Assembly (NCBI GenBank): GCA_001599595.1
Contig: BCHH01000006.1
Location: forward strand, 1,844,319 to 1,908,318
DNA length: 64,000 nt
From: Beverwykella pulmonaria
Taxonomy: Eukaryota > Ascomycota > Dothideomycetes > Pleosporales > Melanommataceae
Direction: 5' to 3'
Shown: positions 1-64,000 of the stretch, in pieces
How positions within the stretch are numbered: the first letter of the stretch is position 1
Layout: the number at the start of each line of letters is the position of its first letter
The notes under the pieces: generated by a model
Seen by the model: the letters and a program-made list of their open reading frames with translations, nothing else
Databases searched by the model: none
What the model was told of the DNA's origin: nothing
Translations under genes and position numbers: made by a program

Positions 1-7
1 CATCTCA

Positions 8-284
8 TGTGACGATATTATACATCGTCAGCCCCGGAAGGCCCTCGGGCAGGCCACGGGCCAGCCACGGGCCAGTCACGGGTTCTCCAGAGGATCACGT
101 GACTTGGATTGGGATCACGTGATCAGAGATCACGTGACCGCGCAGGAGTATATAGTCTTCTCGACGATCCTGAGTCATCCTCAAGGATTCGTCTCAATAC
201 AATCGTACACCTACATTCAAGCTTCCTACATACGAAAACCCTCACATCTCATTACTACTCTAGTATCAGGGTAAAGCAAGAGCA
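8..284 (+). mobile_element. Possible LTR of a degraded retrotransposon
   Basis: The stretch opens with TGTGACGATATTATA and ends in CA directly before TGGCGG, which could be the start of a tRNA primer-binding site. It contains GC-rich near-repeats (GGCCACGGGCCAG) and three ATCACGTG boxes (94-101, 114-121, 129-136), followed by a TATATAG sequence at about 150, a layout like an LTR promoter. No matching second LTR or gag/pol reading frame is visible, so both boundaries are inferred. It could instead be ordinary promoter DNA of an unrelated element. Confidence 0.3.
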
Positions 285-885
285 TGGCGGAAAGGACAAA
301 GCGCTAGCCTAATTAGCAATCTAGCTGTCTACAGGGCTAGAGAATGTAAGGAGACTAGGTGTAAAGGGCTAGGCCCTAGTGTTATAAACATAACCTAGGA
401 TGACTACAAGATTGTTACAAACGCAACCCAGGAACTACTGACGACAAGTCATACCATTGTACTGTCCGCAACAGTAGCGCAGCGAGCGACCTGATAGAGA
501 GTTATAACTCTCGGCTAGCAAATCAAACTAGAATATTACTGTAAGCCACAGTACGATCAGCTAGCGAATCAAACCGGAATACCAGTAATACTAGCCGACC
601 TGCAGCCAAACTACCTGCGATACGTAGTAGTAGGTACTGCCTTGCCATTGTCGCGGCAATTTCTCGCGAGCTTCACCGGTCTCGCTGTTATTAATATCTT
701 CTCGGCCGGGTCTGCCTTGTGAGCGGAAGGCTCCTGCTAGAATCAACTTTTGTTACTACGCTGAATTTCTGCAAATTTAATCATAAGTGAGAAATAGGCG
801 ATATACATGCCGACTAATTCCCTTGCATCCGCAAAAGCGACCTCGATTCACAATCCAATGACGATTTAGACATTCTAGCCTTGCC
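285..885. other. Non-coding, probable transposon debris and caspase promoter
   Basis: There is no supportable reading frame. An imperfect direct repeat of about 22 bp (GCTAGCAAATCAAACTAGAATA at about 516 and a diverged copy at about 562) and many CTAG-rich words suggest decayed transposon DNA. The last 150 bases should hold the promoter of the caspase-like gene starting at 886. Confidence 0.4.
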
Positions 886-2892
886 ATGGTGAGTGAAACC
901 GACAACGTCCGGAATCACTGGGCGCTCCTGATCGGAATCAATTACTACCGTAAAGACCGATGTTTAGGGGGTAGTGTGCGAGACATGGAAACAGTCAAAC
1001 ACTATCTCGAGGCAGTAACAGCACCCGTGGATATCGTCATCCTTACTGCGACCACTCCGAGAGCAGTAAATTCCTATCGCCCGATTGAGAAGGAGGAGAG
1101 ATGGCCGACATACGTTAATGTGGTCGCCGGCCTACAAAGATTGATCAGAGAAGCAAAAGCGGGAGACTGTGTATATATTCACTACTCAGGACACGGCACT
1201 CAGACACCGGGAACCGCAAGCTCTGGTCATAGCAATCCTGAAGAGTTGGCCCTGGTACTCTTTGAGGACAATGAAATCGGAAGTAGTTATCTTAGGGGCC
1301 GCCATCTCGCAAGCGCTCTACATAAAATGGTTGAGAAAGGGCTTCTCGTCACACTAGTGCTCGACTGCTGTTTCTCTGGGGGTGTATACCGCAAGAAGGA
1401 ATGGCAAGGTTTCGATATTCGATCCACCGATTACAAGCCCGAGATAGACGCCTCCAACCCGCAAGGATATGATAAAAGTTTATTCAATGACGGCAATACT
1501 TTGCGCAATTCTCGAATGGAGAAGAACTGGCTTGTCGATCCGGATGGTTACACAATTTTGTCTGCATGTGGTCCGCATGAGTTAGCATGGGAACTCGAGG
1601 TCGAAGGGGAGCGAAGAGGAGCACTGAGCTATTTCCTTCTTGATGCGCTCAGTACCTTGAGGAAGAGCGATGTAAAGCTCTCACACCAATCTCTACACGA
1701 GCATATTCGATCAATCTTCCACGTCTCCTGGCCAAAGCAGACGCCCATGCGTTATGGCAATGCAAATCTCTCATTCTTTGGGGACCTCCTCGCTAGGCCG
1801 GATGTTGCATTCGAATCTGTATACAAGAAAGAGGATGGAGGCTTATGCTTAAGAGCCGGGCAAGTCCATGGTGTATGTAAAGGTGATGAGTATGCTCTGT
1901 ATCCATTTGAGACGCCCGAGCGAATCGCGGAATTGGAAGGAGAGCCTATAATGGTGCGGATCAGTGCTATTCGATATTTCGAATCAGACCTGGTAGAAGG
2001 CACGCCAGCATCAGTCGCAACACGGATCAAGACAGGTTGGAAAGCAAGATTGGCGACATGCCTCTCACCTCGAAAGATCCGTGTAAAAGTCCTTTCGAGC
2101 AACGGCGCCAAAGAACCTTGGGTTGAAGCTGCAAAAGGCCGACGTTTTCTACACCCTGTCATTAGCGAGGAAGATACGGGCATTCCTGACTTTAACATCG
2201 CCCTCCGTAATGGCGCGTACGAAGTGCTCGATGCGTTGCAGGAAGAGATAGTCAATCTACCAAGTATACCCGTTAATTCTGACAGAGCGATAAATACTAT
2301 AATGGATATCGTGGAACATCTAGCGACGTTCAAATACTTCGAGGGAATCGAAAATCGACAACCCAGCCCAGACTTCGAAAACTCATTTTCAATTCTTCCT
2401 CAATGCACTACCGAAGCCTCTGGTCAATTCATCGTCAGGCATGGCAGCATATGGAGATTTACTGCCGAAAATATGAGCGATAAGCCTCTTTACATGGATA
2501 TCTTCAACTTCAACCCGTCTTGGGAAGTTTCTAACCCGGTCTTGAACTCGGGTGGCGATAGCTATATGGTGTTGCCCCCGCGGACGGATGAGGGTAATGG
2601 AACCATGGAAATAGAGTTACAAATGGAAGTGCCCCCAGTTCTTCGGGAGCTAGGTCTAACACACTGCGAAGATGTCGTGAAGGTGTTTGCTACTAGCAAA
2701 CCGACGTCTTTCCCAATGATGGTTTTGCCTGAGATTCCGCTGGAGGTAGGTAAAATAGCCGAGCATATCCGTGGAAGAGATGATGTTTCACTATTTCTCT
2801 CTGAGCTGGACTCGAAATTTCGAGGGCATAGAGATGGAGGGGAAGCGCAATGGGCGACACAAAACTTCATTATCCGGACGGTTGTGGAATGA
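886..2892 (+). CDS. Caspase-like (peptidase C14 / metacaspase-fold) protein, 668 aa
   Basis: This is a probable clan CD cysteine protease. The N-terminal domain (about residues 10-290) begins with the HWALLIGINYY strand typical of the caspase fold. It shows the catalytic histidine in YIHYSGHG (His103) and the catalytic cysteine in DCCFSGG (Cys162). Metacaspases usually have His after that cysteine; here it is Phe. The C-terminal half has a segment around residue 320 like VHGVCKGDEYALYP and a beta-rich end (about 510-660) resembling the DUF4384-type domain that follows caspase domains in other proteins. It is one uninterrupted frame, with ATG in a good context (TTGCCATGG). It is a diverged paralogue of the protein at 8043-10010, with which it flanks a broken TPR-CHAT gene. 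A role in regulated cell death or non-self response is inferred from family and context; the substrate is unknown. Confidence 0.85.
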   Translation: MVSETDNVRNHWALLIGINYYRKDRCLGGSVRDMETVKHYLEAVTAPVDIVILTATTPRAVNSYRPIEKEERWPTYVNVVAGLQRLIREAKAGDCVYIHYSGHGTQTPGTASSGHSNPEELALVLFEDNEIGSSYLRGRHLASALHKMVEKGLLVTLVLDCCFSGGVYRKKEWQGFDIRSTDYKPEIDASNPQGYDKSLFNDGNTLRNSRMEKNWLVDPDGYTILSACGPHELAWELEVEGERRGALSYFLLDALSTLRKSDVKLSHQSLHEHIRSIFHVSWPKQTPMRYGNANLSFFGDLLARPDVAFESVYKKEDGGLCLRAGQVHGVCKGDEYALYPFETPERIAELEGEPIMVRISAIRYFESDLVEGTPASVATRIKTGWKARLATCLSPRKIRVKVLSSNGAKEPWVEAAKGRRFLHPVISEEDTGIPDFNIALRNGAYEVLDALQEEIVNLPSIPVNSDRAINTIMDIVEHLATFKYFEGIENRQPSPDFENSFSILPQCTTEASGQFIVRHGSIWRFTAENMSDKPLYMDIFNFNPSWEVSNPVLNSGGDSYMVLPPRTDEGNGTMEIELQMEVPPVLRELGLTHCEDVVKVFATSKPTSFPMMVLPEIPLEVGKIAEHIRGRDDVSLFLSELDSKFRGHRDGGEAQWATQNFIIRTVVE

Positions 2893-2983
2893 GTGCTCGA
2901 GCGTCTGAGATTCAGAGAGAAGTTTCATTACTTCATGCAAAATAGCTGCATACTCGGTATTTCAATATACAGTGGCATTTTAT

Positions 2984-3330
2984 TTACGCGAAAGGGTCCA
3001 CTAGTTCCAAATTGTTCTCCTCAACAGCAGTTCCATTGCGCACCAGAGTGTTGTTCTCATTGATTAGCGTGTATTTCCCATTCTGGACACCAGATATCGT
3101 GAAGGGACCCTCACGTGTCGTCCCATTAGGAAGGCGTGTGATCACGTAGACCTTATCATTAGGTCGAAATTTGGGGTTCTAGCATTGGCTCTGGGTGAGC
3201 GACTCCCCAAGTCCTTTGGAGGCGAGGGTTCTCACGTCACTGTATTTTTGGATTGACGGCTTTTTGTCACCGTCATGAAATGTGAACTTGGGACTACCCA
3301 AAACAATGTTAGAAGTCTTAAACTCAGGCA
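2984..3330 (-). pseudogene. C-terminal remnant of a fungal gene of unknown function
   Basis: The minus strand encodes a plausible protein end: a segment around KFRPNDKVYVITRLPNGTT, then GPFTISGVQNGKYTLINENN, and a natural stop after VDPFA at 2984-2986. The pattern (GDKV..., GP(F/Y)xI..V...GKYTL, EExxLE) matches a small beta-barrel-like module seen at the C terminus of many fungal hypothetical proteins. An in-frame TAG before NPKFRPN breaks the frame. A possible intron and an upstream exon lie near 3310-3380, but no start could be fixed. It converges on the caspase-like gene. Confidence 0.4.
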
Positions 3331-3654
3331 ATGCGATGCGGTGATGACCTTACCCCTTCTGGGACTCCATTAAACCGTTTCAAGGCAGATATTAGCGATT
3401 CTCAATACCATATAAGCAAGTTCGGGGCGATCAGAGCTACAAGAGAAGGCTAGCGCGGGAATTAGAAAAAATGGGTACTGCACCGCTCTTTTATGCCTCA
3501 TCAGCCCAAGGAGCGCCCTGATGCCTAATTTACCCCCACCATAAGGCTGTGCATACACATGTGGCTGAGGGCGTGTTACCTACTCGCCCCGCCCTCGTAA
3601 AATGCACGCCACCCAATATTTTGTGCTTTGCACTATAGATCAGCCTTGCCGTTC

Positions 3655-3735
3655 CTAAAGCTTCAAATGATAAGCTCGGCTATATGGAGATTTGAACTTA
3701 TAACCTAAACACCTTCAAAGTTTCGCTCTACCAGT
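3655..3735 (-). other. Degenerate tRNA-Phe-like sequence
   Basis: Read on the minus strand there is a D-arm-like AACTGGTAGAGC, an anticodon-arm-like stretch with loop TTGAAGG (anticodon position GAA, Phe) closed by AAAC/GTTT, and a T-loop-like GTTCAAATC. The T stem and acceptor stem do not pair properly. It is therefore a pseudo-tRNA or tRNA-derived repeat next to the pogo relic rather than a working tRNA gene. Confidence 0.25.
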
Positions 3736-3773
3736 TGTGCTGCGCACCAGGGGTTCCTGCGCACCGCGTCAGA

Positions 3774-4735
3774 ACACGTCACAATCAACCTATCGCGATT
3801 TCCTTCAACACCACTTTATTTACTATGAATCCTCGTGAGCGGGCTATTGAGCGGGCTATTTCTGATTATTGCACAGGCCTCTATCCTAGTAAACGAACTT
3901 TTGCTAAGGCCCACGGCCTCCCTGAATCAACACTCCGCAGTCGCCTCAATGGCTCTACAAATACCAATGTTGGTAGCACCACCAGTCATCAACACCAGCA
4001 GCGGCAGAGTCCTAAACAGGAAGAATTTCTCGTTAAATAGATCCTTGGAGAAGACGCGCGCTCCTGCCCTCCCTTACACACTTGAGTTTGAGAAATGGCC
4101 ACTTAAATCCTACAAATGAACGGCGACCAGAATCCATTTGGCAAAATCTAGATCTCACACTTCCTCAAGCGGAATCCACTCGTCACATCTATTGTTGGCA
4201 GGAAGATTGAGGCTGCTAGGACTGAGGCTGCTACACCCGCTCAGGTGCTCGCGTTTCTAGAGCTCTTTGAGTGCACTAGACAGAAGGATATGTACAATAT
4301 AGATGAGACTGGCGTAGCCCTAGGCGTATGTACGAATACCCAGGTCCTTGCTAGTGCATCTAAGAAGAAGGCTTATATTGAAAGTCTAGAAAATCGCGAG
4401 TGGGTCTCTGTGATTAAGTGCGCTTCTGCAACCGGCTGCAAGCTCTAATGCCCAGCTATCTTTAAAGGCTAGTACCGGTTCCTAGCCAAGTCTATTCTAG
4501 ACTGGTTCTATACAACATCTACGAACAGCTAGACGTTAAATGCGATATGTACTGAGTAGCTGCGGCGTATATTCCTTCCTAAGACTGCTACGTCGCTATC
4601 AATGGGCATGTCGTACTCGGTGGTCAAAGGAAAAGAGCGAAAGTTCAGTAATATGATCTAGAACTGAATAATGTTAGATGCTAGTGACTACCTCCCACAA
4701 GCAAGCCATGTCCTCTCGGCAAAAGGACGATTCAG
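3774..4735 (+). mobile_element. Degraded pogo/Fot-type (Tc1-mariner superfamily) transposon
   Basis: From ATG 3824 the frame reads a CENP-B/psq-like helix-turn-helix (AISDYCTGLYPSKRTFAKAH..PESTLRSRL). A later piece carries the DDE-domain signature YNIDETGVALGVCTN and ENREWVSVIKCASATGCKL (about 4270-4446), followed by remnants such as LDWFYTTS and LRRIFLP. The frame is broken by many stops, mostly TAG at positions where Fot/pogo relatives have Trp (K*ILG, NS*TLNA, E*LRRIF), and by frame changes. Sequence near 3764-3786 (CGCGTCAGAACACGTCAC) may be the left terminal repeat. No right terminal repeat was found, and the relic abuts the CHAT gene end. It is non-functional. Confidence 0.75.
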
Positions 4736-4736
4736 A

Positions 4737-5362
4737 CTAGGTACCTATGTGAATGAACGGCCCCCAGGATACTACATCCTCTTCTATCACGCCCTTGTAG
4801 TCGACCACCGCTTCGTGTAGTGCACGAGAAACGTCCAGGGCGTCATGGTTCTGGCCTGCCTCCGCAGCTGAGTACAGTCTCTTGTAAAACCTTTTCCCAA
4901 TCTCTCCAGCGGCACTATCTTCAGCGCCCCATATCGTCCCAATAACATGTTGAAACCCCAAGGATTGAAAGGAATTAGCTAAATGAATAGCTTCGTCCGC
5001 TAGTTTATTATCAGTCTGCTCCGCCGTCGAGCACGCCGAGAGGTACGCGATTGCACCTTCCTTAAAGTCTGCTTCTTCGAGGTCAGAGATTGATAGCATA
5101 GCAGCTTTACCATCTTTGACGAGAAGTAAGCCACTTTTTGATGGGTCATAGGCGATGGAGGCTCCATGACAGGCAAAGTGAACAAGAGAGTACTTTGGGA
5201 GTTTCTGCAAAACAGATTCCGGGTCAGGCTGGGCGAGATGTTCAATGGACTCTCCAAAGATCTCCTTTATGGCGCTTTCTTCGTGAGAGGTGTTGAGGTC
5301 GTGATATGGTGGAGGGTTCGCGGACATGGTGACTAACATCGGCAAAATGTAAATTAGAATCT
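4737..5362 (-). pseudogene. CHAT-domain protease, C-terminal part of a broken TPR-CHAT gene
   Basis: About 205 residues match the C-terminal half of a CHAT domain (caspase HetF associated with TPRs). They include the catalytic histidine in LVHFACHG, the catalytic cysteine in AYLSACSTAE, then the FQSLGFQHVIGTIWG helix-strand and the family-typical end WGPFIHIGT before a natural stop. Read from the ATG at 5381 these are His72 and Cys117. The first codons from 5381 run through palindromic repeat DNA, so the real domain sequence starts near 5362 (YILPMLVTM). The missing upstream CHAT half and the TPR array (6557-7815, same strand) are separated from it by about 1.2 kb of repeat-like DNA. Both catalytic residues survive, so a short transcript could still encode a lone protease domain, but the gene as a whole looks disrupted. 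Confidence 0.7.
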
Positions 5363-6556
5363 GGTTGTTGTGGTTAACCATGGTTAACCATGGTTAGCTA
5401 GGTTAGTGAGATTTGGTGGTTAGTGAGATTACGAGAGCCTCATTTGGCGGGTCGCGATTACCGTGATTAGCTGTGGTTACCACGAGCAATCTATACAGGT
5501 ATCTGGTTACCCTGATTACCCAGGTTGACTTTATTTGTTATTATAGTATGTATCACTTTAGTAGTAAATTCTCTCCATTACAGAAAGGTTTGTATCAGGT
5601 TTTAGAGCTTTGTGTCAAAAACGTATATATTGTTCTATCACACATGCCACTTTAATCCACGCTCACCTTACATGAGCACCCAACGCCCCCAATGCCCCCT
5701 AATGCCCCCCAACGCCCAACACAACTATTGTTCAACACTTGCTGTCCCCAGCAATTCCTGTCTGTTTAGGTTTAACTTTTGTCTAGGTGTATGCTTGCTG
5801 TGTAACACCTCATTAGCTGTGTTCCAAACAAGATGTGTTGTTTCTGCAGTCTCCTTAACTTACGTGCTCTATAATTGCCGCGTTTACCTAAGTGGTGTGC
5901 TTCTGCTGCGCGCCTGCCTTGTCATAAGAGGCTATTAGTAGCAGAGGATAAAGGTTCAATTAAATATCAGATACTACAGATACAATCTCAGGTGCGATAA
6001 ATTATTATACAAGACGTTGCGTAAGGAGCTTGACCAGAGGTCCTTCGCGTTTAAATAAATACTTAGCATGGTTCGTGCATCAGGGGTCTAGTTCGTGCGC
6101 GGGCTAAGCCTGGTTAGGACTCAGTTCAGTATTTCAGGTTAGGTCAGGTCGGCTAGTTGCCGAGCTCGTCGCACTGTGAGTCAGAATGGGATGATGTGCG
6201 CAAAGGGTATTAGTCAGTATTGTGCGCAAGTTCAGGTGTGTGACTCAGAAGTACTGTGCTGCAGAGTACAGTACTTGTCAGGACTGTTCAGGACTGTCGT
6301 TCGGGGCCGTCGTTCAGGACCATCATTTAGGATTAGTGTCGCGGTGGTTACTGTGACACAGTGTCATCTTCTCCAAGGTTATACTCTCTAAGCCTGAATG
6401 ATTTGAGACACAAACAAAAGGTTTCTACAATTTGTATAGTTTGTATATGGTTTGTATATGGTTTGTATGGCTTGTATGGTTTGTATGGTTTGTATGGTTT
6501 GTATGGTTAGTGTGGTAACCGGTGGTCAACCATGGTTAGTACATGGTTTGGAAAAT
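5363..6556. mobile_element. Non-coding insert (MITE-like) splitting the TPR-CHAT gene
   Basis: The segment lies between gene parts on the same strand and has no long reading frame. Its ends carry palindromic AACCATGGTT words in inverted arrangement: GTGGTTAACCATGGTTAACC near 5370-5395, and GGTAACCGGTGGTCAACCATGGTTAG near 6512-6538. GGTTACC/GGTTAGTG words recur inside the left end. This resembles a miniature inverted-repeat element or nested repeats, but I could not define a clean target-site duplication. Because part of the TPR/CHAT coding sequence is missing, insertion must have been accompanied by deletion. Confidence 0.4.
6431..6508 (+). repeat. 10-bp minisatellite TTTGTATGGT
   Basis: About seven to eight tandem copies of TTTGTATGGT with variants (TTTGTATATGG, CTTGTATGGT) lie just inside the right end of the insert that splits the TPR-CHAT gene. 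Confidence 0.8.
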
Positions 6557-7815
6557 TTAACCGAATTCCCGATGATGCTTACTAAGGAGCATCACCCCGA
6601 GATTTTTCAGTCTCTCTCCGAGATGCGGATCGTTTTTCTGAGTGGTTTTGACAACTTCTTGCCCATGACTTATGGCTTTGTTTAGGCTTTCCAGTGCCGC
6701 TAGCTTCTGGCCGCGCGCGGATAAGATCTGGTACTGGACCTCTCGAGTATGGGTTAGGTTATTCAGGATTAGGGGAGTCTCAGAATCCTCAGCTCGTGTC
6801 AATTCGAGGGCCTTTTCCAACATATATGCTCCAGAATCTCCTAAGGTAGTATCCCTATTCAGCTTCATTTTTGTCGCGTACCAGGCGCCTAACATATTGA
6901 ACAACCGAGGCACAATAGACTCCTCGCCTTTTACCATATCCAAGGCTTGTTTACCGCAATCTATTGCTCCGTCTATAGCCTTGGTAGCTTTGACTGGATC
7001 TGTTCCCAGGTATCTTTGGCACTTGGCTTCGAGCATGTTGCCATGGTTCAAAAGAGTGGTCGGTTGGCGTCGCTCCTTGAGTCCTATCTCCGAAATTCTC
7101 AATGCTTCTTCGAGGCTACTGAATAGACTTGTAAGTTGGTAGTGTTTGAATAGAGCCGTGCTCAGAATCCCTGCGCCTTCTGCGAATTTGAGCATTTCTA
7201 CTGCTCGGTAGCCAACCTCAATAGCTTTCTCGAGGTCTCTCGTGGATCCACTCAAATTAGCTCGAGAATTCCATAATGAAGTCAGACGTCTTAGATAATT
7301 TGGTATGTGTTTGTTTCCGGGGTCGGTTATGTCCAAAGCCTCCTGGTGGAATTTGATGGCTTCTTCTGTTGCCTCGATATTCGTAGAATGATGGGCTATC
7401 TTAGCAAGCAGCATTGCCAAGTTGTTGTGATCATTCCACCATATGTCACTTCCGCAGTCCGATAGCTCAAGCGCTAGTCGCGCGTTCATAATCGAATTTT
7501 CGAGGTCGTCCTGACATATCGTCTCTTCAAATCTGACACTTAACAAGGTGCTGAGAGTGCTGAACATCACCCTTCTAGCTGGATCATCCTGATGTATAAC
7601 TTCGACAGCCTCGCGAGCGGCGCGAACACCTCGGTCAAGATCTGCTTTGTTTGCTGTTTTCAAGTACCTCCAATACCACACCACACTTTCTTCGTGCAAT
7701 ATAGAAGAACGATCAAAGTGGTTAGGCTATGCTGGATTGCAATTGCCTTATCGAGGTCCTCGATGGGAGAGTCCTTATGAACGGGCTCCAAGTGATCCAT
7801 TGGGTGCTTCGACAT
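6557..7815 (-). pseudogene. TPR-repeat N-terminal part of a broken TPR-CHAT gene
   Basis: A 380-residue frame (7699 to 6557) carries repeated tetratricopeptide-like helices of the fungal TPR-CHAT type. The units recur at roughly 45-60 residues with signatures such as DLDRGVRAAREAV, DLENSIMNARLALEL, ATEEAIKFHQEALDI and DLEKAIEVGYRAVEM. A natural N terminus exists upstream (ATG 7815, MSKHPMDHLEP, then EDLDKAIAIQ), but it is one base out of frame with the rest near 7715 and no splice signals explain the shift. Downstream the frame ends after HHREFG at the edge of repeat DNA, and the CHAT half continues only at 5362. In the family, TPRs act as sensor or regulatory scaffold for the CHAT protease. 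Probably a pseudogene; a sequencing error could account for the single frameshift. Confidence 0.6.
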
Positions 7816-8042
7816 GGCAAGAAGGGGGTACGCAGACAATCACACTAGCCACCTAGTTTCGAAGTCGGGAGATCAGGCTTGAGTGAGTACGAGGTCAGCC
7901 GCTGACATGGTGGCACCCAATAGATGCCGACTTACATAGGAAACCTCGGCTCCGCCTCACTGTTGCCTGACGGTCCCTCCACGATCTCCATGCCCCGTAC
8001 CCCTCAAACATCTCTATTGATTCACATTATCTTTATTGAAGC

Positions 8043-10010
8043 ATGGGAGTGGTTACGTGCGAACGATGGGCTGTGCTTATTGGCATCAACCAATATTCTG
8101 ACACGAATGCCAGAAAGAACCTACGAGGCTGTGTTGCCGACGTCGAGAAAACAAATACTACGCTCCGAACTTACCTTAATGTTCCAGCAGACCATATCAC
8201 GCTTCTGATAAGCTCCGATGGCCTAGATAAATGTACAGGCTCGAATACCTATCCAACAAAATCCAACGTAGTTGATGCTCTGCGGAAGGTTGCTCAACGA
8301 TCAAACCCCGGTGATTTTGTCTATATTCACTATTCGGGTCATGGCGACCGCCGCCCGACACAGTATGCCGAACTCAAGAAAGGTCAAAAACACGACGAAG
8401 TCTTGTGTACTTTGGAGGACGACCTCAGCGACGTCGAATTTGGTGACCTACTGGACGAACTAGTAAGCAGGGGGCTGGCGGTATGCGTTGTGCTGGATTG
8501 CTGCCATTCTGGAGGTGCATCTCGACTAGGCCTTGGGGCAAGCATTCGTTGGGGAAGAGCAGCAGAAGAAGCCGAGAACGGCGGACAGTATGACGGTGCT
8601 CGTACTCGCGACCTGCGGAACGCGGTGCCTATACAGAGCTGGTTCTACCGTCCACGGGGTTATAATCTGATTGCCGCCTGTCAGCCTCACGAAACTGCGG
8701 TTGAGTGGGAAGGAGCAGACGGCAAAATTTATGGGGCATTGACTTACCATTTGATTGAGACCTTTCTTTCGCTACAGTCCTCTACGGAACCAATAACCTA
8801 CGGCAGATTAATTGACGTTTTGGAGGCCAAATGTAAATTGAAGCTCAAGCAGCAGCCGATGCACTTGGGAGATCGATCTCGGGTGATATTTAGCTCAGCA
8901 ACTTCGCTAAGTGAGCGAGGAGACTTCCTGGCTAGTGTGATAAGGACGTCTGGGGCAGATGTTACGCTGAATAAAGGAGTTGCAAATGGCATCAGCATTG
9001 GAGACAAGCTCAGGATCTATCACCCATCGCAATCATTCCTAGGGCTCCTGAACCCAAAAGCGACTGCGACTACCGAGGTTATTGTGACGAGTGTGAGCAA
9101 GCTGCAATGCGAGGCAAGTTCCGTCACTGGCAGCGCCGACGACTTGCAGGGTGTGCTGGTTGGATGGTTAGCCCAGCTTTCCAGCCGCGCTAACACTGCC
9201 ATTGTCAACTTCCTGCTACATCATGAGGAAAGGGATTCATCTGCTTATGTTGCCGTCGAGAGGCTCCAGCTGGAATGTCAACTCTACGCTAGCCCGTATA
9301 TGCCGCTCGACATACGGCTTAACGCACTGGATCCTGAAGCTAACATAACGGTGGAACTCTACGAGAATAACATACTCAAATTCCGAGACAGGGACGGCAA
9401 TGACATGCCACACGTTCCAGCCGAGCATCCCAGTAGCTCTTTAAACGCGAGGAAAATGACATCGCTCCTTCAACATCTTTGCTCCTACCAACTCGCACTC
9501 AGCATTAAGAACCCGAAGACAATCAACATTTCACGCTACATGTTTGAGATTCTTCCAGACCAGGTAGAAGATGGCGACACCGACTCGCTCGCAGCATGGA
9601 GGGTCCAATTCAAAAACCTTCACAACCAGGTTCTATATATCACCATTTTCAACCTCGCATCGGCCTACGGTATCTATCAGATCTATCCGGAGGATCATGC
9701 TAGCAGTGCTGCCGTTGATCCCGGAGAAGAAATACCGTACCTTGTCATTGATATGAAGGTGCCGCCGCTCCTGAAGGAGGCCTCGACGCAACCGGGCTTT
9801 AAGATGCGAGATATAATTAAGGTGTTTATCACGACGGTGCGGGCGGACTTCAGCCACTATTGTATGCCAGATTTGCGGGGCTGGACGGAGGCAGATACGG
9901 GGGCCTTGACGAAAGTAATACAGAAGAGACATGCAAAGTTTGTTAAGCCTCAGACAGAGTCGTGGTTTGTTGATATGAAAGAGATAATCACTAGTGTCGA
10001 CTTAGAGTGA
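8043..10010 (+). CDS. Caspase-like (peptidase C14 / metacaspase-fold) protein, 655 aa
   Basis: This probable clan CD cysteine protease has a single intronless frame starting at GCATGGGAGTG. The caspase fold spans about residues 5-290: strand ERWAVLIGINQYSD, catalytic histidine in YIHYSGHG (His100) and catalytic cysteine in DCCHSGG (Cys154) with the canonical metacaspase His after Cys. The middle segment (about 310-330, NKGVANGISIGDKLRIYHP) and the beta-rich C terminus (about 495-640) parallel those of the protein at 886-2892. It is divergently placed from the TPR-CHAT remnant (its ATG is 227 bp from ATG 7815), so the two may once have shared a promoter region. The protein looks intact and is the better candidate for an active protease. 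Its natural substrate and activation route cannot be told from sequence. Confidence 0.85.
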   Translation: MGVVTCERWAVLIGINQYSDTNARKNLRGCVADVEKTNTTLRTYLNVPADHITLLISSDGLDKCTGSNTYPTKSNVVDALRKVAQRSNPGDFVYIHYSGHGDRRPTQYAELKKGQKHDEVLCTLEDDLSDVEFGDLLDELVSRGLAVCVVLDCCHSGGASRLGLGASIRWGRAAEEAENGGQYDGARTRDLRNAVPIQSWFYRPRGYNLIAACQPHETAVEWEGADGKIYGALTYHLIETFLSLQSSTEPITYGRLIDVLEAKCKLKLKQQPMHLGDRSRVIFSSATSLSERGDFLASVIRTSGADVTLNKGVANGISIGDKLRIYHPSQSFLGLLNPKATATTEVIVTSVSKLQCEASSVTGSADDLQGVLVGWLAQLSSRANTAIVNFLLHHEERDSSAYVAVERLQLECQLYASPYMPLDIRLNALDPEANITVELYENNILKFRDRDGNDMPHVPAEHPSSSLNARKMTSLLQHLCSYQLALSIKNPKTINISRYMFEILPDQVEDGDTDSLAAWRVQFKNLHNQVLYITIFNLASAYGIYQIYPEDHASSAAVDPGEEIPYLVIDMKVPPLLKEASTQPGFKMRDIIKVFITTVRADFSHYCMPDLRGWTEADTGALTKVIQKRHAKFVKPQTESWFVDMKEIITSVDLE

Positions 10011-10848
10011 AGCTGATGCAGATTAATGTGTTGGAAAATTTTACGAATTGAGGTGATCGAAAAACCGGATTGCTTCGCGCCCTGCGTCATAAAGGCGATT
10101 CAAGGTCCATGGGGCGATAATAGGCTCAATTCTTGGGTATAGACAAGAGAGAGACGAGTCCTTAAGGATACTCAGAGGATTCAGAGAGACCATATACGTA
10201 GTGTGACACGTGATGTGGTGAGTAGGCAGACAACCCGATAGGCCCTTCGGGAAACAAAAGTATCCCTCACACCCATCGAGGATAGAAAGGGGCTCTGAGA
10301 GATAAGGTAGTGGCGGAATGTGGTTCCCTGAAATGGGCAAGATGAAAGCTCATTGCTCTCCTTGTACCAGCAATCAGGCAATGAAACGATCTCTTTAGAG
10401 AAAGCGATGGGGTGGTTTATATCCAATTTTACAACTTCTCCCCCATCTCTATGTAGTGGAGACGTGATGATCCAAAGCTATCTTGAACGTGAAGATGTGT
10501 ATACAATTTTGAAAATGCGAAAGTGTGATATATTTTTTCATCTCGAGGCATAACATTCCTAATGCTAGTAAAATTCCTGCTGGCACCTACGGTAGGTTAT
10601 AGTAAAGCATAGGTGAACCCGTTGTCCTCTGCTGGACCTGACCAGCTCTCCAGCCATTATCCTCGCAAGTAGAAGCGGGCAGTATGTGCTTGTCAAAAAT
10701 ACGATTGAGAGGTTTTGGTTGCGTCGACGTTTCAACCCTTAGTGAAGTATCTTATAACCAGCGAAGAAAGAAGTGGAAGGAAGCTGTCGATATCGAATTC
10801 TTAGAGCAAGAGAAGATGCGTATGAAATTTCATTTTGTCGATAGAGAG
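10011..10848. other. Intergenic, no confident gene
   Basis: The minus strand has two overlapping open stretches (10041-10340 and 10181-10426) and a good 3' splice site (CCCATTTCAG) near 10329, so a small spliced gene ending near 10041 is conceivable. The protein has no recognisable motif. Otherwise this holds the 3' ends of the converging neighbours. Confidence 0.3.
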
Positions 10849-12041
10849 TTAATTTCGATTTCGAGATTGAGATCGAGAAGGAGGCTTCATCAAAATAGGG
10901 AGATCTAACACCGGACTGGCGATAGCAGGCAGCTCCCCGTGAACCGAAGCTTGCGCAGGTATCTGCGGGGTTGTGCCATATTGAGGATGACCGTCGTTGC
11001 TCTGCTGTTGAGAGATAGGGGCCAATGAACCTCTTTGCTCTTGGTACGGGGATGGGTGAGGTGATAGTGCGTTTTCGTTTGTCGAACTACGATAGCCTTC
11101 GGGGTAAGAGTTCTGAGAGTAGGCTTGTGCCATTTGAGGGGCTGGGTAGTATGCTTGTGCCTTGCTTCGTTTCCGCATTCGCATTAAGTAGAAGACTAGG
11201 CCGGCTATAGCGATGAGTGCTAACCCGCCTATCACCACGCCGGCTATCCACGCTTTACTCGGTTTTGGAGGGGCTGGTGCGTTGGATTCGATCGTACTTG
11301 TAGCCGATGTCGGAATCGCAGAACGTATCTGGGTAGACGTCGCCGGTATTTCGCTGCTCGGGGATGATGTTGGCGAGCTTGCGGTCAAACTAAGTGCGAA
11401 GATAGATGACAACGAGTCAGTTGTAAAGGCGGTGACTGTTTCCGGGCGTCTTTGAAAGAAGATTGTCGGTTCTTGGCCACGGTATAAACAACCATACCAC
11501 AGAAGTGCGGAGGCATCTGGCGTGTTCCATGTAAAAATTGTGTCCGGCTGACAGTTCCTGTCATTGCTAGCGGGTTGTGAGCCAAGTGATTTGTGAGCGT
11601 CATGTGCAGAGACTTACCATGTTATTGAAGTCGTTCCGTAGTATGCTACAGATGAGTCGGAACAAGTGCTTATGAAGTAACTGGAACAATCAGACTCCCA
11701 TCCAGAGAAAGTTGTCACACAACAATTGACTAGTGATTCCATCGTAATGAGCGAGTAATCATCGGCACAAAATTTCGAGGATGTGACTGCACATGTCGTC
11801 AGCCATCGGTTAGTGGCAAATAGAGGCATGTGAAGATCGTACGGATGCTAGAGCCGGACACGCTTGTAGTAAAGAATGCCTCCCAAACCTTGGAACTGGA
11901 ACTCTCCTGGCGTCGAAGACGGGCGGGTGGTGTAATGATCGGACTCATCGGCTCGACTGGATTGGAAGCGGCGATTGATACAAGGTGCAATACCAACATT
12001 AGAAAAGTAGTGGACGCCATGGTACTCGTGGCAAAAACCAT
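10849..12041 (-). CDS. Single-pass membrane protein with Cys-rich ectodomain, about 358 aa
   Basis: The spliced model is 12041-11843, 11786-11618, 11557-10849. Intron 1 (11787-11842, 56 nt) runs from GTACGA to CAG with CTAAC and CTGAC branch candidates; intron 2 (11558-11617, 60 nt) runs from GTAAGT to CAG. Phases agree at both joins. The product has an N-terminal signal peptide (ASTTFLMLVLHLVSIAAS), a Cys/Trp-containing extracellular part (SSKFCADDY, VNCCVTTFSGW, LLWYGCLY), a Ser/Thr/Pro-rich stalk, one transmembrane helix (AWIAGVVIGGLALIAIAGLV) followed by RMRKRSK, and a Gln/Pro/Tyr-rich cytoplasmic tail. This layout is shared by many fungal cell-surface proteins, including WSC-type sensors, but no WSC domain is evident. 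The start could instead be the second Met at 12020. Function unknown. Confidence 0.65.
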
Positions 12042-13579
12042 AGACGATAATGAGGAAAGCAGACAGACGCGAGATTATCAAATGGAATGTGCTTGAAAGG
12101 AAATGGTAAAATATGGAAAAATGAACCGGAACTAAGGAACTTCGCCTCAGTCATCAGATGTGAGATTCAGAACCATGTAAAAAGGAGTGTTTGAAGCATG
12201 AAAAGCTTGTTCGCAGTGGCGCACACGGCACAGCATGCTATGACAACCCCATTAGGCAGTTTGAAGGAGGCTGTGGGCTAATACCAGATGTACTCCTATC
12301 ATCCGGTCTTCTGCTTTGTTCCAGTTTTTAATGTGCTCCTATTCGAGAAAAGGATTCGAAGCTGTCTATTTCGCGGTATACGCACCGAGGTGCTGCTGAA
12401 CAGCGTATTTGGACACCTGAGCTCCATGTTACTTCTGGTGTGGAAACCACCTCGGATCATGGATTGTTAGGCATGGCATAAATGCAACGCTGGGGCGGTG
12501 AAGTTCGACAGGGGTTGTGCATGCGGCACAGTTCACTGACGGGTACACCAGCTCCAGGAGCATCAGGCATGGGCAAAAATGCGTTCATCCACTCTTCACT
12601 CCCTCGTGAATCAGTATGTTCAGCAACTTATCATTCCCCGCACCCCTTTTGATTGGGTCACATCTCCACTACTAGATATCGGTTGATCTTAACTCCATAG
12701 AGGATGGACAAGGGAAAGACAGATGGTCTTTGAAAAAGCAGAGCGCTTCGCATCTGGTCATTTAGGCCTCTGTCGTTGTCATAATGCCGAAGTCGGTTAG
12801 AGCTGTATGGAGGTCAATCTCGTGCGCTAGACACAAAACTCGGAAAACTGTGGTAGTCCTGTGCCATCCATGTCCTTGTCTGAAGTTTCAAGTTTATCGT
12901 CCAAATGATAGCCACTGGCCGTTGTTCTTTAAGAAAGCAGTACTAGGAAGAATCTAAGGGTAGCGTGACCATGATGATTGAGATGCATGAGACAGGGAGC
13001 TCGGGAGGAGAGGCTGACTTTGAAAGTCCAACGCTAACCTAGATTCCATTGTTTTGATTGGCCTGTGTCAATCCGAAACCTCAAGACTTTCTTCGCCGCA
13101 AGCACTTCGCCTCACGCTTCGGCATTCCCTTCATCTAAGCGCCAACGCCTTTTCGATGGAGATTTATCGGCGAACAAGATGGAGAAGATTTAACTGAAAC
13201 TCCAGCCACGGTTCGCGGTAGCCTACATACCAGGCTAGCTGCCCGTATGCAGCCCACCAACAAGCACTTTATGCAGCTACTATTTTCAACAGGAACAGAC
13301 GGAAAGATAGGCAGGTTAATCGCTTTAATAGATGCCATTTTTCTAGGGCCTAATGTAATGCTTCACCTTAGGAAGGTGTACATCGTTTGGGTTGCTCTAG
13401 CATGACAATGCTTCCATCGACATCTGTGATCATTCATCTCTCCTCCTATGTCCCATGTTGAAATAGCCAAACAGTCTTTAGTACGTCAGCTCTTAGCCAA
13501 CATTCCTGGGTTCTCGAGTTTGCAAGCTAGTATGCATAATATGACTAGCTTCCGATTGCATTTCTGACCTTCTCAACTT
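12042..13579. other. Intergenic region between divergent genes
   Basis: There is no supportable gene. The open frames in this stretch are short and lack motifs or splice signals. It should contain the promoter of the minus-strand membrane protein gene next to 12041. Confidence 0.5.
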
Positions 13580-13593
13580 TCGGGGCTCTCCGT
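13580..13593 (+). promoter_or_regulatory. CGG-N6-CCG site, candidate UaY-type operator
   Basis: TCGGGGCTCTCCGT contains a perfect CGG-N6-CCG dyad about 335 bp upstream of the xanA start. The purine-pathway activators UaY and Ppr1 (Zn2Cys6) bind CGG half-sites with a 6-bp gap (UaY: TCGG-N6-CCGA). This site matches 7 of those 8 bases. Confidence 0.45.
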
Positions 13594-13742
13594 CACAAAC
13601 TTCCGACTTCGGGTAGCGGCAACAAATGCCTCTACCCGGCAGACAGCGATGGAAATCGGAGATCGCAAAGCGCCGCGTGGCAGCAAAACTTCAAACTACA
13701 TCTTTGCGAAAACCAGTTTCTGTAGGTTTCCAATTGGCGACT

Positions 13743-13756
13743 TCGGCCACCTCCGG
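13743..13756 (+). promoter_or_regulatory. Second CGG-N6-CCG site, candidate UaY-type operator
   Basis: TCGGCCACCTCCGG is a second perfect CGG-N6-CCG dyad, 172 bp upstream of the xanA start and 63 bp upstream of its TATA box. It also matches 7 of 8 bases of the UaY consensus. Two such sites in one promoter support induction by the purine-utilisation regulator; this is inference. Confidence 0.45.
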
Positions 13757-13818
13757 CGTTATCGGTGGCGGGGCTGTCCATTGCCCAAAAAAAAAAAACA
13801 TAGGTTCATATCTTTGGG

Positions 13819-13825
13819 TATAAAA
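13819..13825 (+). promoter_or_regulatory. TATA box of xanA
   Basis: TATAAAA sits 103 bp before ATG 13928. An in-frame ATG at 13838 lies only 13 bp after it and would be at or before the transcription start, which favours 13928 as the true start codon. Confidence 0.6.
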
Positions 13826-13927
13826 TAGTATACATCTATGACGCTAGCAATCTCATTCAGAAACTCAGAAACTTCGACATTGACTTCCACACTCCTCAAA
13901 CGCCAGTGTAAATTACATCTCGACGCA

Positions 13928-15107
13928 ATGCCTCACTCCACTACCAGCTCCATCACGATTCACAAGCTTGCGCCTCCAGCAGGCTCAGCAATCGACTTCG
14001 GAGCCGAACTCCGAGGTGCCGATCTCGAGAATGTCACTGGTACGCACTCAATATCACAAAATAGTCCGGGATCATACTAAGACGTATTTAGATGCCGACT
14101 TCGACGTGATCCGCACAGCACTCTATGAGAACGATGTTATCCTTTTCAAGAACCAACAATCCCTCTCCCCACGTGCCCAATACGAGCTCACCCGCCTCTT
14201 CGATCCAACGGCAACTGGATACGGCCACGGCAAAACCCTCGACGCCAAGCGCTCCATCCTGCACCCGGATCTGAAGACCATCCCCCACCAACCTCAGGTC
14301 CAAGTAATCGGCAACGGACCTGTGGCCTCCTTCGAAGGCCTAGAGAACATCACGCTCAAGCACCCCCACCACAAGACGTTCCACAAGGAAGCCATCAGCG
14401 CCGAAGACGACCGCGAGAACACGAGGTTCTACCGGTGGCACATCGATGCGGCGCTCTACGATTTGGAACCCCCAAGGGTTACGAGCTTGATGGCTGTCAA
14501 GGTCCCGAAAACCGAGTTTCAAACCCTGCGGTATGACGATGGGTCCGACGACAAGCTTTCTGTGTCTCGCGGCAGCACTGCGTTCGTCTCCTCATTCAAG
14601 ATGTTCGATTTGCTGAGCGAGGAGGACAAGGAGTTTGCGCGAACGACAAAGGTCCAGTACGCTCCTCATCCATACATCTGGATGTCCCCCGCGCGCTCGC
14701 TCTCCGATGGCCTGGGTCTCGTCTCTGATAACCTCGAACTCGATGCTTCCTCTCTCCCGCCCATTGATGAATCCAAGATCAAGATCCTCCCCATGTGCTG
14801 GAAGAACCCCGTGACGGGCAAACTCGCACTGCAGATCCACCCCAGCGCGGTGCAGAAACTGCATCTCGCCGATGGCACTGTTATGGACAATCTCAAGGAG
14901 GTCAGGGAGATTGTGCATCGCATGCAGAGGCCGGGAATTGCGCCGGAGTTGGTGTTGGGTATCGATTGGGAAGAGGGCGACATGGCCATCTTCAATAACC
15001 ATGGTGTGCTTCATACGGTTACGGGAAGCTTCTTGCCTGAGGAGGTGAGGATTTTCCGACAGTGCAATATGGCTGCTAGCGAGCCGCCGCTAGGCCCAGA
15101 TGCTTGA
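13928..15107 (+). CDS. xanA: Alpha-ketoglutarate-dependent xanthine dioxygenase (XanA type), 375 aa
   Basis: The enzyme is a TauD/TfdA-family Fe(II)/2-oxoglutarate dioxygenase that hydroxylates xanthine to uric acid in fungal purine catabolism. Exons are 13928-14039 and 14092-15107; the 52-nt intron (GTACGC to TTTAG) joins in phase. The iron-binding triad is His154-x-Asp156 (in WHIDAALYDLEPP) and His345 (in NNHGVLHTVTG), each offset by five from the triad I recall for Aspergillus nidulans XanA. Thr-Gly after the last His and the family-specific TSLMAVKVPK stretch support the name. The length of about 375 aa is normal for XanA. The promoter has two CGG-N6-CCG dyads and a TATA box. The stop codon is followed after 2 bp by the target-site duplication of a 15.8-kb hAT transposon, so the native 3' untranslated region has been displaced. 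The coding sequence is intact. Confidence 0.9.
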
Positions 15108-15117
15108 TGTGGACAAC

Positions 15118-15137
15118 CAGCGTTGTAATCAGTACGT
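15118..15137 (+). repeat. Left terminal inverted repeat of the hAT element
   Basis: CAGCGTTGTAATCAGTACGT, directly preceded by the duplication TGGACAAC. It matches the reversed right end at 19 of 20 positions. Confidence 0.9.
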
Positions 15138-15464
15138 AGTACGGTCGTAGTTTACGGCACCGTAATAGTGCCGTACGTCGTACGTACGTAAGAGCGATTT
15201 TGTTTGACCGTACCGTACGTGAGTCTGCAGTTTTACGCGTATACGGCCTATACGGAGGATATTTTGGTGTTGTAGGAGCTTTGTTTTTGAAGTAGTCCTA
15301 TTGTAGTTAGCAGGGTATCTCACACGGCCAATTTTCATCAACAAACTAGTGATGTATCAACACCCATCCATATTGCCGTCGTCGTCGTTGCAATAGATAA
15401 CTTTGTACGCTCTACGCGTCAATCCCAGGCTTCTCAAGCCTCCTCTTCTTCTGCAAGCAGCGCG

Positions 15465-18278
15465 TTGCCTTACTACGCAGCGGCTTCAAAACGCCTCAGG
15501 AAACAGCCTGTTCCTTCATCACTAGTGTCATCAACACCCACCTCCCGCGAAGGCACGCCTTCATCTGTTGTATCAGCTCCCGCATATTCTCTATCGCACA
15601 ACTACCCAGAGGAGACTCCTAAGTCAATAAATCTTGGTATTTGTTTCCCTGTAAGGTGGGATCAGATTTAGAAGGGTTCAACGCGCCTGTTAAAGGACTG
15701 CATCAGATAGAGAGTTGTGAACAAGCGGCACTTGCAGGGCGGCTCCAAACGCTCAGAGATATATAATTACAGCGCAGATTTGTTGTACCAAGAGCCCAGT
15801 AGGTCATATAGGCGTGTTTGGCTCTGCAAGTTGTGTCATGAGCAAGGGAAGCGCAACTGTGCAAAGTACTTAGATTCTACGCATCATATTAGTACACACC
15901 TCTAGAAATCTCACCAAATTTCCATCTCCACTAGCCTCATACCTAAGCTCCTAAAACTAAACAATCCTTAGGAAGCTGCTAAAGTAGCAGCAGGAGCAAA
16001 TAACGCCTTCTCACAGTCGCCCTAGCAGGAAGATGAGCTGTTAAAGGCGTACATTAATTAGATTATTTCTCACAATATATCATTGTATCAGGCAACGTCG
16101 CCAGAAACAAGAGGGTTACTTACATGGAATCAACCTCAATTGCTCAACGCTCTACCTAGGAACCACGTAACGCTTAGAGATTATATTATAAGGGGGCTTA
16201 ACACGCGCAAGAGAGAGATTAAGGATTTACTACGCGCTGCAAGTAGTACAATTACGTTAAGCGTTGATATCTAGACTTCCCCAAATCACCTTAGTTTTCT
16301 AGGCGTGGTTGCTTATTTTGTCAGTATGTGGCCCGTGCGCGGGTGGCAAAAATCACTAAAATCTTTGCACTTCAGCCTCAACTTCTAATTCCACTACAAC
16401 GCTTAAAACTAACCTAAAATTAACTCGCAGACGCCCAAAAAAAGCACCACAATATCCTTATTGCCTTCCAAAACCTGCGGGGAGATTATACTAGCAAGAA
16501 CTAGGCTATAATTGTTGGGGAAGTCCTTGTTAAATATAATGCAGTATCTGTTGGGAGTATATAGAATGTGGGAATCACGTGTTGATGTGTAGATCACGTG
16601 TGGATCACGTGGGATGTATGGATCACGTGTGGAGGTACCAATCACGTGTGGACACGTGGGGCACTAGCCATACTCGGCTAGTGCACGCNACGGTGAGGTG
16701 GATGGTATTCCCTCTGCTGCACCGCTTCAAGATAGAGAGACACAACGATTTATTACCCCTTTTGAGAACCCCCATTGCTATTGCAATAGCCCTGTGAGAC
16801 CAACAGTATCAAAGTTTAAATTTTTTGTAGGCGACAATGCAAGCAATAACAACTCCACCTTCATTAAGGCAATTAACAGGGAACTTAGGATAGAGCTCTC
16901 TCAAGAGAATCAGATCCGCTGCGCTGGGCACATTATAAACCTCGTTGTTAAGGCAATTATATATAGAGATGGCGTCACAAAGTTTAAAGCTATGTTAGCT
17001 GACGCTCCTCCTAAAAAACAGTTCTCTATCTTCCAAACGCGCGGGGTCATTAGCCAACTACACAACCTTGTTAACGCAATTAACGTCTCTACTAAACAAC
17101 AAGAGCTCTTTATAGAGATACAAACGAAACACTATGAAGATATTATCAGCTTTGCAACTCTTACTTTACTTAAGAATAGCAGCGTGAGGTGGCACTCTGT
17201 CTATTTAATGCTCCTCCGCTGTTAGGAGTTGCGGGAAACAATTGACAAGTGGCTGCGTCAATAGAGAGCTATTGCACCTAAGAAAAAGAGGCTGGAAGTA
17301 GGAGACAATAACAACAATAAGGAGGATAGATTTAACGCAAAGCTCAACTCCTTGACGCCAGATAACTAGGATGAGGTAAAGCTCTTGGCTAACTTCCTAC
17401 AACCATTTCATAAGATAACTAAAAGACTTAAAGGCAATACCAGCAAATCAGGCTTCAGCTCTCTCTAGCAAACAATTGTTAATCTTAACGTACTTGACAA
17501 GGAGCTTCGTGAGCAAAAGGCGCGCCTTGTTCAACACCCAAACAGCTTCCTTAAGTCAGCCGTTAATCAAGGTTTTAAGAAGCTCAACAGCTATTAGACT
17601 AAAGTAATCTTTAACTCTAAGCCATCCCCATACTTAGTAGCTACTGTGTTGAACCCTCAACTTCAGATTGCCTGGTTCAAACAAACCTGGAAGAATAATA
17701 AGGATTACTATATAAGAGTTGAAAAAGACGTAAAAGCAACCTTCAAGGACTACGTCAAGCTTATTGCAGAAGAGGAAGAGAATAATAAGATCAAGGAGCA
17801 ATTACAGGAAATTCCGCACTAGAAGGTCCCCAAGGGCTCAAGCTTCAATAGTCGTTACGAGCAATCTCTTAACGTCAATCTTCACTATATAATGGGCACA
17901 AAAGGGAGGGCAAAACGCTTTAAGGCGTCAAATAAGTTGGAGGAGTACTACGCCAGCCACAACGACGATCTCTCGCGTTTCAACAACTCAGACGACAAGC
18001 TGCTCAACAACCCAATACAATAGTAGGATAAAGTGGGCCAGCAACGTTACCCAACGCTTTACCGCATGGCGTTGGACTACCTCTCTATCCCATCAACTTC
18101 ATGTGACTGCGAGAGGGCGTTTAGTAGAGCTAGGAGGACCGTTACCAACAATAGAAATCGCCTAGGTGGAGCTACAATTGAAGCACTACAGCTACAGAAA
18201 AACTGGCTACAAAACAGAGCCGTGGCAAGTCATCTCATCAACCTCAGCATATACATTTCACGCCAAGAACCTATATAA
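15465..18278 (+). pseudogene. hAT transposase pseudogene with RIP-like TAG stops
   Basis: Recognisable parts in order are a BED-like zinc finger (RVWLCKLCHEQGKRNC...H...H, about 15800-15900), the start of the RNase H core (TLSVDI*TSPNHLSFLGVV, about 16250-16320), ILIAFQNLRGDY (about 16460), FKFFVGDNASNN, IRCAGHIINLVVKA and SSVRWHSV, and the C-terminal dimerisation motif (YLSIPSTSCDCERAFSRARR, about 18080-18150). At least eight in-frame stops occur, nearly all TAG where Trp is expected (DI*TSP, DN*DEV, SL*QTI, SY*TKV, H*KVP, Q*DKV). TGG to TAG is what C-to-T changes at CpA on the opposite strand produce, the signature of RIP. The frame is also split by an LTR insertion. No functional transposase can be made. 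Confidence 0.85.
16549..16805 (+). mobile_element. Solo LTR nested in the hAT transposase
   Basis: This is a 257-bp sequence with LTR-style ends TGTTGG...CCAACA, flanked by a perfect 5-bp duplication GTATC (16544-16548 and 16806-16810). Removing it rejoins the transposase between KYNAVS and the VSKFKFFVGDN block. It holds five ATCACGTG boxes (16574, 16593, 16604, 16622, 16641) and one further CACGTG (16653). Base 16689 is an unresolved N. It is likely a copia/gypsy-type solo LTR left by recombination between the two LTRs of a full element. Confidence 0.85.
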
Positions 18279-18280
18279 AT

Positions 18281-21200
18281 CACCCATATACGGCATATAC
18301 GGCGGTCTCCGTACGTACGTATCGAGGGGGAGATTTGGATCCGTAAGTTCAATTCACCCATATACGGCATATACGGCGGTCTCCGTACGTACGTATCGAG
18401 GGGGAGATTTGGATCCGTAAGTTCAATTCACCCATATACGGCATATACGGCGGTCTCCGTACGTACGTATCGAGGGGGAGATTTGGATCCGTAAGTTCAA
18501 TTCACCCATATACGGCATATACGGCGGTCTCCGTACGTACGTATCGAGGGGGAGATTTGGATCCGTAAGTTCAATTCACCCATATACGGCATATACGGCG
18601 GTCTCCGTACGTACGTATCGAGGGGGAGATTTGGATCCGTAAGTTCAATTCACCCATATACGGCATATACGGCGGTCTCCGTACGTACGTATCGAGGGGG
18701 AGATTTGGATCCGTAAGTTCAATTCACCCATATACGGCATATACGGCGGTCTCCGTACGTACGTATCGAGGGGGAGATTTGGATCCGTAAGTTCAATTCA
18801 CCCATATACGGCATATACGGCGGTCTCCGTACGTACGTATCGAGGGGGAGATTTGGATCCGTAAGTTCAATTCACCCATATACGGCATATACGGCGGTCT
18901 CCGTACGTACGTATCGAGGGGGAGATTTGGATCCGTAAGTTCAATTCACCCATATACGGCATATACGGCGGTCTCCGTACGTACGTATCGAGGGGGAGAT
19001 TTGGATCCGTAAGTTCAATTCACCCATATACGGCATATACGGCGGTCTCCGTACGTACGTATCGAGGGGGAGATTTGGATCCGTAAGTTCAATTCACCCA
19101 TATACGGCATATACGGCGGTCTCCGTACGTACGTATCGAGGGGGAGATTTGGATCCGTAAGTTCAATTCACCCATATACGGCATATACGGCGGTCTCCGT
19201 ACGTACGTATCGAGGGGGAGATTTGGATCCGTAAGTTCAATTCACCCATATACGGCATATACGGCGGTCTCCGTACGTACGTATCGAGGGGGAGATTTGG
19301 ATCCGTAAGTTCAATTCACCCATATACGGCATATACGGCGGTCTCCGTACGTACGTATCGAGGGGGAGATTTGGATCCGTAAGTTCAATTCACCCATATA
19401 CGGCATATACGGCGGTCTCCGTACGTACGTATCGAGGGGGAGATTTGGATCCGTAAGTTCAATTCACCCATATACGGCATATACGGCGGTCTCCGTACGT
19501 ACGTATCGAGGGGGAGATTTGGATCCGTAAGTTCAATTCACCCATATACGGCATATACGGCGGTCTCCGTACGTACGTATCGAGGGGGAGATTTGGATCC
19601 GTAAGTTCAATTCACCCATATACGGCATATACGGCGGTCTCCGTACGTACGTATCGAGGGGGAGATTTGGATCCGTAAGTTCAATTCACCCATATACGGC
19701 ATATACGGCGGTCTCCGTACGTACGTATCGAGGGGGAGATTTGGATCCGTAAGTTCAATTCACCCATATACGGCATATACGGCGGTCTCCGTACGTACGT
19801 ATCGAGGGGGAGATTTGGATCCGTAAGTTCAATTCACCCATATACGGCATATACGGCGGTCTCCGTACGTACGTATCGAGGGGGAGATTTGGATCCGTAA
19901 GTTCAATTCACCCATATACGGCATATACGGCGGTCTCCGTACGTACGTATCGAGGGGGAGATTTGGATCCGTAAGTTCAATTCACCCATATACGGCATAT
20001 ACGGCGGTCTCCGTACGTACGTATCGAGGGGGAGATTTGGATCCGTAAGTTCAATTCACCCATATACGGCATATACGGCGGTCTCCGTACGTACGTATCG
20101 AGGGGGAGATTTGGATCCGTAAGTTCAATTCACCCATATACGGCATATACGGCGGTCTCCGTACGTACGTATCGAGGGGGAGATTTGGATCCGTAAGTTC
20201 AATTCACCCATATACGGCATATACGGCGGTCTCCGTACGTACGTATCGAGGGGGAGATTTGGATCCGTAAGTTCAATTCACCCATATACGGCATATACGG
20301 CGGTCTCCGTACGTACGTATCGAGGGGGAGATTTGGATCCGTAAGTTCAATTCACCCATATACGGCATATACGGCGGTCTCCGTACGTACGTATCGAGGG
20401 GGAGATTTGGATCCGTAAGTTCAATTCACCCATATACGGCATATACGGCGGTCTCCGTACGTACGTATCGAGGGGGAGATTTGGATCCGTAAGTTCAATT
20501 CACCCATATACGGCATATACGGCGGTCTCCGTACGTACGTATCGAGGGGGAGATTTGGATCCGTAAGTTCAATTCACCCATATACGGCATATACGGCGGT
20601 CTCCGTACGTACGTATCGAGGGGGAGATTTGGATCCGTAAGTTCAATTCACCCATATACGGCATATACGGCGGTCTCCGTACGTACGTATCGAGGGGGAG
20701 ATTTGGATCCGTAAGTTCAATTCACCCATATACGGCATATACGGCGGTCTCCGTACGTACGTATCGAGGGGGAGATTTGGATCCGTAAGTTCAATTCACC
20801 CATATACGGCATATACGGCGGTCTCCGTACGTACGTATCGAGGGGGAGATTTGGATCCGTAAGTTCAATTCACCCATATACGGCATATACGGCGGTCTCC
20901 GTACGTACGTATCGAGGGGGAGATTTGGATCCGTAAGTTCAATTCACCCATATACGGCATATACGGCGGTCTCCGTACGTACGTATCGAGGGGGAGATTT
21001 GGATCCGTAAGTTCAATTCACCCATATACGGCATATACGGCGGTCTCCGTACGTACGTATCGAGGGGGAGATTTGGATCCGTAAGTTCAATTCACCCATA
21101 TACGGCATATACGGCGGTCTCCGTACGTACGTATCGAGGGGGAGATTTGGATCCGTAAGTTCAATTCACCCATATACGGCATATACGGCGGTCTCCGTAC

Positions 21201-24200
21201 GTACGTATCGAGGGGGAGATTTGGATCCGTAAGTTCAATTCACCCATATACGGCATATACGGCGGTCTCCGTACGTACGTATCGAGGGGGAGATTTGGAT
21301 CCGTAAGTTCAATTCACCCATATACGGCATATACGGCGGTCTCCGTACGTACGTATCGAGGGGGAGATTTGGATCCGTAAGTTCAATTCACCCATATACG
21401 GCATATACGGCGGTCTCCGTACGTACGTATCGAGGGGGAGATTTGGATCCGTAAGTTCAATTCACCCATATACGGCATATACGGCGGTCTCCGTACGTAC
21501 GTATCGAGGGGGAGATTTGGATCCGTAAGTTCAATTCACCCATATACGGCATATACGGCGGTCTCCGTACGTACGTATCGAGGGGGAGATTTGGATCCGT
21601 AAGTTCAATTCACCCATATACGGCATATACGGCGGTCTCCGTACGTACGTATCGAGGGGGAGATTTGGATCCGTAAGTTCAATTCACCCATATACGGCAT
21701 ATACGGCGGTCTCCGTACGTACGTATCGAGGGGGAGATTTGGATCCGTAAGTTCAATTCACCCATATACGGCATATACGGCGGTCTCCGTACGTACGTAT
21801 CGAGGGGGAGATTTGGATCCGTAAGTTCAATTCACCCATATACGGCATATACGGCGGTCTCCGTACGTACGTATCGAGGGGGAGATTTGGATCCGTAAGT
21901 TCAATTCACCCATATACGGCATATACGGCGGTCTCCGTACGTACGTATCGAGGGGGAGATTTGGATCCGTAAGTTCAATTCACCCATATACGGCATATAC
22001 GGCGGTCTCCGTACGTACGTATCGAGGGGGAGATTTGGATCCGTAAGTTCAATTCACCCATATACGGCATATACGGCGGTCTCCGTACGTACGTATCGAG
22101 GGGGAGATTTGGATCCGTAAGTTCAATTCACCCATATACGGCATATACGGCGGTCTCCGTACGTACGTATCGAGGGGGAGATTTGGATCCGTAAGTTCAA
22201 TTCACCCATATACGGCATATACGGCGGTCTCCGTACGTACGTATCGAGGGGGAGATTTGGATCCGTAAGTTCAATTCACCCATATACGGCATATACGGCG
22301 GTCTCCGTACGTACGTATCGAGGGGGAGATTTGGATCCGTAAGTTCAATTCACCCATATACGGCATATACGGCGGTCTCCGTACGTACGTATCGAGGGGG
22401 AGATTTGGATCCGTAAGTTCAATTCACCCATATACGGCATATACGGCGGTCTCCGTACGTACGTATCGAGGGGGAGATTTGGATCCGTAAGTTCAATTCA
22501 CCCATATACGGCATATACGGCGGTCTCCGTACGTACGTATCGAGGGGGAGATTTGGATCCGTAAGTTCAATTCACCCATATACGGCATATACGGCGGTCT
22601 CCGTACGTACGTATCGAGGGGGAGATTTGGATCCGTAAGTTCAATTCACCCATATACGGCATATACGGCGGTCTCCGTACGTACGTATCGAGGGGGAGAT
22701 TTGGATCCGTAAGTTCAATTCACCCATATACGGCATATACGGCGGTCTCCGTACGTACGTATCGAGGGGGAGATTTGGATCCGTAAGTTCAATTCACCCA
22801 TATACGGCATATACGGCGGTCTCCGTACGTACGTATCGAGGGGGAGATTTGGATCCGTAAGTTCAATTCACCCATATACGGCATATACGGCGGTCTCCGT
22901 ACGTACGTATCGAGGGGGAGATTTGGATCCGTAAGTTCAATTCACCCATATACGGCATATACGGCGGTCTCCGTACGTACGTATCGAGGGGGAGATTTGG
23001 ATCCGTAAGTTCAATTCACCCATATACGGCATATACGGCGGTCTCCGTACGTACGTATCGAGGGGGAGATTTGGATCCGTAAGTTCAATTCACCCATATA
23101 CGGCATATACGGCGGTCTCCGTACGTACGTATCGAGGGGGAGATTTGGATCCGTAAGTTCAATTCACCCATATACGGCATATACGGCGGTCTCCGTACGT
23201 ACGTATCGAGGGGGAGATTTGGATCCGTAAGTTCAATTCACCCATATACGGCATATACGGCGGTCTCCGTACGTACGTATCGAGGGGGAGATTTGGATCC
23301 GTAAGTTCAATTCACCCATATACGGCATATACGGCGGTCTCCGTACGTACGTATCGAGGGGGAGATTTGGATCCGTAAGTTCAATTCACCCATATACGGC
23401 ATATACGGCGGTCTCCGTACGTACGTATCGAGGGGGAGATTTGGATCCGTAAGTTCAATTCACCCATATACGGCATATACGGCGGTCTCCGTACGTACGT
23501 ATCGAGGGGGAGATTTGGATCCGTAAGTTCAATTCACCCATATACGGCATATACGGCGGTCTCCGTACGTACGTATCGAGGGGGAGATTTGGATCCGTAA
23601 GTTCAATTCACCCATATACGGCATATACGGCGGTCTCCGTACGTACGTATCGAGGGGGAGATTTGGATCCGTAAGTTCAATTCACCCATATACGGCATAT
23701 ACGGCGGTCTCCGTACGTACGTATCGAGGGGGAGATTTGGATCCGTAAGTTCAATTCACCCATATACGGCATATACGGCGGTCTCCGTACGTACGTATCG
23801 AGGGGGAGATTTGGATCCGTAAGTTCAATTCACCCATATACGGCATATACGGCGGTCTCCGTACGTACGTATCGAGGGGGAGATTTGGATCCGTAAGTTC
23901 AATTCACCCATATACGGCATATACGGCGGTCTCCGTACGTACGTATCGAGGGGGAGATTTGGATCCGTAAGTTCAATTCACCCATATACGGCATATACGG
24001 CGGTCTCCGTACGTACGTATCGAGGGGGAGATTTGGATCCGTAAGTTCAATTCACCCATATACGGCATATACGGCGGTCTCCGTACGTACGTATCGAGGG
24101 GGAGATTTGGATCCGTAAGTTCAATTCACCCATATACGGCATATACGGCGGTCTCCGTACGTACGTATCGAGGGGGAGATTTGGATCCGTAAGTTCAATT

Positions 24201-27200
24201 CACCCATATACGGCATATACGGCGGTCTCCGTACGTACGTATCGAGGGGGAGATTTGGATCCGTAAGTTCAATTCACCCATATACGGCATATACGGCGGT
24301 CTCCGTACGTACGTATCGAGGGGGAGATTTGGATCCGTAAGTTCAATTCACCCATATACGGCATATACGGCGGTCTCCGTACGTACGTATCGAGGGGGAG
24401 ATTTGGATCCGTAAGTTCAATTCACCCATATACGGCATATACGGCGGTCTCCGTACGTACGTATCGAGGGGGAGATTTGGATCCGTAAGTTCAATTCACC
24501 CATATACGGCATATACGGCGGTCTCCGTACGTACGTATCGAGGGGGAGATTTGGATCCGTAAGTTCAATTCACCCATATACGGCATATACGGCGGTCTCC
24601 GTACGTACGTATCGAGGGGGAGATTTGGATCCGTAAGTTCAATTCACCCATATACGGCATATACGGCGGTCTCCGTACGTACGTATCGAGGGGGAGATTT
24701 GGATCCGTAAGTTCAATTCACCCATATACGGCATATACGGCGGTCTCCGTACGTACGTATCGAGGGGGAGATTTGGATCCGTAAGTTCAATTCACCCATA
24801 TACGGCATATACGGCGGTCTCCGTACGTACGTATCGAGGGGGAGATTTGGATCCGTAAGTTCAATTCACCCATATACGGCATATACGGCGGTCTCCGTAC
24901 GTACGTATCGAGGGGGAGATTTGGATCCGTAAGTTCAATTCACCCATATACGGCATATACGGCGGTCTCCGTACGTACGTATCGAGGGGGAGATTTGGAT
25001 CCGTAAGTTCAATTCACCCATATACGGCATATACGGCGGTCTCCGTACGTACGTATCGAGGGGGAGATTTGGATCCGTAAGTTCAATTCACCCATATACG
25101 GCATATACGGCGGTCTCCGTACGTACGTATCGAGGGGGAGATTTGGATCCGTAAGTTCAATTCACCCATATACGGCATATACGGCGGTCTCCGTACGTAC
25201 GTATCGAGGGGGAGATTTGGATCCGTAAGTTCAATTCACCCATATACGGCATATACGGCGGTCTCCGTACGTACGTATCGAGGGGGAGATTTGGATCCGT
25301 AAGTTCAATTCACCCATATACGGCATATACGGCGGTCTCCGTACGTACGTATCGAGGGGGAGATTTGGATCCGTAAGTTCAATTCACCCATATACGGCAT
25401 ATACGGCGGTCTCCGTACGTACGTATCGAGGGGGAGATTTGGATCCGTAAGTTCAATTCACCCATATACGGCATATACGGCGGTCTCCGTACGTACGTAT
25501 CGAGGGGGAGATTTGGATCCGTAAGTTCAATTCACCCATATACGGCATATACGGCGGTCTCCGTACGTACGTATCGAGGGGGAGATTTGGATCCGTAAGT
25601 TCAATTCACCCATATACGGCATATACGGCGGTCTCCGTACGTACGTATCGAGGGGGAGATTTGGATCCGTAAGTTCAATTCACCCATATACGGCATATAC
25701 GGCGGTCTCCGTACGTACGTATCGAGGGGGAGATTTGGATCCGTAAGTTCAATTCACCCATATACGGCATATACGGCGGTCTCCGTACGTACGTATCGAG
25801 GGGGAGATTTGGATCCGTAAGTTCAATTCACCCATATACGGCATATACGGCGGTCTCCGTACGTACGTATCGAGGGGGAGATTTGGATCCGTAAGTTCAA
25901 TTCACCCATATACGGCATATACGGCGGTCTCCGTACGTACGTATCGAGGGGGAGATTTGGATCCGTAAGTTCAATTCACCCATATACGGCATATACGGCG
26001 GTCTCCGTACGTACGTATCGAGGGGGAGATTTGGATCCGTAAGTTCAATTCACCCATATACGGCATATACGGCGGTCTCCGTACGTACGTATCGAGGGGG
26101 AGATTTGGATCCGTAAGTTCAATTCACCCATATACGGCATATACGGCGGTCTCCGTACGTACGTATCGAGGGGGAGATTTGGATCCGTAAGTTCAATTCA
26201 CCCATATACGGCATATACGGCGGTCTCCGTACGTACGTATCGAGGGGGAGATTTGGATCCGTAAGTTCAATTCACCCATATACGGCATATACGGCGGTCT
26301 CCGTACGTACGTATCGAGGGGGAGATTTGGATCCGTAAGTTCAATTCACCCATATACGGCATATACGGCGGTCTCCGTACGTACGTATCGAGGGGGAGAT
26401 TTGGATCCGTAAGTTCAATTCACCCATATACGGCATATACGGCGGTCTCCGTACGTACGTATCGAGGGGGAGATTTGGATCCGTAAGTTCAATTCACCCA
26501 TATACGGCATATACGGCGGTCTCCGTACGTACGTATCGAGGGGGAGATTTGGATCCGTAAGTTCAATTCACCCATATACGGCATATACGGCGGTCTCCGT
26601 ACGTACGTATCGAGGGGGAGATTTGGATCCGTAAGTTCAATTCACCCATATACGGCATATACGGCGGTCTCCGTACGTACGTATCGAGGGGGAGATTTGG
26701 ATCCGTAAGTTCAATTCACCCATATACGGCATATACGGCGGTCTCCGTACGTACGTATCGAGGGGGAGATTTGGATCCGTAAGTTCAATTCACCCATATA
26801 CGGCATATACGGCGGTCTCCGTACGTACGTATCGAGGGGGAGATTTGGATCCGTAAGTTCAATTCACCCATATACGGCATATACGGCGGTCTCCGTACGT
26901 ACGTATCGAGGGGGAGATTTGGATCCGTAAGTTCAATTCACCCATATACGGCATATACGGCGGTCTCCGTACGTACGTATCGAGGGGGAGATTTGGATCC
27001 GTAAGTTCAATTCACCCATATACGGCATATACGGCGGTCTCCGTACGTACGTATCGAGGGGGAGATTTGGATCCGTAAGTTCAATTCACCCATATACGGC
27101 ATATACGGCGGTCTCCGTACGTACGTATCGAGGGGGAGATTTGGATCCGTAAGTTCAATTCACCCATATACGGCATATACGGCGGTCTCCGTACGTACGT

Positions 27201-30200
27201 ATCGAGGGGGAGATTTGGATCCGTAAGTTCAATTCACCCATATACGGCATATACGGCGGTCTCCGTACGTACGTATCGAGGGGGAGATTTGGATCCGTAA
27301 GTTCAATTCACCCATATACGGCATATACGGCGGTCTCCGTACGTACGTATCGAGGGGGAGATTTGGATCCGTAAGTTCAATTCACCCATATACGGCATAT
27401 ACGGCGGTCTCCGTACGTACGTATCGAGGGGGAGATTTGGATCCGTAAGTTCAATTCACCCATATACGGCATATACGGCGGTCTCCGTACGTACGTATCG
27501 AGGGGGAGATTTGGATCCGTAAGTTCAATTCACCCATATACGGCATATACGGCGGTCTCCGTACGTACGTATCGAGGGGGAGATTTGGATCCGTAAGTTC
27601 AATTCACCCATATACGGCATATACGGCGGTCTCCGTACGTACGTATCGAGGGGGAGATTTGGATCCGTAAGTTCAATTCACCCATATACGGCATATACGG
27701 CGGTCTCCGTACGTACGTATCGAGGGGGAGATTTGGATCCGTAAGTTCAATTCACCCATATACGGCATATACGGCGGTCTCCGTACGTACGTATCGAGGG
27801 GGAGATTTGGATCCGTAAGTTCAATTCACCCATATACGGCATATACGGCGGTCTCCGTACGTACGTATCGAGGGGGAGATTTGGATCCGTAAGTTCAATT
27901 CACCCATATACGGCATATACGGCGGTCTCCGTACGTACGTATCGAGGGGGAGATTTGGATCCGTAAGTTCAATTCACCCATATACGGCATATACGGCGGT
28001 CTCCGTACGTACGTATCGAGGGGGAGATTTGGATCCGTAAGTTCAATTCACCCATATACGGCATATACGGCGGTCTCCGTACGTACGTATCGAGGGGGAG
28101 ATTTGGATCCGTAAGTTCAATTCACCCATATACGGCATATACGGCGGTCTCCGTACGTACGTATCGAGGGGGAGATTTGGATCCGTAAGTTCAATTCACC
28201 CATATACGGCATATACGGCGGTCTCCGTACGTACGTATCGAGGGGGAGATTTGGATCCGTAAGTTCAATTCACCCATATACGGCATATACGGCGGTCTCC
28301 GTACGTACGTATCGAGGGGGAGATTTGGATCCGTAAGTTCAATTCACCCATATACGGCATATACGGCGGTCTCCGTACGTACGTATCGAGGGGGAGATTT
28401 GGATCCGTAAGTTCAATTCACCCATATACGGCATATACGGCGGTCTCCGTACGTACGTATCGAGGGGGAGATTTGGATCCGTAAGTTCAATTCACCCATA
28501 TACGGCATATACGGCGGTCTCCGTACGTACGTATCGAGGGGGAGATTTGGATCCGTAAGTTCAATTCACCCATATACGGCATATACGGCGGTCTCCGTAC
28601 GTACGTATCGAGGGGGAGATTTGGATCCGTAAGTTCAATTCACCCATATACGGCATATACGGCGGTCTCCGTACGTACGTATCGAGGGGGAGATTTGGAT
28701 CCGTAAGTTCAATTCACCCATATACGGCATATACGGCGGTCTCCGTACGTACGTATCGAGGGGGAGATTTGGATCCGTAAGTTCAATTCACCCATATACG
28801 GCATATACGGCGGTCTCCGTACGTACGTATCGAGGGGGAGATTTGGATCCGTAAGTTCAATTCACCCATATACGGCATATACGGCGGTCTCCGTACGTAC
28901 GTATCGAGGGGGAGATTTGGATCCGTAAGTTCAATTCACCCATATACGGCATATACGGCGGTCTCCGTACGTACGTATCGAGGGGGAGATTTGGATCCGT
29001 AAGTTCAATTCACCCATATACGGCATATACGGCGGTCTCCGTACGTACGTATCGAGGGGGAGATTTGGATCCGTAAGTTCAATTCACCCATATACGGCAT
29101 ATACGGCGGTCTCCGTACGTACGTATCGAGGGGGAGATTTGGATCCGTAAGTTCAATTCACCCATATACGGCATATACGGCGGTCTCCGTACGTACGTAT
29201 CGAGGGGGAGATTTGGATCCGTAAGTTCAATTCACCCATATACGGCATATACGGCGGTCTCCGTACGTACGTATCGAGGGGGAGATTTGGATCCGTAAGT
29301 TCAATTCACCCATATACGGCATATACGGCGGTCTCCGTACGTACGTATCGAGGGGGAGATTTGGATCCGTAAGTTCAATTCACCCATATACGGCATATAC
29401 GGCGGTCTCCGTACGTACGTATCGAGGGGGAGATTTGGATCCGTAAGTTCAATTCACCCATATACGGCATATACGGCGGTCTCCGTACGTACGTATCGAG
29501 GGGGAGATTTGGATCCGTAAGTTCAATTCACCCATATACGGCATATACGGCGGTCTCCGTACGTACGTATCGAGGGGGAGATTTGGATCCGTAAGTTCAA
29601 TTCACCCATATACGGCATATACGGCGGTCTCCGTACGTACGTATCGAGGGGGAGATTTGGATCCGTAAGTTCAATTCACCCATATACGGCATATACGGCG
29701 GTCTCCGTACGTACGTATCGAGGGGGAGATTTGGATCCGTAAGTTCAATTCACCCATATACGGCATATACGGCGGTCTCCGTACGTACGTATCGAGGGGG
29801 AGATTTGGATCCGTAAGTTCAATTCACCCATATACGGCATATACGGCGGTCTCCGTACGTACGTATCGAGGGGGAGATTTGGATCCGTAAGTTCAATTCA
29901 CCCATATACGGCATATACGGCGGTCTCCGTACGTACGTATCGAGGGGGAGATTTGGATCCGTAAGTTCAATTCACCCATATACGGCATATACGGCGGTCT
30001 CCGTACGTACGTATCGAGGGGGAGATTTGGATCCGTAAGTTCAATTCACCCATATACGGCATATACGGCGGTCTCCGTACGTACGTATCGAGGGGGAGAT
30101 TTGGATCCGTAAGTTCAATTCACCCATATACGGCATATACGGCGGTCTCCGTACGTACGTATCGAGGGGGAGATTTGGATCCGTAAGTTCAATTCACCCA

Positions 30201-30791
30201 TATACGGCATATACGGCGGTCTCCGTACGTACGTATCGAGGGGGAGATTTGGATCCGTAAGTTCAATTCACCCATATACGGCATATACGGCGGTCTCCGT
30301 ACGTACGTATCGAGGGGGAGATTTGGATCCGTAAGTTCAATTCACCCATATACGGCATATACGGCGGTCTCCGTACGTACGTATCGAGGGGGAGATTTGG
30401 ATCCGTAAGTTCAATTCACCCATATACGGCATATACGGCGGTCTCCGTACGTACGTATCGAGGGGGAGATTTGGATCCGTAAGTTCAATTCACCCATATA
30501 CGGCATATACGGCGGTCTCCGTACGTACGTATCGAGGGGGAGATTTGGATCCGTAAGTTCAATTCACCCATATACGGCATATACGGCGGTCTCCGTACGT
30601 ACGTATCGAGGGGGAGATTTGGATCCGTAAGTTCAATTCACCCATATACGGCATATACGGCGGTCTCCGTACGTACGTATCGAGGGGGAGATTTGGATCC
30701 GTAAGTTCAATTCACCCATATACGGCATATACGGCGGTCTCCGTACGTACGTATCGAGGGGGAGATTTGGATCCGTAAGTTCAATTCACCC
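18281..30791 (+). repeat. Satellite array: 169 tandem copies of a 74-bp unit
   Basis: The unit begins CACCCATATACGGCATATAC, contains CGTACGTACGTATCG and a GGATCC site, and ends GTAAGTTCAATT. Copies start at 18281+74n. The landmark GGCGGTCTCC is at 18301 in the first copy and 30733 in the last, exactly 168 periods apart, and it stays in phase at intermediate points checked (23999, 27033). There are thus 169 complete copies (12,506 bp) plus five bases, with no net length change, and no base difference was seen by eye. Each unit holds two TATACGGC-type words and the palindrome TACGTACGTA, also found at the element's ends, so the unit probably arose from subterminal transposase-binding sequence. 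It has no coding potential. Confidence 0.95.
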
Positions 30792-30862
30792 TACAGTTTC
30801 CGTACGTACGTACAGCGTAATTGACCCGTACAGGTTCTTCAACTTCTACGGATGTACGGTAT

Positions 30863-30882
30863 ACGTACGGATTACAACGCTG
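30863..30882 (-). repeat. Right terminal inverted repeat of the hAT element
   Basis: It reads CAGCGTTGTAATCCGTACGT on the minus strand and is directly followed on the plus strand by the duplication TGGACAAC. The 70 bp before it (from 30792) carry further GTACGTACGTAC and GTACGGTATACGTACGG words, the right subterminal region. Confidence 0.9.
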
Positions 30883-31147
30883 TGGACAACAGCACTTTGA
30901 GCGTGGCGTTTTGGGATAGATAGTAGACTCTGGTATCATCGGATGGTAGATTTTAGATTAGGGCATCTATTTCGTTGTACATATTAAATTTCGAAAATAA
31001 ACATTGATCAACTTTTCGAAAAGCTTGTCCGCTTTCGCTCCTAGCGTGAATGCAAATCAGAGTATTACTGCTATATAGATACGACGAACGCCAAACCTCC
31101 TCCTCCATGTTGATCCGTGCCCATGCGAGCGTATTCAAACTCAAATA

Positions 31148-32712
31148 TCACTCCTCCTCTTCCTTCCCGCCGAAAATGCCTCCTACCAATCCCCCAACGC
31201 CCTTATGCAGACCTCCAAGCGTACTTCCCACACCGCCGATAAGATCACCTCGTCCCAACTTCCCAACACCTTCTCCTAGACCACCAGTAATACCTCCGAC
31301 CGCATTGCCAGCACCCTACCGCAAAGTTAGTAATCGGAAAAGACGAAAACTTTCCGAGGTATTGTAAACGTACCCTTCCAACACCCCCAACAATATCGCC
31401 CAGCGGCCCGCCAACTGTGTTTCCTACGCCACCAACAGCATCACTGACCGTAGTACCGACGCCCTACTCAACATTAGCACGACCGCAAACAAAATAGAGA
31501 GAGTTTGTAAAACTCGCCTTTCCCACTCCACCCACGGTATTCCCAACGCCCGAACTCAGACCCCCCACAGTGCCCCTAACATCGCCCTTCCCAAGAGCAC
31601 CAGTCGTCTTGCTCACCGTACCTTGTAATCCCTTCGTCGCCGAGCCCGCCGTGTAGTACAAGTTATCCGTCGCCCCGGTCACCGTGTTGCCCACATTATC
31701 AGTGACATGCTTCACTGGCTTTCCGACACCACCCGGCAGCTTGTCCAGCCCCTTCCCAGCAAGCCCAGTGACGCCGTTAACCCCAGCGTTTATGCCCGAT
31801 GTCGCTGAGTCTGTGACCGTATTCAGCGTTCCCGTTGTGTATCCAACCGTTTTATTCGTGGCTCCAGTGATGGCGTTGGCGCCTTGCCCGATCACCCCCG
31901 GTTTCTTTGCCTGGGTGGTCGCTGGAGCGGCCTTTTGGACTTCAGCGGGCGTGGGTGTTGTGCCATCTGGGTTTGTAATTTTGGCGGGGGTGGCTTTCTT
32001 GGTGGGCGTTGCTTTTGCGAGGGTGGTTGTGCTCAGTTTGGCGGGTGTGGAGGGGGCGGAGGCGGTGGCTGCAGTGGTGGCTTTTGATACTGGAGTGGCT
32101 TTTGATGCTGGGGTGGCTTTTGATGCTGGGATGGCTTTGGTTCGAGAGACGGGGAGTGTCTTCTGTGTGCCGAGGGGTGTGCGCGCAGCTGCGGGCTTTG
32201 AGGCGGCGCTGACAGTTGCTTTGGTTGCGGTTGCCGGTGAGGCTTTACTAGCAGCGGCGGGCGTGGTCTTGATCGTAGATGCTGGTGTGGTCTTACTCGC
32301 TGCCACTGGTGTTTTCTTTACAGTAGATGTGCTCGGTGTTGTTGGTGCAGCTTTCGTCACCGTAGGGAGTGTCTTTTGGGTGCCAAGCGGGGTTCGCGCC
32401 AGCTTTGGTGGTGCCGTTTTAACTTGTGTTCCACTGGATTTTGTGGCTGTGGGCATTGATGCAGCCGGGGTGGCTTTCTTGACTGGGGAAGTCTTCGGGG
32501 CAGTAGTTGTCTTTGCTGGGGTGGCGGCGGCGGGCTTCTTTGCCTCTTTTTCGATGTTGCTTATGCCCGCTGGAGAAGAGTGTCAGCCATCTGCCAGTAT
32601 TATATAGAATTTCAAATCGAATGTGGAAATGTGCTTGTCCTTGAAACAGGGCGCTGGATGACTTACACTGAAGTGCAGCCGCCTGGCCTTTAAGACTATT
32701 GACTGCGGACAT
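31148..32712 (-). CDS. Lys/Ala/Thr-rich protein with C-terminal glycine-repeat (LEA-like) region, 451 aa
   Basis: Four exons: 32712-32667, 32569-31518, 31463-31374, 31315-31148. Introns are 97, 54 and 58 nt; the first and third have GTAAGT and GTACGT donors, while the second starts GCGAGT and would be a GC-AG intron with branch TGCTAAT. All phases agree. After a short start (MSAVNSLKGQAAALQ) the protein has about 190 residues of basic low complexity (repeated TP.ASKATP and RTPLGTQKTLP), then about 220 residues built from repeats of the kind GVGNTVGGVG and GKGLDKLPGGVGK, ending in acidic KEEEE. Such amphipathic Gly/Val/Thr repeats resemble LEA-like or glycine-rich stress proteins of fungi; no enzyme domain or signal peptide is visible. 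Function unknown. Confidence 0.65.
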
Positions 32713-33258
32713 GCTGATACTATGTTTCAAAGTCCAATGTATATGGAGAAGTAAATCAAGAAAACAATTCAATGGATGGGCAGGGCAAAGCGCTTCGATA
32801 AATGTCAATCCTTCGGTGTTGATGTGGGTAGATCATCAACAAGGGTGGCGGGACTATGGCGGGGGTTATATCTGATTCGCATACGTCACTGGTGTAACTA
32901 GCGCGTCACCCAATTTCAAGTTTGAGGACGGACAACAGCCGTCGCATGGAACAAGGTCGCCAAGTCGAAAACTGCGCAGAGCCTTGCTCTAGGGAGGGTT
33001 TTGGTTGCAGTGTGCAGACAAGTACGACGTCGTGCTGTCTTCTACAGCGGATGAAGGTGAACGTATGGGATTACCGGTAGGGGCTAGGGCGCACGGTCGA
33101 AGCTCAAAGGTAAAGATTCAGCTATACTACTCCAAACCGTACTTGAAAGAGCCTGAACGAAGGACAAGAAGAGTAACTACATGGAAACAGAGAGCCTGCG
33201 TCTACCTCTCCATGCAACCCACACCAGTCAGCTGTAAACAGCGGTGCGACCGAATCCT
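32713..33258. other. Intergenic, nothing recognised
   Basis: This is the promoter side of the glycine-repeat protein gene and the 3' flank of the secreted protein gene. The open frames here are short and without motifs. Confidence 0.5.
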
Positions 33259-35050
33259 CTACAGCGCTTTGCCGCGCGCTCCGAGCAAGAACAACATTCC
33301 CTCGGGCGTAGGAGGAATCGTAATAATACCGCCATCCGTTGTGGTACTGGTCTTGAGATCGTCAGTCTTGTACTGGTACGCACCGCCACCTCCCGCGCCA
33401 AAGCTGAACCCGAAGATGTGAATACCGCCACCAACGTTCTTCTTGCCCTTCTCAATGAACTGCGTGACGTTCTTCCAGGTATTGACGTTTGTGAACTGGA
33501 TCTGCATGCCGAGCTGATAGCCCACGAGAGCATGGGTCAGGCGAACGTGTCCCTTGAGGTCGTCTGTCTCGTTCGCTCGAAGCGTTGGGTACACGCTGCG
33601 GACATTGCCGACGTCCCAGAACCCGGCGCTGATGGGCACCACGGCAGGAGCACCCTTCATTGTCACGGTAATCTTCACCTCTTGCGAGAAGGTGTTGCTC
33701 CACGAGTCGAAGTGCGTCACCTCAGATTCCGAGGACGCCTTGGCTCCGAGTATGCCCCAGAACCCAGCACGGCCGGATACGATTTTCTGCGTGTAGCCAA
33801 GCGTGCTCCAGTCATGGCCGTCCACGTTCTTGAAGTTGTATGTGAGACTCGTGGTTCCAGTGGCGCCCGTGAAATAAGCATCGCAAATATTTTCATATGA
33901 GGCCAGCGTGTACGCCGGTTTGTAGGCGACGAAGTCTGTGATTTCGTTCTTTTGGAAAGGTTGGAGCTGCACGGCGTAGTTGCTCGCCGCTGGGTATACC
34001 ATCATGTTATAGCTATCGGTGCAATTAGTCTGGTTGCCCGATGGGTAATGGTGATGGTGCGAGATGGGACAGGGACTTAAGTTGCCAAATTTGTGAGTTG
34101 AAGGTGAACCATGCGAACAAGAAAGGATCACGCTCCCGGAAACTTCCAATATGAAGTGAAAGGTATCAAGACTTACCCAGGGACCGAGGAAAGCTCATTC
34201 TGCGCCTTGGAATTGATTCTAGTGCGCTGTTCCTGAAGTGTGTTGTACTTCGATCCGTAGATGCTCAGCATGACTATGCATGTCAGTTTGACACAGGCCT
34301 AAATGCCCCTTGAGCGCTTACAGTTGTTGTAGGTGGCATCAGCGGTGACCAGCTGCTGCTCGAAATTGGCATACTGGGGATCGTTGTCGGCAACCCAACT
34401 CTGGAAGGACTGGTTGAAGTATTGCGCGACCAGGTCAGTCCTCCAGGCGAGAAACGCCGCGTTCTTCTCCTTTGAGTATTTGGACTTTGCGTTGGTGACA
34501 GCTGTCTCATAAGCCACCCGTTTTGCCTCCTGCTCGGGTGTCAATTCCTTGTCCAGGATATTCACGCTCCGGAGGTAGCTGGAATCAAGTCGTCAGTGCC
34601 ATGCACAGTTTTGGGGGAAATGAAAAGTTGAATAAAGAGGCTGCTCGCTCTCTCCACACAAAAAGGAGATAAGTGATTACCCTTCAAGAGTATCGGCATA
34701 GGACGGGCCGTCAGTACCAAGCTGTGGAGAGCTCGAGTTTTGAAGTGGGTCCACAACGTTAACTTGTCACCTATTAGTTGGAGTCAATCTTGGGAGAAAT
34801 TACAAGGCTTACAGAGCTCGAAGTTGGTGACTGATTCGGGACAGGGAGTTCCGCCGCGAACAAAGGCCGACGTGGGAGGCGTAACGTAAATGTAGTCTTG
34901 TCCGATAGTGAGTGGCTGGTTCGCCGTTATGTATTTCTGGATGAGATCGCCGTAAGCTTTCCATGCAATGAGACTCGCTTCGTCGCTGGAGATGGCGGCG
35001 GCCGAAGCCACTAGCGCAAGAAGACGAACAAAGTAGGCCGGAAGAGACAT
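33259..35050 (-). CDS. Secreted protein of unknown function, 496 aa
   Basis: Five exons: 35050-34813, 34762-34681, 34578-34322, 34273-34177, 34075-33259. Introns are 50, 102, 48 and 101 nt; all begin GTAA(G/T) and every join keeps phase. An N-terminal signal peptide (about residues 1-20, AYFVRLLALVASAAA) is followed by an alpha-helical Lys/Glu-rich segment (about 110-190, EQEAKRVAYETAVTNAKSKY), a short Cys/His patch (PCPISHHHHYP), and a beta-rich C-terminal half with many aromatic residues. A glycine-rich hydrophobic stretch (GGGIHIFGFSFGAGGGG) lies about 45 residues before the end. Several N-glycosylation sequons (NQT, NCT, NVT) fit secretion. I do not recognise the family and assign no activity. 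A TATAAAAG box lies 67 bp upstream. Confidence 0.65.
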
Positions 35051-35116
35051 CTTGAGCAGACGAATGAGACGGAAGAGCTCTCTGTGGATGGTACAGAAGA
35101 TGTGGGACCACTTCCT

Positions 35117-35124
35117 CTTTTATA
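35117..35124 (-). promoter_or_regulatory. TATA box of the secreted protein gene
   Basis: TATAAAAG on the minus strand, 67 bp before the ATG at 35050, is a conventional fungal position. Confidence 0.5.
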
Positions 35125-37819
35125 TCAAAAATATATCAGTGCTCGGGATGAGCAGTACTGAAGCACTGACTTCAACTTCACGATGTTTTCTCATTGCCCA
35201 CCCCTCAGCTTCATTGCCCAGACTAATTTTCGATAAAATAGACATCAGCTGGTCCCAGGACTCTGTCAACTCGAGTGTTGTCGAGAACGTGGTTCCATGA
35301 GCTTAGGGCGAGACCGGTCGATAGAACCATAACCGCATGAGTGACAGGTGTGAACACTAATAAAAATGCCCAAACGACACAATTTCAATCCAAAAGAGGA
35401 CATAAAGCCCTTGAAGAGGTCTAGCTCACGTGGGGGAGTAAGACATGATGAACAATTCCCATGCAAGACGTCGAGGTCCGTAGTACGAACAAGGTAGGGT
35501 TTCGAATACCGAAAGCAGATTACATGATACTCGCGTGGCAGAAATGAGGGTTTGTATCCATATAGTGGTCCATGTGGAAGATTTCGTGTTCACAATATAT
35601 GCGGCCAGCGAGCAGGTCTTGGCTGTAATGCAACTGAGATCAAGCGGAGTAATCAGCCTTCCGACATGGGTGATTTCTTGTCTGCTCTCACGACCTCTGA
35701 GAGAAGATGCTCGAAAATCACTAAGAAGAGAGGTGATTGAAATGATGATGAAGGATTTGGGAAACGAACAAGATAGTGGGATCCACTCTTAATCAAGAGC
35801 TAAAATTTTCAGATCCAGCGTCATTCTCCAGTAGTTCGATGACGTGATCATTCGTAAAGTGTAACTTTCAACGGAATATCAAATATCCTGCAGCTATTCC
35901 TCCGTCTGAATTGAACAGTCATGCAGGGCAACGCCTATTCACGGGCTGGAGCGCATGGAAGAGGCCAGAGCCTCAGATGATCTAGCGACTCGCTTACCCG
36001 ATGCGGCTCCAAAGTGCTATTTGCGATCCGATGGGCATGGTCGTATAGGGTATATTTCTCACGGATCCTAGGGAAGTGCCAGAACGGGAATCAGAATGGC
36101 TCCTATCCAACTCCTCGGGCTTATTCAGGACCCTAGGGCCTCCATGGGTGGAAACTCCAAGTGCCAAAGAGTCTTGTCATTATGCAACTCCTCGTGTCCG
36201 CACAACCAAGATGTCAATTGACGACGCTTCGAGGTCCGGTGTTCGGTCTCTCTGGATATGAATTTGGGCGGCGAGACAAGGATATGATGTCCGGCATCGT
36301 GAGCTGAGATGCTACGTGCAACAGTGCAAGGCCCGACATGTGTGCGTGAGGCCAATATGTTGAAATGTTCGGCAAGCAGGAATTCCTGGGCATGCAGTAC
36401 CATCACATTTTGCCGGGCCCGAAAAGCAGTTACGTACGAGAGATCGCGACCAGGCTGACGGTTTAGACGCTTCTCAATGATGCAACCCTCGATTTCTGAT
36501 GGGTTTGGACAATCTTGTAGATAGTGGTAGATGAACGTTGAAGAGGAGTGGAGGTGAAGTAGACGTTAGATCGAAACGTTGCCGATCTATCCATGGCACT
36601 AGCCGATTTAGTTGAACGGCCAAACCGCGACCATCGTATAGAGTAGCCATCGTATCCATCTGCAAGATGTTGATGGACTTCGTAAACATGTTGCGTTCCC
36701 AATGCGTAGAATTTAGACGAAAGGTCACATCTGAGCGCATGGCGACATGGTCATGCTATTCTTGCAGATGTATACCCTCGCCCCGCATCGAATCAAAATA
36801 TCAGAACATCCTCGTCAATACCAACTCTACAAGAAGCCCATTAAAGATCATCAGAACAATCATCGTCCAACTTCTCGGCGCAAACAGCCACGCTACCTCC
36901 GACCACCAGTTATTTATAGTAGTGGTTCCCCTAGCCATATTTCTCTATTAAAAGTCTTGTGTTCCTCATTGACTTTACTGTTCAACCTCAGTTCAATTTC
37001 CTTTCCCATTCAGCGCGTTCGCCTGAGTTTCGAATTGAGGCATTCATCACGCGCAAAAGCGAGACGGCATTCTCCTTCAAGCTAGCCTCTTTTTGCAACA
37101 ACCTTAACAGCGCGCCGATTCTCCTTCTCGCCTCCACCAGTCTTAAGAGTCAGAGTCCCTCACGTGAAGGTTTGCTGAATCGCTCGAATTGAGACAAACA
37201 GCAAACTCAGGAGCCACTTTCGGCCGAAACACAAGCTGAACCCAGTGCATTCGTATTTCTCAGCCCACGCCTGAGCTCAGCCTCGCCCTGGCACACCACC
37301 AGCCAACCGAAATCCTCGTATTCCGCCATCAATGCATACAAACACGAATCCGGCCACGCCTAACCCCGTTATACGTTAGGCCACCCCGTTATACGTTAAG
37401 CCAATATCAAAAAGTTCCCTGATTGTGTTGCAGCTTGCTTTCGCACATTGGCATGAGCCACAACTTATCGAAGCCACGGCGCGTCCTCATTGGTGCATAC
37501 CCACTCATTCTCGCTTCCGCTTGTCAAATCTCCTACGCGTGCGGGATGATCAGTGGATCCTCACGACAACTGACACTTGGTAGGGCCAAAATCACCTATC
37601 ATGAGTGGGCAATATATGCGAAGTACGAAGTAAGTTCTTTGGCGTTTGCGCCACAGTGCTTCATTTAGAACTGGGAGCCCACCGGTGAGGTGACACAGGC
37701 TTGCTTTAAGAGAGGGTATAGCGCTTGGAGCCTTTACAAAGGTACACGAATCTCTCCTCGTTGTCAAACATCTCCCATATTGTCTTTTGTCTTCACAAGT
37801 TGTTTGCTGCACTTCCATC
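35125..37819. other. 2.7-kb region without a supportable gene
   Basis: Only short open frames without motifs or consistent splice signals are present. A direct repeat of CACCCCGTTATACGTTA occurs at 37364-37380 (first copy CACCTAACCC-adjacent) and 37381-37397, possibly a small transposon footprint. The right end should contain the promoter of the MARVEL-type gene. Confidence 0.4.
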
Positions 37820-38785
37820 ATGGAACGAACACCACCTGCCCACGTCCTCCCCGTCCCAAGATGGACTCTCATCATCCATATCGTACAAATCGTTCTTGCA
37901 ATCATCATCCTTGGGCTTGATGCCTATGGAATCCGCTGGATCGCGTACAATGCCCTGATTTACTCGCTCGTCGTCGTAAGTGCCATTGTACCTCTAATGC
38001 ACCAACGCCTCCGCTAACAGTCTTAGGCCATCTGCACCCTTGGAGTATGCGCGTACCTCCTCATTTCCCAGCTCTTTCTCCACCAACTCTATAACATGTA
38101 CGCTGTCCTCGGATTGCACGCCTGGATGCTGCTTTTCTGGATTATCGACCTCGGCCTCGTTGCGAACCTTGCCAGCATCTGGTCTGGCCGCAATTGCGTC
38201 AACTATTACGGCTACTCCTATTGCACATACTACTACAAGAGGAGTTTGCAGGCCAGAGACTCTACCACACTCGGAGCATACCACGGCGCGCTGGCCGCGG
38301 GTGCCTTTTTCGCAGCTGTTGAATTTGTACTCTTCGTCGCATCGACGGTCATCCTCGTCATGTACATGAACAAGCACCGTTCCAATGTCGCTGCTACCCA
38401 AGCCTCACACGCCCCACCACAGTATGTTGACAACACTGTCAACAGCCAGGGCCCCGCGGTGCCGATGGAGAAGTACAACCAGAACGGCCAATCTCAGCAA
38501 CAGTATCAGCAGCCATATTCCGCCGCGCAAACTCCGCAGCCCACATACGCCCAGCCTGTACAAACCCAGTACGTGCAGCAGCCCCAGCCAGTGACATACC
38601 AGCCAGATCCGGTGAATCGCACCAACACCGTCAGCCCCGTCTCTAACGTCGGTGGGTATGGCAACGCTTCTGAGTTGAGCACGCCGCAGCACACTGGGGC
38701 TTACAACCCTAATGTGTCGGAGCTGGGGACGCCACAGCCTACAGATCACTATAACCCTAACGTCTCAGAGCTTTCTTCGAAATAA
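37820..38785 (+). CDS. MARVEL-domain-like tetraspan membrane protein, 304 aa
   Basis: Exons are 37820-37975 and 38027-38785; the 51-nt intron (GTAAGT...GCTAACAG...TTAG) joins in phase 0. Four hydrophobic helices are visible: about residues 15-37 (WTLIIHIVQIVLAIIILGL), 45-70, 76-103 (LLFWIIDLGLVANLASIW) and 137-165 (FFAAVEFVLFVASTVILVMY). A short loop with paired Cys (NCVNYYGYSYCTYYYK) separates the third and fourth helices. This is the layout of fungal MARVEL proteins, which act in membrane organisation and vesicle traffic. The cytoplasmic tail of about 135 residues is Gln/Pro/Tyr-rich and ends with two copies of a motif YNPNVSEL. The ATG at 37820 has a good context (ATCATGG); an upstream in-frame ATG at 37787 is possible. 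Confidence 0.8.
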
Positions 38786-39033
38786 GGGATGGAAGCTGCT
38801 GGTGTCGATATTCTAGTATGCGTTTTTGGTGTTTGTAAGGTTGGAATGACTGCTATGGACATTTATCGACGTCGGATATACCCAATACTTACAATGCTTT
38901 TCTGATTAACATTTGGCTTTGAATTGAATTTCCTTTCACATCATACTACCACATCCTTGTGTTGTTTTGAACATACTCTTGACTTCTCTTTAAATGACTC
39001 TTCTCAATTCACTTTTCTTGACTCTCTACTCTG

Positions 39034-40238
39034 CTATATCCCATGACCACGCACCTGCGCCCTTTCCAATGCCTCCCGCTCAGTAATCCTAATCCTCTCA
39101 AGATCCGTCAATTCAACAGTGTACGCCGGTGGATCTTCCAACTGTGCGCCTTCTATATGCCTCACACTCGTAGCATCCCGCACCACCACTACCCCTCTTT
39201 CCCTCTCCTTAACCCACCTCTCACGCTCAGCTACCCCCCTCTCAACCCCCCTCTCAACCCAACAAAACACCGCAAAACTCACCAGCGCCAAAACCTGCAA
39301 GACGATCGCGCCAGCCATCACCCCCTGAAAATTCGTTTCCACTGTCACCGTTTCGCTCGGCCCAGTAACGTAGACCTGATCCCCCTTCAACTGACTCGCC
39401 GCCTTCGCCGCCTTCTCGGCAATATATGCCGCCGCGGCGATCCACAACACAGACACGCTCCCCAGAACGCCTAGCATGCACCTCCTGCTCGCGATCTTGG
39501 CAGGGCCTAGTATCATCATCTCCACCGTCCAAATGAACAGGATCGCGAGTGCAGCACCCACCCCGACAACCAGGAGTGCGAAAGGTGCGAGTGTTCCAAT
39601 CGGCGTCATGGCTTTGAGGTGCAATGTCGGCGCAGTTGGAATGGTGTAATTATGGTTGTAACCCAGCATGAGATTCTTATCCATAATCGTGAGTGCAACC
39701 GTTAAATTAAACTCTCTTCCTACACCTTGCCGTAACAGATGAACCGGTTGGCTATAGCTGCGGGAGTCGTACGCCCACACCGCATTCAAGTAAAAAAGAA
39801 TATACCATGTGGCATCGCAGTTCCGGAGGATCGAGGGCGGCGAGGCAGGACAGAGAAATGGATATTTTATAGGAATGGTGAGAATTCTGTCTAAAGGCGA
39901 GGGGACGAGGTCAGTGCAGTTCTTCAAAGTAGAAAGAGAGAAGAAGATAGGTACTTTGGCCATGTCTTGCCTCTTGTCTTAGTACCTAAAACGCCCCTTT
40001 GGGACATTTTATTTACTCAGGCGTCTCTTCGGCTTAGTTATCTTATTAATTGCAAGACAAGACATGCACTTGGTACCTCGAGTTACGTACAGTTAGGGAG
40101 GCGGATCGCATCGGAGGGGTGGACGCCATGGTCTCCGTCTGGCAGGGCGGTGCCGGAGATGAGGATGGTGAATACTAGAATGAGGGAAGTTAGGAGACTG
40201 AGGATCGAGAGCCAGATGGTAGTTTTTCGTAAAGCCAT
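39034..40238 (-). CDS. Tetraspan membrane protein, SUR7/PalI-like layout, about 359 aa
   Basis: The main exon (39965-39034) encodes a long extracellular region with N-glycosylation sequons (NLT, NYT, NCT), three hydrophobic helices (PFALLVVGVGAALAILFIWT, MLGVLGSVSVLWIAAAAYI, GVMAGAIVLQVLALVSFAVF) and a charged Arg/Glu-rich tail with a PPAY motif. A first exon (40238-40091) supplies an N-terminal helix (WLSILSLLTSLILVFTILIS). The proposed intron 39966-40090 has donor GTACGT, a TACTAAG branch and a CAAG acceptor and keeps phase, but nearby acceptors also fit. One N-terminal helix, a loop, then three helices is the SUR7/PalI arrangement of cortical membrane proteins; the sequence itself is not clearly that family. 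Start codons at 40328 or 40364 would lengthen the N terminus. Confidence 0.55.
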
Positions 40239-41096
40239 GCGTGGGTTTGGGTTTGGAGGGAAGGAAGGTGGAGACAGTGTGGTGGCGGGGAGAGAGCGGG
40301 TGAATTGATGGGCGGCGGGTGGTGCCATTGCAATGGTGCTGGTTGCTGGGTGGCCTTGATGCATTGGCAGCGGTTTCGTACTAGGTTGTTGATTAAATTT
40401 CTATGTACGTCCCTTAGTGACGATGAAAGATTAGGACGCAAGATGTAAACTAAATAAAAGCCAGTATTTGACATAAAAAAATTTGAGATCCGTTTTGACA
40501 ATTAACAGCCATGGTCCGAAAGACTAAAGAGACGGGAAGCAAGGTAGACCCAAGTAAGGGCAAGCACGTCAAGATAAAATAACACGCCGCGAGAGCCTAC
40601 AGTGCATGAATGAGCCTACATCTCCCGAATCGAGTTCAGGAAGCAGCAGGCGGTTACAGCAACGAGGAGTATGTGCCACGTTGGGACAATGCTGCGTCGT
40701 AAATAAGCCTCATCTCTTACGGACTTCCCTCCCAAAGAGTGTTATAAGACTCCATTGTACCCTCGAATCATTGAAACGATCCTTCATCGTACACAGCGCA
40801 ATTTAAGAGTGATGAAAACAGACGCGGAGTGACGAAAACAGGCGCGGAGTGGGGAAGAGCTCGTGTTTGATTGGTGGACATCCTTGTACAGATCGTACTG
40901 TTCAAGACGAGGTTGAATTGGCCTTGTACACGTTGACCGGTCGGTTTTGATGCACAGTAAAATTACCGTTATCTACTCCAGCATCTGTTGCCCCCTCGCC
41001 ATGTTTGTGAATGATTCGTATAGGATCTAACATGTTCTTGGTGGTTCATAGTATGCGTGCTTCGTTCCGCATTCTATATTCAAACATCCCCTCCGC
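40239..41096. other. Intergenic, nothing recognised
   Basis: No gene is supportable. An imperfect tandem duplication of about 20 bp (GACGCGGAGTGACGAAAACAG / GGCGCGGAGTGGGGAAGAGC) occurs near 40820-40860. The left part holds the promoter of the minus-strand tetraspan gene. Confidence 0.4.
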
Positions 41097-43494
41097 CTAC
41101 GGATACATAATCGCATCCCCGCTATACATACCTCCCCTCAAATCCGTGAAGACGTCCAACGCATAATCCTCGACACGAAGTCCACGCCTCCACTGCTGCA
41201 TCCTCCTCACGAGAGCCTTATCCTGCACGCTCCTCTCCCTCTTCACCATCTTCTTTCCATACCCGCCCAACCCACCAGCAACACAATGCGTCTTGCCACC
41301 CCAAGCTGAATCCGCTACAGCCTTCCATATCGCCGTGACGTCGTATGTCATCTCCTTGGTGAACAAAATGCGGCAGTCGGACTCCTCGTAGACGAATTGC
41401 AAGGGGGTCTGCGACGCGTCGCCGTCCGCAATGCCGTCGCGGAAGTTGACGTTGATGCTGCTGCCGATGGCCTGGCGGTCGAAGACAGTATTATTCCAAT
41501 AGTCACCCAACTCTGTGGTGTTGTAGTGTGCGGACTCTTCCTTTGTGGAGAGCAGGTGCGTGTATTGGGCGAGGAACTGGATGTAGGTCCAAGGGTAATC
41601 GTTGGTTCCTTTGACGCCGCCGATAGCTTGTGTCGCGCCGGGCTTAGACCGTCCGCCGAGCGAGACGTACTTGACGCCTCCGCGCTTGCGCATCAATTCT
41701 GAGAAAATGGTGCATGTGCTCGCGCAATAGCCATCAGTGACGACTACAATGTCCTCGGCTTTGAAGGGTTGAGTAAAGTTGGTCAGGTTTCCATAGCCGT
41801 GGATGTAGATGCCGCCCGAGTTCCACGGGGTCAGAACATCCGAGAGGTTCCAGCGGAACAAGTTGGTGTAGTTGTCGCCATGTCTTGCGACTGGTCCGAA
41901 TTTAGCGTCCCAGCCGGGGAAGTTGCTGCCGCTCACGTCGACGTCGGTCTGGTAGTTCAAGGTCGAAGAAACGACTTCGTACTCAAGCTCGAACAGTGTC
42001 TCGTTTGGAGAATCATTTACCAGCACGCGAGGCAGTCCTTCAGCAACCTTGGAGAATTTCTGGCCAATGAGATCGGTGCTTTCAAACGCTCTGAACCTGT
42101 CGGCGGCCGCGTGGCCGATGCCATTAGGGAAAAGTTGCTTGTACAGATCATAGCCCTGGAGAATCGTGCCACCACCGTTGGCGGAAACATCGATGACAAG
42201 CTTTGTCTTTCCGGCGGCCCTGGCAGCGGCAAGGAATTTCTCGCCGACTTGTTGGAAGGGGATCTCGGCGGAGTCGAGAGAGACAAAGGAGGGTACGGAA
42301 AGGACGGCCACATCGGAGTACTCGTCGTCAAGATAGTAGCCCCCAATGAGGTTATGTTCCTCGCGAAATACTGGTGGTGGGTATCCAGGGGCTGGGATCG
42401 AAGTGGTACTAGGGGTGGCAGTGGCAGAAGGTGTGGGTGTTGTGGAGTTGGAGGGGGTGGGCACAGCTGTTGATGTCGGTTGGTTACCCGTAAACCAGAG
42501 CTTGTAAAGACTTTCTCCATCAGTGATGCCTTTGAATGGAATAAGCACTCTGGCGTAGTTGTCGTAGGTAAGGGTCGTCCCATTTTCGAACTCCAGTGTT
42601 GTTGACGCTCCTGGATAGACCTTAAGAGCGACATTAGTCTGATTTACCAGAAATATTCGAGTACCGGTAAGCTTACCCATCGACCTCGTCCGCTACCCGC
42701 AAAGGTTCCAATTCCCGCACCGGCTCCGCCCAGAGACACTGAGGCCAATTCATAGAAGACATTGTTATACAATGCGTCACGATCCTGGAGACTGCCGAAC
42801 TGCGACCAAGCCTCGAGGAATTGCGACGCGTCCTCACCGTTGATTTTCACAACAGGCGAAGGAGTGAAGGTAGTGTTCTCGAAAGACTCGGCCAAGATGT
42901 CCGAGTACACGAAAGCCTGGGGCAGTTCTACGCCGTCTGCGGATACAGATACAAGGGGTGTTTGCCGTGCCCAATTGAAGACTGTGCCGATGACATCGGG
43001 TATGAAGACGAAGTGGCCATCGTGGGTCTGCTGCGAGAAGATGTAGAGTTCCCAGCCGAACTGCACCAAGTTAGTGGGTGTGCTCTAAGAATATTGGGTG
43101 AGGGGTGACGTACCTCGAACTCATTGGCATATGCTCCATCGACCACCTTTGTCCTGATCTTCTCCAAGTCTCCCCAAAGATCAACGGCGTCTTGGATCTT
43201 CTCGACGTATTCCGCTGGAGGATCCTTGAGGTACGCGGTAGTAGACTGCCACTTTACGTACGGTACGATGCCGTCAACCAGAGCCAAGGCTGCGCTCTGG
43301 TTGAAAGGCACGCTGGTGATGCAGTCGTGGGCCAATTGAGCTGACACAGTCGGAACGGCTACCGTTTGTTTCGCAACAGACGCTGCCACGGCTGCACAAG
43401 GCGACGAAGTATTCCGTCTCGCGTGAAGCTGCAGAGGCGACGCTGCGGCAATCGCCGTTAGGGAAAGAGCCGCGATGAAGTTTTGTAGGACCAT
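41097..43494 (-). CDS. Secreted peptidase S41 family protein, 762 aa
   Basis: Exons are 43494-43114, 43060-42677 and 42620-41097, with introns of 53 and 56 nt (GTACGT...CAG; GTAAGC...GACTAAT...AAG), all phase 0. The signal peptide (FIAALSLTAIAAAS) is followed by a Cys-containing N-terminal region with an HDCITSVPF motif, a Pro/Ser/Thr-rich linker (about residues 300-335), and the S41 tail-protease domain. That domain shows VIDVSANGGG (about residue 400) and the nucleophile region VVVTDGYCASTCTIF, where Ser556 is the likely catalytic serine. This two-part layout matches the fungal S41 proteins related to UstP of ustiloxin clusters and CPAF-like proteases. No RiPP precursor or tailoring enzyme is adjacent, so it is probably a stand-alone secreted protease. 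Numerous NxT/S sequons fit extracellular location. Confidence 0.85.
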
Positions 43495-44621
43495 AGTGAC
43501 AGATGAGGGAAAGGGTCAACGGTGGCCAGGAACGAAGAGCGAGGGGCGAAGCTCGTCATTATAAGTGCTTTCCGGGGCCCTGCAGCTCCATGATGCCGTG
43601 AACCTGGGTCTTGCATGGCCCATCATCAAAATCTTGTCCTACTTAGGCACGTTGCTCAGCGGTCGAGCTACCCATGCTTGATCGATTGTTTCTAGCCAAT
43701 CAGAGAGCGTGAGGTAGATAAGCCTATATGAACGTTGATGCAGCTAGTTGCCAGATTAGGAAGCTGCGGTAGATTGAGCCTCGCAGGCACTCAAGATCTA
43801 GGCAGGTACCGTGGACGTTGCATCATGGGCTCCCGAATACACGGCGCGGCGACACAATACGTGAAGGCAAAGGAAAAGAGAGCAGGAAGAGAGCAGTGAG
43901 ATAGGGACCGAAGATTTCGAGCTTGTCTCAAGCAAATTTTGATTGATGTTGGAGATATAGCCAAGCCAGGCTAATATGAAGAGGGGACTCCGCCGGGATG
44001 CGCGATTAGAAGCTAGTTATCCTCCCCGCGTCCATTCTTACGCCAAGAGGAGGAAGAGGAGGAAGAGGAGCAAAAGGAATTGCGAAGGCGATGCCGGATG
44101 ATGGAATTCGTATCATCCTTTTCCATTACAGCCCGCTGCGCAAGAGGCCGCAAAATGGTGCCATTGGCCTAGCACGCTACCCTGCCATATAATATCAAAT
44201 TGGCAAGTAACGTCGAAAAGATGAGGAACCTTTTTCGTGTAAGACAGGAGAGAGATACTTGTGGTGTTGGTTTTGTGGAAGCGGAAGGAACAGCGGACGG
44301 ACAGGGCTGATGCTGGAGCTCAAGCACACAGTGACGTAATAAATCACACCTCACATCAAAACCTCCCTAAAACAGCATCCATCTCTGTTCTTTCCGTCCC
44401 GTCGCAGCAACATTTTGAACCCAAGCAGAGTCCCAGAGAAGAATATATCTTCAACATAGATGAACTCAAGTAAGCACACCGGGAGGTGAATATCTTCAAC
44501 AAGGACGAATGTTTCAAATATCTACACAGAACGAACAAGAGCCCAAAGGGCACAGCCCTACCATCTTAAATGCACCACACACCCTCCACCGTTCCATGAT
44601 ACCACCATTTTCAAACTCCCC
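43495..44621. other. Intergenic with S41 gene promoter
   Basis: No gene is supportable. A TATAA-like word (minus-strand TTATAATG) lies near 43557-43566, about 65 bp upstream of the S41 start. A purine tract (GAGGAGGAAGAGGAGGAAGA) occurs at about 44046-44070. Confidence 0.4.
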
Positions 44622-45916
44622 TCACACAACGGTATTGTGTCCCGCGTGGTGCCAGAACTTCCACGTCGAAGGCTTTGGCTTAACCAACGCCGTTGGCGTT
44701 GGCGTTGGCGTTGGCGTCGCCTCCTCATCATCTCCTTCGGTATCATCATCGTTATCGTCCTCTCCTTCAGTATCATCATCGTTATCGTCCTCTCCTTCAG
44801 TATCATCATCGTTATCGTCCTCTCCTCCTTCCTCATCAGGCGTCGTAGGATCCTCATTCTCGTCGGACCCCGTAGGCGTAGGCTGCGCAGCAACGCTGGT
44901 GGGCGATGGCCTGGGAGCAGGTTTTCCGGTTGGGGCAGCGATCTGAGATGTCGCTGGGGAAGCAACTGAAGAAATAGAAGCGATGATAGGAGGGGATGTG
45001 GCAACCGGGCCAGAGGATACTGAAGCAGAAGCTTTTGGTGCCGGCTGCTCAACCTGGCCCTGGCCCCCACACGCGCCACCGAGCGTGTTTAGTCCTTGGT
45101 CCTCGGGCTTGATGAGGGTCGACAGCTTGACACCAGCTGGGGAGTCACAATTGTTCCCCCCATACTCGATGTTGAAGACGGCCTTATTGGCGTCCGTGAA
45201 TGGTTTGTACAGCGCGCATTCGCCCTCGAATTGATGGCACTGCTCGTTGACAGCGAACTGCACGACATCGACGACATCTGGAATGATGTCCACGGCGTTC
45301 TTCAAGCCGATGGCGAGGTTGTTCGCCGCCGCCGTGGTAGCCATAAACTTGATGTAATCAACATACGCGCTCTTATCGTAGCCGAAGCCATCTTGGTTAT
45401 TTCCCTTTCCAAACCCATTAGCAAAGCTCGAAACAGGGGTGAGAACAGACTTACGAAACCGTCCACGTTATCCGGATCAATAGCCGTGCATCCATTCTTG
45501 GCTGCCATCTCAATCCTCTTCTTCATAATAGCCCTCACATTGTCACTCTTAACATTAACCCAATTCTCGTCCGGCCACCCATCCAACCCCTGTCCAACAT
45601 CCCCTTCTTTGAAATCCGCAGCGTCGGGGCGCCAGCCTTCTTTGGACCCAGCGCTGAAGTAGCAGATGACCTGCATAGAGGCTTTCAGGTCGGCAATGGT
45701 TGCAGCGGGCGTGTCGAAGAGGTCGATGTCAATGGCGCCAATGTTCTCGCTGGCAACAGAGTCGATGTTGCCCACTGAATCACCCTTGTTTAACAGGATG
45801 TCCCAACTGCTGCCGGCAGGGAAGGAGGCCACAGCGCGGGAGAAGAGATGGTTGAAGGGGTGGGCGGAGGCGAGGCCCGCGGTGCTGGCGACGGCCAAAG
45901 CAGTGGAGAGATACAT
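44622..45916 (-). CDS. Glycoside hydrolase family 114 protein (endo-alpha-1,4-polygalactosaminidase type), 414 aa
   Basis: Exons are 45916-45455 and 45404-44622; the 50-nt intron (GTAAGT...TTGCTAATG...GAAAG) joins in phase. A signal peptide (LSTALAVASTAGLASA) precedes a TIM-barrel domain with GH114 signatures: IDIDLFDT, VICYFSAGSKEGWRPDAADF, LDGWPDENWVNV, the strand CTAIDPDNVDGF, and LAIGLKNA. The family hydrolyses galactosamine-containing exopolysaccharide such as fungal galactosaminogalactan, so a role in wall or biofilm matrix remodelling is likely. After the domain (about residue 275) comes a Pro/Ser/Ala linker, then an acidic repeat EDDNDDDTEG three times and a TPTPTPTP run. That tail is unusual and probably a surface or wall-associated stalk. 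A TATATAA word lies near 46127. Confidence 0.85.
44731..44820 (-). repeat. 30-bp coding minisatellite, three copies
   Basis: Three nearly identical 30-bp units (44731-44760, 44761-44790, 44791-44820) encode the acidic decapeptide repeat EDDNDDDTEG in the GH114 protein. The adjacent hexamer GTTGGC repeats about five times near 44687-44716 (encoding Thr-Pro pairs). Confidence 0.9.
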
Positions 45917-47426
45917 AATGCCTTTTGCGAGACGAAAGAATGTAAGACGACGGACACAAGAGCAGTACTGGAAGTTGAAGGTGGGTTCAAAGAATGCAAA
46001 GTCGGTTCAACCTAGCTAGTAAAGAATGTATGTATGAATGAATGAATGAATGGACAGTGAAAGAGTGGCAGCAACTTCTCGAGTACGGTGAAGGTAAAAG
46101 CCTCTCCACAGATCGGCAGCGCAACACCTTATATAAACAACCTAGCTTTCGGACCCGTGTGGCGTGCTTGCCCCTAGCCATGTGACAATAAGGTTATTCC
46201 TACTCAGCGGAGATCTAACAACGGCATTGCATCCTGCGGAGAAGGCGCTTGGGCTTCTTCGATCATGATCTGATAGGACGAAGCACTGCAAAGTTTCCAA
46301 AACCTTCCGACATAAGCGAATGAGGATAAAGCAGGTGAGCGGAGGCTGAGGAGAGAAACATAAACGCCGGCAAACGACGAACTGCCCTGCGTGGAGATGA
46401 AGGGATGTTGTATGCACTCCCTTCGCACAGTCCACCAACCAACCTTTCTCCGCACAGACACTCTTACCTATTCCATCGCATCAGATTGAAAGGCGATGCC
46501 ACATCGAGAATAACCTTCTGATGTGATTCCTGGGGTGCGCGTCAAAGGCTTCATATTTACAAGCTCACATCACATCTATCCAAACAGTCAACTGCCGAAT
46601 GGTTAGCGCCGATGCAGCGATAGATTATCGAGGAGCGAGTACAGATGGCGACGGATATAGACCACCGCCAAGAACAAGTCTCCGGATGTCCGTGCGGGAG
46701 AGCCGCCTCCTGTTAATCATCGTTGTTTCAGGGAAACGAGCCCCACATTATTGTCGAGTTGGAAGGATTCACCTTGTCTCAAGTCGTCGGGTGCAGTCGT
46801 GAGGCTTTATGAAATTTTGTTTGTGGGTTGGGAGTTTCGCAAATGATCTATTTGTTCAACGACAGAGTATTCGAAGTCCTGAATTAGTGTAGTATATCTC
46901 ATCTCATACCATTTGTGAAGAACAAGAAGCGTGATGGTTGCCTCGAACAGAGTTTGTGAACTCCGTTGCGCAGCACATGCCTTGGCGGACTGCGGTCAGC
47001 GCCGCACTTTCAACGTCCTCTTCATCTCGGGCCCTTACGGCAGAGCATGAATTCCGTGCAGGCTTCCCATCGCAGCTAAGATGAGATGCTTTTCCCCTGA
47101 GCTTTTTTGATTGTGCTGATTTGCAGAACTGCCGAACAAGAGACGCCGCGACAAAACCATATGTAATGCCAACCCTCAAAGATCCCGATCTAAACATGTA
47201 CCTAGGAGCCTGTGAGGAACCAAACGCTCAAGCCGCAAAATCAAGAGATACTAAGAGATTCGCTCGGATCTAAATCGGAAATTCAAAATCATCACCTTCA
47301 GCTTGGGTATCAATGTGAGAAGAAAGTCAACGCCCAGTACTTCGACCATTCATATGACGCCGGCTCTTTCCAAATACGCAGACATAGTACAAGATAGCCG
47401 CAGTATGCACTTTTGAGGGGGAAAAC
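45917..47426. other. 1.5-kb region without a supportable gene
   Basis: Only short open frames without motifs. A GAAT/TGAA tetranucleotide run is at about 46033-46052. The left end holds the GH114 promoter. Confidence 0.4.
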
Positions 47427-49348
47427 CTATTGAATGCCGAACTTCTCGCGCAAGAACTCCTTGACTTGAACATTGCCAGAGCTCTGGGCGGACTGGGGAA
47501 AGGATTCAACTTTCAGCCCACTGAGGGATCGTGCTCGGCTTACTACATAACAATGTTAGAAATGCGAGTTAGCAGATTGGAACAAGGTAAAAGCTTACAC
47601 GCTACGTAGGCTTGACCCTGTTCGAAAGTCTTGGCCAGATCTACTACAACGCGGTTTAGAGTCATGCCCTATAGCCTCATGTTAGCGCGAGAGTTTGAGC
47701 TGTTTACGGATTACATACCTGGCTCTTGTGAGTCGTCATCGCCCAAGCTGCCATGAGGGGGATTTGCGTCCTTGACAGAAGGCTGTATGGTGCCTCGTCG
47801 CCGAGTTCGTTGACGGTGCAGTCGGCATAGATAGTGCGTTCCACTCCATTGAGGAATCTGACAACAGGCCAGGCCTTCTCTTCCGCTTGTTGGATGTATT
47901 CTTGGATCTGCCATTCCCGGAACACTGCGTGGTCCCCAGCTAGAACAGGAACTCCAGCTACAGCTGTATCAAACTCTCGTTCATCGTTTTTACCACGGGA
48001 AGTTTTTTGTGAGGTCTTCGGCATTTTCTTTGGGTCATATTGTTCAAAACGTTGTATAGTACCCTGTGATCCGTTCACCAGTCCTGCGGGAATATCGAGA
48101 TTGTGAAGAAGAACAACAAGCATGCCTATTTTCAACTGAATTTGTGGGTCGAACCGGTGATCTCGGAGTGCCATAAGGGATCCGTCAGGAAATCTCTGCT
48201 GTTTGCTCTCGAGATTCCGGTGTTTTTCCATCCACTTGAAATGGTCCAAGGACTTGTAAGTGCGAGCTTTGGAACGCAGCCTGCCGAACATTTCATCATT
48301 GACACGCTTGACTTCTTCCCGGGTTGCAAAGAGCCTGATGGCATTACGTGTCTCGGAATGATGATTTAGGAGTAGATCAACATCTGCTTGTAGTAATGGG
48401 TTGCCTATGCGCAATTTCTGCAGAATGTTGATGAAGATGGAATCGCTCTGTCGATGAATGTTGGTCAAATTGACGTGCTCGAAGTTGCATTCCTTCCAGG
48501 CCCTAGACCGAAATGCCCACTTGTCGATATCATAGTAAACACCTTCTCCGTCTTTTGTATATTCTGGGCAAACTTCACGACACTTGTACTCTGTGCCTAT
48601 CCTGTTGGGAAGAAGTTCTCGACCACATTGGATACAGTGTTGGAAAGGTTTAACTGGAGGCAGTTGACAGAAGTCACCCGTGACAACAAGCTGAACGCCA
48701 CCAAATGGTGCTGCACTATTCCTAGCCTCCTTCATGATGACGTTGAGGCGTTCAAAATGCAAGTTCTCCACCATGCTGATCTCATCGATAATTAGAACAT
48801 CCGTTGCCGTTAAACGCTGTCGTATAAACTTTCCATGGGCGGCGACCTTTAGGTCTTTCAGTGGTTTCTTGTGATGATCAGGCGTCCATCCAGCGTAGCT
48901 CCATGTTGTCGTGCCATTGATATCGAGTGCGGCGCGTCCCGTCGGGGCTATAATGTCAACGCGTATCCCCATGCTTCGAAACGACTTCACAAATGCCTTG
49001 AGCACGGTGGATTTCCCACAGCCAGCCGAGCCAGTATAGAACACATTCCGGCGGCCGAGAATGAGATTGACCAAGTCGGCTTGTTCTTGGCAAAGGACCG
49101 GTTCGGTGAGGGGCACAAGGTCGTGTGAAGGATTGTCTGCAATGGTTGGGGCAGGACGTACATGAGCGAATTTCGATAAGTCTGGCACGTTGCGCCGTGT
49201 CTCCATCAGAGGTTCCAGAGAAGGGCTTGAGGGTATCTCGTAAGGAGCATCCTGCGAGCCCAGTGCTTGGTATGCTTGTCGGGGCTGAGGGTATGACACT
49301 GCTGGTGGCATACCAGAGTTGCTGAGCTGACCTCGCGGGGAATATTCA

Positions 49349-49380
<32 letters not shown>

Positions 49381-49710
49381 AATGAGACTAATATATTCGA
49401 CAGGCTGTGCGGGTGCGCGTCGCTTGTGCGCAGAAGCGTGGAAGTGATCAACATGTTCTTCATTGGTCCGCTGCCTCTTCCTCGCTGCCTGATCCGTGCC
49501 TACCCGCGGTATCTGCTCTCCAGATGTCTCTCGGGGGAAATGTTTACTGAATCTAGGGTCTCGTGGGGCTGATATCGGATTGCCTACAGCGGGACGAGGG
49601 ATGCAGGGGTCGGCAATGTTTGCCGGTGTATCTGTTAAGTGGTGAGTAAATTGGCCGGCAGGTACATGGGCCAGGTGGCAAATTTCGCATACATGCGGTC
49701 TGGTATTCAT
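47427..49710 (-). CDS. PIF1-family DNA helicase, 725 aa
   Basis: Exons are 49710-47719, 47668-47599 and 47542-47427 with introns of 50 and 56 nt (GTATGT...TAG; GTAAGC...TAG), all in phase. The helicase core has Walker A GSAGCGKST (residues 227-235), PTGRAALDI, Walker B VLIIDEISM (Asp309-Glu310), VVTGDFCQLPPV and, across the exon joins, THKSQGMTLNRV plus YVALSRARSLSGLKV, the PIF1/RecD superfamily 1B ending. An insertion with CIQCG...CREVC in the core looks like a zinc knuckle, as in some fungal PIF1-like paralogues. The N terminus has a CEIC...H...H zinc-finger-like motif and an 11-residue Asp run coded by a GTC/GAC triplet repeat (about 49349-49381). It may act in genome or telomere maintenance. 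Whether it is the canonical Pif1 or an additional paralogue cannot be decided here. Confidence 0.85.
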
Positions 49711-50402
49711 TTTGATGGTACCTGCGATCCGAAGTCGCAGCCTGTTTCATGCTGGTTCGATAGCAGAGTTGCGAAGAGAAGTAATGGCTCTAGTAACTCG
49801 CTATGCTGATGGTGAAGGAAGATTCGAGACACGGAGCCATGCACGGCGAGTATTGTCGCTAGGCGCATTCGTGATGGGGTCAATGAGGTCGATGGTGGAG
49901 GGATGTTGAAGCGAACGCGAAGGCGAGACCCGACACAACGCGGGGCACTAAGTAGCTCTGGCGCGAATCCACGAGTGTCAGCCCTATATATCTTGGCTCG
50001 GGTTCCTCTTTCGATGCAGGGACATGGAAAGGTTAACTAGAGTTCAGTACGCGATTGGAAATGAGTAGATATGTGCTTGGATGTATGCACAGGGTTTTCC
50101 TGGTCCACGCCTACAATATGAATGAATCTGCAAAACCGGGAGATGGATCCCGGAGGTATCAAGCGCAATGGATTATGTGACTGCTCAGAGTGTGGAAACC
50201 TACATAGAAGGGTTAGGCACATTCTAACTTCAACAGAAATAGTGAATGTACGGAGAAGCGCGTTGGGGTTTGTGTGTGCAGTCTTCCACGTTTAGTCAGC
50301 CCCGCTTATAGTGAGGTACAGTAGGCATCAACTGCAGCTCCCCGCGCGCCCTCTCCAGAAACACAGCAACACCAAACCGCCAAACCACACCACGACGCAG
50401 CC
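49711..50402. promoter_or_regulatory. Divergent intergenic region between the PIF1-like and CSN1 genes
   Basis: This 692-bp stretch separates two head-to-head genes and must carry both promoters. No clear TATA box was seen. The first 100 bp may belong to the helicase leader. Confidence 0.4.
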
Positions 50403-51992
50403 ATGGGCCCCAACGTTGAGCAATCGGCCTTCTTCCAGAAGCAGAGGAACAAGGGCGCTATCGTCGTCAAAGGCAAGCTCCTCTGTATCCACACACACAC
50501 CCTTCAATACTTACCTCGCCTTAGATCCTCCCAAATTCGACCTTGAATCCTACATATCCAATTATGACGGTACGGTCCCCAAGGCCGGGCTGTTTTATGC
50601 CAAGCTCTTCTCACGCTCTCGTAGGCTCCACTCGCCTCAACCGCCTGCACCATATCGGCGCCAGCTCAACCTACCTCGCCATCGAGGCCTATCGCATGGC
50701 CATCGTGGAGGCAAAGCGGGGCAAAAACGCCAAACTGTACCTCTCCCTAGTCGAAGACTTTAGCGGTATTGCCCCCGACGATGTAATGGCGCTCTCGGAC
50801 ATGGCGTGGGCGGAAAAGAAGACGCGGGAGATCAAGGAGGAGCAGGACAAGCTCGAGCATGAGCTCAAGTCGTACAAGAACAATCTGATCAAGGAGAGCA
50901 TTCGGGTACGGGCTCGACATCACACCCTCTTGAGAAATTACGAGCAGCGCTAATGCGTAACGGCAGATGGGCAACGAGGACCTGGGCCATTTCTACTACG
51001 CGTGCGGCGATTATGCCAACGCCCACAAAGCCTATTACCGCATGCGAGAACACTGCACCTCGAACAAGCATCTCGCCGATATGACGCTCCGGCTCGTCTA
51101 CGTCAGCATCGCGCAGAATTCCTGGCTGGGCGTGCAATCCCATCTGGTCAAGGTGGATGCATCGCAGTTGAAGAGCGAGGAGAAGACCAAGCTGGACCCC
51201 ATAGTCTCAGCATGTCAGGGCCTGGCTCACATGTGCACACAAAACTTCCGGGAGGCGGCCACGAGTTTCATTTACACCTCGCCCCAATTTCTGACCTTGG
51301 AGCCGGCCGCAGGAATCGTATGGCAGAGGGAGGTCCTGTCCGGGAACGATGTAGCTGTGTACGGCGGTCTCTGTGCACTCGCATCTATGGATCGCAGCGA
51401 GCTCCAGACGCAGGTGATTGCCAACAGCGATTTCCGCAACTTCCTGGAACTCGAGCCCCACATCCGCCGCGCCATTGCGCTGTTCTGCAACTCGAAATAC
51501 AGCGCGTGTCTCGAGATCCTGGAAGGATACCGAACTGACTATCTTCTTGACGTCTATCTGTCCAAAGTGCTCGCAACCATCTACAGCCGGATTCGAACCA
51601 AGAGCATCGTCCAGTACTTTATTCCCTTCAGCTGCGTCACGCTCGACGAGATGGCGACCAAGTTCCAGCTCACGGGCGAGTATGCCAGCATAGAGGACGA
51701 GCTCGAGGACATGATCAACAGCAAGGTGCTCGATGCTCGGATAGATCTCGTCGACCGTCTTCTCATTTCGCCGCCCACAAACCCACGTCACGACGTGCAC
51801 GCGGATGCTCTGGCAATGGCAGAGAAGTACGACCATACACTGCGGCTGCGACTGACGCGCCTGAATCTGCTCAGCGCTGGACTGGATATTCGCCAAGACA
51901 AGGCCCAGAACAAGGAATTGCTTTCGAACATGGGTGGCGAGGGTATAGGGGCCAGCCTGCGGGGTCTTGGTTCCAAGATGGGCTTTTCGTAA
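50403..51992 (+). CDS. csn1: COP9 signalosome complex subunit 1, 473 aa
   Basis: CSN1 is a scaffold subunit of the COP9 signalosome, which removes Nedd8 from cullin-RING ubiquitin ligases. Exons are 50403-50472, 50525-50569, 50625-50905 and 50967-51992. Intron 1 (52 nt) is a GC-AG intron (AAAG|GCAAGC...CTTAG); introns 2 and 3 are GT-AG (55 and 61 nt); all phases agree. The Rpn7/CSN1 motifs are continuous across the joins: PPKFDLESYI, NRLHHIG, AYRMAIVEAKRG, KESIRMGNEDLGHFYYACGDYANAHKAYYRMREHC, and the C-terminal PCI region (LDEMATKFQL...IEDELEDMINSKVLDARID). The C terminus (GGEGIGASLRGLGSKMGFS) is complete, and length fits fungal CSN1/CsnA. It is transcribed toward the Zn2Cys6 gene. Confidence 0.93.
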
Positions 51993-52374
51993 GTGGCTGG
52001 GAAGTGCAATGACGGTACGAGTTCAGGCATTTACAGGCGTTTCATCAGGACTTTGGATGATGGTAACGGATAGGATGAGCACATCTTCCTGGCGTTTAGA
52101 GAAGCATGAAGACGAGGTATCTTTCGAAGCGCTCATTTCGGGTGGAATCATCCAGGCCACGAATTGGACACATAGACATGAATTGTGTGAAGAATTGTCC
52201 TTGTGTGTTGATGGCGGTCGGTGGACTATTCCCACCGCGTTACAAAGCATCCCTGACGTGCTAGCGCCCCCCGGCCTAGCCCAAGCTAGTGCAGTGGGGT
52301 TTCCGCTGAACCCCCGGCGTCCCTCTTGCACGCTTCCTCTCTATTATTCACAACCTTTCATCCTGTCCCCGGCC
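51993..52374. other. Intergenic between CSN1 and the Zn2Cys6 gene
   Basis: 382 bp holding the CSN1 3' end and the promoter and leader of the next gene. The frame is open upstream of ATG 52375 back to 51967, but the upstream peptide has no conserved features and overlaps the CSN1 stop region, so it is taken as untranslated. Confidence 0.5.
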
Positions 52375-54688
52375 ATGGAGGGTGCTAGCCCCGTCAAGGT
52401 CGTCAACAATTACCAGAATGCGCAGGAAGGCATCTGGCCCAACGGCCCGGTGCAGCTCGCCCGCGGCCGCCAGGCGAAGGACCCCAACGCGAAGACCGTC
52501 ACCTTCAATGTCTCGTCTATCGAGGAGTTCGAGACATCGCTGCGCGAGTATCTGCAGAATCCGCCCGAGCAGCCCGAGCACACCGAGTGTCAGCTGTCCT
52601 TCTACACAAACACAAGCTTCCTCGTCTCGCTGCCGCCGTCGCAGAATGCACAGCCCGCCCACGCTCCCGACGCCCTCGCCCACCCTGCCCTTGCCCAACA
52701 CCAGCACCCAAACCCAAATTCACAGCAACACACCCACCCCCAGGCGCCCCCAGGCTACCAGCCGGCAAACAGCATACACTATGCCGCTAACGCGTCGCAC
52801 ACCTACCAGTCCGTCTCCGACCCCGCCATTGCCCTCACGCTGTCGACGTACGCACCCTCATCGAGCGCCAATGGGGGTGCCTCCTCCGCCAGCGACAAGG
52901 AAAACCCGAATCTGCGGCGCATGAGTATACTCGAGGCGCTGGCCAATACCCCGGATCCGAAGGATAAGATGAAGAAGCAGCGTGCGATTGCCAAGTGCTG
53001 CGTGGATTCGATACAAAGGACGGATGGGTACCGGTACAGTTTCCATAACTGCTGGAATAGTAGAGAAGATGATAGCTTTCGATTCTCGTACTATTGTAAC
53101 GACTCGCTATTGAATAAGGATCGGGCGGCGAACGGGAAAGGCGCGAAATTCGGTAGGTGGCTCCGTTTCCTTGCGCTTGTCCCCTTCTGGACATAGGAAT
53201 CACAGAGTGCAAAGACATTTCTGGCAAGTACGATAGAGGATTGTAGGATAGCACTGATCAGTCTTCGCTGATGATCTTACATTGTTTGCGGTTATGACAA
53301 TATGGAATATACGACGTAGAGGCTTGGTACTGACCAAGCGCAGGCAAGAGGGCGACCAAGCCTGTCTACGACTGCAAGGGCGTTCTGTCCGTCAAATTCT
53401 CCGCCAGCAAGCAGAGCCTGGATGTTTTCTACAAGCACGTTCCCGTACACAAGACGTACGAGGAGAGGGCACCCCCGCCACGTAAAGATTCGAAGCGGCG
53501 AAAATATCTGGAAGAAAATGACCCTGAAGCACTGATCAGAATAGCCAACCGACCAAAACCACCTAAGCCACCAGAGCAGTCCAGGGATTCCGATGCTCCA
53601 CTAAGGCCCAAGAAAAAGAAGACGAAGCGCGATGATGAGCCCAGGACGACAGCTGCCAATTCCATTGAAAGCGATCTTAGAGCACAGAGCCTCCGCTCAT
53701 TGCTGGAACTTATCCAGACGGATCCCGAACCCACTCCTCTGGAGGCGTCCCAGGTTGGCCAGAATAACCAGAATAACCCCCAAACCCAGAATACGAACAC
53801 ACGAGTTGAGGAAGCGTCTGCTCAGCAGCCGCAAGCGCAACCTCCGCTACCCCGAAGGAGACCTCGAAATAGTTGTGATGTGTGCAAGGCAAAGAAGACG
53901 AAGTGCGATGGTGCTCGGCCGGTCTGCCGTACTTGCTTTGACAAGAAACGGCAATGCTTCTACTCGGAACCATATAGTGGGGAAGATCGACGGCAATCCA
54001 TACCCGATTCTCAACAACAAGCGAATGAACCAGTGCTCCAAGCTCAGGCTGCCAACAACGAGCTCTCTGAGCTGGAGAGAATGAAGAAGGAGCTCGAGGA
54101 GGCAAAGGCCAAAATCCAGGAGCTGCAAGCGGAGAAGACACGTTCTTCTACGACTCCTTCTCAGACCCCTCAAATGGCTCGAAGCCAATCTCAATCGCAA
54201 CCAACCCCACAATCGCAACCCCAACCGCAGATACGGAACGCCGCGCAAAATCCGTCAGCGCAACCTCAACAGCAGATACGGAACGCCGCGCAGAATCCGA
54301 CCGGGCAACAACCGCAGATCCGAAATGCCGCGCAGCCTCAGCAAATACGAAACCCTCAACAGATACAACCCCCGCAGTATGGTCACTTTAACGGTATTAA
54401 CAATAACCATTCTCCATATACTGCCAATCGTCCTATGCCAAGTGGGGGACATGCTTCTCAGCCACAACCTAATCAGCAGATGCACGCCCCCAGTACTGGT
54501 TCGTTGCCCTTTTCGCGATCATGCGGCTTTTAATATTAACATGATTAGGTCTTACGCCGACGCAAGATCCGACCAACCCTTATGGCAGCCGCGACTTTGC
54601 ATGGCCTGCTTACTACGGTTATCAAAACGCAGCTCAGAACCCGCAGGACCAATGGGCGGCAGCGGCGGCAGCGAGGAACTTCCGATAG
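52375..54688 (+). CDS. Zn2Cys6 transcription factor with N-terminal WRKY/GCM1-like zinc module, 690 aa
   Basis: Exons are 52375-53152, 53344-54498 and 54549-54688. Intron 1 is 191 nt (GTAGGT...GTACTGAC...GCAG); intron 2 is 50 nt (GTTCGT...ATTAG); phases agree. Near residues 205-300 lies DGYRYSFHNCW...FRFSYYC(241)...YDC(270)KGVL...YKH(291)VPVH(295), a C-x28-C-x20-H-x3-H pattern that fits the WRKY-GCM1 zinc-module superfamily, split by intron 1. The canonical binuclear cluster follows: Cys437, 440, 447, 454, 457, 464. A coiled coil (ELERMKKELEEAKAKIQELQAEK) sits just after, as in dimeric Gal4-type factors, then a Gln-rich tail with four repeats of QIRNAAQ(N)P and an aromatic C terminus. Two DNA-binding modules in one chain are notable. 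Targets unknown. Confidence 0.8.
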
Positions 54689-56880
54689 GAGGAAATCCTT
54701 ATGCGAACGGTCACGGAACTTCTTAAGGCCAAAGCCAATCCCTTTCTCGACAGGCTGAGGCGAAGAGCCAGCATGGACACAGCGGGAAAGTACTAAGCTC
54801 ATCTCTCTTTCCTAGTTTTGTTACCTTACAAAGATATTACGCGAATATCTCGATATTGTTTGTCCTTTCATTACTTGCATTCATTCGAATTCCGGACTCA
54901 CAGCGTGGCGTGGGTAGGCAGATTATCATTATACCCTTGCGCTTCTTTGTTTTATTGTATCTGATGTCTGGCAGGCGTGGATGGATGAGCAGGCTCAGGG
55001 AACTTGGAGATATCACGCTGCATTTAATATCTTGTTGAAGTGAATGTACAATGTGGTAGATATGTAATATTGAATATCTAAAGGATGCTCCCTTTGCATG
55101 TCCTTACTGATGATTGAACAAGACAGCTCTTTGTGTTGTGTGGCAGCTTCGCGCAACCATGGTAGAAGGAGAGTCAGGAAGCTTTCTTGTCCAATGTGTG
55201 TGAACTTCCACAATGAAAAATAACGAATAGCTGTGTTAGATCGAAGACTTCCCTCAACCCTCACAAATATTGACCTTCCGCTTACCTCGTAGACCCAAAG
55301 CACGCTATAAAGTGACAGTACACACACAGGAAAAGCCCGTGAACTTTCCTACGTTCCCTCCTGTCTCTCTCTCTCTCTCCGAAATTATTTCACATTGCAC
55401 AGACGAGATATATTTACCTTAGGTAGACGACGCGGGATTTGTACACAGAGAACTAGAGCTCTAAGAGTACGAGTATACTCAAGGACAAGGCATAGACGCT
55501 TCTGTCGTTGCACATGTTTAAATCTTTGCTGTTGTGACATGCACACATATATACATGCTACTTTTTCTTTCTCCTCACGTATAGTTATGAACGGCAATCG
55601 AATGATGCCGACTAAACATAGCATGAGATGAGTTGAAGTTGGAGTTCCGCCCCAACACATAAAACGTCTGCGCCTCGCACCAACGCGTTCGATGATGGTG
55701 CCAACGAATCAGCGCGCGAGAAAGCCTCCGACAAGTGTTGGAGAGAGAAACGAGGTGCGATGAGGCCGGCCAGAAATCAGCCTTGCGCGGGGTGTGCTGA
55801 TGTGATGGTTTAGAAAGGGCAAGCCTTGTTTGGGGCGCACGCCTGAGTTCGGGTTTGGGCTCGGGATTTTTGGTTTGTTTTGCTGTTGTGCGGAGAGAGA
55901 GAGATCAAAAAGTGGTAGCTGGGCTCAAGACGAGAAAAGCTGCAACTCTTCGATAGATTATTTGCTCAGCTGAAGGAAAACACATACACGCGGCCCATCT
56001 ATTTTATCATTTAGCAACACCCAAAAGCAGCAACAAGTTCGCACTCGCACCTCGCACCTCGCACATCACTCCTAGTCCGGCCTTGCTCACTCACGCGAAA
56101 GACGAGCTGAACACCTCGTGGCGTGGCCAAGGCAACAAAATTGCCCGAACGGGACCCAATGCTGATGGGCGCCGGGTTTGGAGTTACGAGTCCGCCTTGC
56201 GCAGCAGCAATAGGGCTGAGAAACCCTGAATGCCGTTGTTGGTGAGGGGGACCGCCATGGTATTTAGGAAACTGCATATCCTTCTTCTGACTGATGAGAG
56301 TGTGGTGGTTGGCAACGTCCTCATTATTTTCTTCCCGTGGCCCCTTTGCATCCAACACCACACCACACCACATATCAAACATCACAGTTCGCAGAAAGCG
56401 GTAAAAGGTTTGAATGAACAAGTCCCCTTGATTCAAAGACTATTATCAGCACGGCCGGCCGGCCCAGTCTCGATGCACCACCAATTCCATGATACACATT
56501 AAACAAAAAAAAAAAGAGGAAAACCCATGACAGTTCCCAGTAGTCATCAAGATCCCAAAAGAGAACGAACGCCATCCATCGAACAAGCAGAATCCATGCC
56601 CTTGAGGCCCTCCTATAAAGTGGTATCGATTTGGAGAAGAAAGAGGGGGTACATGATTCGCTCAACATATCTGGGAAGGAACAAACCAAACATGAAAGCG
56701 AAAGAACAAGAAGAGTATTAAGGAGAAAAGAAGGAACAAGAAGGGTGCCATGCGGCAGCAAAAGAAGTGTAAAAGTACAACAGGTCATCTTGATCGCGTC
56801 TCAGTATGTTTTGTCGAAAAAATCCTCCAATGTCCGAAACCTTTTTAGTTTGTGGTATCCCGATTCCCAAGCCTAAACGT
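54689..56880. other. 2.2-kb region between convergent transcription-factor genes
   Basis: No supportable gene. A CT dinucleotide run is at about 55366-55380 and an A-rich run at about 56502-56516. The region contains the two 3' ends and possibly long untranslated sequence. Confidence 0.45.
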
Positions 56881-59240
56881 TTAAACCAAATAATCCTCAT
56901 TATGCGCACCGGCATTCGACTCGACGATGTTATCAGGGACCCAAGGACCACGCTCCTCGGCGGTAGCATTGTGCAGCGCCTCGGCGCGCTTCATGGTCTC
57001 CTGATCGAGGTCTGTGATGTACGACTTGCCGTCGCCACCATGTAGCTTGACGCGAACCTCAAACTCCTGGTCGAGCATCATGTCGTCTTTCCATAGGCGA
57101 CGCTGACCGTCGTAGACGCACAGGACACGTTTCTTCATCTTCATCTTGTCCGTCGGACAGCCCCAGGACACGGGATAATTCTTCCGCTTCTTGCGGCCTG
57201 AGCCTGTGATTGCCACGCCGCCCTTTGAAAAGGTCAGCCCGGCCCGAGGACCCCTCCCACCAGAGGTCTTCGTAACTTTGGTAGTACCACCCCCGGCGTG
57301 CGCGACACCCCGGGGATGTGTTAATTGTCAATGATTCTTGGTGGATTTAAGGGAGCCCTTGCCGGACCGTGAACGTCGCACGCCGTATGTGTCGTCGTTT
57401 TGGTCATCGACGTCAATCTCCTCTTCCTCCTCCTCCTCTTCCTCTTCGTCGTAGCTTGGAACAGAGTACTCAACACTGTTGGGCAAGCCATTGCGATCGA
57501 GCGTGTCGGCGACGTCTTTGTCCTCAGCGACGGAGGTGAGAAGCCTCTGGTTGATGGCCTCGCTGGGGTCGGCCTGCTGCACGACGCGCAACACGCAGTC
57601 ATCCAAATGTTCATAGAACTCCTGTGCGTTGGCGAAAGTTACCGAGCAAGTAGAGCAAGTACCAGCCATGGTCTGCTGCGAGCTTGTGTATGCCTTCCTT
57701 CCGGTAGGTGACTTCTTGCGGCTGTTGGGCGGGTTTTGCTCAACGCCGTGGACTGAGGTAAGATGTCGCTTGAAGACATCAGCGCGGTTGAACGACTTCT
57801 CGGCAGCCGATCCAGATCCAGGACAGAAACCACACACCATGGTGCCTTTGTAGTGCGTCAGGGTGTGTCGGTTCTTGTCGTACTTCCGTGCGAAACCCTT
57901 TTGGTGGTATTCGCACGTTGTGATCGGACACTTCTCCGGTCGCTCATTTTGGTGCGTCAGCATATGAGCCTTGAGGTCCTTGAAAACGCGTCCGCATTCT
58001 GGTAGCGGGCAGAGACCCTTCTCCCTGGTCTCGTCGTCGAGTTCGTAGCTGCTTGCGCTCTTGCGGCTCGTTCCCGAATGATGGGAGTGGATGGAAGCAT
58101 CCGATCTCCGCCTCTGGCTATTGTAGCCGGAGTAGGGGTGGAATTGTTGCGTGTGGAGGAATGATGGTGACTGGCTCCCTCGCTTCAGGTGCTTTGATCC
58201 GGGGCGTTGGCTGTGGGAAGAGACCTGAGAAAGAGCTGGAGATGGCGGGTGTTCGATGACGGGGAAGTAAGGAGAGGGCGTGGTCCGTATCTCGGGATAT
58301 GGTGACTGGGGATTGAACTGCATTGGGTTGCCAAATGACCCAGGCGGGTGGATGAGATTAGGATCTGTGCACCAATCGTTAGTGACTAATTCTACCGGTA
58401 GGTCATCGCAAGGGTGAGGTTGGAAGGAAACCGACAAGTTGACTCCAAAGGAGGAATGAAGTTGAATTGACTGTGAACAAAATCTGAAGAGGACGAATTG
58501 ACAGAATCGAAAGAAGAAGCCGCGGAAGCCCCATCAGACAAGTCGCTAGGGCGAATTTCATTGGAAAGAAGAGAGTTGCGTCTCGCAGGAGAGGTACCAG
58601 ACCTCGACGCCGACCACTTGGCCGAAGCTGGAGTGGAAGGGGATTTAAATACATTGCTCTGGGACGCTTCCGACCGAGATTGAAATTTTGGAGTTTGAGG
58701 AGATGCAACAGGAAATGACGACTCAGATCTCGAAGGAACTTCAGTTGACTCACCAACACAGCCCGGGACCTTATCGGCCACGACCATTCCGTTGTACTCG
58801 AAGCCAGATGTGAGTCCGAGACCATGGGCCATAGGGTTCCACGGTTCGCTGTATTGCGGGTGAAGAGATGGCGAGCCTGTGGCAGAGGATGAGATTGATG
58901 CACCGGACTCAGACGATGCAGAAAGGATGGGAGGCTGGTCATGGAAAGATTGTGAGACAGAGTGAGGAGAACCAGAAGGGCTGTATTGGAAGGCCGACTG
59001 CTTCACGCCCTGTGCAATACCGTCGTAGTGGTACTGGAGATCCTGTGGCCTGGGAGGAGCATCGGAGAGGGCGGGCATGGTGACTGGCTCATAGGATGCA
59101 CTGAATGATGGGTCGATGTTGTATGTTGGGGGCATGTATTGCTGGCTGGTGGGCATGAAGTCCAACTGCGGCTCCTGGTTGGAGTAGAGTTCAAAGTCGT
59201 GAGGCATACTGGAGTGAGAATATGGCACGTAATCGACCAT
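56881..59240 (-). CDS. C2H2 zinc-finger transcription factor with an in-frame TGA before its C-terminal extension
   Basis: Exon 1 is 59240-58436; a 71-nt intron (GTCGGT...CACTAAC...CACAG) leads to 58364 and then a frame to TGA 57330-57328 (613 aa). The N-terminal 350 residues are Ser/Pro/Gln-rich, then come C2H2 fingers: CPLPECGRVFK-DLKAHMLTH, CPITTC...FARKYDKNRHTLTH, CGFCPGSGS...FNRADVFKRHLTSVH, and a C2HC-like CSTCSVTFANAQEFYEHLDDC. A ten-Glu acidic tract follows. The same frame stays open after the TGA for 148 codons to a stop at 56881-56883. That extension has protein-like content (KKRKNYPVSWGCPTDKM, RVLCVYDGQRRLWKDDMML, YITDLDQETMKRAEAL) and looks like the genuine C terminus of this family. 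Either an intron 57381-57223 (donor GTGCGA, branch GGCTGAC, acceptor TTTTCAAAG, phase 0; 709-aa product) removes the TGA, or it is read through (762 aa). Targets unknown. Confidence 0.75.
57322..57330 (-). promoter_or_regulatory. TGA-CAA-TTA, leaky stop context
   Basis: Read on the minus strand the first stop of the C2H2 gene is TGA followed by CAATTA. This exactly matches the CAR-YYA context that drives efficient stop-codon readthrough in tobamovirus replicase genes. A 148-codon open frame continues in the same phase. Whether it is used, or spliced out, is not decided by sequence alone. Confidence 0.4.
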
Positions 59241-62200
59241 TATGAGTGTGAGGCGCTGCGCAAACAGGAGGGCGCTGGCTGAAGAAATACAAAGGATGCT
59301 CAGTCCTTTTTCCGGATGTTAGCATAAGCCGTCAACAATAATGGGCGAACCGGGGCCGTGTGGTTGGTGGGCTAGGGCATCTTATAGGATGCTGGGCAGG
59401 GGAAAGCTTACCTTGAAACAATGGACTCTAGACTACTCGCGACCGCTTAGGGCGAGAAGCCGTCAGACCGGCCAGCGACGTGAGCGAAATGTCTAATTGC
59501 TGGTCTGGGGATCTGCTGTTGCTCTTTCTGTACGGGCGATAGCGTGAGATCTCTGACACTGTTGGAACCAAGGTCCAGAGGCCGGCAGCTCGGTAGCGAA
59601 GCGGCGGCGGATCGGTGCTGGAGGTGAGTGCCGGCGGAGTCGGGCGGGGTGGTGGAACTATGGATGAGTGTGAATCGAGGTCTGGTTTGCACCGGGCGGG
59701 TGGGGTGCAAAAGCAGTCTGGAAGGGCTACGTTTATGCTGATCTTGGGGGCCTGGACGTGAGGAGGACCCTCGGGGGCGAAGTCAGTTATGTATAAAGCT
59801 CGCGGCGGGCTGGTGGTGGATTGGCCCCAGGCTGTGCGCACTGAGCTCTAAAGCCACACGACCCCGGCCTGGCGAGCCCTTGCGGGCCAGCAGCAAACTG
59901 CCCTACGCAGTGGGCCCGTGGAATGAGGTGGCAGACGGTGAATGCGCGCTAGGAAAATAAGAAAGACTCGAGCTTTGGGGAACCGGGAGCCATGAATTCA
60001 CGTCTCCGCCTCGATCGCGCGCGCCGGGCCCATCAGGGTCAGACGAGCCTCCAGGAGGTTGCGGTGAGCGACACCCCGGGCGCTGCAAGTCGCTGCGCGA
60101 TGCCTGCCACGGCGTCTGCACGCCGTCCTGGGCCCATGCCGCAATCATCGACGAGGGCGGGCGTCGGCGAGTGAGGAGGCGGCGCGTGGGGAGCCTCCAC
60201 GCCCAAAGAGGGCAATTCAAGCGGATTTGGATGGATCTAGGCGATGTGTCGCCCAGACCACCCTTCTGGGGGTGTCGGCCTGCAGCCCGAGCCACCACGG
60301 GGGCCGCCCAGCGACCGGGGCGCGCTGTGATTCGCGATCGTCTGGCCTTGCGGTGGCCGGCGGGGAGGGGAGTCGAAAGGCAGCCGTGCGACGTGGCTGG
60401 TGGCCGTGGCTGTGCGCGCCGACACGGCCTGTGAGTGGCCACGCCTGTCTATATATACACCATTTGCCCAAATGGGCCCGCGCGCCTCTGGGTCTGCCAC
60501 ACGGTCGCGCTCTGCTCGTGGGCGCAGTCACCGCTTGCGGCATCAAGCGTCGCGCAAGCGTCCTGCCCTCACCGCGTCTCTCTCTCTTTTCTCATGCCTC
60601 ACCCATCAATGACTAACCACACCGCAGTGACTAACCCATCCACAGTTGTTGCGGTGCGCCCTGTCTGCGGCCTCACCGCCGACCCAAGGCACCACCGCGA
60701 GGCTGCGGGGCTGCGGGGCGGCCTCACAGGGCGTGAGTGCCCGTCGCATCGCGGCCGTTGGCGATATGGCGATATCGTCGAGCACAGAGCCCCTCTACTC
60801 GAACCCCGTTTCATCATGATGACCGCAGAGTGGGGTGGGGACGTCCAAAGCCTAGCAATCTCGCACCCAGCGGCTCACACAACACCCCTTCGTCCTCATT
60901 TCCTATCGTCCAACCCTTCAAGCAGACACGATAGGCATGCCCGTCGGCACTCGTTTGTCGGTCACTTTCGACCCTTGGTGTTGACCGTAATACTCGGGGT
61001 TTTCGTCCCGCGTCCATGCGACCTGCCGGGTCCGGGTAATCATCCTGACGTGAACCCTCACATCTCCTCGTGGTCCCTGAATCCTTCTGGCCCGCAGTCG
61101 TGGATAAGGTTGATGAGAGGGCGTGAACAACACCCTGAGCGGCCTCGTCCTGGAACACCAGAGCCTATCATGTGTGGACCCGACCCCCCCTCATCAACCG
61201 GGCCTGCAGCGTAACGGGTTTGCTTTTGGCGCATGAATATTGCCTTTGGCCATTATGCCACGAAAGTTCCTTTCCACCACACAATGTAACACCTCGTTCC
61301 AACCCACTCATTCCTCCGATCGGGACAGATCTGGCAGTGTCTAATAATGTAAACAAAATAGCGCCACCACTTCGTATTGCTGAATGCAAGGCGATCCCTT
61401 CACGTGAACACCTTTCGCCTCCCTTCTTTTACCTTTGTTAGTCTGTTTGTGGAGACGGCCCCTCCTCTGTGTGGAAACGGTTTCTTCGCATCCATGGAAT
61501 CATACCACTTTAGATGAGCTATTTCGGTGCTAGGACCAAGCGTTGGATGAACAAGATTCGCCAAGTCCTGGTTTTCGGCAGCAGTCCCGAACATACGCGC
61601 TAGAGCAGACTTTCCGCAAGACATGTCTTCTGGTCGCCGTCCTGTGGAGTTCGAAATAGGGTCTGCGAAGTGAATAACTATTTTGGTCCTTCACGCTGCG
61701 GACCTCACGAGTTGTCGTGGGGTGACTAGATTCGTGTACACGATTGAATTGATAAACGTAAGACATGCCCGATTCGCGCGTGTTCTTGCGCTCTGGAGAG
61801 GTTGCAATAATATTGAAACCGCACGACTCCGTAAAGAGACACAGACAGAAGGTCTAGCGGTCGATACGGACCTGTGGCTGGCGGCACTGCCACAGGTTCG
61901 TATGGCGCACTATATATAGGTGATGGGCCATCAGATTCTCGGCTGGCGGCAAATCAGGGTGCAGAAACGTGATCCAGGAGCGTGTGTGTGGTGCTCAATC
62001 TGACAATCTGCGATAGGCTTTTGCACGGCCACATGAGATGACAGGGCGAGCCTAGACCACTTGGGCTGCTTGTATTCACCTAGTGCGCTAAAGCCCGTCG
62101 CCGTCGCCTGTTTGTCCGTTGTGATTTCCTGGACACAAACCATGCGTGTCCGGCTCGTGCCTGACCGGAATTCGAAGACCACACACGAATGCAGGAGATG

Positions 62201-63546
62201 TCTCGTCTCGTCTCGTGTAGAGGTTGGTCACGAATTGACGTCTGATTGGCACTGGGCGATCAAAACGTTTCTATTAACGGATGCGCCAGGACTCGTTGGC
62301 TCGATGTTGACGGATTTGCTGAGCGGGTTAATCTTAACAGTAAGATCGGAGAGGGATTACGCCGCCAGGAGAAGTGCCCCCCACTCATCAACAGACCCAT
62401 AGAATTCAGGGGTTCGAGATGTGACGAAGTTGCCTTTGAGACATATTATAGCTAGGCATTGGGGATTGAGATGCCACGCATGTCTCCTGCGTCAAAAAGA
62501 TGTCGTTCAAGCCCGACAACTCGAGTCCCGGTCCCTTCTCGAGACTTTCGCCAATGATGTTAGATTCTCGCTTGACCCTGTTCGCACTTGCAGGTCGCCG
62601 TCTGTAGCCTTGCCATGGACGACAATCACGGAGGCATCGCACGGCTTAACGATGATTGATGATTGAGCGCACGCCGTTTCTGGAATGCCTCACAGAAAGG
62701 GCGCGTCTGTGGAACAGCAAAACTGTCGACGGTGGTGCATTGCGCATGGCGTGCCCAAAGCCACAGTGACGGGTGATCCGCAGAAGAATGCTTGCTGGGA
62801 GCGTACCAATATTACGGGTTGGGTCCGGAACTTGCCATTTGTGTCGCTACATCTTCGAGAAAAGGCAAATCTCTAGCGTTTCGTCCCATATGAATGGTCT
62901 TGGGATCATGACAGTCACCCCAGGAGACCCTTGTGTGGGTTGCAATTTATTCTCGGCGATAGTTCTGTGTTTCCGTCAGATGTCAGCGAGCAGAACCAAA
63001 TTTGAAGTCGCAGTAACGTGGGCCCATTCTCGTCGCTTTAAACGCTTTCGAACAAAAAGGGCTCCCTTTTCTCCTAGCGAACAGCACCGTTGGGGTATGG
63101 ACTTGCACCCACTGGCAGCAACTGGCACCGACTGGAACCGTTATTCGGCCTCGCCGCTGGGGATGGGGGAGAATGGTGGAGAGGGCTGGTTCTCTTTGGG
63201 CACTGGCGTCGGCCTCGCCTGTGCAGCAACACCCCGCAAAGACAAGCCGTGTGTCCGCATTTGGGGGCGACACACCAACGGAGTGGGTTGGCGTGTCCCA
63301 GTGAGATCCTTCCCGCTCACTCTATGCCACAACAGGACGTCGATAGTTGCGGGCCGATTTGCGGCGGGGGTCATCGAGTTGTGGAATTGCGGCCAAGGGA
63401 CAGCTTTTTCCTTCCCGTGCTGCAAACCGATACTTTGCTGGAATTGTTTTGTGCAGAGTTTAATTCTTATGGCATGATTTCTGAGAACAGAGCCTCATGT
63501 GCCGTCGCTATTCTTCACTTGTCAGGCATCATTGGTCGAGGTACAC
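59241..63546. other. GC-rich 4.3-kb region without a supportable gene
   Basis: The first several hundred bases should be the promoter and leader of the C2H2 gene. Beyond that, open frames on both strands (for example 60435-61214 and 62773-63477, both +) are side effects of high GC content: they lack motifs, splice signals and a plausible amino-acid composition. A short TCTCG repeat (TCTCGTCTCGTCTCGTG) is at about 62202-62218. Confidence 0.45.
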
Positions 63547-63600
63547 CGCCCGCTCGACGCCCGCTCGACGCCCGCTCGACGCCCACTCGACGCCCATCGA
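63547..63600 (+). repeat. 11-bp minisatellite CGCCCGCTCGA
   Basis: Four tandem copies of CGCCCGCTCGA (the fourth with one change) plus a degenerate fifth. No associated gene was recognised up to 64000. Confidence 0.85.
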
Positions 63601-64000
63601 TAATGGGTTTCCCATGGATCTCCACGGTGAAGCCTGCCGCGCATCCAGACAAGCTTTGATTCCTTTCCAGGGAGGTCGAGACCCTAAATCGAGCGATATC
63701 AAGTGAGTTGGCAGCCTTCGTTACCCCTCCCGGCCCGCGAGAGGAGGCACAAGGCTGCGAGAGGCGCGCCGGATACTCTAACGCAAGCCCACACACACCA
63801 CACTGACATGGCATGACACCCTCATCTGCCGCAGTCTTGATACCCAAGCCTTGCGACGGCAAGATCCGTGAGGGGGGGGTTTGGAAAAACAAAGGGACTG
63901 GCTGCGAGGCTCATCTGCATCCCAAGCATCACCTCATAGCATTCAAAAGCAAGAAACCCCACTGGTCTCATAGCCTCGCGCCAGCGAGGCCGGGCTAGCG

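Follow-up and report, generated by a model that had tools for sequence, protein, structure and literature searches.

The locus described here raises the question of how a DNA transposon of the hAT superfamily comes to enclose a long, homogeneous tandem array: whether the array was brought in by the transposon, grew within it at its present site, or owes its length to the assembly. To our knowledge, the emergence of a satellite's first tandem array is rarely observed, because satellites are for the most part old and already present at many loci. The window, by which we mean the whole 64,000-nt stretch of DNA analysed, contains a hAT element that spans 15118-30882 (15,765 bp) and has the following features, in which RIP stands for repeat-induced point mutation.

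13968-15107, plus strand: TauD/TfdA dioxygenase-type gene (open reading frame; PF02668, 1.5e-30)
15110-15117, no strand: left target-site duplication TGGACAAC, an exact 8-mer seen again at 30883
15118-15138, plus strand: left terminal inverted repeat CAGCGTTGTAATCAGTACGTA, with 20/21 matches to the right end; its 13-base terminus is common to 11 other full-length copies
15118-15317, plus strand: left subterminal zone, dense in CCGTA/CGTAC and nearly free of RIP in ten aligned copies (CCGTA counted in sibling C3d)
15291-18275, plus strand: RIP-damaged hAT transposase relic, with PF05699 and Hermes matches and an N-terminal limit judged by eye
16549-16805, no strand: nested solo-LTR-like insert, TGTTGG...CCAACA, 257 bp, with the 5-bp duplication GTATC at 16544-16548 and 16806-16810
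18280-18285, plus strand: first TCACCC direct repeat bounding the unit, the same repeat being present in single-unit siblings
18280-30785, plus strand: 169 identical 74-bp units (TRF and unit-by-unit string comparison)
30786-30791, plus strand: closing TCACCC copy, which lies 74 bp beyond the first TCACCC in single-unit siblings
30786-30882, plus strand: right subterminal zone together with the right terminal inverted repeat; 9 of the 11 other copies share the 171-bp right end, which takes in one unit, at 100% identity
30883-30890, no strand: right target-site duplication TGGACAAC, an exact copy of the left 8-mer

The earlier note on this DNA had described a hAT element bounded by perfect 8-bp duplications and by inverted repeats matching at 19 of 20 positions. 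The duplications are confirmed, and the 8-mer occurs nowhere else in the window on either strand; the ends match as described, although our count is 20 of 21. The stop codon of the dioxygenase-type gene lies 10 bp upstream of the element start. The transposase relic that was reported alongside is likewise real, as a read-through of 16833-18275, which crosses 8 TAG stops, matches Pfam PF05699 (Dimer_Tnp_hAT, E 2.5e-19) and the PDB Hermes entry 6dww (2.7e-9), the Hermes structures matching residues 395-460. Thus the 8-bp target duplication, the short terminal inverted repeats and the C-terminal dimerisation domain, the last on the read-through, are all those of a hAT element. An N-terminal BED zinc finger is common in the hAT superfamily; a zf-BED match (PF02892) in sibling L013 is weak (E 0.036, 14.5 bits, under the Pfam cut-off of 20.6), and two short stop-free pieces, one from the window and one from a sibling, matched no Pfam family. 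The element shares with Hermes and its relatives the target duplication, the short inverted repeats, the dimerisation domain and motif-rich subterminal zones, but differs from Hermes-type hATs in being enlarged about fivefold by its array, in carrying the nested insert, and in its damage by RIP. That 257-bp insert, missing from the seven siblings of 3,071 bp, looks like a solo LTR, a reading that follows its form (TG...CA ends, GTATC duplication). The intact transposase of an active hAT was not found: among 96 transposase matches genome-wide (best 89 of 118 candidates scored, introns ignored), all 22 with at least 450 residues aligned carry six or more stops, and the 13 that are stop-free are each shorter than 85 residues. 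The window copy is a fossil, with no sign of movement, protein coding or function.

The array lies between the transposase relic and the right end, and TRF reports it as a single array (18280-30791, period 74, 169.1 copies, 100% matches). In the assembly all 169 units are one identical string, 12,506 bp in length without the closing TCACCC; since this last TCACCC closes the array, its full length is 169 x 74 bp + 6 bp. The earlier claim of 169 in-phase 74-bp units inside one duplication therefore holds in the assembly, and hAT ends enclosing a long homogeneous array are supported. The same note had named the presence of this array outside any hAT ends as evidence that would tell against its reading. 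Genome-wide, 168 unit-to-unit junctions were counted, always in the forward orientation (control 0), and the window by itself contains 168; the two counts being equal, the assembly contains no other such array. With a longest open stretch of 73 codons, the array was rejected as coding sequence, and an RNA-family identity was likewise rejected, as no Rfam family reached its gathering score in 14000-32500. As to terminology, the head-to-tail homogeneity of 169 identical units in the assembly is that of a satellite, whereas all 168 junctions fall in the window and arrays at several loci are not seen. The label "satellite" is thus generous for one locus with a 74-bp unit, and "large minisatellite" or "incipient satellite" would be closer.

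The other members of the family show what the element looked like with one unit. A search of the genome (45,617,988 bases in 31 contigs) for the terminus CAGCGTTGTAATC gave 13 matches per strand, against 0 and 1 in the backwards control, and 24 of these 26 termini form pairs that delimit 12 full-length copies, that of the window among them; of the two left unpaired, one belongs to a partial copy beside an N run (C8) and the other, on C11, runs on into unrelated sequence. A length of exactly 3,071 bp is shared by seven of the 12 (C2, three of the four C3 copies, C4a, C8 and C18). Target duplications are exact at 11 of the 12, window included, and off by one base at C5. The earlier note had proposed to compare array length among copies found by their terminal sequence, and this comparison yields one unit at the right end in all 11 other full-length copies, with an N within the unit in C4a and a substitution in C18; over the 171-bp right end, C4a differs by one N and C18 by one substitution. 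A search with this 171-bp end scored the best 39 of 46 candidates and gave at least 39 matches, among which the window's own right end does not figure: the ends of the 11 other full-length copies, that of the partial C8 copy, and those of 27 more distant relatives (73-85% identity among the matches listed). Twenty of these 27 relatives were fetched and seven left out, and in none of the 20 did alignment, TRF or unit-core counts reveal a tandem array at the right end. Each gave one right-end alignment, L038 having a second, inverted and weaker one elsewhere; the 74-bp period was absent from all 20 by TRF; the unit core matched once in 19 and not in L042; and a looser second core matched once in 17, twice in L033 and not in L040 or L041; the alignment of L041 covers only the final part of the unit. 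Ten of the 20 have a left end approximately 580-605 bp from the right end, and in this they resemble MITEs of the same family.

These copies bear on whether the array could have been cargo. The entire array sits inside perfect target duplications, as would be the case had it arisen in an older hAT copy and had the whole 15.8-kb element then transposed here, the transposon acting as the vehicle of the satellite. As hAT elements move by cut and paste, an array would not be left behind at the donor site, and such a history is therefore compatible with array-less siblings. However, the assembly is without a second array, the siblings are all single-unit, the 22 long transposase matches all carry six or more stops (best 89 of 118 candidates, introns ignored), and long hAT elements generally move less well. 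Arrival of the array as cargo is thus very unlikely in our judgement, and the proposal in the earlier note that the hAT served as a carrier spreading the satellite finds no support in the 11 single-unit copies, the 20 array-less relatives and the 22 stop-bearing matches. The array is not a family-borne satellite, as a single unit is all that any of the 11 other full-length copies contains and the 20 fetched relatives are all without an array at that end. It most likely grew in place, because siblings never have more than one unit and no long stop-free transposase match was found.

We propose, with moderate confidence, a model in which one subterminal 74-bp segment of one RIP-damaged hAT copy was tandemly amplified, most likely after insertion. 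In sibling C3d the unit occupies element position 2901-2974 of 3071, with TCACCC on both sides, 74 bp apart, and the start and end of the array coincide with these direct repeats, which already flank the unit in single-unit siblings. In C3d, six or more bases match at 0.49% of breakpoints when the offset is 74, and at 0.21% of those sampled over offsets of 30-300. The 6-bp TCACCC repeat bounding the array therefore points to a microhomology-bounded duplication. Upon a slip or template switch between the TCACCC repeats 74 bp apart, the segment would be duplicated, and unequal exchange, replication slippage or rolling-circle copying could then take two units to many (169 in the assembly). Folding of two units, on either strand, was no better than that of shuffles (z -1.04 and -0.06), and slippage driven by a hairpin was rejected, as no unusual hairpin appeared. 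The zero variants among the units suggest, as a last step, that the event was recent, too recent for the RIP seen in the element's body to have acted on the array, or beyond the reach of that RIP.

The dating of this event depends in part on RIP in the family, which was followed in an alignment of 10 of the 12 copies, with the window array cut to one unit and with C4b and C11b left out for their large inserts. Transitions make up 434 of the 437 variable columns, with 301 at CpA/TpG and 116 at CpG; this pattern is the mark of RIP, and the family is a RIP-affected repeat. Together with the gene content, the RIP pattern points to a fungal genome. In the window copy, A is found in 106 of 219 G/A columns and T in 22 of 215 C/T columns, and as the A state is frequent and the T state rare, it was hit by RIP mostly on one strand. 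The array presents 845 CpA/TpG sites (5 per unit), none of them RIP-mutated; however, the single unit is also spared by RIP in the aligned siblings, which makes the RIP-free array a weaker clock. At the family transversion rate 1.2 changes would be expected in the array, and 8.1 if other non-CpA/CpG transitions are included, which may themselves also stem from RIP; none is observed. Zero variants imply that the expansion, or the last homogenisation, was recent, although it is dated only weakly.

Perfect identity of 169 units over 12.5 kb would also be expected from an assembler or finisher, and the assembly may have mis-sized the exact 12.5-kb array. The true locus could be a duplication of a few units, unrolled by the assembler, a gap filler or a finisher to fill a sized gap. 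Of 55 loci fetched by place, 17 contain N runs or ambiguous single bases; 835 N lie beside one hAT copy and 17,342 N inside another, and in hAT copy C4b a 47-bp repeat runs directly into the 17,342-N run. Of ten contigs examined at each side, six begin with N for 600 bp and none ends so, and exact TTAGGGx3 appeared as a single tract on C25 and a single match on C3, weak beside the 8 matches of the backwards control. In the L. maculans JN3 assembly, gap filling is reported to have made false duplicates with a median of 5.5 kb (PMC6219404). However, some of the long N runs may be sequence that the operators withheld and not gaps, and an ordinary assembly graph should not form a false loop on the 6 bp of junction homology that the single-unit element offers. 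With homology this short, at least one tandem junction is likely to be real, and the junction seen here is thus probably real; that only a few units truly exist is a real though minor possibility.

The array also contains a large number of subterminal motifs. Counted on both strands of sibling C3d, CCGTA is present 8 times within the left 200 bp and 9 times within the right 171 bp but is absent from the 2,700-bp body; each unit has 4, giving 676 in the array, and the density in the window outside the element is 1.12 per kb. By their position, and by comparison with other hAT elements, these are likely transposase-binding zones; Ac-type subterminal repeats are the comparison system for motif-rich subterminal zones. 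The concentration of CCGTA in the ends of C3d and its 676 copies in the array would be in keeping with a selected decoy, a CCGTA-rich array favoured because it soaks up transposase or seeds silencing. However, that CCGTA is a binding site is something we infer, no intact long transposase match of the family was found that could be titrated (best 89 of 118 candidates), and a single locus in a single genome offers no evidence of selection; we regard such a decoy as extremely unlikely. A broader proposal would be that the motif-dense subterminal zones of hAT elements are ready-made satellite seeds, and that one such seed has here been caught only a very few sexual generations after it arose, given 845 CpA/TpG sites free of RIP in the array and 347 of 523 hit in the body of the family; we consider this unlikely, but if true, RIP would be usable as a clock for satellite birth in fungi.

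That transposons give birth to satellites is already established, as far as the accessible portions of two sources describe it, by Tetris (PMC4079207) and by the cases in a review (PMC9659126). In the former, the internal repeat of the Drosophila virilis Tetris foldback transposon (TIR-220) is reported to have seeded longer, more homogeneous arrays of kb size, and fiber-FISH to have shown Tetris insertions with expanded internal arrays, with 8-9 bp target duplications (PMC4079207). In both Tetris and the present element, a repeat inside DNA-transposon ends seeds the array; unlike here, Tetris copies, as that account has it, already hold a variable number of approximately 220-bp repeats, whereas here siblings with one 74-bp unit stand beside one copy with 169. 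The review lists Xenopus Xstir and miDNA4 as MITE-derived tandem repeats, from or within a DNA transposon (PMC9659126), and in the text available these are described as repeat families, whereas the present case is one expanded copy at one site. A hAT carrying histone H3 in Pseudocercospora fijiensis was, according to the sections available, inactivated by RIP, its captured gene having spread to hundreds of dispersed copies (PMC6710886). Both hAT families are thus RIP-inactivated in a filamentous fungus, but here the element's own end was amplified, in tandem and at one site. No title on such an array within a fungal hAT was found in our literature search, which does not prove absence. What is distinctive here is the clean before-and-after, 11 siblings with one unit and one with 169 in the assembly: 11 sister copies elsewhere in the genome preserve the ancestral single-unit state, the array has exact ends, and the seed's direct repeat can be seen. 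If the copy number is confirmed, the locus would provide a simple test case for array length among isolates and for RIP on a young short-unit array.

A further observation concerns RIP at the ends of the family. The sparing of the ends could be explained by an edge effect of RIP, by protection from a bound protein, or by their own special sequence. The literature search found no title about repeat ends being spared by RIP, and RIP with tandem duplications surfaced solely as a reference title in one paper, in the part of it available. None of the 38 CpA-type sites within the first 200 and last 214 bp carries a mutation in the ten aligned copies, whereas 347 of 523 do so in the body (Fisher p 1.4e-17, with the border chosen after the data were seen). 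CpG sites in the same ten copies are mutated at 3 of 78 in the ends and at 156 of 246 in the body.

Repeat-induced point mutation (RIP) has spared roughly the outermost 200 bp at either end of the element in the ten aligned full-length copies of the hAT family: none of 38 CpA-type sites there was mutated, as against 347 of 523 in the body. In the window copy the spared ends lie at the following positions, and the corresponding ends of the nine aligned siblings, which carry one 74-bp unit each, are spared too:

15118-15317, first RIP-spared end of the window copy
30786-30882, second RIP-spared end of the window copy

These spared zones roughly coincide with the zones of the hAT ends that are rich in CCGTA, a candidate transposase-binding site. 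Within the window copy, RIP is strongly one-stranded: in the alignment of copies it carries the A state at 106 of 219 G/A columns and the T state at 22 of 215 C/T columns.

The transposase relic of the window copy is itself interrupted:

16544-16810, 257-bp insert resembling a solo LTR, flanked by the 5-bp duplication GTATC

No insert of any kind was found in the seven siblings of 3,071 bp. Other extra DNA is present in copies C3c (1,270 bp) and C5 (696 bp). At L015:2460-2716, on contig C4, another full-length copy has a further insert nested in it, whose 47-bp tandem repeat continues up to a run of 17,342 N; this may be a second array within a copy of this hAT family.

A partial end of the same family on contig C8 (L019:1-4600) breaks off inside the 74-bp unit at a run of 835 N, and 1,552 bp of this locus, made up of the flank and the end, appear again without any difference after another 2,387 bp. 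The assembly may be wrong here, or the segment may have been duplicated locally. Scattered single Ns also occur in three fetched loci, with 3 in L018, 7 in L021 and 12, all inside about 145 bp, in L034; these may stem from mixed reads of different repeat copies. Elsewhere in the window, two caspase-domain (Peptidase C14) genes fall within about 9 kb:

886-2892, caspase-domain gene
8043-10010, caspase-domain gene
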